Positions 1 to 64,000 of a DNA stretch of 64,000 nucleotides are shown one piece after another. The DNA comes from Tsuneonella amylolytica. GTDB lineage: Bacteria; Pseudomonadota; Alphaproteobacteria; Sphingomonadales; Sphingomonadaceae. The DNA is taken from assembly GCF_003626915.1 (NCBI RefSeq), contig NZ_CP032570.1:1364001-1428000 (forward strand), read 5' to 3'. The position numbers and the translations under genes are program-made. Each line of letters starts with the position of its first letter. Position 1 is the first letter of the stretch. The notes under the pieces were generated by a model. It saw only the letters and a list, made by a program, of their open reading frames with translations. It ran no database searches and was not told the DNA's origin.

Positions 1-369
1 GCAGCCGCCGGGCAGCGAGACGGTCGCCTCGCCCATGCGCGCCAGCATCGGGCCGAGCACGAGGATCGAGGCGCGCATCTTGCGCACCAGCTCGTACGGG
101 GCGACGGTGTTGGTCACTCGCGGCGTTTCCAGCGTCATCACCCGCCCGAAATCCTCCGGCCGGTTGCCCTGGATCGCGGTGGTGACGCCGAACTGGTTCA
201 TCAGGTGCTGGAACCCGTCGATATCGGCCAGCCGCGGCAGGTTGCGCAGCGTCAGCGGCTCCTCGGTCAGCAGCGCGCACGGGATGAGCGTGAGCGCGGC
301 GTTCTTCGCGCCGGAAATGGGAATGGTGCCCGACAGGCGCTTGCCGCCCTCGACGATGATCTTGTCCAT
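1..369 (-). CDS. murA: UDP-N-acetylglucosamine 1-carboxyvinyltransferase, N-terminal part
   Basis: First committed step of peptidoglycan synthesis in the cytoplasm: transfers enolpyruvate from PEP to UDP-GlcNAc. Only the first 123 residues lie in the window; the rest is beyond the left edge. The start [20 protein letters not shown], followed by [21 protein letters not shown], is the typical MurA opening with the conserved Lys-Asn of the active site near residues 22-23. The ATG at 369 is the only sensible start. It is divergent from galU with about 100 bases between the two starts. The family is certain; completeness cannot be judged. Confidence 0.95.
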
Positions 370-471
370 GGGCTGCGGCTCTAGCGCGAAACGCGAACGC
401 GACAAGGGCGGCGCGCAGAGTTGATCCATGTTGGATTGCGAAGCTCGATTGCTTTGCTATCCCCCCGCCCC

Positions 472-1362
472 ATGAGCAGCCGCAAGCCCATCCGAAAAGC
501 CGTGTTCCCCGTCGCCGGGCTCGGCACCCGCTTCCTCCCCGCGACCAAGGCGATCCCCAAGGAACTGCTGCCGATCGTCGACCGCCCGTTGATCCAGTAC
601 GCGGTGGACGAGGCGCGCGAGGCGGGGATCGAGCAGATGATCTTCGTCACCGGCCGCGGCAAGACCGCGATCGTCGAACATTTCGACATCGCCTACGAAC
701 TGGAAGCGACGATGGCCGAGCGGGCCAAGGACATGGCCGCGCTCGATCCCACCCGCTTCACCCCGGGCGAGATCATCACCGTGCGCCAGCAGGTGCCGCT
801 GGGCCTCGGCCACGCCATCTGGTGCGCCCGCGCGATCGTGGGCGACGAACCCTTCGCCATCCTCCTGCCCGACGAGCTGATGGTTGCTGCAAAGGGCGGC
901 GGAACCGGCTGCATGAAGCAGATGGTGGAGGCCTACGAGGACGTCGGCGGCAACCTCATCTCGGTGCTCGATGTCCCGCGCGAGGAGGTGTCGAGCTACG
1001 GCGTGATCGACCCGGGCGCGGAGGTGTCGACCACTCTCACCGAAGTCGCCGGCCTGGTGGAAAAACCCGCCCCCGGCAACGAGCCGAGCACCAAGATCGT
1101 CTCGGGCCGCTACATCCTCCAGCCCGAGGTGATGCGCACGCTGGAGAACCAGGGCAAGGGCGCCGGCGGCGAGATCCAGCTGACCGACGCGATGGCCCGG
1201 ATGATCGGCACCCAGCCCTTCCACGCTGTTACCTTCGCCGGCCGCCGCTTCGACTGCGGCAGCAAGGTCGGCTTCGTGGAGGCGACCCTCGCGCTGGCTT
1301 TGGAGCGCGAGGACATGGGGGCCGAGGTGCGGGCGATGGCGGAGCGGTTGTTGGCGAGCTGA
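472..1362 (+). CDS. galU: UTP-glucose-1-phosphate uridylyltransferase
   Basis: Makes UDP-glucose from UTP and glucose-1-phosphate for cell-surface glycans. The 296-residue protein has the nucleotidyltransferase signature GLGTRFLPATKAIPKE at about residues 16-32, PLGLGHAIWCA, and the VEKP segment, and its length is normal for bacterial GalU. The ATG at 472 begins the conserved domain (MSSRKPIRKAVFPVAG). An upstream in-frame ATG near 421 would only add unconserved residues. A stem-loop lies just after the stop, facing the convergent restriction-modification gene. It may supply precursor to the glycan genes at the right end of the window. Confidence 0.95.
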   Translation: MSSRKPIRKAVFPVAGLGTRFLPATKAIPKELLPIVDRPLIQYAVDEAREAGIEQMIFVTGRGKTAIVEHFDIAYELEATMAERAKDMAALDPTRFTPGEIITVRQQVPLGLGHAIWCARAIVGDEPFAILLPDELMVAAKGGGTGCMKQMVEAYEDVGGNLISVLDVPREEVSSYGVIDPGAEVSTTLTEVAGLVEKPAPGNEPSTKIVSGRYILQPEVMRTLENQGKGAGGEIQLTDAMARMIGTQPFHAVTFAGRRFDCGSKVGFVEATLALALEREDMGAEVRAMAERLLAS

Positions 1363-1368
1363 CCCATT

Positions 1369-1389
1369 TCTCTCCCCTCGCGGGAGAGA
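1369..1389. terminator. Stem-loop between convergent galU and restriction-modification gene
   Basis: An 8-bp perfect stem (TCTCTCCC / GGGAGAGA) with a 5-base loop lies 6 bases after the galU stop and 24 bases before the stop of the opposing gene. Its position suits a bidirectional terminator, but there is no good T-run on either strand, so it may instead be a small dispersed palindrome. Confidence 0.4.
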
Positions 1390-1413
1390 TACGCAGACTT
1401 GGCAGCTTGCTGC

Positions 1414-4400
1414 CTAGTCGGAGTTGAGAGGGGCTTCGTCGAGGTCCAGCGGCAACTCGATCTCCCGCATGATGCGGTCCGTCTTGACGAGGATCTTCAC
1501 GATCTTCTGATAGTGCCCGATATCCTCGTAGGACAGGACACGCCCGCGCCGGTCCTTGAGCCATTTCTGCGCGGGCTGGTAGCCGCCGATGTGGAACCCC
1601 CAAGCGACCTGCGGCACTCCGGCGAAGAACTGATCCCGGTTGATCTGGACCCGTCCGCCCTCGAACTTGGGGAAGCCGCCGGCGACCGTATCGTCGCCCT
1701 CACCTTCGAAGGGGTAGGGCGTCTCGCCGATTGCGGCGGGTTCCATCAGGTGGAGCCGCCGCAGCGCCTCGCCTTTTTCACTGACGTGGCGGAACACCTC
1801 TGGCGAAGGGGGGTAGGGCACGCGCGGGAAATTGATCTTGAGGAATTCGGCGAAGGTCCGTCGATAGTCGGGCGAGTGCAGCACGCCGTAGATGTAGTCG
1901 AACACCTTGACCTCGCTGGGTCGCGCTTCGCCGGTAGGGGCGCGGAAATCGTCGTCCGGCCCCGCTTGGTCGGCGGGGTCGATTTCGGCGGCTTTGCAAA
2001 TGGCGGCGTAGAGATTGGGGTTAAGGTTGAGGCGAACGGCTTGGTCAAGCGTGCCGACCTCTGGGTATAGGTAAAGCGGAAGAATGAAGTTGATGTCGTA
2101 AGCCGCAAAAATCTTGTGAGTGGATGGATATTTCAGAACTAGCGCCCCGACTTCGTCTCTCGTTTGGCGTGGAACGGCGAGTGCTAGATTCTCGTGACCT
2201 ACCAGATGGGTTGTCGCGCGCTCGCGCCGATGCACCGCTACATGGGAATCGAATACGGTATATCTGTCATCCAAAGGCCGGAAATGGATCGGAATGACTT
2301 TCTTGCGCCATTCACCATTCGAGAGACCGACTTTGGCCTTTTCGTAGTTCCACTGATTTTGAGAGCACAGCCGAAACAATTTCCGAGCTGCAGCTTCGTC
2401 AGCCGTCGCGAGAAACTTTTCAACCTTCGCGCTGGCCTCGCTCCGGGTCCACGAGATCGCGAATTCGTCTTGCGTCGTGACAATGCCGGGTGCGGGGCTG
2501 CCATTCTGATCAAATAGATCGGCCAACGAGACGCCAGCTCGATAGATTTGTTCGACCTTTTTGTCTGTCGGCTGAAAACGCCATGGCGGGGCGTCGGGTG
2601 AGACGTCGTGTGTCTTTAACGACTTTGGCGAGTTCTCCCACAAGGCTTGATACTTGACGTCTCGTGAACCCCACAAATCGGCGTGAATGACGGGAGCTAG
2701 CGGCTTCGCCTTCAACCCTGCCTTGCGCTTCAACGCAATGATGATCGCCACACCTTGCTGAATGTCGAATACGTTCTTGTCCGCCCCGCCGTCTGGGCTG
2801 ACTTCCTTCTTCTTGGCGTTGCCGTGCAGATCGAGGACGAATATTCGGTCAAATGTCTCACGGAGGTGATTCCGCATGTCGAGAAACGTTGGATTATCAA
2901 GATAGCTGTGGTTGGTGATGAAGCCGAGTACGCCTTCGCCGCTCTTTTCAATCAGATGCTCGGACATACGAATGAATTTGACGTAGTCGTCGGATAGCCA
3001 CTTAGCCTGTGCTGGCCGCTTCAACTCTGGACTAACCTTGTAGTCGCCCATCAACCCTTCGATCCAATCGCCAAAATTGGAAGAGTGCCCCGAATACGGC
3101 GGATTGCCGATCACGCACATAATCGGCGTCTGGCGCTTTACTTCGCTTGCCCCGCGCGCTTCCTCGGCAAGCGGCTGGAAGAACAGGTCTTTCACCTCGC
3201 GCTCGGCGGGTTCGAGCGCGTTGGTCAGCCAGACCGACAGGCGCGGCGGCTTGGCGCTCGGTTTGTAGCCGGTCTGCTCCAGCATCATGTCGAGCTTCAT
3301 GTGGCACATGGCGTAGCTCGCCATCAGCAGCTCGAACCCGTGCAGGCGCGGGAGCAAGTCTTCCTCAACATAGCTCGACCATTTGCCCGGCGCGCGCGCC
3401 TTCACGCGGTCGGAAATCAGCTGCACCGCCTTGGCCAGAAAAGTGCCGGTGCCGGTGGCCGGGTCGAGTATCTGGACCTTGTGCACGTCCTTGCGGATCG
3501 TGACCGGCTTGCCCTTCGCGTCGTTCTGCCCAGTGTCCCAATCGATCGTGACCTTGCCGGTGTCGGCCAGCCCATCGGCGAGGCCGAATTCGGTCTTGAG
3601 CACGTCGTCCACCGCGCGGACGATGAAATCGACCACCGGCTCGGGCGTGTACCAAACCCCGCGCGCCTTGCGCTTCTTCGGGTTGTAGGCGGCGAGGAAG
3701 TCTTCGTAAAAATGCACGAACGGATCGTTGCGGGCGGTGAACTTCCCGAATTCGCGGAACAGGTCGTGCGGGTCGCTCGCGCGCATGACCTGCACCAGGT
3801 CGTCGACGATGTATTCCAGCCGCTTGGGCAGCGCGGGGCCCGCAATGTATTCGAACAACCCTTTCAGGAACGGGTTCGATGCCGGCAGGTCCTCCATCGC
3901 TTCCTGTCGGCTGAACGTGTTCAGGTCGGTGTCGTGGAAGCGCGCGGCGAACATGCCGTAGGTGATCGTCTCGGCGTAGATGTCGGCGAATTCGCCCGGC
4001 GTCAGGTTGGGCAGCAGGTTGGTCTTGAAGCTCCGGAACTGCCCGCCCAATCCGGAACGAAACTCGGGATCGTCGGCCAGCGCGATGCCGATCTCGTCCT
4101 TGATGATCGCGGCCTTGGCGGCCATGATTTCGGCGAGCTTCGCCGCCGAGCGGATCGAAATCGGCTTCGCTTCGGCAAAGCGGCTGAGCTGGCGGCCGAG
4201 TTCGTCGAATTTGTCGGGGTTGGGCTGCAGCCCCATCACGAAATCGGCGATCGATACGAAGTGCAGCGGCTCGCCCTCGCGGATGAACTCGAAATCGACG
4301 CCGTTGGTGTAGATCAGGTTCGGGAACGCGGCTTCGTAGCGCTTGCGCTGGTCCTTCGAGTAGCCCTTCAGCTTGATGACGTCCTTGTCGACGTCCTTCG

Positions 4401-4605
4401 CCTCGACCCAACCGATCGGCACGTCTTTCCGCTGGAAGATGAAGTCGGGCATACCCGCATCGCTGCGCTTGGGCTCGTTGATGACGGTAAGTGTGGGGTC
4501 GATACTTTCGAACAGGCGCTGGAGCGCGGGACGATAGCTGTGCTCGGTCGCCTGCCCCGTGCGGTACTTCGCAACGACTTCGTCAAGGTAGTCGGAAATA
4601 TTCAA
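1414..4605 (-). CDS. Single-chain restriction-modification enzyme (type ISP/IIG-like N6-adenine methylase with PD-(D/E)XK nuclease)
   Basis: A 1063-residue protein predicted to methylate adenine and cut DNA. An N-terminal nuclease motif is visible: PD at 53-54, then E68 and K70 in WVEAK, i.e. PD-X13-EXK. The AdoMet-binding motif DPATGTGTFL (about residue 380) and catalytic NPPY (about 498) follow, with a C-terminal part resembling the ISP-type target-recognition region. The large type ISP enzymes (about 1,600 residues) carry a helicase between nuclease and methylase; no Walker A motif is visible here, so this is a helicase-less, compact relative. No separate specificity or nuclease gene is adjacent. 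Base composition falls towards 50% G+C at about 2040-3070, suggesting an acquired or recombined specificity region. The ATG at 4605 is the only plausible start. Confidence 0.85.
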   Translation of the reverse strand: MNISDYLDEVVAKYRTGQATEHSYRPALQRLFESIDPTLTVINEPKRSDAGMPDFIFQRKDVPIGWVEAKDVDKDVIKLKGYSKDQRKRYEAAFPNLIYTNGVDFEFIREGEPLHFVSIADFVMGLQPNPDKFDELGRQLSRFAEAKPISIRSAAKLAEIMAAKAAIIKDEIGIALADDPEFRSGLGGQFRSFKTNLLPNLTPGEFADIYAETITYGMFAARFHDTDLNTFSRQEAMEDLPASNPFLKGLFEYIAGPALPKRLEYIVDDLVQVMRASDPHDLFREFGKFTARNDPFVHFYEDFLAAYNPKKRKARGVWYTPEPVVDFIVRAVDDVLKTEFGLADGLADTGKVTIDWDTGQNDAKGKPVTIRKDVHKVQILDPATGTGTFLAKAVQLISDRVKARAPGKWSSYVEEDLLPRLHGFELLMASYAMCHMKLDMMLEQTGYKPSAKPPRLSVWLTNALEPAEREVKDLFFQPLAEEARGASEVKRQTPIMCVIGNPPYSGHSSNFGDWIEGLMGDYKVSPELKRPAQAKWLSDDYVKFIRMSEHLIEKSGEGVLGFITNHSYLDNPTFLDMRNHLRETFDRIFVLDLHGNAKKKEVSPDGGADKNVFDIQQGVAIIIALKRKAGLKAKPLAPVIHADLWGSRDVKYQALWENSPKSLKTHDVSPDAPPWRFQPTDKKVEQIYRAGVSLADLFDQNGSPAPGIVTTQDEFAISWTRSEASAKVEKFLATADEAAARKLFRLCSQNQWNYEKAKVGLSNGEWRKKVIPIHFRPLDDRYTVFDSHVAVHRRERATTHLVGHENLALAVPRQTRDEVGALVLKYPSTHKIFAAYDINFILPLYLYPEVGTLDQAVRLNLNPNLYAAICKAAEIDPADQAGPDDDFRAPTGEARPSEVKVFDYIYGVLHSPDYRRTFAEFLKINFPRVPYPPSPEVFRHVSEKGEALRRLHLMEPAAIGETPYPFEGEGDDTVAGGFPKFEGGRVQINRDQFFAGVPQVAWGFHIGGYQPAQKWLKDRRGRVLSYEDIGHYQKIVKILVKTDRIMREIELPLDLDEAPLNSD

Positions 4606-4848
4606 GAGCGCGTCCCCCTTGCGTCCCTCCTACCCCAGCCGAATCGCCCCGCAAACAAACCATTTTCCTACAGGCCCCGCCCCGGGCTAGCCTTGCTGTG
4701 GCTCTTACCTACCGTCGATCTTCCTCAAGTTCACCGCGGCGCTTCGTGCGCGCGCGGCGTGCGTGAAGTTTGCGAGTTTTCCCGGCGCCGGGCTGCACCG
4801 CCCTGGACAGTGCGACAGGTGTGATATGCCCTCGCCGGGAGGGGCCGA

Positions 4849-6174
4849 TCAGCTCGCGGTCACCCGCAGCGGGAGGGTCTTCAGCCCGCCGACGAAGGTG
4901 CTTTTCGACCGCGCGCAGTCGCCGGCCAGTTCCACCCGCTCCACCCGGTCGAGCAGTTCCTCGAACAGGATGCGCATCTCCAGCCGGGCGAGGTGGAGGC
5001 CGAGGCACTGGTGCGCGCCCGCGCCGAACGCCAGGTGGCGGTTGGGGCTGCGGGCGGCGTCGAACCGGCGGGGCCGCTCGAACTGCGCCGGATCGTGGTT
5101 GGCCGCGACGTAGTTGATCATCAGCCAGTCGCCGGCCTCGATTTTCTGCCCGCCGACCTCGGTATCGGTCGCCGCGGTGCGCATGAAGTGCTGCACCGGG
5201 CTGGTCCAGCGGATCGCCTCCTCCACGATGCCGGGCAGCAGGCTGCGGTCGGCCTTGACCCGCGCCCACTGCTCCGGGTCCTGCGCCAGCGCGAGCATGG
5301 CCCCGGCGGTGCTGGCGCTGGTGGTGTCGTGCCCGGCGGCGGCGACGATGATGTAGTAGCCCATCATGTCGCGGTCGTTCAGCGGCTCGCCGTCGACGGT
5401 GGCATTGGCGATCGTGCTGGCGACGTCGCCGGTGGGATGCGCGCGTTTCTCGGCCGTCAGCTTCGCGAAGTAGGCCTCGAAATCCTTGACCGCGCCGGCG
5501 ACGATCTGGGTGATCACCTCGGGCGGCAGGTCCTTCATGCCGGACTGGTTGAGGTCCTCGTCCTGCCCGCCGAACATCTGCTGGGTGAGGGTCAGCATCC
5601 GCTGCTCGTCCTCCTCCGGCACGCCGAGGATCTGCATGACGACGTGCAGCGGATAGGGCGCGGCGACGGTCTTCGAGAAGTCCGCCACGCCGCCGTTCCC
5701 GCCCGCCGCGGCGAGCAGGCGGTCCACCGCGGCGCGCGCGATGGCGCGGGTCTCGTCCTCGATCGTGCGCAGGTTCGCGGGCATGAACCAGCTCTGGGTC
5801 AGCTTGCGGTACTTCATGTGGACGGGCGCGTCGAAGGTGACGAGGCTGGCCACCATGTGCTCGCTGCCGCCGCTGAAATTCTTGGCGAACTCGATCCCGT
5901 CGGCGGTGCTGAACACCACGGTGCGCGGGTTATTAAGGAAGGTCGCGTTGTCCTTCGACACGCGCATCACGTCATCGTAGCGGGTGACGAGCCAGAACGG
6001 CGGGAATACCTGCGCAGCCGTGGCATCGGGGCCGGGCTCGATCCGGGCGACGGGCATGTGCTCGCGCAGCCAGTCGAACGTGTCGAGGAGGTGGTCCCAT
6101 TCGGCGTAGGCCTTGGGATCGATCACTTCGCGTGCGATCTCAGGCGGGGCGGTGTTGGGGGCGAGCGTAGCCAT
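4849..6174 (-). CDS. Cytochrome P450
   Basis: A soluble 441-residue haem monooxygenase. Visible motifs are the I-helix AAAGHDTTS (about 278-286), the ExxR motif EAIR (319-322) and the haem-binding loop FGAGAHQCLG with Cys390. It starts 3 bases after the stop of the acyl-CoA synthetase gene, so the two form an operon. This suggests hydroxylation of a lipid, terpenoid or steroid side chain linked to CoA activation; the substrate cannot be read from the sequence. No ferredoxin gene is nearby; a class I ferredoxin reductase lies at 28257. A weak 5-bp stem (4829-4833 / 4839-4843) follows the stop. Confidence 0.9.
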   Translation of the reverse strand: MATLAPNTAPPEIAREVIDPKAYAEWDHLLDTFDWLREHMPVARIEPGPDATAAQVFPPFWLVTRYDDVMRVSKDNATFLNNPRTVVFSTADGIEFAKNFSGGSEHMVASLVTFDAPVHMKYRKLTQSWFMPANLRTIEDETRAIARAAVDRLLAAAGGNGGVADFSKTVAAPYPLHVVMQILGVPEEDEQRMLTLTQQMFGGQDEDLNQSGMKDLPPEVITQIVAGAVKDFEAYFAKLTAEKRAHPTGDVASTIANATVDGEPLNDRDMMGYYIIVAAAGHDTTSASTAGAMLALAQDPEQWARVKADRSLLPGIVEEAIRWTSPVQHFMRTAATDTEVGGQKIEAGDWLMINYVAANHDPAQFERPRRFDAARSPNRHLAFGAGAHQCLGLHLARLEMRILFEELLDRVERVELAGDCARSKSTFVGGLKTLPLRVTAS

Positions 6175-6177
6175 CGA

Positions 6178-7713
6178 CTAGGCCTCCTCGGCCGCGCGTT
6201 CCCTGAACTCGTCCTTGAGCTTGCGCTTGTAGAGCTTGCCGTTCGCCTCGCGCGGGAGTTCGGCGCGGAACTCGATCTCGCGCGGCAGCTTCAGCCGGGC
6301 GAGCTTGCTTCCGAGGTAGTCGAGAAGATCGGCCTTCAGCGCCTCGCCGGCGGCGGCCAGGTCGGCGGGCTGCACCACCGCCACCACGCGTTCGCCCATG
6401 TCGGGATCGGGCGCGCCGATCACTGCCGCGTCGGCGACCGCGGGGTGGGTGATCAGCAGGTTCTCGATCTCCTGCGGGTAGATGTTCACGCCCCCGCTGA
6501 TGATCATGTTGGACCGGCGATCGGTGAGGTAGAGGAATCCGTCCTCGTCCAGCTTGCCGATGTCGCCCAGCGTGGTCCATCCGTTGGGATGGGTCGCCTC
6601 GGCCGTCTTCACGGGGTCGTTGTGATATTCGAACTGGTCCTCCACCTCGAAGAAGATCACGCCTTCCTCGCCCACCGGCACCTCGTTGCCGTCGCCATCG
6701 CAGACGTGGGGGATGCCGCGGATGGGCTTGCCCACCGAACCGGGATGGTCGAGCCACATCTGCGAGTTGGCGAAGGTCATGCCGTTGCCTTCGGACCCGG
6801 CGTAGTATTCGAGGATGATCGGCCCCCACCAGTCGATCATCGCGTGCTTGACCGATACCGGGCACGGCGCGGCCGCGTGGATCGCGCGCTTGTGGGTCGA
6901 CAGGTCGTACCGCGTGCGCGCTTCCTCCGGCAGCTTGAGCATGCGGATGAAGTGCGTCGGCACCCACTGGCTGTCGGTGACGCGGTATGTCTCGATCGCG
7001 GCGAGCGCGGCTTCGGGGTGGAATTTCTCCATCACCACGACCGTCCCGCCCAGGCTTTGGGCGGTCATCGACCAGCGGAACGGCGCGGCGTGATAGAGCG
7101 GGCCGGGCGAAAGGTAGACGACGCTGCCGTCGGTCGGCCACCCGAACGCGGCGGCGGCCAGCATGATCAGCGGGCTCACCGCCATGTGGTCGGGGTCGGG
7201 CGGGGTCGCGGGCTTGATGCCCTTGGGCCGGCCGGTGGTGCCCGAGGAATAGAGCATGGCGAGGCCGACGCTCTGGTCGGCAATCGGTTCGGCCGGCATC
7301 GCGGCAAGCGCCTCGGCGGCATCGGGCGCTCCTTCGAACACAAGCTGCGCGACGTCCGGCGCGAGGCGGGCGAGCTCCTCCAGCCGCGGGGCGAACTGCG
7401 CCGAACTGATCAGCAGCGTCGCGCCGCTGTCTTCGAGGATATAGGCGACCTCGTCCGGGGTCAGGTGGGTCGAGATGGGCACCAGCGTGGTGCCGGCGCG
7501 CTGGTTGCCCCAGGCGATCTCGAGGTATTCGGGCCGGTTCTCGAGCCAGAGGCCGACGACCCCGCTCTCCGCCGCGAGCCCGCGCGACCGGAACAGCTGT
7601 GCGACGCGGTTGGCCGCGGCATCGAGCTCGCCGAAACTGACCGTCTTCCCGCTGCCGGCCATAACGATCGCCGGATGGTCGGGCCGGGCGGCGGCGTGAG
7701 TCGTCGGGTGCAT
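6178..7713 (-). CDS. Acyl-CoA synthetase (AMP-dependent)
   Basis: A 511-residue ANL-superfamily enzyme that activates a carboxylic acid as acyl-AMP and then acyl-CoA. The phosphate-binding loop YSSGTTGRPKG, the adenylate motif YYAGSEGNG, the GWTTLGDIG/YLTDR region and the C-terminal lysine motif NGKLYKRKL are all present. I chose the ATG at 7713 because AGGAGAG lies about 7 bases upstream; a longer in-frame start at 7752 has no such site. It is the first gene of the P450 operon. The fatty-acid or steroid-type substrate is unknown. Confidence 0.9.
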   Translation of the reverse strand: MHPTTHAAARPDHPAIVMAGSGKTVSFGELDAAANRVAQLFRSRGLAAESGVVGLWLENRPEYLEIAWGNQRAGTTLVPISTHLTPDEVAYILEDSGATLLISSAQFAPRLEELARLAPDVAQLVFEGAPDAAEALAAMPAEPIADQSVGLAMLYSSGTTGRPKGIKPATPPDPDHMAVSPLIMLAAAAFGWPTDGSVVYLSPGPLYHAAPFRWSMTAQSLGGTVVVMEKFHPEAALAAIETYRVTDSQWVPTHFIRMLKLPEEARTRYDLSTHKRAIHAAAPCPVSVKHAMIDWWGPIILEYYAGSEGNGMTFANSQMWLDHPGSVGKPIRGIPHVCDGDGNEVPVGEEGVIFFEVEDQFEYHNDPVKTAEATHPNGWTTLGDIGKLDEDGFLYLTDRRSNMIISGGVNIYPQEIENLLITHPAVADAAVIGAPDPDMGERVVAVVQPADLAAAGEALKADLLDYLGSKLARLKLPREIEFRAELPREANGKLYKRKLKDEFRERAAEEA

Positions 7714-7828
7714 ATCTCTCTCCTGGCGGGAGAGACTAGTTTTCGTGTCCAACCGGGCAAGCGAAAAGCGAGGGATTGCAATGCGCCGGACTCGACTGGC
7801 GGCGCAGACCGACCTTCAGATATGCAAA

Positions 7829-7852
7829 GGGCGACGGGATGACCCGCCGCCC
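7829..7852 (-). terminator. Putative intrinsic terminator after the M23 peptidase gene
   Basis: A 10-bp stem with one mismatch (arms 7829-7838 and 7843-7852, loop of 4) lies 66 bases after the M23 stop. On the minus strand it is followed by TTTGCATAT, a short T-containing tail. It is the only notable structure in the 205-base gap between the M23 and acyl-CoA synthetase genes. Confidence 0.5.
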
Positions 7853-7918
7853 TATGCCGACACCCTCCCCGATGTCGTGGCCGCCACGTTCGCGCGGGCG
7901 GCCGAAATGCTGTGTGCC

Positions 7919-8596
7919 TCAGCGGGCGGCGACCGCCACGCCGGTGCCGGCACCCGTTTCCGCCATGTAGGGGATCGGGTTGACCGCTTCGCCCGCCACG
8001 CGGACTTCGTAGTGCAGGTGCGGGCCGGTCGAACGGCCGGTGCTACCGACGTAACCGATGATGTCGCCCTTCTTGACGCGCTCGCCGGCGGCAACCGCCA
8101 GGCGGCTCATGTGGGCATAGCGGGTTTCGAGGTCCGCGCCGTGCTCGATGGCGACGTAGAGGCCGTAGCTCGAGAACCAGTCGGCACGGCCGACGGTGCC
8201 GTCGGCGGTGGCATAGACCGGGGTGCCGGTCGGGGCCGCGAGGTCGATGCCCTTGTGGGCGCGCATGCCGCCGATGACAGGGTGGGTGCGCATGCCGTAG
8301 CCGCTGCTGGTCGAACCGACGGCGAGCGGAGCGCGCGAGGGCACTGCGACGCTCGGGACCGACTGCACCGGAGTGGCCGGGCCGCCGTTGTCCATCGACT
8401 GCCAGCCCGAGAAGAGCTGCTTGAACTGTTCGTCGCTCGAGGTGATGCCGGAAGCCTTCGCATCGCGCACCGGGGCTGCGATATCGGCCGAAGCGGCGCT
8501 GGCGTTGGCGAAGGCCGGCGAAGCGCCCATCGAGAGGAAAGCACCCGCCACGGCGAATGCGGTTGCGACACGGCGCTGGAGTTTGTTGAGACCCAA
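7919..8596 (-). CDS. Secreted M23 family metallopeptidase (LytM/peptidoglycan endopeptidase-like)
   Basis: A predicted periplasmic protein of 225 residues with an N-terminal hydrophobic signal ending near AFAN. The C-terminal M23 domain shows HKGIDLAAPTGTPV (zinc ligands His and Asp) and GPHLHYEVR (HxH), so the metal site is intact. It probably cleaves peptidoglycan cross-links or activates an amidase. I chose the TTG at 8596 (MGLNKLQRRV) because AAGGA precedes it at a suitable distance; the ATG at 8662 would add a poor N-terminus ahead of the signal. It is a single gene with its own candidate terminator. Confidence 0.85.
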   Translation of the reverse strand: MGLNKLQRRVATAFAVAGAFLSMGASPAFANASAASADIAAPVRDAKASGITSSDEQFKQLFSGWQSMDNGGPATPVQSVPSVAVPSRAPLAVGSTSSGYGMRTHPVIGGMRAHKGIDLAAPTGTPVYATADGTVGRADWFSSYGLYVAIEHGADLETRYAHMSRLAVAAGERVKKGDIIGYVGSTGRSTGPHLHYEVRVAGEAVNPIPYMAETGAGTGVAVAAR

Positions 8597-8745
8597 GTGA
8601 CCCGTCCTTACTTTATTTGCGCGACACCCCCCGGCGCCGCTGCGAACCCGTTCGCCACCCATCCGAATGAAAGGCCACGAAATTTTTTTGAGACTGATCG
8701 GAACCCCCCGCCGTCTCGTGGATTATGGGTTAGCCGGGTAAAGAT

Positions 8746-9540
8746 TTACGAAGCAAGTGCGCGCACCGCGCCGAGCGATAAACCGGCTGCCGAACGCGCC
8801 GAGTCGTTGAACGGAGCCTTCATGGCCCCGCCGAAATGGGCGCGCACCAACGAAATCCATAGATTTTCTGCCGGAATTCCGCGCTTTCCCGCGATATCGG
8901 CGAAGTGCTTGACGCCTGCCGCGACGTGGCGAATTTCATCGTCGAGGATTCGTTCGAGGATCTTCTTGCCCGTGCTGTCGCCCTGTGCGGCGACCCGTTC
9001 GATCATTGCGGGCGTCACGTCGAGACCCCGCGCTTCCAGCACCATCGGTACCACCGCCAGCCGCGCCGCGACGTCGTGTGCGGTATCGCCCGCCGCCTGC
9101 CACAGACCCTCGTGCGCGGGCAGCGCGCCGTAACGACTGCCCATGCGCGCAAGGTGCCGTTCGATGAGCGCGAAGTGCATCGCCTCGTCCGCCGCGACCG
9201 CCAGGAAGTCGCTCACGAACTCCCTCCCCATCTCGCCCCCGAATCGCCCGGCCATGTCGAGCGCAAGGTCGATCGCGACGAATTCGATGTGCGCGATCGC
9301 GTGCCAGGACGCGATGCGCGCGCGGTCGGAGCCGCCCCGCCCGCGCTTCGGCATGTCGCGCGGCGGCAGCAGAACGGGCTCGGCCGGCCGCGCGGGCACG
9401 CCCGGCATCGGCGTGTCGAACACCGGGGCGAGGCGACCGAGCCGCCAGTCTCGCGCGACCGCGCGCGCCGCCATGACCTTCGCCCGGGGATCGGCGGTCA
9501 GCAGCGCCGCGCGGATCGCCCCGCCCGCGGTCGGATTCAT
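8746..9540 (-). CDS. DUF455 family ferritin-like protein
   Basis: A 264-residue protein of the DUF455 family, which has a ferritin-like helical fold. Putative metal-binding acidic/His pairs appear in SWHAIAHIEF, AADEAMHFALIERH and DDEIRHVAAGV, as expected for a carboxylate-bridged di-iron site. Function is unknown. The start overlaps the bcp stop as ATGA (9537-9540), so it is translationally coupled as the third gene of glnE-bcp-DUF455. Pairing of a peroxiredoxin with a possible di-iron protein suggests a redox role, but this is inference. Confidence 0.8.
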   Translation of the reverse strand: MNPTAGGAIRAALLTADPRAKVMAARAVARDWRLGRLAPVFDTPMPGVPARPAEPVLLPPRDMPKRGRGGSDRARIASWHAIAHIEFVAIDLALDMAGRFGGEMGREFVSDFLAVAADEAMHFALIERHLARMGSRYGALPAHEGLWQAAGDTAHDVAARLAVVPMVLEARGLDVTPAMIERVAAQGDSTGKKILERILDDEIRHVAAGVKHFADIAGKRGIPAENLWISLVRAHFGGAMKAPFNDSARSAAGLSLGAVRALAS

Positions 9541-10007
9541 AGAGCCCGCGCAGCCTCCAGCACTTCGGCGGCGTGTCCGGCGACCTTCACCTTGTTCCAC
9601 ACGCGCACGATCCGCCCTTCGGCGTCGAGGAGATAGGTGGTGCGGACCATGCCCATGAAAGTCTTTCCGTAGAGCTTCTTCTCGGTCCAGATGCCCAGCG
9701 CATCGCTGAGGCCGCCGGTCTCCGCGTCGGTCGCGAGCGGCACCGTCAGCCCCTGCTTCTCGATGAAGGTCCGATGCTTCTGCGGCGTATCCTTGCTCAC
9801 CCCGAGCAACGAGACACCCGCCTTCGCGAAGTCGTCGGCGAGCGCGGAGAAATCCTTCGCCTCGGTCGTGCAGCCCGGCGTGTTGCCGCGCGGGTAGAAC
9901 CAGACGACCGCCGGCCTGCCCGCGAAATCGGACGGGCGGACGATGCCGCCGTCGGGAGTTTCGAGCGCGATGTCGGGCATCGGGTCGCCCACTGCGGGTG
10001 CGGTCAT
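9537..10007 (-). CDS. bcp: Thioredoxin-dependent peroxiredoxin, Bcp/PrxQ type
   Basis: Reduces hydrogen peroxide and organic hydroperoxides in the cytoplasm. The 156-residue protein has the peroxidatic motif YPRGNTPGCTTEAKDF. Many Bcp proteins carry a resolving Cys five residues after the peroxidatic one (C-T-x-E-A-C); here that position is Lys, and no other Cys exists in the chain. It must therefore act as a 1-Cys enzyme resolved by an external thiol. Its start overlaps the glnE stop (ATGA, 10004-10007), and its stop overlaps the DUF455 start in the same way. Confidence 0.9.
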   Translation of the reverse strand: MTAPAVGDPMPDIALETPDGGIVRPSDFAGRPAVVWFYPRGNTPGCTTEAKDFSALADDFAKAGVSLLGVSKDTPQKHRTFIEKQGLTVPLATDAETGGLSDALGIWTEKKLYGKTFMGMVRTTYLLDAEGRIVRVWNKVKVAGHAAEVLEAARAL

Positions 10008-12724
10008 TCTGTATCTCCGGTCTGCGGGGCGGCGAGATCCTCGCCGAACGAATCGGTCCAGGCGGTCGCGACGTCCTGCCGTGCGGCGGCGAAGGCGTGC
10101 AAGAGCGCATCGAGGTCCGCCGCGCCGCACGCCTCGGCCAGCGCGGCGGCGGCGGCCGGCGACGGGCGGGCGAGGTCGGGCGCGAGCAGCCGGCCGGCCA
10201 CCAGCAGCCGCGTCATCAGCGCCAGGGCCTCGCGCACGGCGGCGGGCAGCTTGCCCTCGTTCACCAGCGTATCGACCGCCGTGCCGAGGTCAGGATCGAA
10301 CGCGGTCCGGTCGCGCAGCTGGAGGTAGTGGACGAGAAACTCGAGATCGACGAGCCCGCCGCGCATCAGCTTGGCGTCGAGCGGGCCCTGCGGCGGCTTG
10401 TGGGTCGCCATCTCCGCCCGCATCCTGAGGACGTCGCCGCGCAAGGTGTCCGCATCGCGCGGGCGTTCGAGCACCGAGGCGATGATGGCGGCGAGCTCCG
10501 CCCGCGCCGCCGGCGAGCCGGTGAGCGGCCGGGCTCGGGCGAGCGCCATGTGCTCCCAGGTCCAGGCTTCCTCGCGCTGGTAGCGGGCGAAGGCGTCGAA
10601 GCTGACCGCGAGCGGGCCTTGTGCCCCCTGCGGCCGCAGCCGCGTGTCCACTTCGTAGAGGGCGCCCTCGGCGGTCGGCACGCTGAGCGCGGCGGTGACC
10701 CGCTGCGCGAGGCGATTGAAGTAGTGCGTCGGCCCCAGCGGTCTCTCGCCGTCCGATTCGCCCTCGAACCCGCCGGTAAACAGATAGATCACGTCGAGGT
10801 CGGACGCGTGGGTGAGCGTCCCGCCGCCGAGCCGCCCGAGCCCCAGCACGACGAGTTCGCCGCCCGGTACCCGGCCGTGAACCCGCTCGAACTCGGCGAT
10901 GGCAGCGGCCTGCGCCACCTCCAGCGCGGCCTCTGCCGTGCGCGACAGCGCCATGCCGATCGCGAGCGGATCGTGCGTCGCCGCGATGGTCTGGACGCCG
11001 AGGCCGAAGCGCAGCTCCCCGGTCACGCGGCGGATGCGATCGAGCTGGCGTTCGTAGTCGGGCGCCCCCTCGTCCCGCATCCGGCCCGCGATCGCGGCGA
11101 CATCGCCCGGCAATTCGAGCGCGCTCTTGCCGATCAATGTGTCGAGCAGTTCGGGGCGGCGGCCGAGCTCGTCCGCCAGCGTGGGGGCGAGCACGAGCAC
11201 CCGGACCAGCTGGTCGGCAAGGCCGGGCCGCTGGAGAAGCAGGTTGAACAGGTTGAGCGCACTCGGCGCCGCCAGCAGCACGCGTTCCCAGCGGTTGAGC
11301 GCCTGCTCGGGCTCGGACGCGGCGGCGAAGCGTTCCAGCAGCACCGGCAGCAGCGTCTCGAACGCGGCGCGCGCCGGTTCGGACCGCAGCGAGCGGATGC
11401 GCCCGTCGCTCCACGAACCGATCCGCTTCGCGAGCCGGTCGGGATCGGCGAACCCCAGCTCCTCCAGCCGGCGCGCGAGACCGTCGCCGCGCACCGCGAC
11501 CGGGCGGGAAGCGTCCTCGTCGTCCGCGATCAGGGCGTCGTAGCGCGCCGCCACCCCGGCCACGATGCCCGACAGCTCGGCGACCAGCGCCGCCCCGTCC
11601 GCCATGCCGTCGAGCCGCGCGACGTTGTCCAGCGCATCGCCGGCGGGCAGGACGTGGGTCTGCTGGTCCTCGACCATCTGCAGCCGGTGCTCCACCATCC
11701 GCAGCCGGTCGTACGCTTCGCCCAGCGCCAGCGCATCCTCGCCCGCGATCACGCCGGCGGCGGCCAGCGCGTCCAGCGCGGCGCGCGTGCCGCGCACCCG
11801 CAGCGACGGATCGCGCGCGCCGTGGATCAGCTGGTGGGTCTGGGCGAAGAACTCGATCTCACGGATGCCGCCGCGGCCCAGCTTGAGGTTATAGCCGGGG
11901 CCGGGCTCGGTCGGCCCGGCATGGCTCGCGCGGATGCGCAGCGTCAGGCGGCGGATGTCCCCGATCGCACCGAAATCGAGGCTGCGTCGCCACACGAACG
12001 AACGGATCGCCGCGAGGAAATCCTCGCCCGCCGCCACGTCGCCCGCGGCGGCGCGCGCGCGGATGAAGGCCGCCCGTTCCCACGCGAGCGCGCTCGATTC
12101 GTAATGCGTCAGCGCCGCGCCGACCGGGATCGCCAGCGGGCTGACCTCGCTCGCCGGGCGCAGGCGCAGATCGACGCGGAAGACGTAGCCTTCGCTCGTC
12201 ACGTCGCCGAGCAGGCGCACCGTTTCGCGCGCGTAGCGCTGCGCCGCCTCGGCCGGATCGTCGCGCTCCCGCCGGGGCAGCGCCTCGGGATCGTAGAGCA
12301 GGATGGGGTCGATGTCGGAGCTGTAGTTGAGCTCGCGAGCGCCGTGCTTGCCGAGCGCGAGGGCGATCATGCCCGCAGGTTCCGCTCCCGTCCGCCGCGC
12401 GATCGCATCGGCCATGGCGGCGCCGAGCGCGCGGTCGGCGAAGGCGGAGAGGGCGCCGGTCACTTCGAACAGCGGAAAGGCGCCGGCAAGGTCGCCCACC
12501 GCCAACGCCGTGCCCAGCGCGCGCTTTTCCCGCCGCAGGGCGACCCCGACGTCGGCAGCACCCTCGCCCGCCTTTGCCGCCAGCGCGAGCGCGCCCGTGC
12601 CGTCACCCGCCGCCAACAGGTCCGCGATGGCGGGCATCCTGTCCAGCGCGCGCGCGAGGTAGGGCGCATGCGCCCGCGCCCGTGCGAGCGCGCCCTCCCA
12701 GTCAGCGTCGGCGCCTGCGTCCAT
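10004..12724 (-). CDS. glnE: Bifunctional glutamine-synthetase adenylyltransferase/adenylyl-removing enzyme
   Basis: Controls glutamine synthetase by adding or removing AMP in response to PII and glutamine. The 906-residue protein contains the two nucleotidyltransferase domains expected of GlnE. The N-terminal de-adenylylating domain has ALGKHGARELNYSSDIDPILLYD, and the C-terminal adenylylating domain has GLGRLGGGTLTHASDLDVIYLF; both keep the GS-X-D-X-D-type metal residues. The ATG at 12724 (MDAGADADWEG) starts the conserved region; an upstream in-frame extension is low-complexity Arg-rich. It is first in an operon with bcp and the DUF455 gene, and divergent from the M28 peptidase gene. Confidence 0.93.
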   Translation of the reverse strand: MDAGADADWEGALARARAHAPYLARALDRMPAIADLLAAGDGTGALALAAKAGEGAADVGVALRREKRALGTALAVGDLAGAFPLFEVTGALSAFADRALGAAMADAIARRTGAEPAGMIALALGKHGARELNYSSDIDPILLYDPEALPRRERDDPAEAAQRYARETVRLLGDVTSEGYVFRVDLRLRPASEVSPLAIPVGAALTHYESSALAWERAAFIRARAAAGDVAAGEDFLAAIRSFVWRRSLDFGAIGDIRRLTLRIRASHAGPTEPGPGYNLKLGRGGIREIEFFAQTHQLIHGARDPSLRVRGTRAALDALAAAGVIAGEDALALGEAYDRLRMVEHRLQMVEDQQTHVLPAGDALDNVARLDGMADGAALVAELSGIVAGVAARYDALIADDEDASRPVAVRGDGLARRLEELGFADPDRLAKRIGSWSDGRIRSLRSEPARAAFETLLPVLLERFAAASEPEQALNRWERVLLAAPSALNLFNLLLQRPGLADQLVRVLVLAPTLADELGRRPELLDTLIGKSALELPGDVAAIAGRMRDEGAPDYERQLDRIRRVTGELRFGLGVQTIAATHDPLAIGMALSRTAEAALEVAQAAAIAEFERVHGRVPGGELVVLGLGRLGGGTLTHASDLDVIYLFTGGFEGESDGERPLGPTHYFNRLAQRVTAALSVPTAEGALYEVDTRLRPQGAQGPLAVSFDAFARYQREEAWTWEHMALARARPLTGSPAARAELAAIIASVLERPRDADTLRGDVLRMRAEMATHKPPQGPLDAKLMRGGLVDLEFLVHYLQLRDRTAFDPDLGTAVDTLVNEGKLPAAVREALALMTRLLVAGRLLAPDLARPSPAAAAALAEACGAADLDALLHAFAAARQDVATAWTDSFGEDLAAPQTGDTE

Positions 12725-12816
12725 CCTTCGTGCCCTGCCTGTGCGCGGGGTCGCGCGCAAGCTTGCGGGGCGGCGCCCGCTTTGCGACAAGACCGCGGCA
12801 TAACGAGGGAATGTCC

Positions 12817-14514
12817 ATGATCCGCCGCCCGAACCCCGCCGCCGCCGCGCTCGCCGCAATCCTTGCCGCATCGCTGTCGGCCTGCGCCGCGACATCCGCC
12901 GGGGGCGGCATGGCCGGTGCGCCCGGTGCCGGCACGATCTCCGTCGAGACGCTCAAGTCCGCGACTCAGGCCCTGTCCTCCGACGCGTTCGAGGGCCGCG
13001 CCCCCGGCACCGTGGGCGAAGAGCGGACCGTCGCCTACCTCGTCGACCGCTTCGGCAAGGCGGGGCTGAAGCCCGGCAACAACGGCAGCTGGGTGCAGAA
13101 AGTACCGCTGGTCGAGATCACCGGCACCAACTTCGGCCCGCTGAGCATCTGGGGCAAAGACGGGGCGGCGCAGAGCTTCGCCTACGGCAGCGACTGGGTC
13201 GGCGCGAGCTACCGCGAGGCGCCGTCGATCAACCTCGCAAACAGCGAGATGGTGTTCGTCGGCTACGGCATCGTCGCGCCGGAGAAGAACTGGAACGACT
13301 ACGCCGGCGTCGACATGGAGGGGAAGACCGCGGTCATCCTCGTCAACGATCCCGACTACGAGAGCCAGGGCCTCGCGGGCGATTTCGGCGGGCGCGCGAT
13401 GACGTTCTACGGCCGCTGGACCTATAAGTTCGAGGAAGCCGCCCGGCAGGGCGCCGCCGCCGCGATCATCGTCCACGACGAATTTCCCGCCGCCTACGGC
13501 TGGAACGTGGTGGAAAGCAGCTGGTCGGGCCCGCAGGTCTACGCCGCCCGTGCCGACAAGGGAGCGAGCCAGACGATGATGAACGGCTGGGTGCAGAAAC
13601 CGGTCGCGCAAAAGATCATGGCCGCCGCCGGGCAGGACCTCGCCGCGCTGTCCGCCGCCGCGAAGAAACGGGGTTTTCGCGCCGTGCCGCTGGGCGTGAC
13701 CGCGAGCACCCGGTTCGGCAACACCTTCCGCACCTTCGAATCGCAGAACGTGGTCGGCGTGCTGCCGGGCACGACCCGGCCGGACGAGACTGTGCTCTAT
13801 ACCGCGCACTGGGACCACCTCGGCCGCTGCAATCCCGACGCGAGCGGCGACGACATCTGCAACGGCGCGGTCGACAACGCGACCGGCGTCGCCGCGCTGG
13901 TCGCGCTGGCCGAAGCCAACGCCCGGGCCGGCGCGACCCCGCGCGCCCAGGCCTTCATCGCGCTCACGAGCGAGGAATCGGGCCTGCTCGGCAGCCAGTA
14001 CTACGCCATGAACCCGGTCTTCCCGCTGGCGCGGACGGCCGGGGGCATCAACATCGACGGCCTGCCGCTCGCCGGCCGGTTCCGCGACGTCGTCGCCATC
14101 GGCGGGGCGAAGAGCCAGCTCGACGCGTACCTGTCGCGCGCGCTGGCCGCCGGCAATCTGGCGGGCAGCCCCGAACCGACCCCGGAAAAGGGCTTCTACT
14201 ACCGCTCCGACCACTTCAACCTGGCGAAGGTCGGCGTGCCGATGCTGTACCTGAAGGGCGGCGACGACCTGGAAGCCGGCGGCACCGCGGCCGGCGCGGC
14301 GGCTGCCAAGGAATGGACCGAGCAGCGCTACCACCAGCCGTCGGACGAATACGATCCCGACTGGGATTGGGCGGGCGCGCAGCAGATCGTCGAGGCCTAC
14401 TACCGGATCGGGCGCGAGCTTGCGACGACGCCAGACTGGCCGAACTGGAACGAGGGCGACGAATTCCGCGCCGCGCGCGATGCCTCGTGCGCCGCCGACC
14501 CGGCCGGTTGCTGA
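12817..14514 (+). CDS. M28 family zinc peptidase, lipoprotein
   Basis: A 565-residue predicted outer-envelope lipoprotein with a signal peptide ending in lipobox LSAC. The C-terminal half is an M28 aminopeptidase domain with the di-zinc ligand motifs AHWDHLG, GAVDNATGV, TSEESGLLGS and HQPSDEYD, all intact; a PA-like insert precedes it. It probably releases N-terminal residues from peptides outside the cytoplasm. I chose the ATG at 12817 because GAGG lies 8 bases upstream; the ATG at 12811 sits directly on that site. The next gene begins 10 bases after the stop. Confidence 0.88.
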   Translation: MIRRPNPAAAALAAILAASLSACAATSAGGGMAGAPGAGTISVETLKSATQALSSDAFEGRAPGTVGEERTVAYLVDRFGKAGLKPGNNGSWVQKVPLVEITGTNFGPLSIWGKDGAAQSFAYGSDWVGASYREAPSINLANSEMVFVGYGIVAPEKNWNDYAGVDMEGKTAVILVNDPDYESQGLAGDFGGRAMTFYGRWTYKFEEAARQGAAAAIIVHDEFPAAYGWNVVESSWSGPQVYAARADKGASQTMMNGWVQKPVAQKIMAAAGQDLAALSAAAKKRGFRAVPLGVTASTRFGNTFRTFESQNVVGVLPGTTRPDETVLYTAHWDHLGRCNPDASGDDICNGAVDNATGVAALVALAEANARAGATPRAQAFIALTSEESGLLGSQYYAMNPVFPLARTAGGINIDGLPLAGRFRDVVAIGGAKSQLDAYLSRALAAGNLAGSPEPTPEKGFYYRSDHFNLAKVGVPMLYLKGGDDLEAGGTAAGAAAAKEWTEQRYHQPSDEYDPDWDWAGAQQIVEAYYRIGRELATTPDWPNWNEGDEFRAARDASCAADPAGC

Positions 14515-14524
14515 GGCGCGCCGC

Positions 14525-15514
14525 ATGACCGCGAAACCGGGTTCGGCAATGCCCCCCGAATGGGCCCAGCAGGACTGGCTGTGGATCGGTTTTCCGCACC
14601 TCGCCGACGAGTGGCCCGGCTATCTCGACCGCGCGCAGGAGCAGATCGCCGCGTTCGCCAGCGCGGTCGCCGAAAGCGGGCAGGACGTGCGTTTGCTGGT
14701 ACGCGACGCCGCGAACGAAGCGCGCGCGCGCAGCCTCGTCTCGGCCGCGGTCGCACTCGAACGGCGGACCTACGGCGACGTCTGGCTGCGCGACACGGGC
14801 CCGCTGGTGCGCGCCGACGGCACGGCGCTGCGCTGCGGCTTCAACGGCTGGGGCGGCAAGTACCTGATGGACGGCGACCAGACGATCGGGGCCGAACTGG
14901 CCGGGGACGCGGGGCTTCGCGTCGAGACCGGCGACTGGATCCTGGAAGGCGGGGCGATCGACGGCGACGGCACCGGCCTCGTCGTGACGACCGAGCAGTG
15001 CCTGCTCAACCCCAACCGCAACCCCGACCTGTCGCGCGCGGACATCGAGGCCCGGCTGGCGCAGGACCTCGGCTTCGACCGCGTGCTGTGGCTCGGCGAC
15101 GGCCTGATCAACGACCACACCGACGGGCACGTCGACAACCTCGCGCGGTTCGTCGGCCCGAACCGGCTGGCGCTGCCGCGCGCAACCGGACCCGGCGACC
15201 CCAACGCCGCCATCTACGCCGACGCTAAGCGCCGCGCCGAGGCCTTCGGGGTCGAGGTGGCCGAGATCCCATCCCCCGGTCTCGTGACCCGCGGCGATCT
15301 CGTCGAGCCGGCGAGCTACGCGAACTTCGCGATCACCACGAACCTGGTGGTGGTTCCGACCTTCGGCTCGGTCCACGACGAGGACGGGGTCGCCGCGGTG
15401 GCCGCGCTGTTCCCCGACCGGGCGACGATCGGCCTCGCCGCCGATGCCGTGCTGGCGGGGGGCGGCGGCTTCCACTGCGCGAGCCAGCAAATGCCGGCCT
15501 TAACCCGGAGTTAG
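14525..15514 (+). CDS. aguA: Agmatine deiminase
   Basis: Hydrolyses agmatine to N-carbamoylputrescine and ammonia, a route from arginine to putrescine. The 329-residue protein of the PPAD fold shows RDTGP, NGWGGK, EGGAIDGDG, DHTDGHVDN and the C-terminal nucleophile motif GGGGFHCASQQ. It follows the peptidase gene by 10 bases and may be co-transcribed, which fits recovery of amino-acid nitrogen. No carbamoylputrescine amidase gene is in the window, although it is often adjacent in other genomes. Length is slightly short but all catalytic motifs are present. Confidence 0.92.
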   Translation: MTAKPGSAMPPEWAQQDWLWIGFPHLADEWPGYLDRAQEQIAAFASAVAESGQDVRLLVRDAANEARARSLVSAAVALERRTYGDVWLRDTGPLVRADGTALRCGFNGWGGKYLMDGDQTIGAELAGDAGLRVETGDWILEGGAIDGDGTGLVVTTEQCLLNPNRNPDLSRADIEARLAQDLGFDRVLWLGDGLINDHTDGHVDNLARFVGPNRLALPRATGPGDPNAAIYADAKRRAEAFGVEVAEIPSPGLVTRGDLVEPASYANFAITTNLVVVPTFGSVHDEDGVAAVAALFPDRATIGLAADAVLAGGGGFHCASQQMPALTRS

Positions 15515-15537
15515 GATTTCGGGCGCAGCTTCGGCCC

Positions 15538-15660
15538 ATGGCCAGAGCCGTCGCCCTCGTCGCCGAAAGCGAATCGCCCGTGTTCGAAGCCCTGCGCTTC
15601 GCCATCGCGACCGCGTGCCCGCTGGCGCTGATCTTCGCGGGCCGCTTCCTGCCGTTCTAG
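15538..15660 (+). CDS. Candidate 40-residue membrane-associated small protein
   Basis: An open frame from ATG 15538 to TAG 15660 follows the agmatine deiminase gene by 23 bases. The product has a short acidic N-terminal part (VAESESPVFEALRF) and a hydrophobic C-terminal stretch (AIATACPLALIFAGRFLPF) that could form one membrane segment. Its last 4 bases are shared with the stop of the opposing TauE-type gene (CTAG). No clear ribosome-binding site precedes it. I do not recognise a family. The amphipathic-then-hydrophobic layout makes a real small protein plausible but unproven. Confidence 0.4.
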   Translation: MARAVALVAESESPVFEALRFAIATACPLALIFAGRFLPF

Positions 15661-16403
15661 ACCGCCAGCTTGGCGAGCGCGACCAGCGCGGTCGCACCCA
15701 GCACGACAGCCACGAACAGTCGCCAGCGCCGGTCGTCGACCGTGCCGAACCGGCGCGCGCCCAGCCAGTTGCCCGCCAGCACCGCCGGTAGCAGGATCAG
15801 CGCCAGCAGCAGGAACTGTGGGCGCAGCAGCCCGAGCGCCGCACCAGAGATCAGGCTGACGGTCGAGGCGGCGGTGAAGACCAGCAGCATCGAGGCCTTC
15901 GCCACGGCACGCGGGATGTCGCGCCCGACGTAGTAGGGTACCACCGGCGGTCCCGGCATCCCGGCAAGTCCTGTCAGCACGCCGGTCGCCAGTCCGGTGG
16001 CGGCCGTCCGCGCCGCGCTCGGCGGGTCGGCCGACCGGCGCGGCAGCAGGATGGCGACGAAGGCCGACAGTGCGACCAGCGCGATGAGGACGCGGGCGAC
16101 CGGGTTGGGCATCACCGACAGCAGCCACAGACCCGGCGCGGTCGCGACCGCCACGCCGGCGATGATGCGCCACGCGGTGCTTTCCGCGTCGCGCAGGATC
16201 ATCCGCATGTCGCTGAGCCCGATGAGGACCGAGACCCCGTTCGTCACCAGCACCGCCTCGACCGGCGTCACCGCTAGCGCGAGGACCGGCACCAGCAGGA
16301 TTGCCATGCCGAAGCCCGCCAGCCCCCGCACGTAGGCGGCCGCGAACGCCGCCGCGAGCGCGCCGGCGATCTGAAACCCGTCGAACCCGATCGGCGCGTC
16401 CAA
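15657..16403 (-). CDS. TauE/SafE family sulfite/anion exporter
   Basis: A 248-residue inner-membrane protein with about eight hydrophobic segments and the repeated TauE/SafE pattern (GLAGFGMAIL near the N-terminus and TGLAGMPGPPVVPYY in the second half). The family exports sulfite, sulfoacetate or related small anions; the substrate here is unknown. It begins 10 bases after the thrS stop, so it could be read through from thrS. Its own stop overlaps the small ORF on the other strand. Confidence 0.85.
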   Translation of the reverse strand: MDAPIGFDGFQIAGALAAAFAAAYVRGLAGFGMAILLVPVLALAVTPVEAVLVTNGVSVLIGLSDMRMILRDAESTAWRIIAGVAVATAPGLWLLSVMPNPVARVLIALVALSAFVAILLPRRSADPPSAARTAATGLATGVLTGLAGMPGPPVVPYYVGRDIPRAVAKASMLLVFTAASTVSLISGAALGLLRPQFLLLALILLPAVLAGNWLGARRFGTVDDRRWRLFVAVVLGATALVALAKLAV

Positions 16404-16413
16404 GCCGGCCGGC

Positions 16414-18438
16414 TCAGCGCAGGTCGGGCGGGGTCGCCTCCGCGGTCAGCATGGCGATCGCCTCGGCCAGCGGCATGACCTTCTGGTGCTGTTCGCCCAG
16501 CGTGCGGACGGCGACGGTGCCCTCCTCCGCCTCGCGCTTGCCGACGACCAGCAGGTGCGGAACCTTGGCGAGGCTGTGCTCGCGCACCTTGTAGTTGATC
16601 TTCTCGTTGCGAAGGTCGCTCTCGACGCGGATGCCCGCCGCCGTCAGCTGCCTCACCACGTCGTGCGCGTAGTCGTCGGCATCCGAGACGATCGTCGCCA
16701 CCACCGCCTGCGTCGGCGCGAGCCAGACCGGCAGCTTGCCCGCGAAATGCTCGATCAGGAAGCCGATGAACCGCTCGTACGACCCGAATATCGCGCGGTG
16801 GAGCATGACCGGGCGGTGCCGCTCGCCGTCCTCGCCGACGTAGCTCGCGTCGAGCCGGTCGGGGAGCACGCGGTCGCCCTGGATCGTGCCGACCTGCCAG
16901 GTGCGGCCGATCGCATCGGTGAGGTGCCATTCGAGCTTGGGGGCATAGAACGCGCCCTCGCCCGGCAGTTCCTCCCAGCCGTAGTCCGCGTTGGCCATCC
17001 CGGCCTCGGCGACCGCGTCGCGCAGTTCCTGTTCGGCCTTGTCCCAGTCCGCCTCGCTGCCGAAGCGCTTTTCGGGGCGCAGGGCGAGCTTCACGTGATA
17101 GCTGAAGCCGAAGTCCGAATAGACCTCGTCGGCCAGCTTGCAGAACGCGCGCACCTCGTCGACGACCTGGTTCTCGGTGCAGAAGATGTGCGCGTCGTCC
17201 TGCGTGAACTGGCGCACGCGCATCAGGCCGTGGAGCGCGCCGTGCGGTTCGTTGCGGTGGCAGCAGCCCATCTCGCCGAGACGAATCGGCAGGTCGCGGT
17301 AGCTGGTGATGCCCTGCTTGAACACGAGCACGTGCGCCGGGCAATTCATCGGCTTGATCGCCATCCACTCGGCATCGGACGCGACTTTGGGCTCCGCGCC
17401 CGCCCCGCTGTCGTCGACCTCGGGCACGATGTCGGGCACCGCGAACATGTTCTCGGCGTACTTGCCCCAGTGGCCGGACTGTTCCCACTGGCGCACATCC
17501 ATCAGCTGCGGCGTCTTGATCTCTTGGTAGCCGGCAGCGTCCATCTTTCGGCGCATGTAGGCTTCGAGCGCGCGCCAGATTTTGAACCCCTGCGGATGCC
17601 AGAACACGCTGCCGTGCGCCTCTTCCTGCAGGTGGAACAGGTCCATCTCGCGCCCCAGCTTGCGGTGGTCGCGCTTGGCGGCTTCCTCCAGCCGGTGGAG
17701 GTGGGCATCGAGCTGCTTCTTGTTGAGCCAGCCGGTGCCGTAAATGCGCGTGAGCTGCGCGTTCTTCTGATCGCCGCGCCAGTACGCCCCGGCGACGCGC
17801 ATCAGTTTGAAGGCTTGCGGATCGAGCTTGCCCGTGCTGGCGAGATGCGGCCCGCGGCACATGTCGAGCCAGCTGCCTTCCTCGCCCGGATTGCCCGAGT
17901 GGTAGACCGTCAGCTCCTCGCCTTCCGGCAGCTCCTGCGCCCATTCGGCCTTGAACGTCTCGCCGTCGGCCAGCCACTTGTCGATCAGCTGCCGGCGGCT
18001 CCACACCTCGCGCACCAGCGGCTTGTCGGCGCGGATGATCTCGCGCATCTTGTCCTCGATCGCGGGCAGGTCGTCCATGCTGAACGGCTCGCGGCTCTCG
18101 GGTGCCTTGACGTCGTAGTAGAACCCGTCGTCCGTCGCCGGGCCGAAGGTGATCTGCGTACCCGGCCACAGCGCCTGGATCGCCTCGGCCAGCACGTGGG
18201 CGAAGTCGTGGCGCGCCAGTTCCAGCGCATCGGCCTCGTCGCGGCTCGTCACCAGCGCCAGCGCCGCGTCGCCTTCGAGCGGGCGGTTGAGATCGCGCAG
18301 TTCCCCGTCGACGCGCGCGGCGAGCGCTGCCTTGGCGAGGCCCGGGCCAATCGCCGCGGCGATGTCCGCCGGGGTGGTGCCGGGCTCGACCTCGCGCACC
18401 GAACCGTCGGGGAGGCTGATCTTGAGGAGCTCGCTCAT
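16414..18438 (-). CDS. thrS: Threonine-tRNA ligase
   Basis: Charges tRNA-Thr. The 674-residue enzyme has an N-terminal TGS domain (about 1-65), the editing domain with [12 protein letters not shown], and a class II catalytic core. Motif 2 is in [35 protein letters not shown], and zinc ligands include the Cys in [10 protein letters not shown]. The C-terminal anticodon domain contains VRTLGEQHQ. The ATG at 18438 is preceded by GAAGG at 5 bases and starts the TGS domain; the frame stays open upstream but without conservation. The 195-base leader upstream carries a threonine-rich peptide ORF and exclusive stem-loops, suggesting control by Thr-tRNA supply. Confidence 0.96.
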
Positions 18439-18458
18439 GGGTACCTTCGCTTGCGTTT

Positions 18459-18599
18459 GCGCGCCCTTGGCACATGCCAGCGCGCGCCGGAAGGCGTCAG
18501 TTAAGAGGACCGGTCCGGGGAGCCTGACGCCGCGCTGCCCCAACCGGGCGGCGGCGACCGGCGACTAGCGCGCTGGCGACCGCCCCCGGAACCCGGGGG
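18459..18599 (-). promoter_or_regulatory. Candidate attenuator/riboregulatory leader of thrS
   Basis: Several RNA elements are visible on the minus strand. Hairpin 1 (18583-18599, CCCCCGG-GTT-CCGGGGG) follows directly after the five Thr codons of the leader ORF. Segment A (18568-18577, GCCAGCGCGC) is perfectly complementary over 10 bases to segment B (18476-18485). Segment B is also the left arm of hairpin 3 (18459-18485, with GCGCGC and TGGC/GCCA stems). The A-B and hairpin 3 pairings therefore exclude each other. An 8-bp stem (18493-18500 / 18524-18531) lies between them. Hairpin 3 ends 20 bases before the thrS ATG and has no U-run, so translational or Rho-dependent control is more likely than intrinsic termination. 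Confidence 0.5.
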
Positions 18600-18633
18600 T
18601 AGTGGTGGTAGTGAGGGCGCGGATGCGTCGCAT
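18565..18633 (-). CDS. Threonine-rich leader peptide upstream of thrS
   Basis: A 22-residue ORF from ATG 18633 to TAG 18565, ending 126 bases before thrS. Residues 8-12 are five consecutive Thr codons (ACT ACC ACC ACT ACC, 18612-18598), followed at once by a stable GC hairpin. This is the classic layout of an amino-acid-sensing leader peptide, and the amino acid matches the substrate of the downstream synthetase. There is no Shine-Dalgarno site. However, a promoter-like pair places the likely transcription start at the A of this ATG, as in leaderless alphaproteobacterial trpL. The match of codon identity and gene is seen directly; the regulatory role is inferred (pheST of E. coli is a precedent for synthetase attenuation). 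Confidence 0.6.
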   Translation of the reverse strand: MRRIRALTTTTTPGFRGRSPAR

Positions 18634-18640
18634 GGCCGCC

Positions 18641-18669
18641 GATGTAGCGCGCCGGCCGCCGATTGTCGA
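18641..18669 (-). promoter_or_regulatory. Candidate promoter of the thrS leader transcript
   Basis: On the minus strand TCGACA (18669-18664) and TACATC (18646-18641) are separated by exactly 17 bases. Seven bases then lead to the leader ATG at 18633, so the predicted start site is the A of ATG or very close to it. The -10 match is poor, but spacing and position are good. Confidence 0.4.
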
Positions 18670-18685
18670 TGCCCGGGTGAGCGCC

Positions 18686-20335
18686 CTAGCTTGCCGTCAG
18701 CCGCCGTGCGCCGTGCTCCGCCACCATCCGGTGGGTGCCCGCCAGCGCCGCCGAGCGGGTCTTCACCGACCCGCTGAAGCGCCATTCGCAGCTCGCCCGC
18801 GCCGGCGTCAGTTCGACTGCCATGTAGCCCCGCCGGGTGGCATCCATCCACGCCAGCCCTTCGTTGAACGCGACCAGCGCTCTTGCTGCAGCCTGCGCGC
18901 GCGGGACCCCGAAGTAGGCTTCGAAGCCGGGCGAGGAGACCGACTGGCCGGCGAATTCCACGCCCACCGGCGCGCCGTCGTTCGCAAGGTCGAACGCCCA
19001 AGCGTTGTGGGTGTCCCCGGTCAGGGTGACGAGGTTCGCGCCCGCTTCTTGCGCGGCCGCCAGCAACCGCTTGCGCGCCGCGGGATACCCGTCCCACGCA
19101 TCCATGTTCGACGGCAGTCCGGCCGCCCCGGCGCGCACCGCGCTGGCGATACGCGCCCGGACGTAGTCGGGCGCGCCTGCCGCTGCCGCCTGGGCGATGG
19201 CGGGCGGGGTCCTGAGGCTGCCGAGCACGACCTGCTGTACCAGCACCTGCCATTTACGACCCGAGCGCACCGATGCGGCCATCGTCCCGGCGAGCCAGCC
19301 TTCCTGCTCGGTGCCCAGCATCGAGCGCGCGGGATCGGCCCACGCCCCGTCCCTGAGCGAGGCGAGCGCGCCGTCGATCGCCTGCGGCGGCAGCCCCTTG
19401 AGCATGTCCGACAGGTCGAGCGGCTTGTCGCGCGCGGTCAGCCGGGTCTCGATCCGCAGCAGGGTCGCAAGGTCGCCCACGTCGTAGCGCGCCCACGGCG
19501 CTTCGCTCACCGGCAGCCATTCGCTGCGCGCCTGCATCGCCGCGCGGGTGCGGGCGGCCCACGGCCCTTCGGTTTCGGGCTGGTGGTTCTGCGCCCCGCC
19601 CTTCCATGCGTCGTTCGCGGTCTCGTGATCGTCGAACACCGCGATCATCGGGACCATGGCGTGCAGCCGCCGCAAGTCGGGATCGCTGCGATAGCTGGCA
19701 TAGCGCGCGCGGTAGTCGGCGAGGTGGATCAGTTCGTTCGCGGGCGCCGGTACGCGCCCGGCCACCGCCTCGTCGGCACTCGGGTAGTTGCCGGGATCGT
19801 ATTCGTAGAGATAATCGCCGAGATGCACCGCGAGGTCGAAATCGCCCGCCGCGCCCGCGTGCGCATATGCGTTGAAATAGCCGAACCCCATGTTGGAGCA
19901 GCTGAACACCGCCATGCGGAACCGGTCGGTCCTGCCCTCCGGCAGAGTGCGCGTGCGCCCGGTCTCCGAGACGGTGCCGTCGGGCGCGACGAAGCGGTAG
20001 CGGTACCAGCGCCCGGGGGCGAGGTTGCCCGCAACCGCCTTGACGCACCAGTCGCTTTCCGGCCCGGCGACGACATCGCCGCCCGATACGACCTTCGCGA
20101 AATCCTCGGCCTCCGCCACTTCCCAGCGCAGCCGGTCCGCGCCCGTGCCGACATAGCGGGTCCACAGCAGGACCGAGCGGGCCGAAGGCTCCCCGCTCGC
20201 GACACCGTGCGTGAACCCGCGCCCGCCCTGCGCGGCGAGCGGGCTGGCGGCGAGGCCCAGCCCCAGCGCGCCCCCGCGCAGGAGGCTGCGGCGGTCGAGC
20301 GACGGGATTGCGGGACCGTTCGGAATGTGCGGCAT
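18686..20335 (-). CDS. phoD: PhoD-family alkaline phosphatase/phosphodiesterase, Tat-exported
   Basis: A 549-residue protein with a twin-arginine signal (DRRSLLRGGALGLGLAAS, from about residue 14) and the PhoD catalytic fold. Metal-site segments include VFSCSNMGFGYFNAY, VHLGDYLYEY, FDDHETANDAW and LTGDTHNAW. It releases phosphate from phosphodi- or monoesters outside the cytoplasm, with Ca/Fe as known cofactors of the family. The ATG at 20335 is supported by AGAGGA 7 bases upstream and directly precedes the Tat signal. A Pho-box-like repeat with a -10-like element upstream suggests induction by phosphate starvation. Confidence 0.9.
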   Translation of the reverse strand: MPHIPNGPAIPSLDRRSLLRGGALGLGLAASPLAAQGGRGFTHGVASGEPSARSVLLWTRYVGTGADRLRWEVAEAEDFAKVVSGGDVVAGPESDWCVKAVAGNLAPGRWYRYRFVAPDGTVSETGRTRTLPEGRTDRFRMAVFSCSNMGFGYFNAYAHAGAAGDFDLAVHLGDYLYEYDPGNYPSADEAVAGRVPAPANELIHLADYRARYASYRSDPDLRRLHAMVPMIAVFDDHETANDAWKGGAQNHQPETEGPWAARTRAAMQARSEWLPVSEAPWARYDVGDLATLLRIETRLTARDKPLDLSDMLKGLPPQAIDGALASLRDGAWADPARSMLGTEQEGWLAGTMAASVRSGRKWQVLVQQVVLGSLRTPPAIAQAAAAGAPDYVRARIASAVRAGAAGLPSNMDAWDGYPAARKRLLAAAQEAGANLVTLTGDTHNAWAFDLANDGAPVGVEFAGQSVSSPGFEAYFGVPRAQAAARALVAFNEGLAWMDATRRGYMAVELTPARASCEWRFSGSVKTRSAALAGTHRMVAEHGARRLTAS

Positions 20336-20388
20336 CGGGTATCCTCTCGCCGCCATTGTGCGCATCCGGCGGCCCGCTGTCACTGGCC

Positions 20389-20425
20389 ATTTAAAGCGAC
20401 CTTTCCATGACATTGGGCATGACAG
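20389..20425 (-). promoter_or_regulatory. Pho-box-like promoter of phoD
   Basis: On the minus strand CTGTCAT (20425-20419) and ATGTCAT (20413-20407) form a direct repeat with a 5-base gap. After 11 more bases comes TTTAAAT (20395-20389), in the place of a -10 element. The PhoB consensus is two CTGTCAT copies with a 4-base gap replacing the -35, so spacing is off by one. Location about 75-90 bases before a phosphatase gene supports the call. A third CTGTCA on the plus strand (20377-20382) makes a 9-bp inverted repeat with the first copy. Confidence 0.5.
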
Positions 20426-20517
20426 CGGCGGCCCCCGGGCACGCCGGGTTTGCGCCGCGGGGCCGGTCCGCTAGAGCGGCCCGCACAGTCCTCCGCAGCA
20501 TCCGAAAGGCCCGCCCC

Positions 20518-20772
20518 ATGTTCCAGCGCCTGTTCGTCGACCATCCCCGCAGCGTCGACGAAAGCTACGCCGAGCATTTCGCCGTTGCCGGGCGATTCGG
20601 CCTGACGATGATCCGCGGCGGCCTGTGCGCGCTGGTCCACGCCATCGTGCCGGGCTGGTGCGTGACCACCGGCAGCGACACGATCCGCCGGCTCAACGCG
20701 ATCATGGTCGAACAGCGCCGCGCCAAGGGTGAGGCCGTGACGCAGATCGCCACCGTCGACTGGGTGATCTGA
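20518..20772 (+). CDS. DUF6356 family protein
   Basis: An 84-residue protein beginning MFQRLFVDHPRSVDESYAEHF, the characteristic opening of a family found mainly in alphaproteobacteria, with a central hydrophobic stretch (MIRGGLCALVHAIVPGWC) that may contact the membrane. Function unknown. The ATG at 20518 follows AAAGG and starts at the conserved residues. It is followed after 26 bases by the hydrolase gene, so the two are probably one transcript. Confidence 0.75.
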   Translation: MFQRLFVDHPRSVDESYAEHFAVAGRFGLTMIRGGLCALVHAIVPGWCVTTGSDTIRRLNAIMVEQRRAKGEAVTQIATVDWVI

Positions 20773-20798
20773 CGCTGCCCGTCATCCGCCACTATGCG

Positions 20799-21503
20799 AT
20801 GCCCGGCGGCGGCCGGATCGCCTATCGCCACACCCCGGGCCGCGGCCCCGCGCTGGTCTTCCTGCCCGGCTACATGTCCGACATGGCGGGCGGCAAGGCG
20901 ACCGCGCTGTTCGAGCGGGCGCAGGCCGAAGGGCGCGAATGCCTGCTGCTCGACTATTCGGGCTGCGGACAAAGCGACGGCGACTTCGCGGACGGTACCC
21001 TGTCGCGCTGGCGCGACGAGGTGCTGGCGCTGGTGAACGCGGTCGTCGCCGGTCCGGTCGTCGTCATCGGATCGTCGATGGGCGGCTGGCTGATGCTGCT
21101 GGTGGGCGAGGCGCTGGAGCGCCGGCTCCACGCCCTCGTCGGGGTCGCCGCCGCGCCCGACTTCACCGAATGGGGCCGGTCGGAAGAGGACAAGGCGCGG
21201 CTGGCGGCCGGCGAGACGGTGTTCGACGCCAATCCCTACGGCCCCGATCCCACCCCGATGCACGCCGCGTTCTGGGCCGACGGACAGGCGAACCGGCGGC
21301 TGGGTACCGCCATCGCGCTCGATTGCCCGGTGCGGCTGATCCACGGAATGCGCGATGCCGACGTGCCGTGGCAGATTTCGCAGCGCCTTGCGGATTCGCT
21401 GCGTTCTCCCGACATTCACCTGACACTCGTCAAGGACGGCGACCACCGGCTGAGCCGCGAGGGCGACATCGCTCTCCTCCTGCGCACGGTCTTCTCGCTT
21501 TAG
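20799..21503 (+). CDS. Alpha/beta hydrolase
   Basis: A cytoplasmic serine hydrolase of 234 residues. The nucleophile elbow is GSSMGG, the acid is in HGMRDADVPW and the base in DGDHRLS, a complete catalytic triad. LPGYMSDMAGGKA supplies the oxyanion region. It most resembles short palmitoyl-esterase/BPHL-type hydrolases, but the substrate is not predictable. Conserved-looking residues (VIRHYA) continue upstream in frame from the ATG, so a non-ATG start overlapping the previous gene is possible. Confidence 0.85.
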   Translation: MPGGGRIAYRHTPGRGPALVFLPGYMSDMAGGKATALFERAQAEGRECLLLDYSGCGQSDGDFADGTLSRWRDEVLALVNAVVAGPVVVIGSSMGGWLMLLVGEALERRLHALVGVAAAPDFTEWGRSEEDKARLAAGETVFDANPYGPDPTPMHAAFWADGQANRRLGTAIALDCPVRLIHGMRDADVPWQISQRLADSLRSPDIHLTLVKDGDHRLSREGDIALLLRTVFSL

Positions 21504-21511
21504 GAAATGCC

Positions 21512-22324
21512 ATGCTCTCCATCCTCGCACCGCTGATCATGCAGGTCGGCATCGGCACGATGGCCACCCCCGTCAGCCCCGTTCCGCCGGAACTGGAGAA
21601 CCGCATGCGCCGCAATACCCAGCTGCCCGGGCGCGCCGAAACGCAGCCGGCCATCGCCTCGTGCCTCTCGCTCGCCGACAGGGATCCCGACCGTGCCCGC
21701 GATTTCGCGAGCGAATGGGTCTCGCGCACCGATGGCGAGCAGCGCGCGGCGGGCCGCCACTGCCTGGGCGTGGCGCAGGGCAACGCGGGCGCCTGGGGCG
21801 ATGCGGCGGCAAGCTTCCTCGCCGCGCGCGACGAGGGGCCGGCGGGTGCCTTCGCCGCCCGGATGGGCGCGCTGGCGGGCAGCGCCTTCCTCGCCGAAGG
21901 CCGCGCGGCCGATGCGCTTGCCGCGCTCGATAGGGCGGAGGCTGCGGCGGCCGGCGACGCCGAACTCACGGGCGGCATCGCGATGGACCGGGCGACCGCG
22001 CTCGTCGCGCTGGGCCGCCCGGACGAGGCATCCGCCGCACTCGCCGCGGCGCGCGAGGAGGTGCCGGGCAATGCCCACGCCTGGCTGCTGTCGGCCACAC
22101 TCGCCCGGCGACAGGGCGATCTTGTGGCGGCGCAAGGCTTCGTCGAGCGCGCCGCGGCGATCGATGCCCGCGATCCCGAGATCGGGCTGGAGGCCGGCGT
22201 GATCGCCGCGCTGGGCGGCCGCGACGATGCCGCGCGCCGATCGTTCGAATCGGTACTCCTCGCTGCCCCCGAAGGCCCGCTGGCCGACGCCGCCACCACC
22301 TATCTGGAGCAACTGGCCCGATGA
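21512..22324 (+). CDS. Tetratricopeptide-repeat protein
   Basis: A 270-residue, Ala-rich protein with an N-terminal hydrophobic stretch that may be a signal. Several 34-residue helical repeats are recognisable, e.g. GRPDEASAALAAAREEVPGNAHAWLLSATL and GRDDAARRSFESVLLAAPEGPLADAA, indicating a TPR protein-binding scaffold. A role is not predictable. AGGA precedes the ATG at 21512 by 7 bases. It begins 8 bases after the hydrolase stop, and its own stop overlaps the next start (ATGA), so it belongs to the same operon. Confidence 0.75.
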   Translation: MLSILAPLIMQVGIGTMATPVSPVPPELENRMRRNTQLPGRAETQPAIASCLSLADRDPDRARDFASEWVSRTDGEQRAAGRHCLGVAQGNAGAWGDAAASFLAARDEGPAGAFAARMGALAGSAFLAEGRAADALAALDRAEAAAAGDAELTGGIAMDRATALVALGRPDEASAALAAAREEVPGNAHAWLLSATLARRQGDLVAAQGFVERAAAIDARDPEIGLEAGVIAALGGRDDAARRSFESVLLAAPEGPLADAATTYLEQLAR

Positions 22325-23304
22325 TCCCGCTGTCCGTCCTCGACCTCGTCCCCGTCCGCGAAGGCGGCACTCTGGCCGAATCCTATGCCGCCACCGCCAG
22401 CCTCGCGCGCGCCGCCGAGCGGCACGGGTTCAAGCGGTTCTGGGTCGCCGAACATCACACGATGGAAGGGATCGCCGGCGCCGCCACCGCGGTCGTGCTT
22501 GCCCACGTCGGCCACGCGACGTCGACCATCCGCATCGGGTCGGGCGGGATCATGCTGCCCAATCACAACCCGTTCGTGATCGCCGAACAGTTCGGCACGC
22601 TCGACGCGCTGTTTCCGGGACGCATCGATCTCGGGCTGGGCCGCGCACCCGGGGCGGGGCCCCAACTGCAACGGGCGCTGCGCAAGAACCTCCATGCCGC
22701 GGCGGAGATGTTTCCGCAGGACGTAGTCGAACTGCGGGCGCTGCTCGCGGGCGATCCGCAGCTGCCCATCCAGGCGACCCCCGGGCAGGGTTCGCAGGTG
22801 GAGATGTGGATGCTCGGCTCCAGCCTGTTCGGCGCGCAGCTCGCCGCGCAGCTCGGCATGCCCTACGCCTTCGCCTCGCACTTCGCGCCCGACCATCTCG
22901 ATGCCGCGCTGAAGCTCTATCGCGAACGGTTCGAGCCGAGCGCATGGCTGGAGAGGCCCCACGCGATGGCGGCGATGACGGTCTTCACGGCCGAAACCGA
23001 TGCCGAGGCGGAACTGATCGGATCGAGCCAGCAGCAGAGCTTCGTGCGGCTGCGCACCGGCCAGCCGGGCAAGCTGCCGCCCCCGGTGAAGGGATACCGC
23101 GACACGCTGCCGGGGGCCGCGCAGGGCCTCCTCGCGCACATCGGGCAGGCAAGCGCGATCGGCTCGCCCGCCACGGTGCGCGCCGCCATCGGCCGCTTCG
23201 TCGAACGCACCGGGGCCGACGAGATCGTCGTCTCGGGCGCGACCTACGATCCGGCCGCGCGCGAACGCTCGCTCGAACTCACGATCGAGGCGCTTGCGGC
23301 CTGA
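22321..23304 (+). CDS. LLM class flavin-dependent oxidoreductase (luciferase-like)
   Basis: A 327-residue TIM-barrel flavoenzyme. The opening LSVLDLVPVREGGT, the segment FWVAEHHTMEGIAGAATAV and RIGSGGIMLPNHNP are typical of the luciferase-like monooxygenase family (MsnO8/YhbW group). It uses FMNH2 and oxygen or F420-like chemistry; the substrate is unknown. The ATG at 22321 overlaps the stop of the TPR gene, so translation is coupled. The 152 bases after it hold no further gene. Confidence 0.9.
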   Translation: MIPLSVLDLVPVREGGTLAESYAATASLARAAERHGFKRFWVAEHHTMEGIAGAATAVVLAHVGHATSTIRIGSGGIMLPNHNPFVIAEQFGTLDALFPGRIDLGLGRAPGAGPQLQRALRKNLHAAAEMFPQDVVELRALLAGDPQLPIQATPGQGSQVEMWMLGSSLFGAQLAAQLGMPYAFASHFAPDHLDAALKLYRERFEPSAWLERPHAMAAMTVFTAETDAEAELIGSSQQQSFVRLRTGQPGKLPPPVKGYRDTLPGAAQGLLAHIGQASAIGSPATVRAAIGRFVERTGADEIVVSGATYDPAARERSLELTIEALAA

Positions 23305-23456
23305 TGCCGGATAGATAGGCCGGCTCGTTCGTAGACCGGGTTGGAGAGAGGTTGCGGCCCTTGGCGCAAAGGCTTAGGGGCGCCAGATTGCTGCGAACGG
23401 CGGCAACAAAATAACAAGCGGCCCTGCGCCTTTCCGGGGCCGGTGGAGCTGACCGA

Positions 23457-26400
23457 ATGGCCGCCAGGACCGCTGCGAAGTCTTCCGACACACCCGCCGG
23501 GGGCACTCCCCCTCTCCAGCCCGACGGCGAGCTGGTGAAGGCGCTCGAAAAGCGCATCGCCGCCTCGCTGCTGCCCGGCGACCAGGCCTTCGACAAGGCG
23601 CCGCTGACCGACGCCGCGCGCTTCCTGCTCGAAACCGCCGCCCGGCGCGATGCCGGAGGCATGAACCTGTCGCTCGCATCGGCCAGCGAGGACCGGCGCT
23701 TCATGCGCATCGCACTCGTCAACGACGACATGCCGTTCCTGGTCGATTCGGCCGCCGCGACGGTCGCCGCCCACGGTCTTTCGATCGACCGCCTCGTCCA
23801 CCCCGTCGTCCCCGTCCGGCGCGACGATGCGGGCACCCTCACCGGGCTGCCCGACAAGGCGGCCGCCGGCGAGCCGCGCGAATCGATGATCTACATCGAA
23901 ACGCCGCGCATCGACGCGAAGCAGCGCCGCGCGCTGGAAACCGATCTGAAGGCGACCATCGCCGACGTGCACGCCGCCGTGGCGGACTGGTCGAAGATGC
24001 GCACCGCGTTGCTGGAGGATGCCAACCGCATCGGCGACAGCGAGGGCGCGTCCCTGCTGCGCTGGCTGGAAGGCGGCATGCTGACCCAGCTCGGCCACCT
24101 CACCCGCCTCCGCGACGGCAGCCAGACGGATATGCTCGGCATTTGCCGCAAGAGCGCCCGCGCGATCCTGGCCGACGCGAGCTTCGACCGCGCGTTCGAA
24201 TGGTTCGCCGATCCCGCCAACGCCGACCGCGTGCCGCTGATCGTCAAGGCCAACGTCATCTCCAACGTCCACCGCCGGGTGCCGCTCGACCTGTTCATCG
24301 TGCCGCTCTACGACAACGGCGAAGTCTGCGCGCTGTCGGTCCACGCGGGCGTGTGGACCAGCGCCTCGCTCACCACCGCGCCGGTCGACGTGCCGCGTTT
24401 GCGCACCCAGCTTGCCGCTTTGAATGCGAAGTTCGGCTTCGACCCCCACGGCCACGCCGGCAAGTCGCTCGTCCACGCGCTGACCGCGCTGCCGCACGAC
24501 CTGGTGATCGGGTTCTCGGAAGAGGACATCGAACGCGTCGCGACGACGATGATGAGCCTCGTCGACCGGCCCCGCCCGCGCCTCGCGCTGGTCGAGGCAC
24601 CGCTCAGCCGCCACCTCTTCGCCTTCGTGTGGATGCCGCGCGACATGGTGTCCACCCAGGTCCGCCTGCGGATCGAGCAGCTGCTTGAAGACGGCACCGG
24701 CGGCAAGGCGCTCGATTGGAGCCTGCAGGTCGAAGGCGGCAACCTGGCGCTGCTGCGCTACGTCCTCGACTACCGCGAGCATAGCGGCTCGCCCGATCCG
24801 CAGCCGATCGAGGAAGCGATCCAGACGCTCCTGCGCGGCTGGGGCGAGGCGGTCGAGGCCGAACTCGCGCTGGAGGAAGAATCCTCGCGCGCCGCGGCGA
24901 TCGCCGCGCGCTATGCCGAGAGCTTCCCGACCGCGTACCGCACCGCCTACGGCCCGGCAGAGGCCGCGCACGACATCCGCCGCCTGCGCCGGCTGGGCGC
25001 GCTGGAGAGCGAGGGCGACGGCCTCCTCCCCTTGCGCGACGTGCGGCTCTACCGGCACGAGGGCGACCCCGCCGACCGGATGCGGCTCAAAGTTTACCAG
25101 CTCCACGGCACGCTCGCCCTGTCGGACGCGGTGCCGGCGCTGGAGAACTTCGGCTTCCGCGTGATCGACGAGATCCCCACCGGGCTCGACGAGGACGGCG
25201 AAGGGCCGAAGGACCGCTACGCCACGATCCACGACTTCACCCTCGCGCTCGGTGAGGGCGAGGCGACCGAGCCCCTGCTGGCGCGCTGCACCGCGGTCGA
25301 GGAAGCGATCGCCGCCGTGCTCAACGGCGCGGCCGAGGACGACGCCTTCAACCGGCTCGTCGTGGGCATCGGCCTGTCCGCGCGCGAGGCGGACTGGATG
25401 CGCGCGTTCTACCGCTACCTGCGGCAGACCGGCATGGGCTTCACGATCTACACCGTGGTCGACGCGCTGCGCCGCGCGCCTCAGGTCACCGGGCCGCTGG
25501 TGCGCCTGTTTGCCGCGCGCCACGACCCGGCCTTCGCGGGCGACCGCGGGGCAGCGGCGGACGAACAGTCGGCGGCGATCCGGCAGGGCCTGGCGCAAGT
25601 CGCGGCGATCAACGACGACCGCCTGCTGCGGCTCTACCACGCCACCATCGACGCGATCCTGCGGACCAACGCCTTCGCCCCCGCCGCGCGCGAGGCGCTG
25701 GCGTTCAAGTTCGATTCCGGGCTCGTCCCGAACCTGCCCAAGCCCGTGCCGTGGCGCGAAATCTTCGTCTATTCGCGCCGGGTCGAGGGCATCCACCTGC
25801 GCGCCGGGCCGGTCGCCCGCGGCGGCCTGCGCTGGTCCGACCGCCGCGACGACTTCCGCACCGAGATCCTCGGCCTGATGAAGGCGCAGCGGGTCAAGAA
25901 CGCGGTCATCGTGCCCACCGGCGCGAAGGGCGGCTTCTATCCCAAGCAGCTGCCCGACCCGGCCCGCGACCGCGAGGCGTGGGCCGCCGAAGGGCGCGGC
26001 AGCTACGAGGCGTTCATCCGCACCCTGCTGTCGATCACCGACAACATCGTGGAAGGCCGGGTCGTCCACCCCGAACAGGTCGTGATCCACGACGGCGAGG
26101 ACCCGTACTTCGTGGTCGCCGCCGACAAGGGCACCGCGACCTTCTCCGACATCGCCAACGGCATCGCCGAAAGCCGCGACTTCTGGCTCGACGACGCCTT
26201 CGCAAGCGGCGGGTCCAACGGCTACGACCACAAGGCGATGGGCATCACCGCCAGGGGCGCGTGGGTTTCGGTCCAGCGCCACTTCCTCGAAATGGGCGTC
26301 GACGTGCAGACCGACACCACCCGCGTGGTGGGCTGCGGCGACATGTCGGGCGACGTGTTCGGCAACGGCATGCTGCTGTCGAAGGCGGTCAAGCTCGTCG

Positions 26401-28211
26401 CGGCGTTCGACCACCGCCATATCTTCCTCGACCCCGATCCCGATCCGGCGAAAAGCTGGGAAGAGCGCGCGCGGATGTTCGCCCTGCCCCGCTCGAGCTG
26501 GGAGGACTACGACCCCGCGCTCATCAGCAAGGGCGGCGGCGTGTTCGCCCGCACCGAGAAGCGTATCCCGCTGACGAGGGAAGTGTGCGCGGCGCTGGGC
26601 GTCGAGGAATCCGAACTCGAACCCGAAGCGCTGATCTCCGCCATCCTCAAGGCGCCGGTCGACCTCGTCTGGTTCGGCGGCATCGGCACGTATGTGAAGG
26701 CCGCGGCCGAGAACAATGTACAGGTCGGCGACCCCGCCAACGATGCCCTGCGCGTCGACGGCGCCGACATCCGCGCCAAGGTGATCGGCGAAGGCGCGAA
26801 CCTCGGCATCACGCAGGCCGGCCGGATCGAGTTCGCGCTTGCCGGCGGGCGGATCAACACCGACTTCATCGACAACTCGGCCGGGGTCAATTGCTCCGAT
26901 AACGAGGTCAACATCAAGATCGCGCTCGCCGCTGCCAAGCGCGCGGGCAAACTGAGCGAGAAGCGCCGGGTCGAACTGCTCGGCGAGATGACCGACGAGG
27001 TGTCGGCGCTGGTTCTGGAGAACAACCGCCTGCAGGCGCTCGCGCTGTCGATCGCCGAAGCCGGCGGCCCGGCGGCGATGGCCGCGCAGGTCAACCTGAT
27101 CGAGACGCTGGAAGGGCGCGGCGCGCTCGACCGCAAGACCGAAGGGCTGGCCCCGGGCGACATCCTGGCCCACCGCGCGGGCGACGGCCTCGGCCTCACC
27201 CGCCCGGAACTCGCGGTGCTATTGTCCTCGACCAAGCTGGTGCTGCAGGATGCCATCGAGAAATCCTCGCTGACGCAGGATTCGGCGCTCGACGACATGC
27301 TGGTCGATTACTTCCCGACCGCGATGCGCAAGACCTATCGCAAACAGATCGAGACCCACCAGCTGCGCGGGCCGATCATCGCCACCCAACTCGCCAACCG
27401 GGTCATCAACCGGATGGGCATCGTCCACGTCTTCGAACTGTCCGAGGAAGAGGGCGTGGGCCTGGCCGACGTGTGCGCCGCGTTCGTATCGGCGGCCCGG
27501 CTGTTCGGGGTCGAGGCGCTGTGGGAAGAACTGGAAACCGCGGCCATGCCCGAGGATGCGCGGATCTACATGTTCCGCCACACCGCGGGCGCCCTGCGCA
27601 ACCACATGGCCGACCTCATCCGCGCCGGGGCGAGCATCGAATTGCCGAGCGCGATGATCGCGCTCCTTGAAAAGCGCGTCCACCAGCTGTCGAGCGAAAC
27701 CGGCGAGCTCCTGACCGAGGCGTCGCGCCGGCAGTCGGACCGGCTTGCGGGCGAATTCGTCGCCATGGGCGCGCCGGCCGACATCGCGGCGCGGGTCGCG
27801 CATCTCTACGACCTCGACGGGTCGGTCGGCCTTGCCGCCCTGTCGAAGGCGGCGGGGATCGACGCGCGGGCGCTGACCGCGGCGTTCACCGACCTCGGAA
27901 ACCGTCTCGGCCTCGACTGGGCGCAGAGCAGCGCGGCGATGATGAATCCGTCGGACGTGTGGGAGCGGATGCTGGTGGCGGGGCTCAGCCGCGACTTCCA
28001 GCAGATGCGACTCGAATTCCTGCGCCGCCTGTCGCGCCGCAAGGGCGCCAAGGACGATCCCTCGGCCGCGGTGGCGAACTGGGCGCAGGACCATGCCGCC
28101 GCGGTGCGCCAGTTCCGCGGCGTTATCGGGCGGGCGCAGGGGCAGAGCCCCATCGCCCCGGCCATGCTCGCGCAGATCGCCAGCCAGGCGCGCAACCTCC
28201 TCGGCCGGTAG
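23457..28211 (+). CDS. gdhB: NAD-specific glutamate dehydrogenase, large (GDH-180) type
   Basis: A 1584-residue enzyme that converts glutamate to 2-oxoglutarate and ammonium, mostly catabolic. Size is typical for the class. The N-terminal 700 residues carry ACT-like regulatory segments, and the catalytic domain shows GGLRWSDRRDDFRTE, VPTGAKGGFYPK and VVGCGDMSGDVFGNGMLLS (Rossmann region). The C-terminal helical tail is also present. The large non-coding-looking reading frames on the opposite strand here are codon-bias shadows. The ATG at 23457 gives the usual N-terminus. Gene symbol follows Pseudomonas usage. Confidence 0.95.
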   Translation: MAARTAAKSSDTPAGGTPPLQPDGELVKALEKRIAASLLPGDQAFDKAPLTDAARFLLETAARRDAGGMNLSLASASEDRRFMRIALVNDDMPFLVDSAAATVAAHGLSIDRLVHPVVPVRRDDAGTLTGLPDKAAAGEPRESMIYIETPRIDAKQRRALETDLKATIADVHAAVADWSKMRTALLEDANRIGDSEGASLLRWLEGGMLTQLGHLTRLRDGSQTDMLGICRKSARAILADASFDRAFEWFADPANADRVPLIVKANVISNVHRRVPLDLFIVPLYDNGEVCALSVHAGVWTSASLTTAPVDVPRLRTQLAALNAKFGFDPHGHAGKSLVHALTALPHDLVIGFSEEDIERVATTMMSLVDRPRPRLALVEAPLSRHLFAFVWMPRDMVSTQVRLRIEQLLEDGTGGKALDWSLQVEGGNLALLRYVLDYREHSGSPDPQPIEEAIQTLLRGWGEAVEAELALEEESSRAAAIAARYAESFPTAYRTAYGPAEAAHDIRRLRRLGALESEGDGLLPLRDVRLYRHEGDPADRMRLKVYQLHGTLALSDAVPALENFGFRVIDEIPTGLDEDGEGPKDRYATIHDFTLALGEGEATEPLLARCTAVEEAIAAVLNGAAEDDAFNRLVVGIGLSAREADWMRAFYRYLRQTGMGFTIYTVVDALRRAPQVTGPLVRLFAARHDPAFAGDRGAAADEQSAAIRQGLAQVAAINDDRLLRLYHATIDAILRTNAFAPAAREALAFKFDSGLVPNLPKPVPWREIFVYSRRVEGIHLRAGPVARGGLRWSDRRDDFRTEILGLMKAQRVKNAVIVPTGAKGGFYPKQLPDPARDREAWAAEGRGSYEAFIRTLLSITDNIVEGRVVHPEQVVIHDGEDPYFVVAADKGTATFSDIANGIAESRDFWLDDAFASGGSNGYDHKAMGITARGAWVSVQRHFLEMGVDVQTDTTRVVGCGDMSGDVFGNGMLLSKAVKLVAAFDHRHIFLDPDPDPAKSWEERARMFALPRSSWEDYDPALISKGGGVFARTEKRIPLTREVCAALGVEESELEPEALISAILKAPVDLVWFGGIGTYVKAAAENNVQVGDPANDALRVDGADIRAKVIGEGANLGITQAGRIEFALAGGRINTDFIDNSAGVNCSDNEVNIKIALAAAKRAGKLSEKRRVELLGEMTDEVSALVLENNRLQALALSIAEAGGPAAMAAQVNLIETLEGRGALDRKTEGLAPGDILAHRAGDGLGLTRPELAVLLSSTKLVLQDAIEKSSLTQDSALDDMLVDYFPTAMRKTYRKQIETHQLRGPIIATQLANRVINRMGIVHVFELSEEEGVGLADVCAAFVSAARLFGVEALWEELETAAMPEDARIYMFRHTAGALRNHMADLIRAGASIELPSAMIALLEKRVHQLSSETGELLTEASRRQSDRLAGEFVAMGAPADIAARVAHLYDLDGSVGLAALSKAAGIDARALTAAFTDLGNRLGLDWAQSSAAMMNPSDVWERMLVAGLSRDFQQMRLEFLRRLSRRKGAKDDPSAAVANWAQDHAAAVRQFRGVIGRAQGQSPIAPAMLAQIASQARNLLGR

Positions 28212-28256
28212 CGGCCGGGTTGACGGCGGCGCGCTTTCCGGCAAGTCCGGCTGGCG

Positions 28257-29483
28257 ATGGAGCATGCCGACGTCGTCATAGTGGGTGCCGGGCACGGCGG
28301 GGCGAACGCCGCGATCGCCCTGCGCCAGCAGGGGTTCGCCGGCTCGATCGCGATGATCGGGCGCGATCCGCTGCCGCCCTACGAACGGCCGCCGCTGTCG
28401 AAGGAATACCTGGCCGGCGACAAGCCGTTCGAGCGGATCACCATCCGCCCACCGGCCTTCTGGGCCGAACGCGACATTGCGCTGAAGCTCGGCACTTCGG
28501 TATCCTCGGTCGATCCGGCGGCCCACACGGTCAAGCTCTCCGACGGGAGCGAGCTCGGCTACGGCAAGCTGATCTGGGCCGCGGGCGGCGATCCGCGCAG
28601 GCTGCCGTGCCCGGGCGCCGACCTTTCCGGCGTGCATTCGGTCCGCTCGCGAGCCGACGTCGACCGCATGAAGGCGGAACTCGACGGCGGGGCGAAGCGC
28701 GCGGTCGTGATCGGCGGCGGCTACATCGGGCTGGAGGCGGCCGCCGTGCTGACCAAGCTCGGCTGCACGGTGACCCTGCTCGAGGCGCTCAATCGCGTCC
28801 TCGCGCGCGTCGCCGGCGAGCCGCTCAGCGAATTCTACCAGGACTATCACCGCGCGAAGGGCGTCGACATCCGGCTGGACACCAGGGTCGAGCGGCTGGA
28901 AGGCGAGAACGGCTGGGTCCGCCGCGTCGTGCTCGAAGGCGGCGAGGCGATCGACGCCGACATCGTCGTGGTCGGCATCGGCATCGTGCCCGCGGCGGGC
29001 GCGCTGGTGCCCGCGGGCGCGGCGGGGGCCAACGGCATCGACGTCGACGAGTTCTGCCGCACCTCGCTCGAAGACGTCTACGCCATCGGCGACTGCGCGG
29101 CGCATGCCAGCCGCTGGGCCGACGGCGCGGTGATCCGCCTGGAATCGGTGCAGAACGCCAACGACATGGCGACCACCGCGGCCAGGCACATCGTCGGCAC
29201 CGAGGAACCCTACGCCGCCTTCCCGTGGTTCTGGTCGAACCAGTACGATCTCAAGCTGCAAACCGCCGGCCTCTCGCTCGGCTACGATGCCACCGTGGTC
29301 AGGGGCGATCCCGAGGCCGCGAAATTCTCGGTCGTCTACTTAAGGGAAGGGCGAGTGATCGCGCTCGACTGCGTGAACAGCACCAAGGACTACGTTCAGG
29401 GCCGCAAGCTGGTGGAGGCGCGCCTGTCGCCCGATGCGGACCTGCTCGCCGACCCCGCCGTACCGCTGAAGGACCTGCTGTGA
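28257..29483 (+). CDS. FAD-dependent oxidoreductase, ferredoxin (putidaredoxin/rhodocoxin-type) reductase
   Basis: A 408-residue NAD(P)H-ferredoxin reductase of the class that feeds bacterial P450s and dioxygenases. It has an FAD-binding [15 protein letters not shown] at residues 10-25, the [10 protein letters not shown] motif, NAD-binding [14 protein letters not shown], and YAIGDCAAH near the C-terminus, followed by the reductase dimer-like domain. No 2Fe-2S ferredoxin gene is in the window. The two P450s at 4849 and 34116 are possible end users. The next gene overlaps its stop. Confidence 0.9.
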
Positions 29484-30637
29484 TCGGCCCGTCCGACGGC
29501 ATGGCGATGCTGTCGGGCCTGAAGGTCGTCGACCAGACGAGCGTGGTCTTCGGGCCGTACTGCACCCAGATCCTCGGCGATTTCGGTGCCGAGGTGGTGA
29601 AGGTCGAACCGCCCACCGGCGACGGTTTCCGCCACGCCGGCCGCCCTGCGAAGACGCCGGGCATGGGGCCGCAGCATATCGCCCTCAACCGCAACAAGAA
29701 GAGCCTCGCGCTCGACCTCAAGGACGACGACGCGAAGGCCACCTTGCGCGGTCTGCTGGCGGATGCGGACATCTACGTCCACAACGTGCGCGGCGCGGCG
29801 ATCGAACGGCTCGGCTTCGGCTACGAAGCGGTGAAGGCGATCAACCCCGCCATCATCTACGTTCACTGTGTCGGCTTCGGATCGAACGGGCCCTACGCGG
29901 GGCTGCAGGCCTACGACGACGTGATCCAGGCGCTGACGGGCACGACGAACCTACTCGGCCGCGTCGATGGCGACCCGCGGCCACGTTACCTGCCCTCGCT
30001 GATCGCGGACAAGGTCGCGGGGCTGCATGCGGCCTATGCGACGATGGCCGCGATCGTCCACCGGTTGCGCACCGGCGAAGGGCAGTTCGTCGAGGTGCCG
30101 ATGTTCGAAGCGTTCGCGAATTTCATGCTGAAGGAACACCTGGCCGGCCTCACCTTCGATCCGCCGGTCGGCGATGCCTGCTATGCGCGGCAGGTCGATC
30201 CCCACCGCCAGCCCTTCCCTACGAAGGACGGCTGGGTCAGCATCGTACCCTACCGCCCGGGCCACGCACAGCAGGTCATCGCCGCGCTGGGTGACCCGGC
30301 CTTCGCCGCCGACGAACGGTTCGCAACTCTCGAAGGCGCAATGGCCCAACTGCCGCTGCTCTACGCCCGCATCGGCGAACTGACGGCGGACAAGAACAGC
30401 GCCGATGTCGTCGCCATCATGCACTCCATCAACATGCCCGCGATGCCGGTGCGCGATGTCGGCGAGGTGCCGGCGGACCCGCATTTGCAGGGCGCCGGTT
30501 TCTTCTTCCGCACCGAGCATCCGACCGAAGGAACGGTGCTGCAGATGCGCGAACCCTCGCGCTTTTCGGCTTGGGACGGCGGCGAGCCGGCGCCGGCGCC
30601 GACAATCGGCCAGCACAACGCCGAATTCAGCAGGTGA
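29480..30637 (+). CDS. CaiB/BaiF family CoA-transferase
   Basis: A family III CoA-transferase of 385 residues that moves CoA between carboxylic acids. Conserved parts are [30 protein letters not shown], with the catalytic Asp in [16 protein letters not shown], and the C-terminal GQHNAEF. I chose the GTG at 29480 (GTGA overlap with the previous stop, AAGGA 7 bases upstream) over the ATG at 29501, which lacks a binding site. Co-translation with a ferredoxin reductase suggests a catabolic pathway with oxygenase and CoA steps, possibly sterol or terpenoid; this is inference. Confidence 0.9.
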
Positions 30638-30650
30638 ATCGCCGCCGAAA

Positions 30651-31712
<1,062 letters not shown>

Positions 31713-31756
31713 TCTTGGGGTTGCTCCCGTTCACGCGGCACGGTTAATCCGTTCGC

Positions 31757-32755
31757 ATGCATGCACCGCTAGGCGCTCCGACAATGACGGGCAACGCCGT
31801 CTCCCCCGCTCAGAACGCGCCGCTCGCCATCGAGGCGCGCGGTCTCGTGAAGCGGTTCGACGGCGTCACCGCGGTTGACGGCGTGGATCTGTCGGTACCC
31901 GAAGGCGCGATCTACGGCGTGCTCGGCCCCAACGGGGCGGGCAAGACGACCACGCTCAGGATGCTGCTCGGCATCATTGACCCCGACGAAGGAGTGCGCC
32001 GAATCTTCGGCCACGAACGCCCGCACGATATCGCGCGCATCATCGGTTATTTGCCGGAGGAACGCGGGCTCTACCCCTCGATGACGGCCTACGAGGCGAT
32101 CGGTTTTTTGGGCTCGCTGCGGGGCATGCCGCTCGCCGAAGCGAAGGCGCGGGGGCGCGAACTACTGGAGGAGCACGGCCTCGGCCACGCGGCCGACCGC
32201 ACGATCCGCCAGCTGTCGAAGGGGATGGCGCAGACAGTCCAGCTTCTCGGCACTCTCGTCCACCGGCCGCGCCTCGTCGTCCTCGACGAACCCTTCAGCG
32301 GGCTCGACGCGCTCAACCAGGGCAAGCTGGAACGGATGATCCGCGGGCTTGCCGAGGACGGAACCACGGTGATCTTCTCCACCCACGTTATCGCCCATGC
32401 CGAACGGCTCTGCGAAGGAGTTGCGATCATCGCGGGGGGCAAGGTGCCCTACGCCGGCAGCGTCGACGCGGCGCGCGACCGGATCCCGGCACAAGTCCGC
32501 CTGGAAACCGAGGTGACCGGCGGGCCGTGGCGCGCCGCGCTGCCTGCCGATGCCCGGCACGAAGGGCGCTACTGGCTGTTCTCGCTGCCCGACAGCGGGA
32601 TCGAGCCCTTGCTGCGCGCGCTCATCGAAGGCGATGCCGGCATCCTGTCGCTCTCGATCGAGCGCGCTGGCCTTCACGACGCTTTCGTCCATATCGCCGG
32701 CGAGGCGGCAGCCCGCGCGATGGAACAGCCCAGCCCGGCGGAGGCATCCCGATGA
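31757..32755 (+). CDS. ABC transporter ATP-binding protein (NatA-like)
   Basis: A 332-residue ATPase with Walker A GPNGAGKTTTL, signature LSKGMAQ and Walker B LVVLDEPF, plus a C-terminal extension (about 230-330) typical of the NatA/DrrA drug or sodium exporter group. It partners the permease encoded next, with an ATGA overlap of stop and start. Start choice is uncertain: ATG 31757 is listed; ATG 31784 (MTGNAVSPAQ) would shorten it by nine residues. Neither has a clear ribosome-binding site. Confidence 0.9.
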   Translation: MHAPLGAPTMTGNAVSPAQNAPLAIEARGLVKRFDGVTAVDGVDLSVPEGAIYGVLGPNGAGKTTTLRMLLGIIDPDEGVRRIFGHERPHDIARIIGYLPEERGLYPSMTAYEAIGFLGSLRGMPLAEAKARGRELLEEHGLGHAADRTIRQLSKGMAQTVQLLGTLVHRPRLVVLDEPFSGLDALNQGKLERMIRGLAEDGTTVIFSTHVIAHAERLCEGVAIIAGGKVPYAGSVDAARDRIPAQVRLETEVTGGPWRAALPADARHEGRYWLFSLPDSGIEPLLRALIEGDAGILSLSIERAGLHDAFVHIAGEAAARAMEQPSPAEASR

Positions 32756-32796
32756 ACGACCGGCCGATGAGCGACCAGCCGATGAGCGACCGGCAG
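32752..32796 (+). repeat. Three tandem 15-base units at the start of the ABC permease gene
   Basis: Units at 32752-32766, 32767-32781 and 32782-32796 read ATGARCGACCRGCCG with small changes and encode MNDRP-MSDQP-MSDRQ. Each starts with an in-frame ATG, so expansion or loss of a unit would keep the frame and alter only the cytoplasmic N-terminus. Confidence 0.7.
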
Positions 32797-34011
32797 ACCA
32801 GCCGCCTCTCGCTCGCCCAGGCGGCGTTCGTCGTCGCCCGCCGCGATTTCGGCGCGATCCTGTTTTCCAAGGCGTTCCTGTTCTTCCTCCTCGGCCCGGT
32901 GTTCTTCGGCCTGATCAGCATCGGCGCCGCGTCGATCGGGCGGCAGGCGGCCGAGAACAGCGATCCGCCGGTGCTCGCGGTCATGCTCGGCGCGGGCGAG
33001 AACCTCGCCTTCCGCTACAACTACGAGCGACTGCAGTCGGTCGTCGATCTGCCGCGCATCGAGCTCGTCGGACCGGGCGAAGCGATGGCGCCGGACGAAC
33101 TGCTCAGGCAACCGGGGCGCAACTTCGGCGCGGTCCTTCACGGCAGCCTCGAAGCGCCGCACCTGGCGGGTACGGAGGAGCGGCTCGAGCGGTGGAAGGG
33201 CCCGGTCGCCCTCGTCGCCGCGACCGCGCTCGGCGAGAGCAGCCGCTATCCCGACGTGACGCTGACCCCCACCGCCTCCAGCCAGTCGAGCGAAACCCGC
33301 GCCCGCAGCACGACCGCAACCGCGGCGCTGACGTTGCTGTTCCTCCTAACGATGCTGCTGGCCGGCATGGTGATGTCGAACCTCGTCGAAGAGAAGGCGA
33401 ACAAGATCATCGAGATCCTCGCCGCCGCGATCCCGATGGATGCGGTCTTCATGGGCAAGCTGTTCGCGATGCTGGCGGTGAGCTTCGTCGGCATCGCCGT
33501 GTGGGGTGCGATCGCCGCGCTGATCATCGCCGGTGGCGGCGCCGCGCTCGGCCCCGTGCCGCCGCCCGCCGTCGGCTGGCCGCTCTTCGTTGCGCTGTTC
33601 CTCGTCTATTTCGCGATGGCCTACCTTCTTCTTGGGTCGATCTTCCTGACGATCGGCGGAATGGCCCCAACCGTGCGCGACGTGCAGACGCTGTCGATGC
33701 CGGCCTCGATGCTGCAGCTGGCGGTGTTCTTCCTCGCGACTTACGCCACCAGCTCGCTCGGCTCGCCGGTCGAGATCGCCGCCCTCGCCTTCCCGCTGTC
33801 GAGCCCGTACGCGATGATCAGCCGCGCGGCGCAGGACCCCGCCCTGTGGACCCACGCGGTCGCGCTGGCCTGGCAGGCGTTCTGGGTGTTCGTGTTCGTC
33901 CGCTTCGGTTCGCGGCTGTTCCGCCGCCGCGTGATGAAGTCGGGACCGCAGGGTACGCCGCGCCGCCGGTGGTTCGGCCGGCAGCCGCGCAGCGATGCCG
34001 CACCGGCTTGA
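32752..34011 (+). CDS. ABC transporter permease (NatB-like ABC-2 exporter)
   Basis: A 419-residue inner-membrane protein: one N-terminal membrane segment (FLFFLLGPVFFGLISIGAAS), a periplasmic domain, then five or so segments near the C-terminus, including ALTLLFLLTMLLAGMVMSNLVEEKANKIIEIL, the ABC-2 hallmark. With the preceding ATPase it should export sodium, a drug or a lipid-like compound. GGAGG precedes the ATG at 32752, which overlaps the ATPase stop. The first 45 bases are three near-identical 15-base units, each beginning with ATG. Confidence 0.9.
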   Translation: MNDRPMSDQPMSDRQTSRLSLAQAAFVVARRDFGAILFSKAFLFFLLGPVFFGLISIGAASIGRQAAENSDPPVLAVMLGAGENLAFRYNYERLQSVVDLPRIELVGPGEAMAPDELLRQPGRNFGAVLHGSLEAPHLAGTEERLERWKGPVALVAATALGESSRYPDVTLTPTASSQSSETRARSTTATAALTLLFLLTMLLAGMVMSNLVEEKANKIIEILAAAIPMDAVFMGKLFAMLAVSFVGIAVWGAIAALIIAGGGAALGPVPPPAVGWPLFVALFLVYFAMAYLLLGSIFLTIGGMAPTVRDVQTLSMPASMLQLAVFFLATYATSSLGSPVEIAALAFPLSSPYAMISRAAQDPALWTHAVALAWQAFWVFVFVRFGSRLFRRRVMKSGPQGTPRRRWFGRQPRSDAAPA

Positions 34012-34035
34012 CCGGTCCCGTTTCGCAACCTGCTA

Positions 34036-34066
34036 TTGACACTGCGGTAGGTAAGGTCAGGATACC
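34036..34066 (+). promoter_or_regulatory. Candidate promoter of the CYP153-like gene
   Basis: A consensus -35 TTGACA (34036-34041) lies 75 bases before the P450 ATG. The -10 region (near AGGATA, 34059-34064) is a poor match. CGGTAGGTAAG at 34045-34055 recurs on the minus strand at 4714-4704, upstream of the restriction-modification gene, so it could be a shared operator or a chance match. Confidence 0.35.
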
Positions 34067-34115
34067 CGCCAAGGAGGCGACCGCCCGACGGAGTCGCCCG
34101 CACAGGAGAGAACCG

Positions 34116-35444
34116 ATGGCGAGCCAGCCGCTGGGCATGCCCACTCAATGGACCACCGCTCCCCGCGCGGCCGACGCGCTGGAGAAGGCGCTGCGCGAGA
34201 ACCCGCAAGCCCTGCCGGTGCACACCGACAAGTGGGACGTCAGCAGGTCGGACATCTACTACGAGGATCGCTGGCAGCCGGTGTTCCGCGACATGCGGGC
34301 GCAAGGCGACCTCATCAAGGTCGAGGACTCGCCGTTCGGGCCGTACTGGAACGTCGTCAGCCACCGGGCGATCCAGCACATCGAGGCCCTGCCCGATCTC
34401 TATTCCTCGGCCGAGGGCATCACCATCCTCGACCGCATGAGCGACGAACAGCTGGCGGAACTCGGCCGCGACCGGTTCGAGCTGCCGATGTTCATCGCGA
34501 TGGACCGGCCCAAACACACCGGCCAGCGGCGCACCGTGGCGCCCAAGTTCACCCCGTCGAACATGGCCGACATGGACAGCGAGATCCGCGCGCGCACGGG
34601 CGAGCTTCTCGACACCCTGCCGCGGGGCGAGGTGTTCGACTGGGTCGACACCGTGTCGATCGAGCTCACCACCGGCATGCTCGCGCTATTGTTCGACTTC
34701 CCGTGGGAAGACCGCCGGCTGCTGACGTTCTGGTCCGACTGGGCGGGCGATACCGAGATCGGCCTCATCCGCGATCTCGACATGCAACGGCAGGGCATCA
34801 TCCGCGAGATGGGCGCCTATTTCACCAAGCTGTGGATGGAGCGCGCGCAAAGCGAGCCCACCCCCGACCTCATCTCGATGATGATCCACTCGCCCGCGAT
34901 GAACCAGATGAGCCCCGAAGAATACATGGGCAACCTCATCCTCCTCATCGTCGGCGGCAACGACACCACGCGCAACACGATGAGCGGCATCGTCCACGCG
35001 TTCGACAAGTTTCCCGACCAGCGCAAACTGTTCGAGGAAGACCCCTCGCTGATCCCCAACGCGGTGCAGGAATGCATCCGCTATCAGACCCCGCTGGCTC
35101 ACATGCGGCGCCAGGCGACCGAGGACAGCGAGCTGTTCGGCCAGACGGTGAAGGCGGGGGAGAAGCTGATCCTGTGGTATATCTCGGCCAATCGCGACGA
35201 GGCGGTGTTCGAGAACCCCGACAAGCTCGACATCACGCGCGAGAACGCCCGGCGGCACCTCGCGTTCGGTTACGGCATCCACCGCTGCGTCGGCGCGCGC
35301 CTGGCCGAACTGCAGCTCAAGGTGCTGCTGGAGGAAATGCACAAGCGCCGCATGCGGGTGCACGTGGCGGGCGACGTCGAACGGGTGCGGGCCAATTTCG
35401 TCCACGGCTTCCGCAAGCTCGAGGTCGAGATCACCGAGTTCTGA
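34116..35444 (+). CDS. Cytochrome P450, CYP153-like (alkane/fatty-acid hydroxylase type)
   Basis: A 442-residue soluble P450 with I-helix LIVGGNDTTRNTMSG, the ExxR motif ECIR, and haem loop FGYGIHRCVG with Cys391, followed by RLAELQLKVLLEEM. The GGNDTTRN and HRCVG...RLAELQ wording is that of the CYP153 family, known for terminal hydroxylation of alkanes and related chains; assignment to the exact family needs alignment. AGGAG 7 bases before ATG 34116 fixes the start. It differs clearly from the P450 at 4849, so it is not a recent duplicate. Confidence 0.88.
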   Translation: MASQPLGMPTQWTTAPRAADALEKALRENPQALPVHTDKWDVSRSDIYYEDRWQPVFRDMRAQGDLIKVEDSPFGPYWNVVSHRAIQHIEALPDLYSSAEGITILDRMSDEQLAELGRDRFELPMFIAMDRPKHTGQRRTVAPKFTPSNMADMDSEIRARTGELLDTLPRGEVFDWVDTVSIELTTGMLALLFDFPWEDRRLLTFWSDWAGDTEIGLIRDLDMQRQGIIREMGAYFTKLWMERAQSEPTPDLISMMIHSPAMNQMSPEEYMGNLILLIVGGNDTTRNTMSGIVHAFDKFPDQRKLFEEDPSLIPNAVQECIRYQTPLAHMRRQATEDSELFGQTVKAGEKLILWYISANRDEAVFENPDKLDITRENARRHLAFGYGIHRCVGARLAELQLKVLLEEMHKRRMRVHVAGDVERVRANFVHGFRKLEVEITEF

Positions 35445-35478
35445 CGGCGTTCAGGTGCCCGGCGATAGGTATATCGGC

Positions 35479-35967
35479 ATGATCCACTCCCACCGCCGTT
35501 CGTTCCTGTCGTGGCTGGGTGCCTCGGCCGCCGTGCCCATCCTTGCGGCCTGCGGGGCCTCTCCCGCGCAGGCGCGCTCGTGGCCCAAAGGTATGAGCGA
35601 TGCGCAATGGAAGACGAAGCTGACGAAGGCGCAGTACACCATCCTGCGCGAAGCCGGGACGGAGCGGCCGTATTCCTCCCCGCTCAACAAGGAAAAGCGC
35701 AGGGGCACCTACGTGTGCGCGGGCTGCAACAACGATCTCTATTCGTCGGCGACGAAGTTCGAGAGCGGAACCGGCTGGCCGAGTTTCTGGAAGCCGCTGC
35801 CCGGCGCAATCGCGACCGATACCGATTACAAGATCGGCTATCCGCGGACCGAGGTCCTGTGCGCCGATTGCGGCGGCCACCTGGGCCATGTCTTCGACGA
35901 CGGACCCAAGCCGACCGGCAAGCGCTATTGCATGAACGGGGCGGCGATAAAGTTCCGCGCGGCCTGA
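35479..35967 (+). CDS. msrB: Peptide-methionine (R)-S-oxide reductase, exported
   Basis: Repairs the R-sulfoxide of methionine. The 162-residue protein keeps the zinc cysteines (CAGC and CADCGGHLGHVF) and the catalytic Cys151 in RYCMNGAAIKF. Unusually it has an N-terminal export signal: HRRSFLSWLG, which fits a twin-arginine motif, then a hydrophobic stretch ending in LAAC, a lipobox-like site. It is therefore probably a periplasmic or membrane-anchored MsrB. I chose ATG 35479 because it places the twin arginine at residues 5-6; a GTG at 35455 is possible. Confidence 0.92.
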   Translation: MIHSHRRSFLSWLGASAAVPILAACGASPAQARSWPKGMSDAQWKTKLTKAQYTILREAGTERPYSSPLNKEKRRGTYVCAGCNNDLYSSATKFESGTGWPSFWKPLPGAIATDTDYKIGYPRTEVLCADCGGHLGHVFDDGPKPTGKRYCMNGAAIKFRAA

Positions 35968-36007
35968 GGAGCGCAATCCGAAACGCCCGCGCACGGCATC
36001 TGCTCAT

Positions 36008-36049
36008 ACGAAAAGGGCGGCGAAGCACGAAGCCTCGCCGCCCTTTCGT
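36008..36049. terminator. Bidirectional intrinsic terminator between msrB and the GlsB/YeaQ gene
   Basis: A long stem (AAAGGGCGGCGA at 36012-36023 with TCGCCGCCCTTT at 36035-36046, 11-base loop) extends outward through ACG/CGT with one bulged base. It is flanked by A-runs on one side and T-runs on the other, as expected for a terminator serving both converging genes. Confidence 0.8.
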
Positions 36050-36066
36050 GTATGCGGTGTTCGCGA

Positions 36067-36333
36067 TTAGCGAGCGCGGCCGCGCTGCACCAGGTTGGCG
36101 ATCAGCAGCAGGACGATCGCACCGGCGACGGCGACGAGGAACCCGGGAAGGTTGAACGTCTGGATCGTGGTTTCGATGCCGAACAGCGGACCGGCAAGCA
36201 GGTTGCCGATGATCGCGCCGACGATGCCGACGATGATGTTCATGATGATGCCCATCGACGCGTCACGCGCCATGACAAGGCTTGCGAGCCAGCCGGCGAC
36301 ACCGCCGACGATGATAGCGATAATCCATCCCAT
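36067..36333 (-). CDS. GlsB/YeaQ/YmgE family stress-response membrane protein
   Basis: An 88-residue integral membrane protein with three hydrophobic segments and the Gly-rich family pattern (GWIIAIIVGGVAGWLAS, IVGIVGAIIGNLLAG). Members are induced by general, acid or envelope stress; the molecular role is unknown. AGGAGG lies 9 bases before the ATG. An exact EcfG-type promoter motif 56-80 bases upstream indicates control by the alphaproteobacterial general stress response. Confidence 0.9.
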   Translation of the reverse strand: MGWIIAIIVGGVAGWLASLVMARDASMGIIMNIIVGIVGAIIGNLLAGPLFGIETTIQTFNLPGFLVAVAGAIVLLLIANLVQRGRAR

Positions 36334-36388
36334 TTTCGTATTCCTCCTGTTTGCGCGCCGAGTTTTCTGCGCTCAGTACGCCGCAATA

Positions 36389-36413
36389 AACGGCGCGCAG
36401 GCCAAGGCGTTCC
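36389..36413 (-). promoter_or_regulatory. EcfG (general stress sigma) promoter of the GlsB/YeaQ gene
   Basis: On the minus strand GGAAC (36413-36409) and CGTT (36392-36389) are separated by exactly 16 bases, which is the consensus for alphaproteobacterial EcfG sigma factors. It points at the GlsB/YeaQ gene and would give a leader of about 45 bases. I saw no other exact match in the gaps I read. Confidence 0.7.
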
Positions 36414-36484
36414 CCGATCACGTCGGAACGGGCGTCAGGATGACGGGATGCGAGGGAGGTTCGGGCGCCCGGATGCGCGCGCGA

Positions 36485-36784
36485 TCAGTACTTCAGCTGG
36501 CGCTCGTAAAGGTCGCGGTAGTGCTGGATGCGGGTGACCCGCAGGCCCTGCATGCCCGACCGGTCGACCGCGCGCTGCCACGAGGCGAACTCTTCCAGCG
36601 TGAGGTTGTAGCGTTCCAGCACCTCGTCGATCGTAAGCAGGCCGCCGTTGACCGCGGCCACGACTTCGGCCTTGCGGCGCACGACCCAGCGCTTCGTCTC
36701 GGGCGCGGGAAGATCGTCGATCCCGAGCGGCTCGCCGAGCGGGCCGATGACCTGAGCGGGCCTGATTTTCTGGTTCTCGATCAT
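36485..36784 (-). CDS. sciP: SciP, CtrA-inhibiting transcription factor (DUF1153)
   Basis: A small helix-turn-helix protein of 99 residues. In Caulobacter SciP binds DNA and blocks activation by the cell-cycle regulator CtrA. The sequence matches the family closely: IGPLGEPLGIDDLPAPETKRWVVRRKAEVVAAVNGG, then the recognition part LTIDEVLERYNLTLEEFASWQRAV. The start overlaps the stop of the preceding 111-residue gene (ATGA), so both are made from one message. A CtrA-like box lies upstream of that pair. Confidence 0.93.
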   Translation of the reverse strand: MIENQKIRPAQVIGPLGEPLGIDDLPAPETKRWVVRRKAEVVAAVNGGLLTIDEVLERYNLTLEEFASWQRAVDRSGMQGLRVTRIQHYRDLYERQLKY

Positions 36785-37116
36785 TGCGTTCCCTGGTCGC
36801 CCCTGGCGGCTTCTTCGACGTTGGCGGAATGTATGGCCGGAGGCGATTTGCCACCCCCTAAAGCATCGCGGTTAACAGGCTCTTGTCGCGCCTGCGCGAT
36901 CAGTGCGGACGGGGGCGGCGGGTCCACGAAGAACGCTAGATCCGCCCGTCCGCCGAAGCTGGCGGAGCCGGGCACTGGCGAGGCCATCAGCGCCCGCAGA
37001 TCGCGCGTCGCGGCAAGCCGGGCGACGAGTTCGCCCCATGCCAGCGGCCTGAGGTCGCGCGCGGTTACCGAGTTCTTTGCCGGACCGGTGGCAGCAAAAA
37101 TGGCGCTTTCGAACAT
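36781..37116 (-). CDS. Hypothetical protein co-translated with SciP
   Basis: A 111-residue protein I do not recognise. The first part (about 1-60) is compact and mixed ([24 protein letters not shown]). The second part is Pro/Ala-rich and probably disordered. There is no signal peptide or membrane segment. Its stop overlaps the sciP start as ATGA, and its ATG is 47 bases from the CtrA-like box. Coupling argues that the frame is real and perhaps linked to cell-cycle control, but the function is unknown. Confidence 0.6.
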
Positions 37117-37162
37117 GGCGGCCTGTTACGTGCGGAGCAGTCAAGAAGAGGTAAAAGCGGCA

Positions 37163-37177
37163 TTTACCGGCGGTTAA
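37163..37177. promoter_or_regulatory. CtrA-binding-site-like box
   Basis: TTTA-N7-TTAA on the plus strand (TTAA-N7-TAAA on the minus strand) differs by one base from the full CtrA consensus TTAA-N7-TTAA. It sits between the start of the sciP operon (47 bases away, minus strand) and mnmA (57 bases away, plus strand). Location in front of sciP, a known member of the CtrA circuit in Caulobacter, gives it weight. Confidence 0.5.
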
Positions 37178-37233
37178 AATGCAAGCCGGTGGCTCTCCGG
37201 GACCGCCGCGTGTATGGGCGGGGGCTGAGACTG

Positions 37234-38409
37234 ATGATGACGATCCACGCCCCCATCTCCCCCGCCGCCGCGCCGTTTTCCACGGATACCGCCGCCGCAT
37301 TGTTCGACCTGCCGCGGGATGCCGCCCGGTGCCGCATCGTCGTGGCCATGTCGGGCGGTGTCGATTCCTCGGTCGTTGCGGCCCTCGCCGCCGCCAGCGG
37401 AGCCGAAGTCGTCGGCGTCACCCTCCAGCTCTACGACTACGGTGCGGCCACGGGGCGCAAAGGTGCCTGCTGTGCCGGCGACGACATCCGCGACGCGCGC
37501 GCGGTGGCCGACCGGCTGGGCATCGCGCACTACGTGTTCGATCACGAGAGCGCCTTTCGCGAGGACGTGGTCGAGCGTTTCGCCGACGACTACCTTGCCG
37601 GACGTACCCCGGTGCCGTGCATCCGCTGCAACATGGGGCCCAAGTTCACCGATCTTTTGCGGATGGCCCGCGAACTGGGTGCCGACTGCCTCGCCACCGG
37701 TCACTACGTGCGGCGGATCGCCGGCAGCGAGGGGCCGGAGCTGCACGCCGCGCTCGATCCGGCCCGCGACCAGTCGTATTTTCTCTACGGCACCACCGAC
37801 GACCAGCTCGATTTCCTGCGCTTTCCGCTGGGCGGCCTGCCCAAGAGCGAAGTCCGCGCGCTGGCCGAGGCGGCAGGACTGCGCAACGCGGCCAAGCCCG
37901 ACAGCCAGGACATCTGCTTCGTGCCGCAAGGCAACTACGCCGACATCGTCACGAAACTGCGCCCCGAGGGCGCACGTCCCGGCGCGATCGTTCATGCGAA
38001 AACCGGCGAGACGCTGGGCAGCCACAAGGGCGTTATCCACTTCACGGTCGGCCAGCGCCGGGGCCTCGAGATCGGGGGCCAGCCCGAACCGCTCTATGTC
38101 GTCAGCATCCATGCCGACAGCGCCGAGGTACGCGTAGGCCCGAAGGCGATGCTGGCCGTAGGCGCGGCGCACCTGATCGAGACCAACCGGATCGGGCCGC
38201 TGCCCGCAGGACCGCTGACCGCAAAGGTCCGCAGCCTGGCAAAGCCGGTGCGGGTCGTCCTCGACGGCCCGCTCGGCGAGGGCGAGCGGACGACGATCCG
38301 CTTCGCCGCGCCCGAGTTCGGCGTCGCCCCTGGACAGGCGGCGGTGCTTTACGCCGGCACGCGCGTGATCGGCGGCGGCTGGATCGACGCGACGGAGGCG
38401 GCGGCCTGA
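37234..38409 (+). CDS. mnmA: tRNA-specific 2-thiouridylase MnmA
   Basis: Adds sulfur at U34 of Lys, Glu and Gln tRNAs, using ATP and a persulfide. The 391-residue protein has the PP-loop [14 protein letters not shown], the catalytic Cys in VPCIRCN, the second Cys in SQDICFVP, and GHYVRR and DQSYFLYG segments, all typical. Two adjacent ATGs (37234, 37237) follow a G-rich stretch; either may be used. Its stop overlaps the start proposed for the next gene. Confidence 0.94.
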
Positions 38410-39308
38410 GCGCGAAGCCGGGGCAAATCTCGCCGCTGGCGCTGGCGCTGCTCGCGGCGTTCGTGATCGGCATTCCGCTGGCGCTGTTCGGCCCGGGCAT
38501 TCTCAGAAGCCGGGAAGGTCCGCCCCAGCCTCTCTGGCGCGTTCGCGACGCGGCCCCGGTCACCGCCCGGCAGTCCAGCCCGACCCGAGGCATGACCCTG
38601 TCTGCTCGCGGATACGGTACCGTTACCGATGCTCCCGCAGTGGTCGTTTCGACGGAGGAGACGCCGCCCGCCCCCATCGCGGACACACGGCCCGCCGCCG
38701 ATGTCGCGGCGTTCGTGTCGGCATGGGCCGTGCTCGAACGCAACATCGCCGTGCCCGACAGACCGCTTATCTGCACGCTCGAAGGCACCGGCCCGGCGCG
38801 CGGCAGAGTGATATTGCGCGAGGGCTGCCTGAAAGTCGCATTCGCAGGCGGTCCGGAGCAGCCTCTTTTGCCGCTCAATGCCCGGCTATTTCGCGATGCA
38901 GATGGCTTTCTCGCGCTTGGAGCGCCGGACAGGGCGGCAGATCGCTCCGTTCGAGTCGGAGAGCCCGATGCCTCGATCCTGGTCGCCTCGTGTCCGCTCC
39001 CCGATACGGTCGCGCCGCCGCGCTCTTACGCCAAGACGTGCGGCACAGCGCCGATGGTCGTAGCCGCGCTCGTGGGGCGGCGACCGCTCTGCTCGGATCG
39101 CATTCTGGAAGAGCGCGAACGGATGGAGCGCGAGGAGGAGATAACAGCCCGGCGGATCAAGGCGGAGGCAGATGCCTGCAAGGCTGCGGGCCGCAAGGCC
39201 TGCCCGCCCGGCGTGATCCCGCGCTTGCCGCCGCTGACCGACGACACAGCGGCGTGCCGCCTGCCGGCGGGCTACCGGTCGTCCCAGGGGTCGAGCACGC
39301 AGCCATAG
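38406..39308 (+). CDS. Hypothetical membrane-anchored protein
   Basis: About 300 residues, not recognised. One N-terminal membrane segment ([23 protein letters not shown]) is followed by a probably periplasmic domain with several Cys ([35 protein letters not shown]). A charged helix ([25 protein letters not shown]) and a Pro/Cys-rich tail complete it. No ATG precedes the membrane segment; the likely start is CTG 38406, overlapping the mnmA stop as CTGA, so the N-terminus is uncertain. Its 3' end overlaps the opposing gene by 37 bases. Confidence 0.55.
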
Positions 39309-39622
39309 CCGGGCTTCATCGTCGCGGTATCGCTGACCACCAGAAGGCGCGCGGTGACCGACTTTGCCGCCTCGTCCTCGGACAGGGTCACCAGTTCCAT
39401 CCCAGCAATCTTGTCCTTGGCGCAGTCGTCCAGCCCCCGGCCCGCCACGAAGCGGCACGAGCACGCGACCCGCGCGCTGTAGGCGGTCGCCGCATGGCTA
39501 TAGCCCATCGCCGCCGTCCCGAAAGCCGCCCACAGCGCCAGCAGCACGACGACCGCCGCGCCGATCCAGACCAGCCGGTTCGCGCGCGGGCGATTGCCCT
39601 TCGTCCTCTTCGCGGTTGCCAA
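39272..39622 (-). CDS. Hypothetical small membrane protein
   Basis: A 116-residue protein with one N-terminal membrane segment (LVWIGAAVVVLLALWAAFGTAA) and a periplasmic domain with a Cys-x-Cys motif (ARVACSCRF) and two further Cys (DDCAKD, GYGCVLD), suggesting disulfides or metal binding. I do not recognise a named family. I prefer the TTG at 39622 with GGGAG upstream. The alternative ATG at 39658 would overlap the ATG of the divergent serine hydrolase within a single CATG. Confidence 0.55.
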   Translation of the reverse strand: MATAKRTKGNRPRANRLVWIGAAVVVLLALWAAFGTAAMGYSHAATAYSARVACSCRFVAGRGLDDCAKDKIAGMELVTLSEDEAAKSVTARLLVVSDTATMKPGYGCVLDPWDDR

Positions 39623-39656
39623 CGCGGAAACTCCCGTGCGATTGCGCGGGCCGTCC

Positions 39657-40805
39657 ATGACCCCTGCCCGTTCCCTTATCGCCGCGCTCGCGCTGCTGCC
39701 AGCCCTGTCGCTCCCGCTCGCCGCGTGCGGGTCGCAGGATGCCGCGCCGCCGCCGCTGGACAAGGACGCGCTTGCCGCGGTGAAGGCCGACCCCGGTGCC
39801 CCGACCGAACAGCTGGCCCGGGCGATAGACGACCTGTTCCGGCCGGAGGACGCCAGCGGCGCCGCGCTTGGCGAGACGCGCGCGCTCGTCGTCATGCACG
39901 GCGGCAGGATCGCCGCGGAACGCTACGCCCCGGGGTACGGTCCGGACACGCGCTTCGTCAGCTGGTCGATGGCCAAGACGATTACCGCGACGATGATCGG
40001 CATGCTCGTCGCCGACGGAAAGCTGCGGCTCGACGAGACGCCGCCGATCCCGCGCTGGCAGCGGCCCGGCGATCCGCGCGGCGAGATCACCCTGCGCCAG
40101 CTCCTCCAGATGCGCAGCGGCCTGCGGCATACCGAGGCCGGCGAGGTGCCCTACGAATCGAGCGAGGTGCGCATGCTCTTCCTCGACGGGCGCGACGACA
40201 TGGCGACCTTCGCCGAAAGCCAGCCGCTGGAGGCGGAGCCCGGCGCGAAGTTCGAGTATTCGAGCAATACCACCGTGATCCTGGCCGACGTCGCCGCGCG
40301 GGCTTTGACGCGCAGCACCGATCCCGACGCGCGGCGCGCTGCGGTGGCCGACTACCTGCAGGCACGGCTGTTCGGCCCGCTCGGCATGACGTCGATGGTG
40401 CCCGAATTTGACCGCGCGGGCACGCTCGTCGGCGGCAGCTTGATGCACGCCACCGCGCGCGACTACGCTCGGTTCGGCGACTTCCTGCGCAATAAGGGAT
40501 CGTACCGGGGCACCCAGCTCGTCCCGCGCCGCTGGGTCGAGTTCATGACGAGCCCCAGTCCGCGGTCGGGCAACTACGGCGGGCAGACCTGGCTCAACCG
40601 CGATCCACCCGAAGGCAACGATCCACTGTTCGCCGCGCGCGGCCCGAAAAGCCTGTTCGCGATGATCGGCCACATGGGCCAGTACGTGCTCGTCGCGCCC
40701 GACCGGAAGCTGGTGGTGGTTCGCCTCGGCCATTCCGATGCCGCCGAGCGCCCGCCGATGGTGCAGCAGCTCGCGGATATCGTCGAGCTCTACCCCCCGA
40801 CGTAG
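39657..40805 (+). CDS. Serine hydrolase, beta-lactamase/class C-like, lipoprotein
   Basis: A 382-residue penicillin-binding-like esterase with a signal peptide and lipobox LAAC, so probably anchored in the envelope. The catalytic Ser-x-x-Lys motif is in SWSMAKT, the Tyr-x-Asn-like motif is in YSSNTT, and the C-terminal HMGQY stretch corresponds to the third motif. Family members act on peptidoglycan-derived peptides, esters or amides. Its last 16 bases overlap the end of the PhzF gene on the other strand. Confidence 0.88.
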   Translation: MTPARSLIAALALLPALSLPLAACGSQDAAPPPLDKDALAAVKADPGAPTEQLARAIDDLFRPEDASGAALGETRALVVMHGGRIAAERYAPGYGPDTRFVSWSMAKTITATMIGMLVADGKLRLDETPPIPRWQRPGDPRGEITLRQLLQMRSGLRHTEAGEVPYESSEVRMLFLDGRDDMATFAESQPLEAEPGAKFEYSSNTTVILADVAARALTRSTDPDARRAAVADYLQARLFGPLGMTSMVPEFDRAGTLVGGSLMHATARDYARFGDFLRNKGSYRGTQLVPRRWVEFMTSPSPRSGNYGGQTWLNRDPPEGNDPLFAARGPKSLFAMIGHMGQYVLVAPDRKLVVVRLGHSDAAERPPMVQQLADIVELYPPT

Positions 40806-41584
40806 AACGTCCCCTCCACCACGGTCACGCACGGCCCGCCGAGCCACGCCCGGTCGCCGTCGATGCGGCAGGCAAGGTCGCCGCCGCGCTTCGAGGCCTG
40901 GTGCGCGGTGAAGCCGTCTCGGCCGAGCCGGGCGGTCCAGAACGGAGTCAGCGCCGCGTGGGCCGAACCGGTGACCGAATCCTCGTCCACCCCGCCGCCC
41001 GGCACGAAGACGCGGCTCACGACATCGACCGAATCGCCCGGCGCGGTGCAGATGAACTGGTCGTTCCCGAGCGCGCCGAGACCGCCGAGATCGGGGGCGA
41101 GCGCGCGAACCTGCGCTTCGTCCTCGAACAGGTAGATGCCGTAGCGGTCCGGGCTGAGCCACACTTCGACTGGCTGCGCGCCGAGCAACGCGACCGCCTC
41201 GGGCCAGTCGGAGCGCTCGGTAGGGATGCATGGAAGCGCAAGCTCGTAGCCCGCACCGCTGCGCCGCACTTCGAGGTTGCCGGCGCGCCGTGTGCGAAAC
41301 GTCACCCGATCGCCGCCGTGTTCGGTCAGCATCACGTGCCCGCTCGCGAGCGTCGCGTGGCCACACAGGCGCACTTCCTCGGTCGGGGTGAACCAGCGCA
41401 GTTCCCAATCGGTCGCGCCGCTCGCGTCGCGGACGAGGAAGGCGGTCTCTGCGAACATGTTCTCCGCCGCGATCGCCTGCAGCGTGGCATCGGGCAGCCA
41501 GTCCTCGAGCGGCATGACGGCGGCCTGGTTGCCGGCGAAGGGCCGGTCCGCGAAGGCATCGACGTGCCAGTATTCGATCTTCAT
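40790..41584 (-). CDS. PhzF family isomerase/epimerase
   Basis: A 264-residue protein of the PhzF/diaminopimelate-epimerase fold. The family opening VDAFADRPFAGNQAAVMPL, with AETAFL containing the catalytic Glu, RWFTPTEEVRLCGHATLAS and EDSVTGSAHAALTPFW are all present. The family includes the phenazine enzyme and many of unknown substrate; there are no phenazine genes here, so a phenazine role should not be assumed. It starts 1 base from the stop of the cation efflux gene and is likely in the pdxH operon. Confidence 0.9.
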   Translation of the reverse strand: MKIEYWHVDAFADRPFAGNQAAVMPLEDWLPDATLQAIAAENMFAETAFLVRDASGATDWELRWFTPTEEVRLCGHATLASGHVMLTEHGGDRVTFRTRRAGNLEVRRSGAGYELALPCIPTERSDWPEAVALLGAQPVEVWLSPDRYGIYLFEDEAQVRALAPDLGGLGALGNDQFICTAPGDSVDVVSRVFVPGGGVDEDSVTGSAHAALTPFWTARLGRDGFTAHQASKRGGDLACRIDGDRAWLGGPCVTVVEGTFYVGG

Positions 41585-41585
41585 C

Positions 41586-42533
41586 TCACTGGTTCTCCAG
41601 CCGCGAGAACTGGTCTTCCTCGACCAGCGGATTGTCGGGTTCGTCGATGTGACCCTCTGGATCGATGTGGATCAGCAGCTCGATCCCCGGAAACCGCCGG
41701 CACAGGTCCTTTTCGACCCGTTCGATGATGTCGTGCGCCTGCCCGACGGTGAGGTCGGCCGGCAGGTCGACGTGGAACTGCACGAAGTCGGCCGAACCCG
41801 ACGACCGCGTGCGCAGGTCGTGAAGGTTCGTAAGCTCGGGATGCTCGGCGGCCGCTGCGACGAACTGCAGGCGCTTGTCCTCGGGCCATTCGCGGTCGAG
41901 CAGCTGGTCGATCGCCTCGCTCGCCGCGCGCCACGCGCCGAGAAGCAACCATGCGGCTATGCCGAGGCCGAACAGCGGATCGGCCTTCGAGAACCCGAGG
42001 TACTGGTCGAGCACCAGCGCGGCGATGACCGAAAGGTTGAGCAGCAGGTCGGACTGGTAATGGACGTTGTCGGTTCGGATCGCGAGACTGCCGGTGCGCC
42101 GGATGACGTGGCGCTGCCAGGCGAGCAGAGCGAAGGTCGCGGCGATGGCGATGGCCGAAACGACGATGCCATCGCCCGCCGCCGCGGTCTGCGTCTCGTC
42201 GCCGATGAGCTGAGTTAACGCGCGAAATGCGATCGCTGCGGCCGAGATCGCGATCAGCATAACCTGGAAGATCGCCGCCAGCGCCTCGCCCTTGCCGTGG
42301 CCCCAGCGGTGCTCGGCATCGGCGGGCTGGGCGGCCCACCACACGCCCCACAGCGTCGCGAGGCTGGCGACGAGATCGAGCCCGGTATCCGCCAGGCTGC
42401 CGAGCATCGCGGTCGAGCCGGTCTTCCACGCCGCCCAGCTCTTCATGACGCCGAGGAACAGCGCCATCGTGATCGAGGCGAGCGCGGCGCTGCGGGTCAG
42501 CCGGGCGCGGGCCTCTCGGTTCTCCGGCGTCAC
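41586..42533 (-). CDS. Cation diffusion facilitator (divalent metal efflux)
   Basis: A 315-residue inner-membrane exporter of zinc, iron or manganese in exchange for protons. Six membrane segments and the metal-site motifs SLADTGLDLV (TM2) and NVHYQSDLLLN (TM5) are visible, followed by a cytoplasmic C-terminal domain with HDLRTR and FVQFHVDLP. The DxxxD pair in TM2 with HxxxD in TM5 resembles the Zn/Fe group. The start is GTG 42533, overlapping the pdxH stop (GTGA). Confidence 0.9.
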   Translation of the reverse strand: MTPENREARARLTRSAALASITMALFLGVMKSWAAWKTGSTAMLGSLADTGLDLVASLATLWGVWWAAQPADAEHRWGHGKGEALAAIFQVMLIAISAAAIAFRALTQLIGDETQTAAAGDGIVVSAIAIAATFALLAWQRHVIRRTGSLAIRTDNVHYQSDLLLNLSVIAALVLDQYLGFSKADPLFGLGIAAWLLLGAWRAASEAIDQLLDREWPEDKRLQFVAAAAEHPELTNLHDLRTRSSGSADFVQFHVDLPADLTVGQAHDIIERVEKDLCRRFPGIELLIHIDPEGHIDEPDNPLVEEDQFSRLENQ

Positions 42534-43165
42534 GGGTAGAGCAGCGTGCTGGTCCACCCGGCCCCGTCCCGTTCGAAGCGGCGGCGGTCGTGGATCCGGT
42601 TGGGCCGGTCGAGCCAGAACTCGATGGCCTGCGGATCGAGCCTGAAGCCCGTCCAATGATCGGGGCGCGGCACTTCGCCCGCGCCCGCGCATGCCTGCTC
42701 CAGCTCCTCCACCCGGTCGATGTAGGTCTGCCGATCGGGGAGCGGACGCGACTGGTCGCTCGCCGCGCTGCCGACCTGGCTGACGAAGGCGCGGCTGTGG
42801 AAGTAGTCGTCGGCCTGCTCGGGCGTGACCTCGGTCAGCGGGCCCTCGATGCGGATCTGGCGGCGCAGGCTCTTCCAGTGGAACAGCAGCGCGGCGCGGG
42901 GGTTGGCGCGGATTTCCCCGCCCTTGCGGCTTTTGGCGTTGGTATAGAACGTGAAGCCGCCCGCGTTTTCGCCGATCGGGCCCCAGTCCTTCAGAAGGAC
43001 CATCCGCACCGACGGCATTCCGTCCGGCGTGGCGGTGGCAAGCGCCATGGCGTTGGGATCGTTGGGCTCGCTCGCCTTCGCCTCGGCGAACCATTCGCCG
43101 AACAGGCCGATCGGGTCGTTGTCGGGCAGGGCGGATTGCGAATCGATCATGCGAATGGTCCCCAT
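42530..43165 (-). CDS. pdxH: Pyridoxamine 5'-phosphate oxidase
   Basis: Makes pyridoxal 5'-phosphate with FMN and oxygen. The 211-residue protein has the PdxH pattern MALATATPDGMPSVRMVLLKDW, FYTNAKSRKGGEI, ALLFHWKSLRRQIRIEG and the C-terminal RIHDRRRFERDGAGWTSTLLYP. The start could be ATG 43165 or ATG 43150 (MIDSQSALPDND), the latter with GGGGA 9 bases upstream. It heads an operon with the cation efflux and PhzF genes. Three TCCGGAC copies lie 19-41 bases upstream of the listed start. Confidence 0.94.
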   Translation of the reverse strand: MGTIRMIDSQSALPDNDPIGLFGEWFAEAKASEPNDPNAMALATATPDGMPSVRMVLLKDWGPIGENAGGFTFYTNAKSRKGGEIRANPRAALLFHWKSLRRQIRIEGPLTEVTPEQADDYFHSRAFVSQVGSAASDQSRPLPDRQTYIDRVEELEQACAGAGEVPRPDHWTGFRLDPQAIEFWLDRPNRIHDRRRFERDGAGWTSTLLYP

Positions 43166-43183
43166 GGTCTCACCCGCGTACCA

Positions 43184-43206
43184 TCCGGACGGTCCGGACT
43201 CCGGAC
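43184..43206. repeat. Three close copies of TCCGGAC in the pdxH/dnaJ gap
   Basis: Copies at 43184-43190, 43193-43199 and 43200-43206 lie between divergent pdxH and the DnaJ gene. Each core TCCGGA is itself a palindrome, so the array could be an operator. In such G+C-rich DNA chance is possible. Confidence 0.35.
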
Positions 43207-43324
43207 GAACGGCGGCGTGCGGGCGCCGCGCACGCCCTAGCTCCCGCGTCGGCCCGAGGAAACCCTCGCTTCCTGCGCGGGCATTCTTGCGCCCGAGGGG
43301 TGCCTGACCTAGCTAACACGCCAG

Positions 43325-44341
43325 ATGGCTACGAAATCCCCCGATCCCTACGCGATCCTCGGCGTTTCCAAATCGGCGTCCGACAAGGACATCAAGAGCG
43401 CCTATCGCAAGCTCGCGAAGGAGCTGCACCCCGACCGCAACAAAGACAATCCGAAGGCGGCGGAGCGGTTCTCGGACGTCACCCGCGCTTACGACCTGCT
43501 CTCCGACAGCGCGAAGCGCGCGCAGTTCGACCGCGGCGAGATCGATGGCGAGGGCAATCCGGCGAATCCCTTCGCGGGGATGGGCGGCGGCGGTCCGTTC
43601 GGCGGCGGTTTCAACGGCGGCGGCCAGAACCCGTTCGGGGGCGGCGGCGGTTTCCGTCCGGAGGACTTGCGCGGCGGCGGCGCAGGGGGGCCGGACCTCG
43701 GCGACCTTTTCGAAGGGCTGTTCGGCGGAGGCGGTGCACGTTCGGCCAGATCGGGCGGCATGGGCGGCTTCGGCGGCGGCGATCCCTTCGGCAGCCAGCA
43801 GCGCCGCCCGCCTCCCCCGCAGAAGGGCGCCGACATCGCCTACAAGCTGCGCGTGCCCTTCGTCGACGCCGCCGCGCGCAAGGATCAGCGGATCACCCTG
43901 GCCGACGGCAAGACGATCGACCTCAAGCTGCCAGCGGGTGTCGAGGACGGCACCCAGATGCGCCTCAAGGGCAAGGGCCAACAGGGCCCCGGCGGCGCGG
44001 GCGATGGCATCGTCACGATCTCGGTCGACAACCACAAATTCTTCCGGCGCGAAGGCGACGACGTGCGGCTCGACCTGCCGATCACGCTCGCCGAGGCGAT
44101 CCACGGCGGCAAGGTGAAGGTGCCGACGGTCGACGGCGCGGTGATGCTGACGATCAAGCCCGGCACCAGCGGCGGCACGACGATGCGGCTGGGCGGAAAG
44201 GGATTCACCCGCAAGGACGGCAAGCGGGGCGACCAGCTCGTCACCCTCGAGATCGCGCTGCCGGCCGACACCGCGGAACTGGAAAAGCGGCTGGAAGGCT
44301 GGCAGGACACCTCGAACCCGAGGGCGAGCCTGGGGGTCTGA
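43325..44341 (+). CDS. DnaJ-class co-chaperone without zinc finger (CbpA-like)
   Basis: A 338-residue type II J-protein. The J domain (about 5-75) has the HPD motif in KELHPDRNKDNPKAAERF. A long Gly/Phe-rich linker follows (about 75-165), then two C-terminal substrate-binding barrels. The four CxxCxGxG zinc repeats of DnaJ are absent. It stimulates a DnaK-type Hsp70 in folding or stress. ATG 43325 starts the J domain directly. The YihY gene follows after 23 bases. Confidence 0.92.
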   Translation: MATKSPDPYAILGVSKSASDKDIKSAYRKLAKELHPDRNKDNPKAAERFSDVTRAYDLLSDSAKRAQFDRGEIDGEGNPANPFAGMGGGGPFGGGFNGGGQNPFGGGGGFRPEDLRGGGAGGPDLGDLFEGLFGGGGARSARSGGMGGFGGGDPFGSQQRRPPPPQKGADIAYKLRVPFVDAAARKDQRITLADGKTIDLKLPAGVEDGTQMRLKGKGQQGPGGAGDGIVTISVDNHKFFRREGDDVRLDLPITLAEAIHGGKVKVPTVDGAVMLTIKPGTSGGTTMRLGGKGFTRKDGKRGDQLVTLEIALPADTAELEKRLEGWQDTSNPRASLGV

Positions 44342-44364
44342 CCGCAGCGATTACCCGGGGGCGC

Positions 44365-45402
44365 ATGACAGACGAGCCGGTTCAGGACCCGCCCCTTCCC
44401 GAACCGGAAGAGCGCGCGGTGCTGTCGCTCTCGCCCGAGGAACGCCGCCGCCACGCACTGCAGCATCGCCTGCGAACGCAGGTGGTCAGCAAGGTCGGGC
44501 CCGGCACCAAGGCGTGGGAAATCACCAAGCGGGTCGCCGTGGGCGCCTACAACGACGGCTTCATCCACGCCGGCAACCTTGCCTATATGGCGATCCTGGC
44601 GATTTTCCCGTTCTTCATTCTGGGCGCTGCCATATTCTCGATCGTGGGCGACGAGAGCGAGCGCGCGGCGACCGTCAACGCGGTCCTCTATGCCCTGCCG
44701 CCGATCGTCGGCAACGTGATCGAACCGGTGGCGCGCACCGTGATCGAATCGCGCAGCGGCTGGGTCTTGTGGCTCGGCGGCTTGTTCGGGCTTTGGACCG
44801 TGTCGAGCCTCGTCGAGACGATCCGCGACATCCTGCGCCGCGCCTACGGTACCCCGGCGACTCACGCATTCTGGAAGTACCGGCTGTTTTCGGCCGGGAT
44901 CATTTTCGGCGCGGTCGTGCTCCTGATGCTCAGTCTGCTGGCACAAGTCGTCATCGGCGCCGCGCAGGAGGTGATCGACGCCTACCTGCCGCAGCTGTCG
45001 AACGCGATCGGCGAACTGCGCCTGACCCGACTGGTGCCCGCGTTCGGCCTGTTCGGATCGCTTTACCTGTTGTTCTACACCCTGACGCCCAAGGCCTATC
45101 GCGACCGGCGCTACCCGAAATGGCCGGGCGCGCTGGCGACCGCGCTGTGGTGGATCGGGGTCACGGTCGCGCTGCCGCCGGCGATCCGCAGCTTCTTCAG
45201 CTACGACCTCACGTATGGCAGCCTCGCGGGCATCATGATCGCGCTTTTCTTTTTCTACCTCGTCGGCTTAGGGATGGTCGTCGGAGCCGAGCTCAACGCG
45301 GCGCTGGCGGAAACGCCCGAGGAGGCGGAGAACCGCATCGGGCAGGCCGACGACCGGGTACGCCGGGCACACACGGCAAAGGATCAAGAAGGAACGGCAT
45401 GA
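44365..45402 (+). CDS. YihY/virulence factor BrkB family membrane protein
   Basis: A 345-residue inner-membrane protein with six hydrophobic segments and the family motifs HAGNLAYMAILAIFPFFILGAA and YDLTYGSLAGIMIALFFFYLVGLGMVVGAELNAAL. The role is unknown (formerly mistaken for RNase BN). A charged 45-residue cytoplasmic N-terminus precedes the first segment. The stop overlaps the fabI start (ATGA), so FabI is translated in tandem. Confidence 0.88.
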   Translation: MTDEPVQDPPLPEPEERAVLSLSPEERRRHALQHRLRTQVVSKVGPGTKAWEITKRVAVGAYNDGFIHAGNLAYMAILAIFPFFILGAAIFSIVGDESERAATVNAVLYALPPIVGNVIEPVARTVIESRSGWVLWLGGLFGLWTVSSLVETIRDILRRAYGTPATHAFWKYRLFSAGIIFGAVVLLMLSLLAQVVIGAAQEVIDAYLPQLSNAIGELRLTRLVPAFGLFGSLYLLFYTLTPKAYRDRRYPKWPGALATALWWIGVTVALPPAIRSFFSYDLTYGSLAGIMIALFFFYLVGLGMVVGAELNAALAETPEEAENRIGQADDRVRRAHTAKDQEGTA

Positions 45403-46205
45403 GCGGATTAATGGCAGGCAAGCGCGGCCTCATCATGGGCCTCGCCAACGACAAGTCGCTCGCCTGGGGCATCGCGCAGAAGCTGGCCGAACACGGCGCC
45501 GAACTGGCGATCTCGTACCAGGGCGCGGTGATGGAAAAGCGGGTGCACCCTCTCGCCGAGCAGCTCGGCTGCGATTTCCTGATCGATTGCGACGTCGCCG
45601 ACATGGCCAACCTCGATGCCGCTTTCGAGACGCTGGCGGCCCGCTGGCCGACGATCGACTTCGTGGTCCACGCGATCGGTTTCACCAACAAGGAAGCGCT
45701 GCGCGGCCAGTACTTCGACGTCACGCTCGACGATTTCCTGATGACCATGAACATCAGCGTCTACAGCTTCACCGCAGTCGCCAAGCGGGCGGCGAAAATG
45801 ATGGGCGAAGGTGGCAGCTTGCTCACGCTGAGCTACTACGGCGCGGAAAAGGTCATTCCGCACTACAACGTGATGGGCGTGGCGAAGTCGGCGCTGGAGA
45901 CGAGCGTCAAGTACCTCGCCAACGACGTCGGGCCGCAGGGCATCCGGGTGAACGCGATCAGCGCCGGCCCGATCAAGACGCTCGCGGCGAGCGGGATCGG
46001 CGATTTCCGCCTGATCCTCAAGTGGAACGAATACAACGCGCCCCTGCGCCGCAACGTGACGATCGAAGACGTCGGCGGCGCCGCGCTGTACCTCCTGTCG
46101 GATCTCGCAAGCGGGGTCAGCGGCGAAACGCACCACGTCGACGCGGGCTACCACACCATCGGGATGAAGCAGGAAGACGCGCCGGACATCGCGCTCGACC
46201 GCTAG
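45399..46205 (+). CDS. fabI: Enoyl-[acyl-carrier-protein] reductase (NADH)
   Basis: Reduces trans-2-enoyl-ACP in fatty-acid elongation. The 268-residue SDR-like enzyme has the FabI signature GLANDKSLAWGIA, the divergent NAD site SYQGAVMEKRV, and the catalytic Tyr and Lys in YNVMGVAK (Y-x6-K). It also has the segment SAGPIKTLAASGI. AAGGA precedes ATG 45399. It overlaps the YihY gene by 4 bases. A 6-bp hairpin spans its stop and the opposing stop. Confidence 0.95.
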   Translation: MSGLMAGKRGLIMGLANDKSLAWGIAQKLAEHGAELAISYQGAVMEKRVHPLAEQLGCDFLIDCDVADMANLDAAFETLAARWPTIDFVVHAIGFTNKEALRGQYFDVTLDDFLMTMNISVYSFTAVAKRAAKMMGEGGSLLTLSYYGAEKVIPHYNVMGVAKSALETSVKYLANDVGPQGIRVNAISAGPIKTLAASGIGDFRLILKWNEYNAPLRRNVTIEDVGGAALYLLSDLASGVSGETHHVDAGYHTIGMKQEDAPDIALDR

Positions 46206-46220
46206 GTCAGCCGTTAGCGG
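46199..46220. terminator. Short hairpin spanning converging stops of fabI and the dehydratase gene
   Basis: CCGCTA (46199-46204) pairs with TAGCGG (46215-46220) around a 10-base loop. It overlaps both stop codons, and there is no T-run, so it is at best a weak terminator. Confidence 0.3.
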
Positions 46221-48162
46221 CCGCGTCGCGATCGTGCACCAGCGTCAGGTCCACGCCGCGCCCACTCGGGCGATATCCGGCAACCAGATGGGCGAGCAGG
46301 TCGCGCGCAGCCGCCGCGTCGCCGGTCGCGACCGCCCGCTCCATCGCGGCGATGTGCACCTTGAGCTCGGACCAGGGCAGCATGTCCTCGTTCGCCCGTA
46401 CGATGCGCGGATGATCCGACGGATGCCCGCCGTCGCCGATCAGCAGTTCTTCGTAGAGCTTCTCGCCGGGCCGTAGTCCCGTGAACGCGATCTCGATATC
46501 GCCGTCGGGATTCGCCTCGTCGCAGACGGTCAGCCCCGACAGCTCGATCATATTGCGCGCCAGGTCGACGATCTTCACCGATTCGCCCATGTCGAGCAGG
46601 AACACGTCGCCCCCATGCGCCATGCCGCCCGCCTGCAGCACCAGCTGCGCGGCCTCGGGCACGGTCATGAAGTAGCGCGTGACCTCCGGATGGGTGATGG
46701 TGATCGGGCCGCCGGCCGCGATCTGCTTGCGGAACAGCGGGATGACCGACCCGCTCGACCCCAGCACGTTGCCGAAGCGGACCATCGAGAAGACCATTTC
46801 GGGATACTCGGCCTGCAGCGCCTGGAGGACCATTTCGGCCAGCCGCTTGGTCGCGCCCATCACGTTGGTCGGGCGGACCGCCTTGTCGGTGGAGATGAGC
46901 AGGAACCGCTCGACCTTGGCCGCATGCGCCTCGCGCGCGAGGGTGAAGGTACCGAACACGTTGTTGCGGATGCCCTCGATCACGTTCTGCTCGACCAAGG
47001 GCACGTGCTTGTAGGCGGCGGCATGGATCACCAGCGACGGATGCCACGCCGCCAGCACCTCGCGCATGCGGCGGGCGTCTACAACCGATGCGAGTAGGGG
47101 AACGAGAACGGTAGCGTTTTCGCCTACGTCCTCCGGCGCCATCTCCGCGAGAATCCCGGTCAGTTCCTGGTTGATCGCATAAAGATTGTATTCGGAATGA
47201 TCGACGAGCAGCAGCGCGGTCGGCTCCAACTTAACGATCTGGCGGCACAGCTCGCTGCCGATCGACCCGCCTGCCCCCGATACCATCACCACCTTGCCGC
47301 TGACGTTGCGGCGCAGCAGCGCGTCGTCGGGTGGGATGGAGGCCCGGCCGAGCAAATCCTCGATGTCGAGTTCGCGCAAGTCCCCGACCGAGATCGAGCC
47401 CTTCGCGATGTCGGTGAAGCTAGGCAGCGTGCGGACGTGGACCGGCAAACCGCGCAGCGATTCGAGGATCTCGACCCTCCGCCGGCGCGAGGCCGAGGGA
47501 ATGGCCAGCAAGATGTCGTCGAGCCCGCGCTGCGCGATCAGGCGCTCCATCCGCCCCGGCGGGATGATCGGCAGGCCGCGCAGGGTCGAGTTCCACAGCA
47601 CCGGATCGTCGTCGACGAAGGCGACGGTCTGCATCGAGCGCGAGGCGGAGATGGCCCCGGCCAACTCCAGACCCGCACTGCCCGCGCCGTAGATCGCGAC
47701 GCGGCGCGCGCCTTCCTGCCGCCAGCGCGTGGCGTAGTTCTCCGCGAAAGCGACCCGCGCGGCGAGGCGCATGCCGCTTACCATGAGAGCCAGGAGGATC
47801 GGCTGGATGAGACCGATCGTGCGCGGCACGTTGGTGACGCCGACCAGCGTGTAGACTGCCGCGAATGGCACCGTGTAAACCGCGACCGCGCGGAAGATCG
47901 AAACCAGCGCCTCGGGCCCCGAATGGCGGAAGATCGCGCGGTAGAGTCCGAAGGTGACGAAGATCGGCAGGGCCAGCGCGACCGACACTACCATGGGGTG
48001 AAACGGGCCTTGATGCAAAGGGGGGAAGAACCCCACTCGCAGATAGAATGCGAGCCACACCGCCAGCACGCACATCGCGACATCGCCGACAAGCGCGATC
48101 GCGCGCTTCACCACGCGCGGGATCGACAGCACCGCGTCGGAGAAACCCTGCCATCTGTTCAC
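46207..48162 (-). CDS. Membrane-bound UDP-sugar 4,6-dehydratase, WbpM/FlaA1-like (polysaccharide biosynthesis)
   Basis: A 651-residue protein with four N-terminal membrane segments (about 1-130), a first Rossmann domain (YGAGSAGLELAGA) and a second, catalytic one (GAGGSIGSELCRQIV). The Ser of LISTDKA and the Met/Lys of NVMGATK give the S-M-K triad known for WbpM, unlike the S-Y-K triad of PseB. It converts UDP-GlcNAc-type sugars to the 4-keto-6-deoxy form for glycan synthesis. Start GTG 48162 overlaps the preceding transferase stop (GTGA). Confidence 0.9.
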   Translation of the reverse strand: MNRWQGFSDAVLSIPRVVKRAIALVGDVAMCVLAVWLAFYLRVGFFPPLHQGPFHPMVVSVALALPIFVTFGLYRAIFRHSGPEALVSIFRAVAVYTVPFAAVYTLVGVTNVPRTIGLIQPILLALMVSGMRLAARVAFAENYATRWRQEGARRVAIYGAGSAGLELAGAISASRSMQTVAFVDDDPVLWNSTLRGLPIIPPGRMERLIAQRGLDDILLAIPSASRRRRVEILESLRGLPVHVRTLPSFTDIAKGSISVGDLRELDIEDLLGRASIPPDDALLRRNVSGKVVMVSGAGGSIGSELCRQIVKLEPTALLLVDHSEYNLYAINQELTGILAEMAPEDVGENATVLVPLLASVVDARRMREVLAAWHPSLVIHAAAYKHVPLVEQNVIEGIRNNVFGTFTLAREAHAAKVERFLLISTDKAVRPTNVMGATKRLAEMVLQALQAEYPEMVFSMVRFGNVLGSSGSVIPLFRKQIAAGGPITITHPEVTRYFMTVPEAAQLVLQAGGMAHGGDVFLLDMGESVKIVDLARNMIELSGLTVCDEANPDGDIEIAFTGLRPGEKLYEELLIGDGGHPSDHPRIVRANEDMLPWSELKVHIAAMERAVATGDAAAARDLLAHLVAGYRPSGRGVDLTLVHDRDAAANG

Positions 48163-48749
48163 GGCCGTGTCCCTTTCGCCGCTGCGGCATCGCCCCGGCC
48201 GCCTCCGGCAAAGGTGTGCCACAACGTAGGCCAGTCACCGACAGGTCGTTGGGCCGAATAGTATTCCGCTTCCACTGCCGCGAGCCGTTCGGGGTCCGAC
48301 ATGTCGATCCCGGCGAGTTGCGCGGCTCCGGTCACTCCCGGCCGGATCGCGTACAGCCCAAGCCGTTCGCGCGCGTCTACCAGCACGGTTTGCGACGGCA
48401 GGCACGGCCGCGGCCCCACCAGGCTCATGTCGCCCCGGATAACGTTGATGAGCTGCGGCAGTTCGTCGAGCTTGAGCCTACGCAGGATGGCGCCGAGACG
48501 CGTGATCGAAGCGGTGCCGATCTCGTGCGATGCCCCGTGCGCGGTATCCGCGCCCATCGTGCGCAATTTATACATCGGAAAAGGACGCTGACCGCGCCCG
48601 ACGCGAGTCTGAACGAAGAGCGGCGAGCCGGCGCTTTCCAGCCTGATCGCCACGAGCAAGACGACGCACGGCAGGAACACCGCGAGCGCAAGCGGCAGTG
48701 CGATGGCGAGATCGAACGCCCGCTGGAAGGGTGCGGCCCGGATTGACAT
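48159..48749 (-). CDS. Initiating sugar-phosphate transferase (WbaP/PglC-type)
   Basis: A 196-residue monotopic membrane enzyme that moves a sugar-1-phosphate onto undecaprenyl phosphate to begin a glycan. One N-terminal hydrophobic segment (LAIALPLALAVFLPCVVLLVAI) is followed by KLRTM, LRRLKLDELPQLINVIRGDMSLVGPRP and RPGVTGAAQL, all diagnostic. It is short, lacking the N-terminal domain of full WbaP, so PglC-like. It is coupled to the dehydratase, suggesting that its substrate is the product of that enzyme after further steps. Start ATG 48749 leaves only 28 bases to the divergent epimerase start. Confidence 0.88.
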   Translation of the reverse strand: MSIRAAPFQRAFDLAIALPLALAVFLPCVVLLVAIRLESAGSPLFVQTRVGRGQRPFPMYKLRTMGADTAHGASHEIGTASITRLGAILRRLKLDELPQLINVIRGDMSLVGPRPCLPSQTVLVDARERLGLYAIRPGVTGAAQLAGIDMSDPERLAAVEAEYYSAQRPVGDWPTLWHTFAGGGRGDAAAAKGTRP

Positions 48750-48777
48750 GGCGCCGCCCATTAGCTTCAGCGGCGGC

Positions 48778-49650
48778 ATGTCACAAGCGAATGGCGGCAG
48801 CCCTATCATACTCGTCGGCGGGGCGAGCCGCGCCGCGCGCGCTCTTGCGGCCAGGCTGTGCGCGCCGGTCGTGCCGGTGGTGCGATCCGCCGCCGGACTG
48901 GCCGGAGAGCATGTGGTGGAAGCCTTCGATCATGGTCCGGGCGACCTTGCGCTGGCCGGGGCCATCGTCGTCAATTGCGCCGGCACCCCATTCGGAAGTG
49001 CCGAGGAACTCGATCGGGCCAACCGCGCCGTACCGGTCGCATGGGCGGGTGCAGCCGCTCAACGCGGTGCGGCCCGGTTCGTCCAGTTATCGTCGTTCTC
49101 GGTCTACGGACCGGCGGAGCATATAACCGACGACACCCCCCTTTCCCCTTCGAGCGACTACGGCCGATCGAAATTGGCGGCCGAAAGGGCTCTTGCGAAG
49201 GAAATGCCCGCCGACCGCCTCACGATTCTGAGAGTGCCGATCCTCGTCGGTGGCGGGAACGACAAGCTCGCGCAGCTCGTCGCGTTGGCCAAACGAACGG
49301 GGATCGTCCCCGCTGCGCCATGGGCGACCCCCCGCTCGATGCTGAGTTACGACGCGCTGGCAGCAACCATCATCGCACTGGTGAAGGACGGTGCGTCCGG
49401 CACCGTCAGCGCTGCCGACCCGCAGCCTTTCGATCCCGAACTCCTCGCCGCTCGCGCCCGCATGGCTGGTCGCAGCCTGCGCATCGTCCGCGTGCCGCGC
49501 CCCGCCCTCTCGCTAGCGCGCGGGTTTGCCCCCGGCGTGTACGCCAGCCTGTTCCGCCCCAACCTTCTGTCTCCCGAGAAGAATGCAATCCCGCCTGGCG
49601 AGGACTTCGAACGCCTCCCGCAAGTCGTCGATCGCTATCTGGCGGAGTAA
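48778..49650 (+). CDS. NAD-dependent epimerase/dehydratase (extended SDR)
   Basis: A 290-residue Rossmann protein. The nucleotide-binding loop is GGASRAARALAARL, an irregular version of GxxGxxG, with the catalytic SSFSVYG and YGRSK (Y-x3-K) intact. It is likely to act on a nucleotide- or lipid-linked sugar next to the initiating transferase, for example a 4-keto reduction partner of the WbpM-like enzyme; this is inference. A 6-bp hairpin (CGGCGG/CCGCCG) follows the stop. Confidence 0.8.
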   Translation: MSQANGGSPIILVGGASRAARALAARLCAPVVPVVRSAAGLAGEHVVEAFDHGPGDLALAGAIVVNCAGTPFGSAEELDRANRAVPVAWAGAAAQRGAARFVQLSSFSVYGPAEHITDDTPLSPSSDYGRSKLAAERALAKEMPADRLTILRVPILVGGGNDKLAQLVALAKRTGIVPAAPWATPRSMLSYDALAATIIALVKDGASGTVSAADPQPFDPELLAARARMAGRSLRIVRVPRPALSLARGFAPGVYASLFRPNLLSPEKNAIPPGEDFERLPQVVDRYLAE

Positions 49651-49740
49651 ACGGCGGCGACCGCCGGGTTGTCCTTTGGACGTGCGCCACCTAAAGCGCC
49701 CCCGCCCGGCGATGCGGGCGGACAATATGGTCGTTTGCAC

Positions 49741-50622
49741 GTGAAGGGTATAGTTTTGGCCGGGGGCAGCGGCACGCGGCTCTATCCGGCGACTCTCAGC
49801 ATCTCCAAGCAGTTGCTGCCGGTCTACGACAAGCCGATGATCTATTATCCGCTGTCGGTGCTGATGCTGGCCGGCATCCGCGAAATCCTCGTCATCAGCA
49901 CTCCGCGCGACGTGCCGATGTTCCGCGAACTGCTGGGCGACGGCAGCGATTTCGGCATTTCGCTCGAATACGCGGTCCAGCCCCAGCCCAACGGGCTTGC
50001 CGAAGCGTTCGTCATCGGCGCCGACTTCGTGCGCGGCGGGCCGAGCGCGCTGATCCTGGGCGACAACATCTATCACGGCGAGAAGATGGGCGACAAATGC
50101 GCCGCTGCCGCTGCCGAAGCCGCGAAGGGCGGGGCCAACGTCTTCGCATATCACGTGGACGATCCCGAACGCTACGGCGTCGCGGAGTTCGATCCGGCGA
50201 CGGGCAAGGCCATCTCGATCGAGGAAAAACCGGCCAACCCGCGCAGCAACTGGGCGGTGACGGGACTCTATTTCTACGATGCCGACGTGGTCGACATTGC
50301 GAAGTCGATCAAGCCGTCGCATCGCGGCGAGCTCGAGATCACCGACGTCAACCGCACCTATCTGGAGCGGGGCGACCTCCACATCACCCGGCTGGGGCGC
50401 GGTTACGCCTGGCTCGACACCGGCACCCACGACAGCCTGCACGAAGCGTCGAGCTTCGTGCGCACGATCGAGCACCGGACCGGCATCAAGATCGCCTGCC
50501 CGGAAGAGGTCGCGCTGGAACAGGGCTGGCTCGATGCCGAAGGCGTGCTGCGCCGCGCCGCCGCGCTCGGCAAGACGGGCTACGCCGACTACTTGAAAAA
50601 GCTCGCCGGGGCGCGCGCATGA
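49741..50622 (+). CDS. rfbA: Glucose-1-phosphate thymidylyltransferase
   Basis: Makes dTDP-glucose, the first step to dTDP-rhamnose. The 293-residue protein has [45 protein letters not shown] and the C-terminal [15 protein letters not shown]-like segment, all typical of RmlA. The start is GTG 49741 (MKGIVLAGG). The 90-base leader contains a 7-bp hairpin (49702-49708 / 49715-49721) and a possible promoter pair TTGTCC-N17-TAAAGC. The next gene overlaps its stop. Confidence 0.95.
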
Positions 50623-51176
50623 CCGATTTCCGCCCGACCGAAATCGACGCCGTCGTCGAGGTCGTCCCGCCCCGCTACGGCGACAACCGCGGGTGGTTTT
50701 CCGAAGTCTACAAGCGCACCGCATTCGCCGATGCCGGAATCGAGATCGACTGGGTGCAGGACAACCAGTCGTTCTCCGCCCCCGTCGGCACCGTGCGCGG
50801 GCTGCATTTCCAGGTGCCGCCGGTCGCGCAGGACAAGCTCGTGCGCGTGCTGGCCGGATCGATCTTCGACGTGGCGGTCGACCTGCGCCGCAGTTCGACG
50901 ACTTATGGCAAATGGGTCGGGCGCACCCTGACTGCCGAGGAGGGCAACCAACTGCTCGTGCCGATCGGATTCGCGCACTGCTTCATGACGCTCGAGCCCG
51001 ACACGCAGGTTCTCTACAAAGTGAGCGCACCCTGGTCGAAGGAGCACGAGGGCGCGATCCGCTGGGACGATCCGGCGATCGACATCGACTGGCCCGACAC
51101 CGGCCATGCGCCGACCCTGTCCGACAAGGACCGCGAAGCACCTCTCCTGGCCGAATTCGACAGTCCGTTCGAGTAA
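50619..51176 (+). CDS. rfbC: dTDP-4-dehydrorhamnose 3,5-epimerase
   Basis: A cupin epimerase of 185 residues acting third in dTDP-rhamnose synthesis. Visible are [12 protein letters not shown], the catalytic His in [10 protein letters not shown], and [23 protein letters not shown] 50619 overlaps the rfbA stop. The usual partners rfbB (dehydratase) and rfbD (reductase) are not beside it or elsewhere in the window. Confidence 0.94.
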
Positions 51177-51291
51177 CGGCACCGTTCGTCGGGGGCCGTC
51201 GCGCCCCGCCGGGGGGTTGCCTGCCGGGTCCCGCACGACTAGAGCGCGCGCTGTTTCAGGACGCCGACCCGAGGCGACGCTACACACACCC

Positions 51292-52689
51292 ATGAACCTG
51301 CGCTTCCTTTCCTCTTCCAAGAGCAGCATCGACTTCAAGGTGCTCGCGGTCTTTCTAGCCGTCGTCTTCCTGCTGGGCGGCGGCGCGCGGGCCGACATTG
51401 CGAGTCTGGTGCTGTTGCGTCCGCTTTCGGTCGTGCTGGCGGGTTGGTGGATCCTCCGGCTCGACCGGGCTGCCCTGTCGCGCCATCGCTGGTTCCTCCT
51501 GTTTGCGGGGGTCACCTTCGGCCTGTTGCTGCTCCACATGATCCCGCTGCCTCCATCGCTCTGGCAGTCTTTGCCGCAGCGCGATCTCGTCGAGCGGATC
51601 GACGCAGCGGTCGGTCTGGGCGAGGTCTGGCGTCCGCTGACGCTCGCCCCCGACGCTGCGCGCAACGCGCTGTGGTCGCTGTTCGTGCCGTTCGCGGTGG
51701 GCCTCGGCATGCTGCGGCTCGACGGGCGGGAGCGGCGCACGATGCTGGCGGTGGTGCTGGGGCTGGGCGCGATGTCGCTGGCTCTGTCGCTGCTGCAGGT
51801 ATTCGCGCCGTCTGCATCTGTGCTGTGGTTCTACCGCGTCACCAACAACGGCTCTCCGGTCGGCCTGTTCGCCAACCGCAACCATGCCGCCGTATTCCTC
51901 GCCGCCTTGCTGCCGCTGGCGACCGCCTGGGCGATGCAGCAGGGCGACGAGAAGCGCGCGGTCCTGAAGCGCACCGCGCTGGTGGTGGCGGTGGTGCTCG
52001 TGGGGCTGGTCGAGCTCGTCTCGGGCTCGCGGGCCGGCATCGTCGCCTACGGCGCCGCGATCCTTGCATCGGTTCTCCTGCTGCCCACCGAATGGAAGCC
52101 GGCGCGCCGCCGGGCGAAGGCACCGCCCGCCTTCCTCGGTCGGCCGCGGCGCAGCGCCCTCATCGCGGTCGTCGCGTTCGGCGCGCTCCTGGTCGCGCTG
52201 CTCCTGCTGCTCGGCGGACAGGCAACTGCTCTCAGCCGCCTGTTCGACAGCGGTACCGGCGATTTCCGGCCCATGTTCTGGCGGCGGACTACCGCCATGA
52301 TCGGCGAGTACTTTCCGCTGGGTTCGGGCTCGGCATCGTTCGTCGAGGCGTACCGGGCCGGCGAACTGCCCGGCGATGTGATGCGCTCCTACGCCAACCA
52401 CGCGCACAACGACTACCTCGAGATCGCGCTGACGCTGGGCATACCCGGTATCCTCCTGGTCGCGGCCATCCTTGCCTTCATCGTGTTTCGCCTGCTCGCC
52501 GCGTGGCGCATTGCTCCCGTTCCGGGAAGCAACGTGCGCCTCGCTCGTGCCGCCGGCGCGGCGCTGGTGATATTCGCCGGCGCAAGCATCGTCGACTACC
52601 CGCTGCGCGTCCCCTCGCTCTCCGCGTTCGCCGTAGTCGCCCTGTTCTGGCTGGTTTCGCCGCGGTCGGCGGGCCGGGACAGTTCATGA
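51292..52689 (+). CDS. O-antigen ligase/polymerase family protein (Wzy/WaaL fold)
   Basis: A 465-residue integral membrane protein with about eleven hydrophobic segments. The Wzy_C/WaaL features are SGSRAGIVAYG, a large periplasmic loop, and NHAHNDYLEIALTLGIPG, with the functional His pair. It either polymerises repeat units or ligates a glycan to its acceptor; the setting beside wza/wzc favours polymerisation. ATG 51292 is used; no strong ribosome-binding site is seen. The 115-base gap before it contains only G+C-rich imperfect hairpins. Confidence 0.85.
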   Translation: MNLRFLSSSKSSIDFKVLAVFLAVVFLLGGGARADIASLVLLRPLSVVLAGWWILRLDRAALSRHRWFLLFAGVTFGLLLLHMIPLPPSLWQSLPQRDLVERIDAAVGLGEVWRPLTLAPDAARNALWSLFVPFAVGLGMLRLDGRERRTMLAVVLGLGAMSLALSLLQVFAPSASVLWFYRVTNNGSPVGLFANRNHAAVFLAALLPLATAWAMQQGDEKRAVLKRTALVVAVVLVGLVELVSGSRAGIVAYGAAILASVLLLPTEWKPARRRAKAPPAFLGRPRRSALIAVVAFGALLVALLLLLGGQATALSRLFDSGTGDFRPMFWRRTTAMIGEYFPLGSGSASFVEAYRAGELPGDVMRSYANHAHNDYLEIALTLGIPGILLVAAILAFIVFRLLAAWRIAPVPGSNVRLARAAGAALVIFAGASIVDYPLRVPSLSAFAVVALFWLVSPRSAGRDSS

Positions 52690-52756
52690 ACGGTTTAAAA
52701 CTCCTATGGTTTTCCGGCCGCTCCTCGTTTAGTCGAGCGGTCTCTGGAGGGTTTCG

Positions 52757-53470
52757 ATGCGTCTGAGTTTCGTGTTCGCAGTGCTGGCTGCCGTGCTGCT
52801 GGGCGCGTGCAGCACGGGCACCAAGGTCGGCGGACCCGGTTCCGCTGCGCAGGTCGTCGATGGCGCCGTGTTGCCCGCACCGACGCTGGCCGACACGCAC
52901 AACACCCGCGCCTACCGCGTCGGACCGCTCGATACGCTGTCGGTCCGTGTCTATGACATGCCCGAACTCAGCATAGACCGGGTCCAGGTCGCCGCCGACG
53001 GCAGGCTGACCTATCCGCTCGTCGGCAGCGTCGACGTCTCGGGCCTCACCCCGACCGAAATCGAGGATTCCCTGCGTAGCCGCCTCAAAGCCGCCTATAT
53101 CCGCGACCCGCAGGTCAAGGTGAACCTGCTCGAGACGATCACCCAGGTCGTTACCGTCGATGGACAGGTGATGCAGCCGGGCAGCTACCCGGTCGTTACC
53201 GACATGACCCTCGTCAAGACGATCGCCGCCGCCCGCGGCCTCAAGGAATTCGCCAAGCCGGGTTCGATCGTGGTGGTGCGCACGGTGGAAGGGCGCAAGA
53301 TGGCCGCGCTCTACAACCTCAACGCGATCCGCCGCGGGGTCTACGAGGACCCGCCGATCTACGCGAACGACCTCGTCTTCGTCGACGAGAACGTGGCCGC
53401 CCGCTACTTCGGCCAGGCCGCGTCGCTGTTCTCGACGCTGACCTACCCCCTCGTCACGATCCTGCAGTAA
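52757..53470 (+). CDS. Polysaccharide export lipoprotein (Wza-type)
   Basis: A 237-residue outer-membrane lipoprotein with signal and lipobox LLGAC. It has the poly-export domain (YRVGPLDTLSVRVYDMPELS) and an SLBB-like domain (VTVDGQVMQPGSYPV). It is shorter than Wza of E. coli and resembles sphingomonad GelD/SpsD-type exporters. GGAGG precedes ATG 52757. A 6-bp hairpin lies in the 67-base gap upstream. It should form the export channel with the following Wzc-like protein. Confidence 0.92.
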   Translation: MRLSFVFAVLAAVLLGACSTGTKVGGPGSAAQVVDGAVLPAPTLADTHNTRAYRVGPLDTLSVRVYDMPELSIDRVQVAADGRLTYPLVGSVDVSGLTPTEIEDSLRSRLKAAYIRDPQVKVNLLETITQVVTVDGQVMQPGSYPVVTDMTLVKTIAAARGLKEFAKPGSIVVVRTVEGRKMAALYNLNAIRRGVYEDPPIYANDLVFVDENVAARYFGQAASLFSTLTYPLVTILQ

Positions 53471-53488
53471 GACGGGCACCGGCATTCC

Positions 53489-55669
53489 ATGAGCAAGACC
53501 CTGTTTTCCCAAGGCATGGCCGACATGCAGCCCGCATCGGCCGATAGCGCCGCCGTGCGCGCCGACCACGGCGACGGGCACGTCGGCGCCGCGCCGATCC
53601 TGCTGCAGTACTGGAACGCGGCGCTGCGCCGCAAATGGATCATCCTGGCCATCGTCGTTCTCGCGATGACTGCTGGCGTGGTCTACACCCTGCTCGCCCG
53701 CCCGCAGTACGAAGCGACCGCGCAGATCGAGATCAGCCGCGACGAGCGCAATCCGACCAAGATCGAGGGCGCGCAGTCCGAGACCTCGATGCAGGATCAG
53801 GAATTCTACCAGACCCAGTACACCCTGCTCGAATCCCGCTCGCTGGCCGAGCGGGTGGCCCAGCAGCTTTCGCTCGCCAACAATCCCGATTTCTACGCCG
53901 CGCACGGGGTCGAGCCGCCCGCAGCCGGCAATGCCCGCGACCAGGTCCGCAACGCCGGCCGCCTGCTTCTCGCGCATGTCGAGATCCTGCCGATCACCCG
54001 CTCGCGACTGGTCGACGTCACCTACATCAGCGGCGATCCCGCCTTGTCGGCGCGGATCGCGAATGCCTGGGTGGAAAACTACATCCAGGCCGCGATCGAC
54101 CGGCGTTTCGCCTCGACCGTCGGCGATCGCAAGTTCCTTGAGGGACGGCTTGCCGAACTCGCCGTCAAGCTCGAGCAATCGGAGCGGCAGGCTGCGGAAT
54201 TCGCAAGCAACAAGGGCATCGTCCCGCTCAACACGACGATCGGCGGCGACGGCAGGACTCAGACCCAGCAGACGCTGGCGGCCGCACAGCTGACGGCTCT
54301 CAGCAACGCGCTGGCCGACGCGACTGCCGACCGCATCGCCGCGGAAGCCCGCACCGGCAGCGCGACCAACGATTCGGTGGTCGAAAACGCGACCGTCGCC
54401 AGTTTGCGCCAGCAGCGCGCAGAAGCGGCGGCGGAATACGCGACGCTGATGGAGAAGTTCGAGCCCGGCTTCCCCGCCGCGCGCGCGCTCCAGAACAAGA
54501 TCGCCTCGCTCGACCGGGCCATCGGCAGCGAGGAATCGCGGGTCAACCGTGCGCGTTCGACCGGATATACCGAAGCTGCCCGGCGCGAGGCCAACCTGCG
54601 GCAGCAGGTCGCCGCGTTGTCGGGCCGTCTCGGCCAGGAAAACCGCGACGAAATCCAGTACAACATCTTCCTGCGCGATGCCGATACCACCCGCCAGCTC
54701 TACGACAGCCTGCTCCAGTCGTACAAGGAGATCGGCGTCGCGGGCATCGGTGCCAACAACATCTCGATCGTCGACCGCGCCGAAGTGCCGACCAGCCCGT
54801 CGGCGCCGGTGCTGACGGTCAACCTGCTCGTTGCGCTGCTCCTCGGCCTCGGTCTTGCCGCGCTGGTCGTCGTGATCCTCGAACAGATCGACGAGGGCCT
54901 CCGGGATCCGTCGGACGTGCGCCGCCAGCTCAACGTCCCGCTTCTCGGTGCCGTGCCGATGTCGGACGTCGAATCGCCTGTCGCGGAACTCGCCGATCCC
55001 AAGTCGGAACTGTCTGAGGCCTATCTCAGCGTCCAGACAAGTTTGGCTTTCGCGACCGATCACGGCGTGCCGCGCAGCCTGATGGTGACGAGCTCTCGCC
55101 CGGCGGAGGGCAAAAGCCTGACCGCCTATGCGCTCGCCTCCGTCCTCGCCCGCACCGGCAAGTCGGTCATACTGGTCGACGGCGACATGCGCTCCCCTTC
55201 GGTCCACGAGCTCGACGGATCGACCAACGTGCGCGGCCTCAGCAACGCACTGGCCGGCGACGACGACTGGGCAGCCAACGTCCGCCCGAACGCCACGGGC
55301 CGTTTCACGGTGATGAGTGCCGGCCCGACCCCGCCGAGCGCAGCCGAACTGCTGAGCGGCGCCCGCTTCGCAACCGTCCTGAACGAACTGGCATCGCGGT
55401 ACGATCACGTCGTGATCGACGCGCCGCCGGTCCTCGGACTCGCCGACGCGCCGATCATCGCCCGCGCGGTGGAAGCCAGCGTCTTCGTGGTCGAGGCGAA
55501 CGGCGTTTCGGTCCGCGGCCTGCGCTCCGCCATCGGCCGCCTGCGCCAGTCGCAGGCGAACCTCGTCGGCGCGGTCATGACCAAGCTGACCAGTGCGGGC
55601 TTCGGCTACGGTTACGGGTACGGCTACGGTTACGGCTACGGACGGACCGCCGACGTCCCCGCGGAATGA
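53489..55669 (+). CDS. Wzc-like polysaccharide co-polymerase with BY-kinase domain
   Basis: A 726-residue inner-membrane protein controlling glycan chain length and export. The N-terminal Wzz domain has membrane segments at about 50-70 and 440-460, with coiled-coil between. The cytoplasmic kinase has Walker A SSRPAEGKSLTAY, Walker A' VILVDGDMRSPS and Walker B VVIDAPPVLGLADA. The tail is six GY repeats, a tyrosine cluster for autophosphorylation. It starts 18 bases after wza. All kinase motifs are intact. Confidence 0.93.
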   Translation: MSKTLFSQGMADMQPASADSAAVRADHGDGHVGAAPILLQYWNAALRRKWIILAIVVLAMTAGVVYTLLARPQYEATAQIEISRDERNPTKIEGAQSETSMQDQEFYQTQYTLLESRSLAERVAQQLSLANNPDFYAAHGVEPPAAGNARDQVRNAGRLLLAHVEILPITRSRLVDVTYISGDPALSARIANAWVENYIQAAIDRRFASTVGDRKFLEGRLAELAVKLEQSERQAAEFASNKGIVPLNTTIGGDGRTQTQQTLAAAQLTALSNALADATADRIAAEARTGSATNDSVVENATVASLRQQRAEAAAEYATLMEKFEPGFPAARALQNKIASLDRAIGSEESRVNRARSTGYTEAARREANLRQQVAALSGRLGQENRDEIQYNIFLRDADTTRQLYDSLLQSYKEIGVAGIGANNISIVDRAEVPTSPSAPVLTVNLLVALLLGLGLAALVVVILEQIDEGLRDPSDVRRQLNVPLLGAVPMSDVESPVAELADPKSELSEAYLSVQTSLAFATDHGVPRSLMVTSSRPAEGKSLTAYALASVLARTGKSVILVDGDMRSPSVHELDGSTNVRGLSNALAGDDDWAANVRPNATGRFTVMSAGPTPPSAAELLSGARFATVLNELASRYDHVVIDAPPVLGLADAPIIARAVEASVFVVEANGVSVRGLRSAIGRLRQSQANLVGAVMTKLTSAGFGYGYGYGYGYGYGRTADVPAE
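55604..55639 (+). repeat. Six tandem 6-base GGN-TAC units encoding the Wzc tyrosine tail
   Basis: Six Gly-Tyr codon pairs in a row (third Gly base varies) occupy 36 bases. Slippage by whole units would keep the frame and change the number of phosphorylatable tyrosines. Confidence 0.8.
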
Positions 55670-55672
55670 CGC

Positions 55673-56887
55673 ATGGCCCGTTTGTCGTTCCGAACCACCG
55701 CCGTCATGATCGGCGCGATCGCGCTGGGATCGCTCGCGTTCCTCGACGCGGCGCGTGCGAGCATGGTCGAGATCAATCCGTCCCTTGCGGTCGCCCTTCC
55801 GGGTAGCGAGGACGCGCAGGTTCGCCTGCTGTCGGCCCTGATGGGCCAGCCCGACAAGGGTCCGCCGAAGGCCGCCGCGATGGCCGTCGCGCGCGAGCGC
55901 CTGCGCGACGAACCGCTCGACGGGGACGCGCTGAACCTGATGGCCTACGTCTCCGACCCGACCGGGCGTTCGGCGGAAACGCGTAAATATGCCGATCTCG
56001 CGACCCAGGTGTCGAAGCGGCAAATCTTCTCGCAGCTGGCGATGACCTACGGCGCGGCCAGCGCCAACGATACGGTGGCCGCGCTCGACCGGTTCGATGC
56101 CGTGCTGCGGTCCCGGCCCGACGCGGGTGCGCTGTTCTTCCCCCGCCTGCGCCCGGCTCTGGCGAGCCCCGAAATGCGCGCGGCGATCGCCGGCTTGGCG
56201 CGCGACGATTCTCCGTGGGCGATGGATTTTCTGCTGTTCAGCAGCGGCGAGCCGCAGTTCTCGCCGTTCGTATCGGACGTGCTTCGCCGTTCCGGCACCG
56301 CGGTCCCCGAGCGCCAGCGTGCGCTTCTGGGCGGGCCGCTTGTCACCCGCGCATTCGAGGCGGCGGACTATGCCGGCGCGCGCGACATCGTGGCTCTCGT
56401 GCCCGGTGGTTCGAAGGCCCTGTTCACCAGCCCCGCGCTTTCGGAGCGCTCGCTCGATACCAGGTACGGGGCGGCCAGCTGGTCGCTTCCCAGCAGCGCG
56501 GCCGGATCCGCCAGCGCGACGGGCAAGGGCGCGGACGTCGGCCTGTCGGTCTATGCGACCGGCGGCGCGCACGATGTCGTGGCGATCAAGAACCTGCTCC
56601 TTGCGCCCGGTCGCTACGCGATGTCGCACGCGCTGGTCGCGGGCATGAACGCGGCCGAGGGTGCCGACGCGCGTTGGCGGCTGTCGTGCATCGGCCGGTC
56701 CGACATCTGGATCAGCCCCAACCTCCTTGCGGGTGAGGGAACGAAGCGGACGTTCGCGCCCTTCACCGTCCCGTCCGGCTGCCCCGCGCAGCGCCTCGAA
56801 CTGAGGACCGACGTCGTCTTCGGGCAGCCGTCGATCGATTTCACCGTGCGCAACCTCGCCTTGAAGCGCGCATCCGCCGCGAACTAG
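55673..56887 (+). CDS. Hypothetical exported protein of the exopolysaccharide operon
   Basis: A 404-residue protein not assignable to a named family. It has a signal peptide (about 1-30, ending ARAS), then an Ala-rich helical part resembling repeats (MAVARERLRDEPLDGDALNLMAYVSDPTG). The C-terminal domain (about 275-400) is beta-rich, with two Cys (LSCIGRSDIW, PSGCPAQRLELR), possibly a carbohydrate-binding or jelly-roll fold. It begins 3 bases after the wzc stop, so it is surely in the operon. A periplasmic accessory role in glycan assembly is inference. Confidence 0.7.
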   Translation: MARLSFRTTAVMIGAIALGSLAFLDAARASMVEINPSLAVALPGSEDAQVRLLSALMGQPDKGPPKAAAMAVARERLRDEPLDGDALNLMAYVSDPTGRSAETRKYADLATQVSKRQIFSQLAMTYGAASANDTVAALDRFDAVLRSRPDAGALFFPRLRPALASPEMRAAIAGLARDDSPWAMDFLLFSSGEPQFSPFVSDVLRRSGTAVPERQRALLGGPLVTRAFEAADYAGARDIVALVPGGSKALFTSPALSERSLDTRYGAASWSLPSSAAGSASATGKGADVGLSVYATGGAHDVVAIKNLLLAPGRYAMSHALVAGMNAAEGADARWRLSCIGRSDIWISPNLLAGEGTKRTFAPFTVPSGCPAQRLELRTDVVFGQPSIDFTVRNLALKRASAAN

Positions 56888-56925
56888 TTCGCGCACCTTT
56901 GCACATCTCCAATCTGGCAGACACA

Positions 56926-57939
56926 ATGACCCAGGGTTTGAACGACAAATCGATTTTGCTCACCGGCGGCACCGGCTCCTTCGGCAAGGCCTTCGTACGC
57001 CGCGCGCTCGACCTTTACCCCGGTATCCGGCGGCTCGTCATCTTCTCGCGCGACGAACTCAAGCAATTCGAAATGCAGCAGATGTTCCCGTCGGACCGGT
57101 ATCCGCAGCTGCGCTTCTTCATCGGCGACGTGCGCGACGAGGCGCGCCTGCGCCGCGCGCTGGAAGGCGTCGATATCGTGATCCACGCCGCCGCGCTCAA
57201 GCAGGTGCCGGCGGCCGAATACAATCCGTTCGAGTGCATCAAGACCAACGTCCTGGGCGCGCAGAACCTGATCGAGGCGGCACTCGATTCGAAGGTCACC
57301 CGCCTCGTCGCGCTGTCGACCGACAAGGCGGCCGCGCCGGTCAACCTGTACGGTGCGACCAAGCTGTGTTCGGACAAGCTGTTCATCGCCGCCAACAACA
57401 TCCGCGGTTCGCGCGACATCCGCTTCAGTGTGGTGCGCTACGGCAACGTGATGGGCAGCCGCGGCTCGGTCATCCCGTTTTTCCTCGCCCGCAAGGGGCA
57501 GGGTTCGCTCCCGATCACCGATCACGCGATGACCCGGTTCAACATCTCGCTCGACGAGGGCGTGGACATGGTCCTGTGGGCGATCGACAATGCCGAGGGC
57601 GGCGAGATCTTCGTGCCCAAGATTCCGTCCTACAAGATCGGCGATGTCGCGAGCGCGATCGATCCCGACGCTAGCCAGGACGTGGTCGGCATTCGCCCGG
57701 GCGAGAAAATCCACGAGGAAATGATCACCGAATCGGACAGTCCGAACACGGTCGATCTCGGCGAGTACTACGCCATCTTGCCTTCCAGCGGGGCGGTCGA
57801 GCGCTATTGCGCGGACCGGGGCGCCACGCCGGTGGAGCCCGGTTTCGCCTACAACAGCGGGTCCAATCCAGACTTCCTGTCGGTCGACCAGCTCCGCGAC
57901 CTGATCGACCGCCACGTCGCGAACGGTTCCGGGGACTAG
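56926..57939 (+). CDS. pseB: UDP-N-acetylglucosamine 4,6-dehydratase (inverting), PseB-like
   Basis: A cytoplasmic SDR enzyme of 337 residues that starts the pseudaminic-acid-type route by 4,6-dehydration with C5 inversion of UDP-GlcNAc. Visible are ILLTGGTGSFGKAFV (12-26), HAAALKQVPAAEYNP, ALSTDKA, and catalytic NLYGATK (S-Y-K triad). RYGNVMGSRGSVIPFF is also typical. I chose ATG 56926; an in-frame TTG at 56899 would add nine residues. It is a soluble relative of, and not a copy of, the membrane dehydratase at 46207. Confidence 0.93.
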   Translation: MTQGLNDKSILLTGGTGSFGKAFVRRALDLYPGIRRLVIFSRDELKQFEMQQMFPSDRYPQLRFFIGDVRDEARLRRALEGVDIVIHAAALKQVPAAEYNPFECIKTNVLGAQNLIEAALDSKVTRLVALSTDKAAAPVNLYGATKLCSDKLFIAANNIRGSRDIRFSVVRYGNVMGSRGSVIPFFLARKGQGSLPITDHAMTRFNISLDEGVDMVLWAIDNAEGGEIFVPKIPSYKIGDVASAIDPDASQDVVGIRPGEKIHEEMITESDSPNTVDLGEYYAILPSSGAVERYCADRGATPVEPGFAYNSGSNPDFLSVDQLRDLIDRHVANGSGD

Positions 57940-57947
57940 GGGCGCGC

Positions 57948-59273
57948 ATGGCGAGAGGCGCCGCCCTCTTCTTCGCGCGAGACTTCCTCGCGACCGAGTT
58001 CCCCCGCATGGCCGAGGCGATGCGCGACCGTCCGCGCGTGTACATCGTCCTCAACGAGCAGGAGGCCGCCACGGTCGCCTCGCTCGATCCGGAGGGCGAA
58101 ATCGAGCGGGTGGGCGCTGCCCATGCGCAGCACCTGATCGGCGACGACGGAAGCGCCGTCGCCCGGGATCGGACGCTGCGCTACGCCTCGCTGGAGGAAA
58201 TCGACCAGGTCCGGCGCGCCGTGCAGGCGGTGACCGACGCGGTGCTCGCCCGCCATCCCCGCCCGTCGTTCTACTTCGACGAACCGGTGAGCGGCTTTGC
58301 CAACGAGATGTTCAACGCGCGGTTCAAGGCGGCCGGCGCGCTGTGCCTGCATTTCCAGACCGCGTGGGTGCCGGGTTACATCTTCTTCACCAGCGACAAG
58401 GGGCAGGACGAACCGATCCGCCTCGACCTGATGTCTGGCGGCCGGGCCCTTACGGAAAAGCACATCGAGAGCCGCGCGCTGGGCAAGGGTCTGCCGCACT
58501 ACATGCTGTCGTACGGCAAGGTCGGCACGCGCGCGCGAGACATGGCGACGACGTTCGGCAAGGCGATGTACCGCAAGTTCTTCCGGCGGCACGGAACCTA
58601 CGTCGATCGCGACATCGAAGCGCACCTGTTCCATTCGCGCGCGCTGCGCCGGTCGCTGACCGGCCGCTACAGCCCCGATCCGGTGTCCGATGCGGGCGGC
58701 GCCGCCGGTACCGAAGCCGGACGCAAGCTGGTCCTCTTTCCGCTTCACTACGAGCCGGAATCGCTGCTGACCCACTTCAGCACTTATTACCGTCAGGAAG
58801 ATATCGCGGCCCGGCTGCTCGATAGCCTGCCGCCCGATGCGCGGCTGGTGATCAAGGAGCATCCGTCGCAACCTGGCGCGCTCTTGCTGCCCAAGTGGCG
58901 CGACCTCGTGCGGGCGAAGCGGGTTATCGCGCTTCCCGGCAACTATCCCGCCTCGCGCTTGTTTGCGCTCAAGCCGACGATCGCCAGTCTCGGCAGCACT
59001 CTCGCGCTCGAGGCCGCGGTGGCCGGGTGTCCGACCGGCGTGATGGGTTCGGTCTATTTCGCGGATGCGCCGGGCATCACGCGCATCGCCCGGCCTGAAG
59101 ACTGGCCGCAAGTGACCGACACGAAGCCGGCGACCCATGCCGAAATGGCCGATTGGTACGGGGATTTCCTCGACCGATACTGCTTCGCGGGCAACCTCAT
59201 GCGGGGCAAGACGTGGATCGAGGACCCGGATACCGTGTTCGCGGCGCTAGACAGAGTGGCAACCAACAAGTGA
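57948..59273 (+). CDS. Capsule polysaccharide biosynthesis-type protein (KpsS/LipB-like)
   Basis: A 441-residue, probably cytoplasmic protein. The C-terminal half shows the GT-B-like pattern of capsule synthesis proteins: LFPLHYEPESLLTHFSTYY, then LVIKEHPSQPG and SLGSTLALEAAVAGCPTGV (nucleotide-sugar side). It may transfer a nonulosonic acid or act in capsule linkage. It lies between pseB and pseC, whose start overlaps its stop (GTGA). The N-terminal half is not recognisable. The family call is moderate. Confidence 0.65.
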   Translation: MARGAALFFARDFLATEFPRMAEAMRDRPRVYIVLNEQEAATVASLDPEGEIERVGAAHAQHLIGDDGSAVARDRTLRYASLEEIDQVRRAVQAVTDAVLARHPRPSFYFDEPVSGFANEMFNARFKAAGALCLHFQTAWVPGYIFFTSDKGQDEPIRLDLMSGGRALTEKHIESRALGKGLPHYMLSYGKVGTRARDMATTFGKAMYRKFFRRHGTYVDRDIEAHLFHSRALRRSLTGRYSPDPVSDAGGAAGTEAGRKLVLFPLHYEPESLLTHFSTYYRQEDIAARLLDSLPPDARLVIKEHPSQPGALLLPKWRDLVRAKRVIALPGNYPASRLFALKPTIASLGSTLALEAAVAGCPTGVMGSVYFADAPGITRIARPEDWPQVTDTKPATHAEMADWYGDFLDRYCFAGNLMRGKTWIEDPDTVFAALDRVATNK

Positions 59274-60427
59274 TCGACATCCCCTACAGCACCCAGTCGA
59301 TCACGGAGGCGGATATCGCCGCGGTGGTCGACGTCCTGCGTTCGCCCTATCTCACGCAAGGGCCCAAGATCGAGGCGTTCGAGCGCGCGATCGCCGAACT
59401 TCACGATACCGCCCACGCGGTCGCCGTTTGCAACGCCACCGCGGCGCTGCACATCGCCTGCATGGCGCTGGACCTTGGCCCGAACGACAGGCTGTGGACC
59501 AGCCCGATCAGCTTCGTCGCCTCGGCCAACTGTGGCCGCTATTGCGGCGCGAAAGTCGATTTCGTCGACATCGACCCCGTTACCCGCAACATCTCGGTCG
59601 AGGTGCTGGCCGACAAGCTCGCCGCCGCCGAGCGCGACGGCACCCTGCCCAAGATCGTCGTTCCGGTCGATTTCGGCGGCTTCCCGGTCGATATGGCGGC
59701 CATCCGCGAGCTTGCCGACACGTACGGCTTCGCAATTGTCGAGGATGCGAGTCACGCGGTCGGCGCACAGTACCGCGATCGGCCGGTCGGCCAGGGCGCC
59801 GACATCACCATCCTCAGTTTCCACCCTGTCAAGATCGTCACCACCGGCGAAGGCGGCGTCGCGATGACCGACGACGAAGGCCTTGCCTCCCGGCTGCGCC
59901 TGCTGCGCAGCCACGGCGTCACCCGCGACCCCGCCCAGATCGAGCGCCAGGACGAGGGCGGCTGGTACTACGAACAGGTCACGCTGGGGTACAACTACCG
60001 CATGACCGACCTGCAGGCCGCGCTCGGCCTGTCGCAGCTCGAACGGCTGCCGGAATTGTGGGCGGCGCGCGAGCGCCTGTCGCGCCGCTACGACGAGAAG
60101 CTCGCCGGCCTGCCGCTCTTCACGCCGCCCCGCGCCGGCGACAAGCAGTCGGCCCATCACCTCTACCCGATAGAGATCGATCCCGCCCGCTCCAACGTGT
60201 CGCGGCGGGCGCTGTTCGACGCACTGCGCGAGGACGGCATCGGGGCGAATGTCCACTACATTCCGATCCACCTGCAGCCCGATTACCGCAGGCTCGGCTT
60301 CGGATCCGGCGATTTCCCGGCGGCCGAGGAATACTATCGCCGCGCGGTGACCATCCCGCTCTACCCGGCGCTGACCGATGCGCAGCAGGACCGGGTGATC
60401 GAAAGCCTGTCGCGCACTCTGGGATGA
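59270..60427 (+). CDS. pseC: UDP-4-amino-4,6-dideoxy-sugar aminotransferase, PseC-like
   Basis: A PLP enzyme of 385 residues that aminates the 4-keto product of PseB. DegT/DnrJ/EryC1 family marks are CNATAALHIACMALDLGP, VEDASHAVGAQY and the PLP lysine-type segment SFHPVKIVTTGEGG, followed by GYNYRMTDLQAALGLSQL. The start is GTG 59270, overlapping the preceding stop. Its stop overlaps the aldo/keto reductase start (ATGA), so the module is translated as one block. Confidence 0.92.
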   Translation: MIDIPYSTQSITEADIAAVVDVLRSPYLTQGPKIEAFERAIAELHDTAHAVAVCNATAALHIACMALDLGPNDRLWTSPISFVASANCGRYCGAKVDFVDIDPVTRNISVEVLADKLAAAERDGTLPKIVVPVDFGGFPVDMAAIRELADTYGFAIVEDASHAVGAQYRDRPVGQGADITILSFHPVKIVTTGEGGVAMTDDEGLASRLRLLRSHGVTRDPAQIERQDEGGWYYEQVTLGYNYRMTDLQAALGLSQLERLPELWAARERLSRRYDEKLAGLPLFTPPRAGDKQSAHHLYPIEIDPARSNVSRRALFDALREDGIGANVHYIPIHLQPDYRRLGFGSGDFPAAEEYYRRAVTIPLYPALTDAQQDRVIESLSRTLG

Positions 60428-61302
60428 CCGACCGGCCTTCGCCTTCCCTGTGCCTCGGCACGGTGCAGTTCGGCGTGGCTTACGGCATCGCCGGATCGGG
60501 CGCCCGCGTGCCCGAAGCGGAAGCCGCCGCAATCCTTGCCGCCGCGTGGGAGGCGGGCATCCGCCGGCTCGACACTGCGCCCGGCTATGGCGATATCGAG
60601 GAGAGGCTGATCGGCCTCACCCGCGGGCGCGGGTTCGAGATCGTCACCAAGATACCCAAGCTGCCAGCCGAACTTGCGACCTCGGTAGACGCTGCACGCT
60701 TCGTCCGCGATGCGCTCGATCGCTCGCGCAGCCGGCTGGGCGAAACGATCTGCGGCATACTGTTTCATGCCGCCGACGACCTTGTCGGACCGCACGGAAG
60801 CGCGGCGTGGGATGCCGCCGCCGAATGGTGCGCGCGCGAGCGGCTGCCGTTGGGCCTGTCGGTCTACGGCCCCGAAGCGCTCGCGGATTGGGCGGGCGAG
60901 CATCGCGTTGCAATGGCGCAATTGCCGGCGAACGCGTTCGATCAGCGCATCTCCGGCGCTGCCCTGCCCGAACACATCGAGATCACCGCGCGATCCGCCT
61001 TCCTGCAGGGCTTGCTTCTGATGGATGAAAGCGAGGCCGCGCGTCGCCTGCCCGCCGCATCTGCGGGGCTGGCGGCTTGGAACCAGCTCTGCCACAACGA
61101 AGGTCTCGCGCCGATCGTCGCCGCACTCGGCGTCGTCAAGGGATTGTCGCGCATCGATTTTTGCGCGGTTGGGGTGGAAACCGCCGTCCAGCTTTCCCAG
61201 ATCGTGGAGGCATGGGCCGCCGCGCCCGCCCTTTCCGCCCTCGACCTCGCCACCGCCGATCCGGCGGTCATCGATCCCCGCACATGGAGCGCCGCCGCTT
61301 GA
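60424..61302 (+). CDS. Aldo/keto reductase
   Basis: A 292-residue TIM-barrel oxidoreductase. GTVQFGVAYGI at the N-terminus, RLDTAPGYGDIEERLI with the catalytic Asp and Tyr, and VTKIPK with the Lys support the family; the usual catalytic His region is HAADD. AKR genes recur in nonulosonate and spore-coat (SpsF) gene clusters, but their step is not firmly known. Here it stands where pseH/pseG would often be found. It overlaps both neighbours. Confidence 0.85.
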   Translation: MTDRPSPSLCLGTVQFGVAYGIAGSGARVPEAEAAAILAAAWEAGIRRLDTAPGYGDIEERLIGLTRGRGFEIVTKIPKLPAELATSVDAARFVRDALDRSRSRLGETICGILFHAADDLVGPHGSAAWDAAAEWCARERLPLGLSVYGPEALADWAGEHRVAMAQLPANAFDQRISGAALPEHIEITARSAFLQGLLLMDESEAARRLPAASAGLAAWNQLCHNEGLAPIVAALGVVKGLSRIDFCAVGVETAVQLSQIVEAWAAAPALSALDLATADPAVIDPRTWSAAA

Positions 61303-62078
61303 CCGTCACCGCGCTGATCCAGGCCCGCATGTCGTCGAGCCGGCTTCCTGGCAAGGTGCTGGCCGATCTCGGCGGGCAGCCGATGATCGGCTACATGCTC
61401 GGCCGTGTGCGCCGGGCGGCGCGGGTCGACAACGTGGCGGTCGTCACCAGCACCGACGCGAGCGACGACCCGCTGGCCGAAGCGGTCGCGGCGATGGGGG
61501 GCCGAGTGCACCGGGGATCGCTCGACGACGTGCTGGACCGGTTCGGTACCGCCGTGAACGAGATCGGCGGCGACACGATCGTGCGCCTAACGGGCGACTG
61601 CCCGCTCATCGACCCCGCGGTCATCGACACGGTGATCGCCCTGCGCGAGCAGACGGGCGCGGACTATGCCAGCAATGTCGAACCGCCAAGCTTCCCGGAC
61701 GGGCTCGACGTCGAATGCTTCACCCGCGCCGCGCTGGACCGCGCATTGGTCGAGGCGACCGAACCCGCGATGCGCGAGCACGTGACGGTGTGGATGCGCG
61801 GCGATGCCGGCGGCCTGACGCGGGCCAATCATGCTGCCGTCGTCGATGCCTCGCACCTACGGCTGACTGTCGACTATCCCGACGACCTCGAGGTCGTGCG
61901 GGCAATCGTGCAGCAGGAGCAAACCGCCGCTTCACCTTACGATTTTTTTGACCTAATGCGCGTGCTCGATGGACGCCGCGACTTGCGCGAGACCAATTGC
62001 CATGCACGCAACGAAGGCCTCGAACGGTCGCTTGCCGCGGATGCGGCGGGTCGCACCGGCGTCACCGAACAGGAGTAA
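61284..62078 (+). CDS. SpsF/PseF-type cytidylyltransferase (sugar activation)
   Basis: A nucleotidyltransferase of about 264 residues: LIQARMSSSRLPGKVLADLGGQPMI, then RLTGDCPLIDP and the C-terminal LRLTVDYPDDLEVV are the pattern of SpsF-like CMP-sugar synthetases. It likely activates the finished acidic sugar with CTP. I list ATG 61284; TTG 61299, which overlaps the previous stop as TTGA and has GGAG 9 bases before it, is equally possible. Confidence 0.85.
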   Translation: MERRRLTVTALIQARMSSSRLPGKVLADLGGQPMIGYMLGRVRRAARVDNVAVVTSTDASDDPLAEAVAAMGGRVHRGSLDDVLDRFGTAVNEIGGDTIVRLTGDCPLIDPAVIDTVIALREQTGADYASNVEPPSFPDGLDVECFTRAALDRALVEATEPAMREHVTVWMRGDAGGLTRANHAAVVDASHLRLTVDYPDDLEVVRAIVQQEQTAASPYDFFDLMRVLDGRRDLRETNCHARNEGLERSLAADAAGRTGVTEQE

Positions 62079-62081
62079 GAC

Positions 62082-63284
62082 ATGAAACGCTGCAACCCCT
62101 GCGGCCTGCCCGAAACGCACGAAACCATCGCCTTCGATTCGGCGGGCACGTGCAACATCTGCCGCAACGTCGAATTCAAGCAGTCGGCGATCGACTGGGA
62201 AGCGCGGCGCGAGGAACTCGGTCAGCTGATCGAGGAACATCGCGGCAAGTACGACTACGACTGCATCGTCCCGTTCAGCGGCGGCAAGGACAGCACCTGG
62301 ACGCTGTACTACCTCGTTAAGGAATTCAACGTGAAGCCGCTGGTCGTCCGGTTCGACCACGGGTTCATGCGCCCCAACCTGGAAGACAACGTCAAGCGCG
62401 TCTGCCGCGAACTGGGCGTCGACATCCACACTTTCACGCCGAACTGGCATGTCGTGCAGAAGCTGATGCTCCAGTCGTTCCTCGAGAAGGGCGACTTCTG
62501 CTGGCACTGCCACACCGGCATCTTCAGCTACCCGATGTGGGTCGCGCTGGAGAAGCAGGTGCCGCTCATCTTCTGGGGCGAACCGTCGGCCGAATACACC
62601 GCCTACTTCAGCTACGAGCAGGCCGAGGAAGTCGACGAGAAGCGCTTCAACCGCTTCGTGAACCTGGGCATCAGCGCCGACGACATGTTCGTGCGCCTGG
62701 GCGGCGACGTCGATCCGCGCGATCTCAAGTGCTTCAGCTATCCGCCGCTGAAGGATCTTCGCAACCTCAACTACCGTTCGGTCTGCCTCGGTTCGTACAT
62801 TCCCTGGGACGTCAAGAAGCAGTCGGCCATCATCATGGACGAGCTCGGCTGGCAGGGCGACGAGGTCGAGAACGTGCCCCCGCAGTACAACTACGAGAAG
62901 ATCGAGTGCTACATGCAAGGGGTGCGCGACTACATCAAGTACATCAAGCGCGGGTACTCGCGCCCGTCGCACCTGGCCGCGATCGACATCCGCCACGGCC
63001 GCATCACGCCCGAGGAAGGCCGCAAGCTGGTCGCCGAGTACGAGGGCAAGCGTCCGCCGAGCCTCGACCTGTTCCTCGACTTCATCGGGATGAGCGAGGA
63101 GGAATTCCTCAAGGTCGCGATGAGCCATCAGGTGAGCCCTTACGAGCATCACCCGGAAGAAACCGAGGACGGGCGCAAGACGCACGACTTCGACCAGTGG
63201 ATGCGCGACGGTTCGATGGACCGCAACGTGGCCGAAAAGATGATCGAGCGCTGGCGGTCGAGGAACCGCATGGCGGACGCCTGA
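62082..63284 (+). CDS. N-acetyl sugar amidotransferase (WbpG/PseA-like)
   Basis: A 400-residue enzyme that adds an amidino group to an acetamido sugar, using ammonia from a HisH partner. The PP-loop is FSGGKDS (residues 65-71). An N-terminal zinc-ribbon-like set (Cys4, Cys7, Cys24, Cys27) and GDFCWHCHTG add further Cys pairs. In Pseudomonas O-antigen WbpG works with HisH2 and HisF2; here the hisH and hisF genes follow directly. GGAG precedes ATG 62082. Confidence 0.92.
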   Translation: MKRCNPCGLPETHETIAFDSAGTCNICRNVEFKQSAIDWEARREELGQLIEEHRGKYDYDCIVPFSGGKDSTWTLYYLVKEFNVKPLVVRFDHGFMRPNLEDNVKRVCRELGVDIHTFTPNWHVVQKLMLQSFLEKGDFCWHCHTGIFSYPMWVALEKQVPLIFWGEPSAEYTAYFSYEQAEEVDEKRFNRFVNLGISADDMFVRLGGDVDPRDLKCFSYPPLKDLRNLNYRSVCLGSYIPWDVKKQSAIIMDELGWQGDEVENVPPQYNYEKIECYMQGVRDYIKYIKRGYSRPSHLAAIDIRHGRITPEEGRKLVAEYEGKRPPSLDLFLDFIGMSEEEFLKVAMSHQVSPYEHHPEETEDGRKTHDFDQWMRDGSMDRNVAEKMIERWRSRNRMADA

Positions 63285-63285
63285 C

Positions 63286-63921
63286 GTGTCGTTCGGGGCC
63301 TGCCACGTTGGGCTGATCGACTACGAGGCAGGCAACGTCCGGTCGATCGAGAACGCGCTCGATCACCTCGGCGCGCGCGTGTCGCTGGTCTCGCAGGCGA
63401 GCGATTTCGAAGGCAAGACGCACCTGCTGCTGCCGGGCGTCGGCGCGTTCGGGTACTGCGCGGACAAGCTGCGCGCGACCGGACTGGTTCCGCAGCTGAG
63501 ACAGTGGGCGATCGACGACGGTCGCCCGCTGCTCGGCATCTGCGTGGGCATGCAGCTCCTCGCCGACCGCGGTGAGGAACTGGGCACCCATGACGGGCTC
63601 GGCTTAGTCGGGGGCACCGTGCGCCCGCTGAAGGGCGACCCGCCGAGCGTGCGCATCCCCCACGTGGGCTGGAACGACGTGACCTTCGCCGACGATTTCG
63701 GCAGCTTCCGCGCGGGCGACACGGCCGACTTCTACTTCGACCACAGCTTCGCCTACCACGATCCCGTTCACGGCGAGACGCTGGGCACGGCCGAGCACGG
63801 CGAGCGGTTCTGCGCGATCGTGCGCCGGGGCAAGCTGGTCGCAAGCCAGTTCCATCCGGAAAAGAGCCAGCGGGCGGGCCTGCGCTTCCTCGAAGGTTTC
63901 CTGGGGATCGACCCGTGCTGA
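63286..63921 (+). CDS. hisH: Glutamine amidotransferase subunit HisH-like (glycan-associated paralogue)
   Basis: Releases ammonia from glutamine. The 211-residue class I amidotransferase keeps the triad: Cys86 in GICVGMQLL, His190 and Glu192 in FHPEKS. Next to a WbpG-type gene it most likely serves sugar amidination and not histidine synthesis, because no other histidine genes are present. The start is GTG 63286, one base after the preceding stop. Confidence 0.93.
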   Translation: MSFGACHVGLIDYEAGNVRSIENALDHLGARVSLVSQASDFEGKTHLLLPGVGAFGYCADKLRATGLVPQLRQWAIDDGRPLLGICVGMQLLADRGEELGTHDGLGLVGGTVRPLKGDPPSVRIPHVGWNDVTFADDFGSFRAGDTADFYFDHSFAYHDPVHGETLGTAEHGERFCAIVRRGKLVASQFHPEKSQRAGLRFLEGFLGIDPC

Positions 63922-64000
63922 AGAAACGCATCGTGCCCAAGCTGCTCATTCGCCACCGGCAGGTGGGGCGTTCGATGCGCCCGGTGCTGGTGACGACGCG
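63915..64000 (+). CDS. hisF: HisF-like cyclase subunit, N-terminal fragment
   Basis: Only the first 28 residues (LKKRIVPKLLIRHRQ onward) are in the window; the rest continues past the right edge. KKRIVPKLL is close to the HisF start. GTG 63915 overlaps the hisH end. It would channel ammonia from HisH to the sugar amidotransferase. Confidence 0.75.
   Translation, partial: MLKKRIVPKLLIRHRQVGRSMRPVLVTT

Follow-up and report, generated by a model that had tools for sequence, protein, structure and literature searches.

The question raised by this locus is whether the supply of threonyl-tRNA synthetase (ThrRS) is adjusted by the reading of a short run of threonine codons ahead of the synthetase gene. 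On the minus strand of the analyzed DNA, a stretch of 64,000 nucleotides that is called the window in the following, a leader open reading frame (ORF) lies 195 nt upstream of the thrS ATG, the first base of which is position 18438.

The threonine leader and its conservation

The leader and its gene comprise the following features.

18565..18633, minus strand: leader ORF of 22 codons, encoding the peptide MRRIRALTTTTTPGFRGRSPAR, with the stop codon after it; conserved in relatives
18598..18612, minus strand: Thr run ACT ACC ACC ACT ACC in the sequence, the presumed sensor
16414..18438, minus strand: thrS, threonyl-tRNA synthetase (Pfam TGS, tRNA_SAD, tRNA-synt_2b, and HGTP_anticodon)
18444..18448, minus strand: GAAGG, a possible thrS Shine-Dalgarno motif, from the sequence only
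18664..18669, minus strand: -35 box TCGACA of the promoter-like signature P1 (pattern in relatives)
18641..18646, minus strand: -10 box TACATC of P1, 7 nt before the leader ATG (spacing in relatives)

The 22-residue ORF with five consecutive Thr codons, followed immediately by a GC hairpin (CCCCCGG, 18599-18593, with CCGGGGG, 18589-18583), had been described in the first-pass annotation and is present in the letters. Its core idea, a threonine leader peptide upstream of thrS together with RNA pairings that exclude each other, finds support in the comparison of relatives.

For this comparison, 80 loci were taken as the best ThrRS matches, with protein similarity as the sole criterion, and a Thr-run leader starting with ATG is found directly upstream of thrS in 49 of them; 51 had passed an automatic filter for Thr-rich ATG ORFs, from which L008 and L067 were removed as chance ORFs more than 380 nt away. 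In four further loci of the 80 (L015, L017, L060, and L077), the leader is located one gene farther upstream. The first-pass annotation had named a Thr run in orthologous leaders as a check on its proposal, and the 49 loci bear it out. Among 1127 leader Thr codons, ACC accounts for 57%, ACT for 20%, ACG for 19%, and ACA for 5%; since all four codons occur, it is the residue that is kept and not the letters. Judged by this comparison, the leader before thrS is real and conserved, and, being conserved, the ORF and its Thr run are beyond chance. The codon usage itself is biased in the 156 leaders counted: the share of ACT compares with 6% of the 2094 Thr codons in the thrS genes and that of ACG with 36%, as if the codons of one Thr tRNA were favoured.

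An RNA model (R1), built from 40 Thr-leader sequences, gave matches at E ≤0.01 in 169 of the 396 genomes searched from the order. Of its matches, 149 were taken for inspection, 141 of which include the thrS start; 130 of these pass the automatic Thr-leader filter and 11 fail, while three of the 130 (L225, L226, and L230) look wrong or decayed. The rest of the 149 consists of six cases of a sister arrangement, described below, and two chance matches. The tally of 130 out of 149 is partly circular, because the model was built from Thr-leader sequences, which does not apply to the count of 49 out of 80. Among the leaders that fail the filter, L171 has a frame change, and the Thr runs of L194, from the same genus as the window, and of L234 are weak or decayed. 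The window's genome, searched as a single contig of 2,786,135 bases, holds one good copy (E 2e-26), the next match being at 0.028. In the class-wide search, 11 of 385 genomes matched at E ≤0.001; four of them belong to the window's family, to which the strong matches are confined, and the matches of the other seven are short and weak (E 5.7e-5 to 7e-4). No Rfam covariance model matched at its gathering score anywhere in the whole 64-kb window, and at E up to 10 just two weak matches, away from the leader, appeared in positions 16000-20000.

The leader transcript would probably start at the leader AUG. A pair of TTGACA/TATAAT-like boxes, counted when at least 7 of 12 bases match, occurs upstream of the leader in 135 of the 156 loci with enough sequence, compared with 9% of shuffles; 128 of the 135 pairs are spaced by 17 bp and the other 7 by 16 bp, and in 103 of these 135 loci 6-8 nt separate the -10 box from the leader ATG. 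A 4-base Shine-Dalgarno match upstream of the leader ATG is found in just 7 of 156. With a start at the AUG, the leader would be read without a 5′ untranslated region. A promoter scan of the window found none; the P1 boxes match in 8 of 12 bases, which is below the threshold of that scan.

Alternative helices and the proposed switch

The RNA between the leader and thrS, as well as the end of the leader itself, contains the segments listed below, the names of which are taken from the alignment of relatives. They were judged by the two tests described thereafter.

18593..18599, minus strand: segment 0, CCCCCGG, which can pair with A
18580..18589, minus strand: segment A, CCGGGGGCGG, within the leader ORF at its Arg-Gly-Arg codons
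18544..18554, minus strand: segment B, CCGCCGCCCGG, partner of A or C
18533..18547, minus strand: segment C, partner of B or F
18524..18531, minus strand: segment D, GGCGTCAG
18510..18520, minus strand: segment F, CCCCGGACCGG, which can pair with C and sits in the D:E loop
18493..18500, minus strand: segment E, CTGACGCC, the exact 8-bp partner of D
18459..18487, minus strand: hairpin H, with segment G in its 5′ arm

In the arm-swap test, the own arms of 99 representatives with less than 75% identity were compared with swapped arms; it was applied to windows of sequence because the MAFFT alignment misplaces segment E of the analyzed DNA. The z values are -13.7 for C:F, -9.9 for D:E, -6.7 for 0:A, -5.9 for the arms of H, -5.6 for A:B, -4.6 for B:C, and -3.9 for E:G, while in the control combinations A:C (-1.2), C:E (+1.3), D:F (+2.3), and B:F (+0.8) own arms are not better. 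As relatedness inflates such tests, the test was rerun with 66 disjoint sister pairs. Signals were kept for C:F (p 0.0004), D:E (p 0.0017), H (p 0.0035), and B:C (p 0.035); they were lost for 0:A (p 0.13), A:B (p 0.35), and E:G (p 0.5), and none of nine controls fell below 0.05. Covarying stems, the second check named in the first-pass annotation, are thus represented by C:F, D:E, and B:C. From 40 sequences, RNAalifold returned only B:C and one hairpin of three pairs, at a covariation term of -0.27; neither C:F nor D:E was recovered.

According to these data, the mutually exclusive helices C:F versus B:C together with D:E are backed by covariation, and the conserved switch would be A:B with C:F against B:C with D:E, A:B being the weaker part. 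The existence of exclusive pairings, as claimed in the first-pass annotation, is therewith upheld, but the pairings named there are not the conserved set, and the two best-supported helices, C:F and D:E, are missing from it. It had proposed that the end of the leader pairs with positions 18476-18485. Indeed, GCCAGCGCGC (18577-18568) and GCGCGCTGGC (18485-18476) are exact reverse complements, yet this 10-base pairing is not conserved, and own arms are no better than swapped ones (z +0.7; 1551 of 2000 permutations as good among the 99 representatives). It was therefore rejected as a conserved switch helix and is probably a product of the palindromic GCGC sequence.

Two departures from the common layout were seen among relatives. 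In L050, the leader is joined straight to hairpin H, and segments B to E are absent; in L027 and L199, a palindromic element is inserted in the F-E loop with the flanking arms retained, and the leader-thrS distance is 293 nt.

Quite likely, the whole is an attenuator of the ribosome-mediated kind, with charged tRNA-Thr as its signal and thrS as its target, and it would probably let the cell make more ThrRS when threonine is short. The leader, its Thr run, and the helices B:C, C:F, and D:E are supported by comparison, A:B more weakly; we infer the start site, the identity of the on state, and the off-step. Transcription from P1 would start at the leader AUG. With plentiful Thr-tRNA, a ribosome at the leader stop codon would cover segment A, so that B:C and D:E form and the switch is off. 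With scarce Thr-tRNA, the ribosome would stall on the Thr codons and A would capture B; the freed segment C would pair with F before E is made, D would be trapped in the C:F loop, and D:E could not form, leaving the switch on.

Folding models of 153 sequences were made for the RNA up to just before E, with ribosome footprints of 11, 14, or 17 nt, C:F being called present at three or more expected pairs. For the 14-nt footprint, C:F reaches this level in 31 of the 153 sequences if the ribosome has arrived at the stop codon, and in 92, 111, and 115 if it stalls at Thr codon 1, 2, or 3 of the run, respectively. The corresponding numbers for the 11-nt footprint are 19 versus 76-111, and for the 17-nt footprint 77, even at the stop codon, versus 111-125. 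The modelled shift before E is made fits the expected direction, but it is footprint-dependent, and the window's own sequence switches cleanly in some settings only. When E is present, D:E is dominant at equilibrium in 147 of 153 models in which the ribosome has reached the stop codon, but it also beats C:F in 109-131 of 153 stalled models; since D:E wins at equilibrium, the switch would have to be kinetic.

The presumed off-step, a possible second promoter and a sister arrangement

In the window, D:E ends 54 nt upstream of the thrS ATG and thus neither covers nor abuts the thrS ribosome binding site. At least five T within the next 9 nt after D:E are present in just 5 of 153 sequences, and no terminator was found in the window, so that the hairpin followed by a U-tract, which defines an intrinsic-terminator attenuator, is not seen. 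Given the switch, the likeliest off-step is that transcription ends early at D:E, intrinsically or with the aid of Rho, although a normal U-tract is lacking; this has about an even chance of being correct, and a translational effect comes next.

The stretch between E and thrS carries a second promoter-like signature, P2.

18465..18493, minus strand: P2, CTTCCG-N17-CCAAGG, directly upstream of thrS (17-bp pattern in relatives)

Of 159 leader sequences, 117 have the pattern CTT-N20-box, with a 17-bp spacer, between E and thrS; with each of the other spacers between 12 and 22 bp, no more than 13 do. The window's copy shares positions with hairpin H as well as with the final base of E. By eye, P2-like boxes also precede thrS in relatives without the leader. 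We infer a second promoter here, which would give basal thrS expression bypassing the switch. L228, L229, L233, and L235, which are also among the 11 that fail the leader filter, have lost the leader but retain the H region just before thrS together with the P2 boxes and E; this stretch would survive where the leader is lost because P2 is there. The generality of P2 as a promoter class was not established in a scan of the 687 ORFs of the window and the 80 loci: 28 of 38 matches fell in one distance bin and may for the most part reflect the thrS starts as such, and CTTG-N17-CTAN was counted six times versus one to three times at other spacings. In L008, L009, L012, L013, and L037, CTTGGC-N17-CTAGGT-like boxes were seen 7-9 nt before the thrS ATG, which suggests a possibly leaderless thrS at these loci.

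In some relatives, the switch is located upstream of a gene for an Rv2179c-like 3′-5′ exoribonuclease, and thrS is next; this sister arrangement was seen in L336-L348 as well as in L015, L017, L060, and L077. The identity of the exoribonuclease is based on PDB 6s0m (E 5.2e-5) and on Pfam PF16473, the latter at E 0.0044, below its cut-off. Homologues occur in 90 of 397 genomes of the window's family at E ≤1e-10, and the neighbourhoods of the best 30 of these 90 were viewed. In each of the 13 closest of the 30 (at least 66%), a Thr leader precedes the gene by 158-163 nt and thrS follows after 62-94 nt, on the same strand, while the other 17 (41-52%) have neither the Thr leader nor thrS. Helix D:E ends at most 12 nt before the exoribonuclease ATG in all 15 unique sequences, with a search window that stopped 8 nt before the ATG. 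In permutations of these 15 sequences, uncorrected for kinship, 0 of 2000 were as good for C:F and 19 of 2000 for D:E. With its end so close to the exoribonuclease start codon, D:E would probably block ribosome binding there; start-site occlusion is therefore seen in the sister arrangement and not in that of the window. Tentatively, and with somewhat less than an even chance of being right, one Thr-tRNA switch would serve interchangeable outputs, controlling either thrS directly or, with D:E blocking the start, the exoribonuclease gene and then thrS.

If translation is blocked in the sister arrangement, for which this is the best explanation, a translational switch might also be considered for the window's arrangement, with hairpin H as the off structure, toggled by the pairing of E with segment G. 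The first-pass annotation had likewise assigned a competing role to a hairpin beside the thrS ATG. The arms of H covary in both tests, and E:G has a negative swap z value, but the latter fails with the sister pairs. Modelled thrS start access amounts to 0.50 for free E and to 0.52 for paired E, which is the wrong direction; the pairs of H decrease from 7.22 to 6.50 when E is free, with a fall of more than one pair in 50 of 153 sequences and a rise in 28. Furthermore, H ends 20 nt before the ATG and overlaps P2. The covariation of the hairpin thus stands, while modelling gives no link to thrS start access; H was rejected as the main off structure, and the translational reading of the window's arrangement is rather unlikely.

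Compared with the attenuator acting in cis, an action in trans of the leader peptide or of a short attenuated RNA, such as that of Sinorhizobium meliloti peTrpL and rnTrpL, the precedent described in PMC7298713, is improbable. The last residues (RGRxxA-like) are indeed similar in many leaders. Because segment A is encoded by the conserved leader end, that similarity is explained without trans action.

In E. coli, ThrRS represses its own thrS mRNA by binding tRNA-like hairpins. A corresponding repression, to which the Thr ORF would be secondary, has very little probability at the present locus: hairpin H sits at a possible operator position, and E. coli ThrRS autoregulation is mentioned in PMC2965389, but the Thr run would be left unexplained. 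Hairpin H was also rejected as a tRNA-like operator, as no constant anticodon-like loop was seen in it by eye.

Least probable of all is that there is no regulation, only GC-rich palindromes around two promoters and a chance Thr ORF: the GC-rich arms pair well even when swapped (means of -6.8 to -17.4 kcal/mol) and P2 would account for the conservation just before thrS, but the ORF in 49 of 80 loci, the synonymous Thr codons, and a covariation of C:F and D:E that exceeds the controls all speak against it.

Relation to known attenuators and meaning

In the ribosome-mediated attenuators known from amino acid operons and from E. coli pheST, a short ORF rich in cognate codons is combined with competing helices and a downstream gene tied to that amino acid. 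The switch of the window equals the pheST type in these three respects; it differs in having no U-tract terminator and in carrying the P2-like signature between switch and gene, and in the sister arrangement the off helix abuts a start codon. T-boxes likewise sense tRNA charging and control synthetase genes, but they do so without the reading of an ORF, and none was matched in the window.

For Streptomyces lividans TK24, PMC8079986 reports a leaderless thrL, encoding the peptide MKRVRPFLETTPGFVPAR with two Thr, upstream of thrS. The Thr leader before thrS, a hairpin without a U-rich stretch, and probably also the transcript start at the leader are common to both systems; the likeness is one of context only, and S. 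lividans belongs to a different phylum. For thrL, no alternative helices are given in the relevant passages of PMC8079986. Within the alphaproteobacteria, S. meliloti trpL is a leaderless attenuator whose RNA begins with the leader ATG, as is probable here; according to PMC7298713, it differs in sensing Trp, in controlling trpE(G), and in using a transcription terminator.

Outside the window's family, 144 genomes were searched with ThrRS, and the upstream regions of the better-matching 85, of which 83 are outside the family, were viewed. Four of these 83 contain a short ORF with at least four Thr in eight residues; L274, L257, and L277 are leader-like, and L272 is not. The locus L277, from another alphaproteobacterial family, is a textbook attenuator: it shares with the window a Thr ORF, MFKRPTIETTATTTLLEGP, before thrS, and its end segment GGAGGGTC can pair with GACCCTCC, but an ordinary hairpin followed by TTTTTT is present, and no R1 match is reported for it. 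It looks like an independent solution.

Leader-peptide attenuation, the leaderless thrL before thrS in S. lividans, and the leaderless trpL in S. meliloti are thus known already. The first-pass annotation knew of no described Thr leader for an alphaproteobacterial thrS, and no report of one was found in the open-access literature either.

Summarizing, a well-supported, hitherto unlisted cis-acting RNA is added to the Sphingomonadales, the two alternative folds of which can be traced by covariation. One sensor is apparently joined to two outputs, which makes attenuator evolution testable. As the U-tract is missing, it may be asked by which step attenuators of this type shut off expression; according to the authors of PMC8079986, this also applies to S. 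lividans thrL. If the proposed switch is true, threonine shortage would raise ThrRS and, in the sister group, an RNA-degrading enzyme via the same switch, with P2 keeping up a basal ThrRS supply. The link to the exoribonuclease hints at a possible coupling of RNA decay to amino acid shortage.
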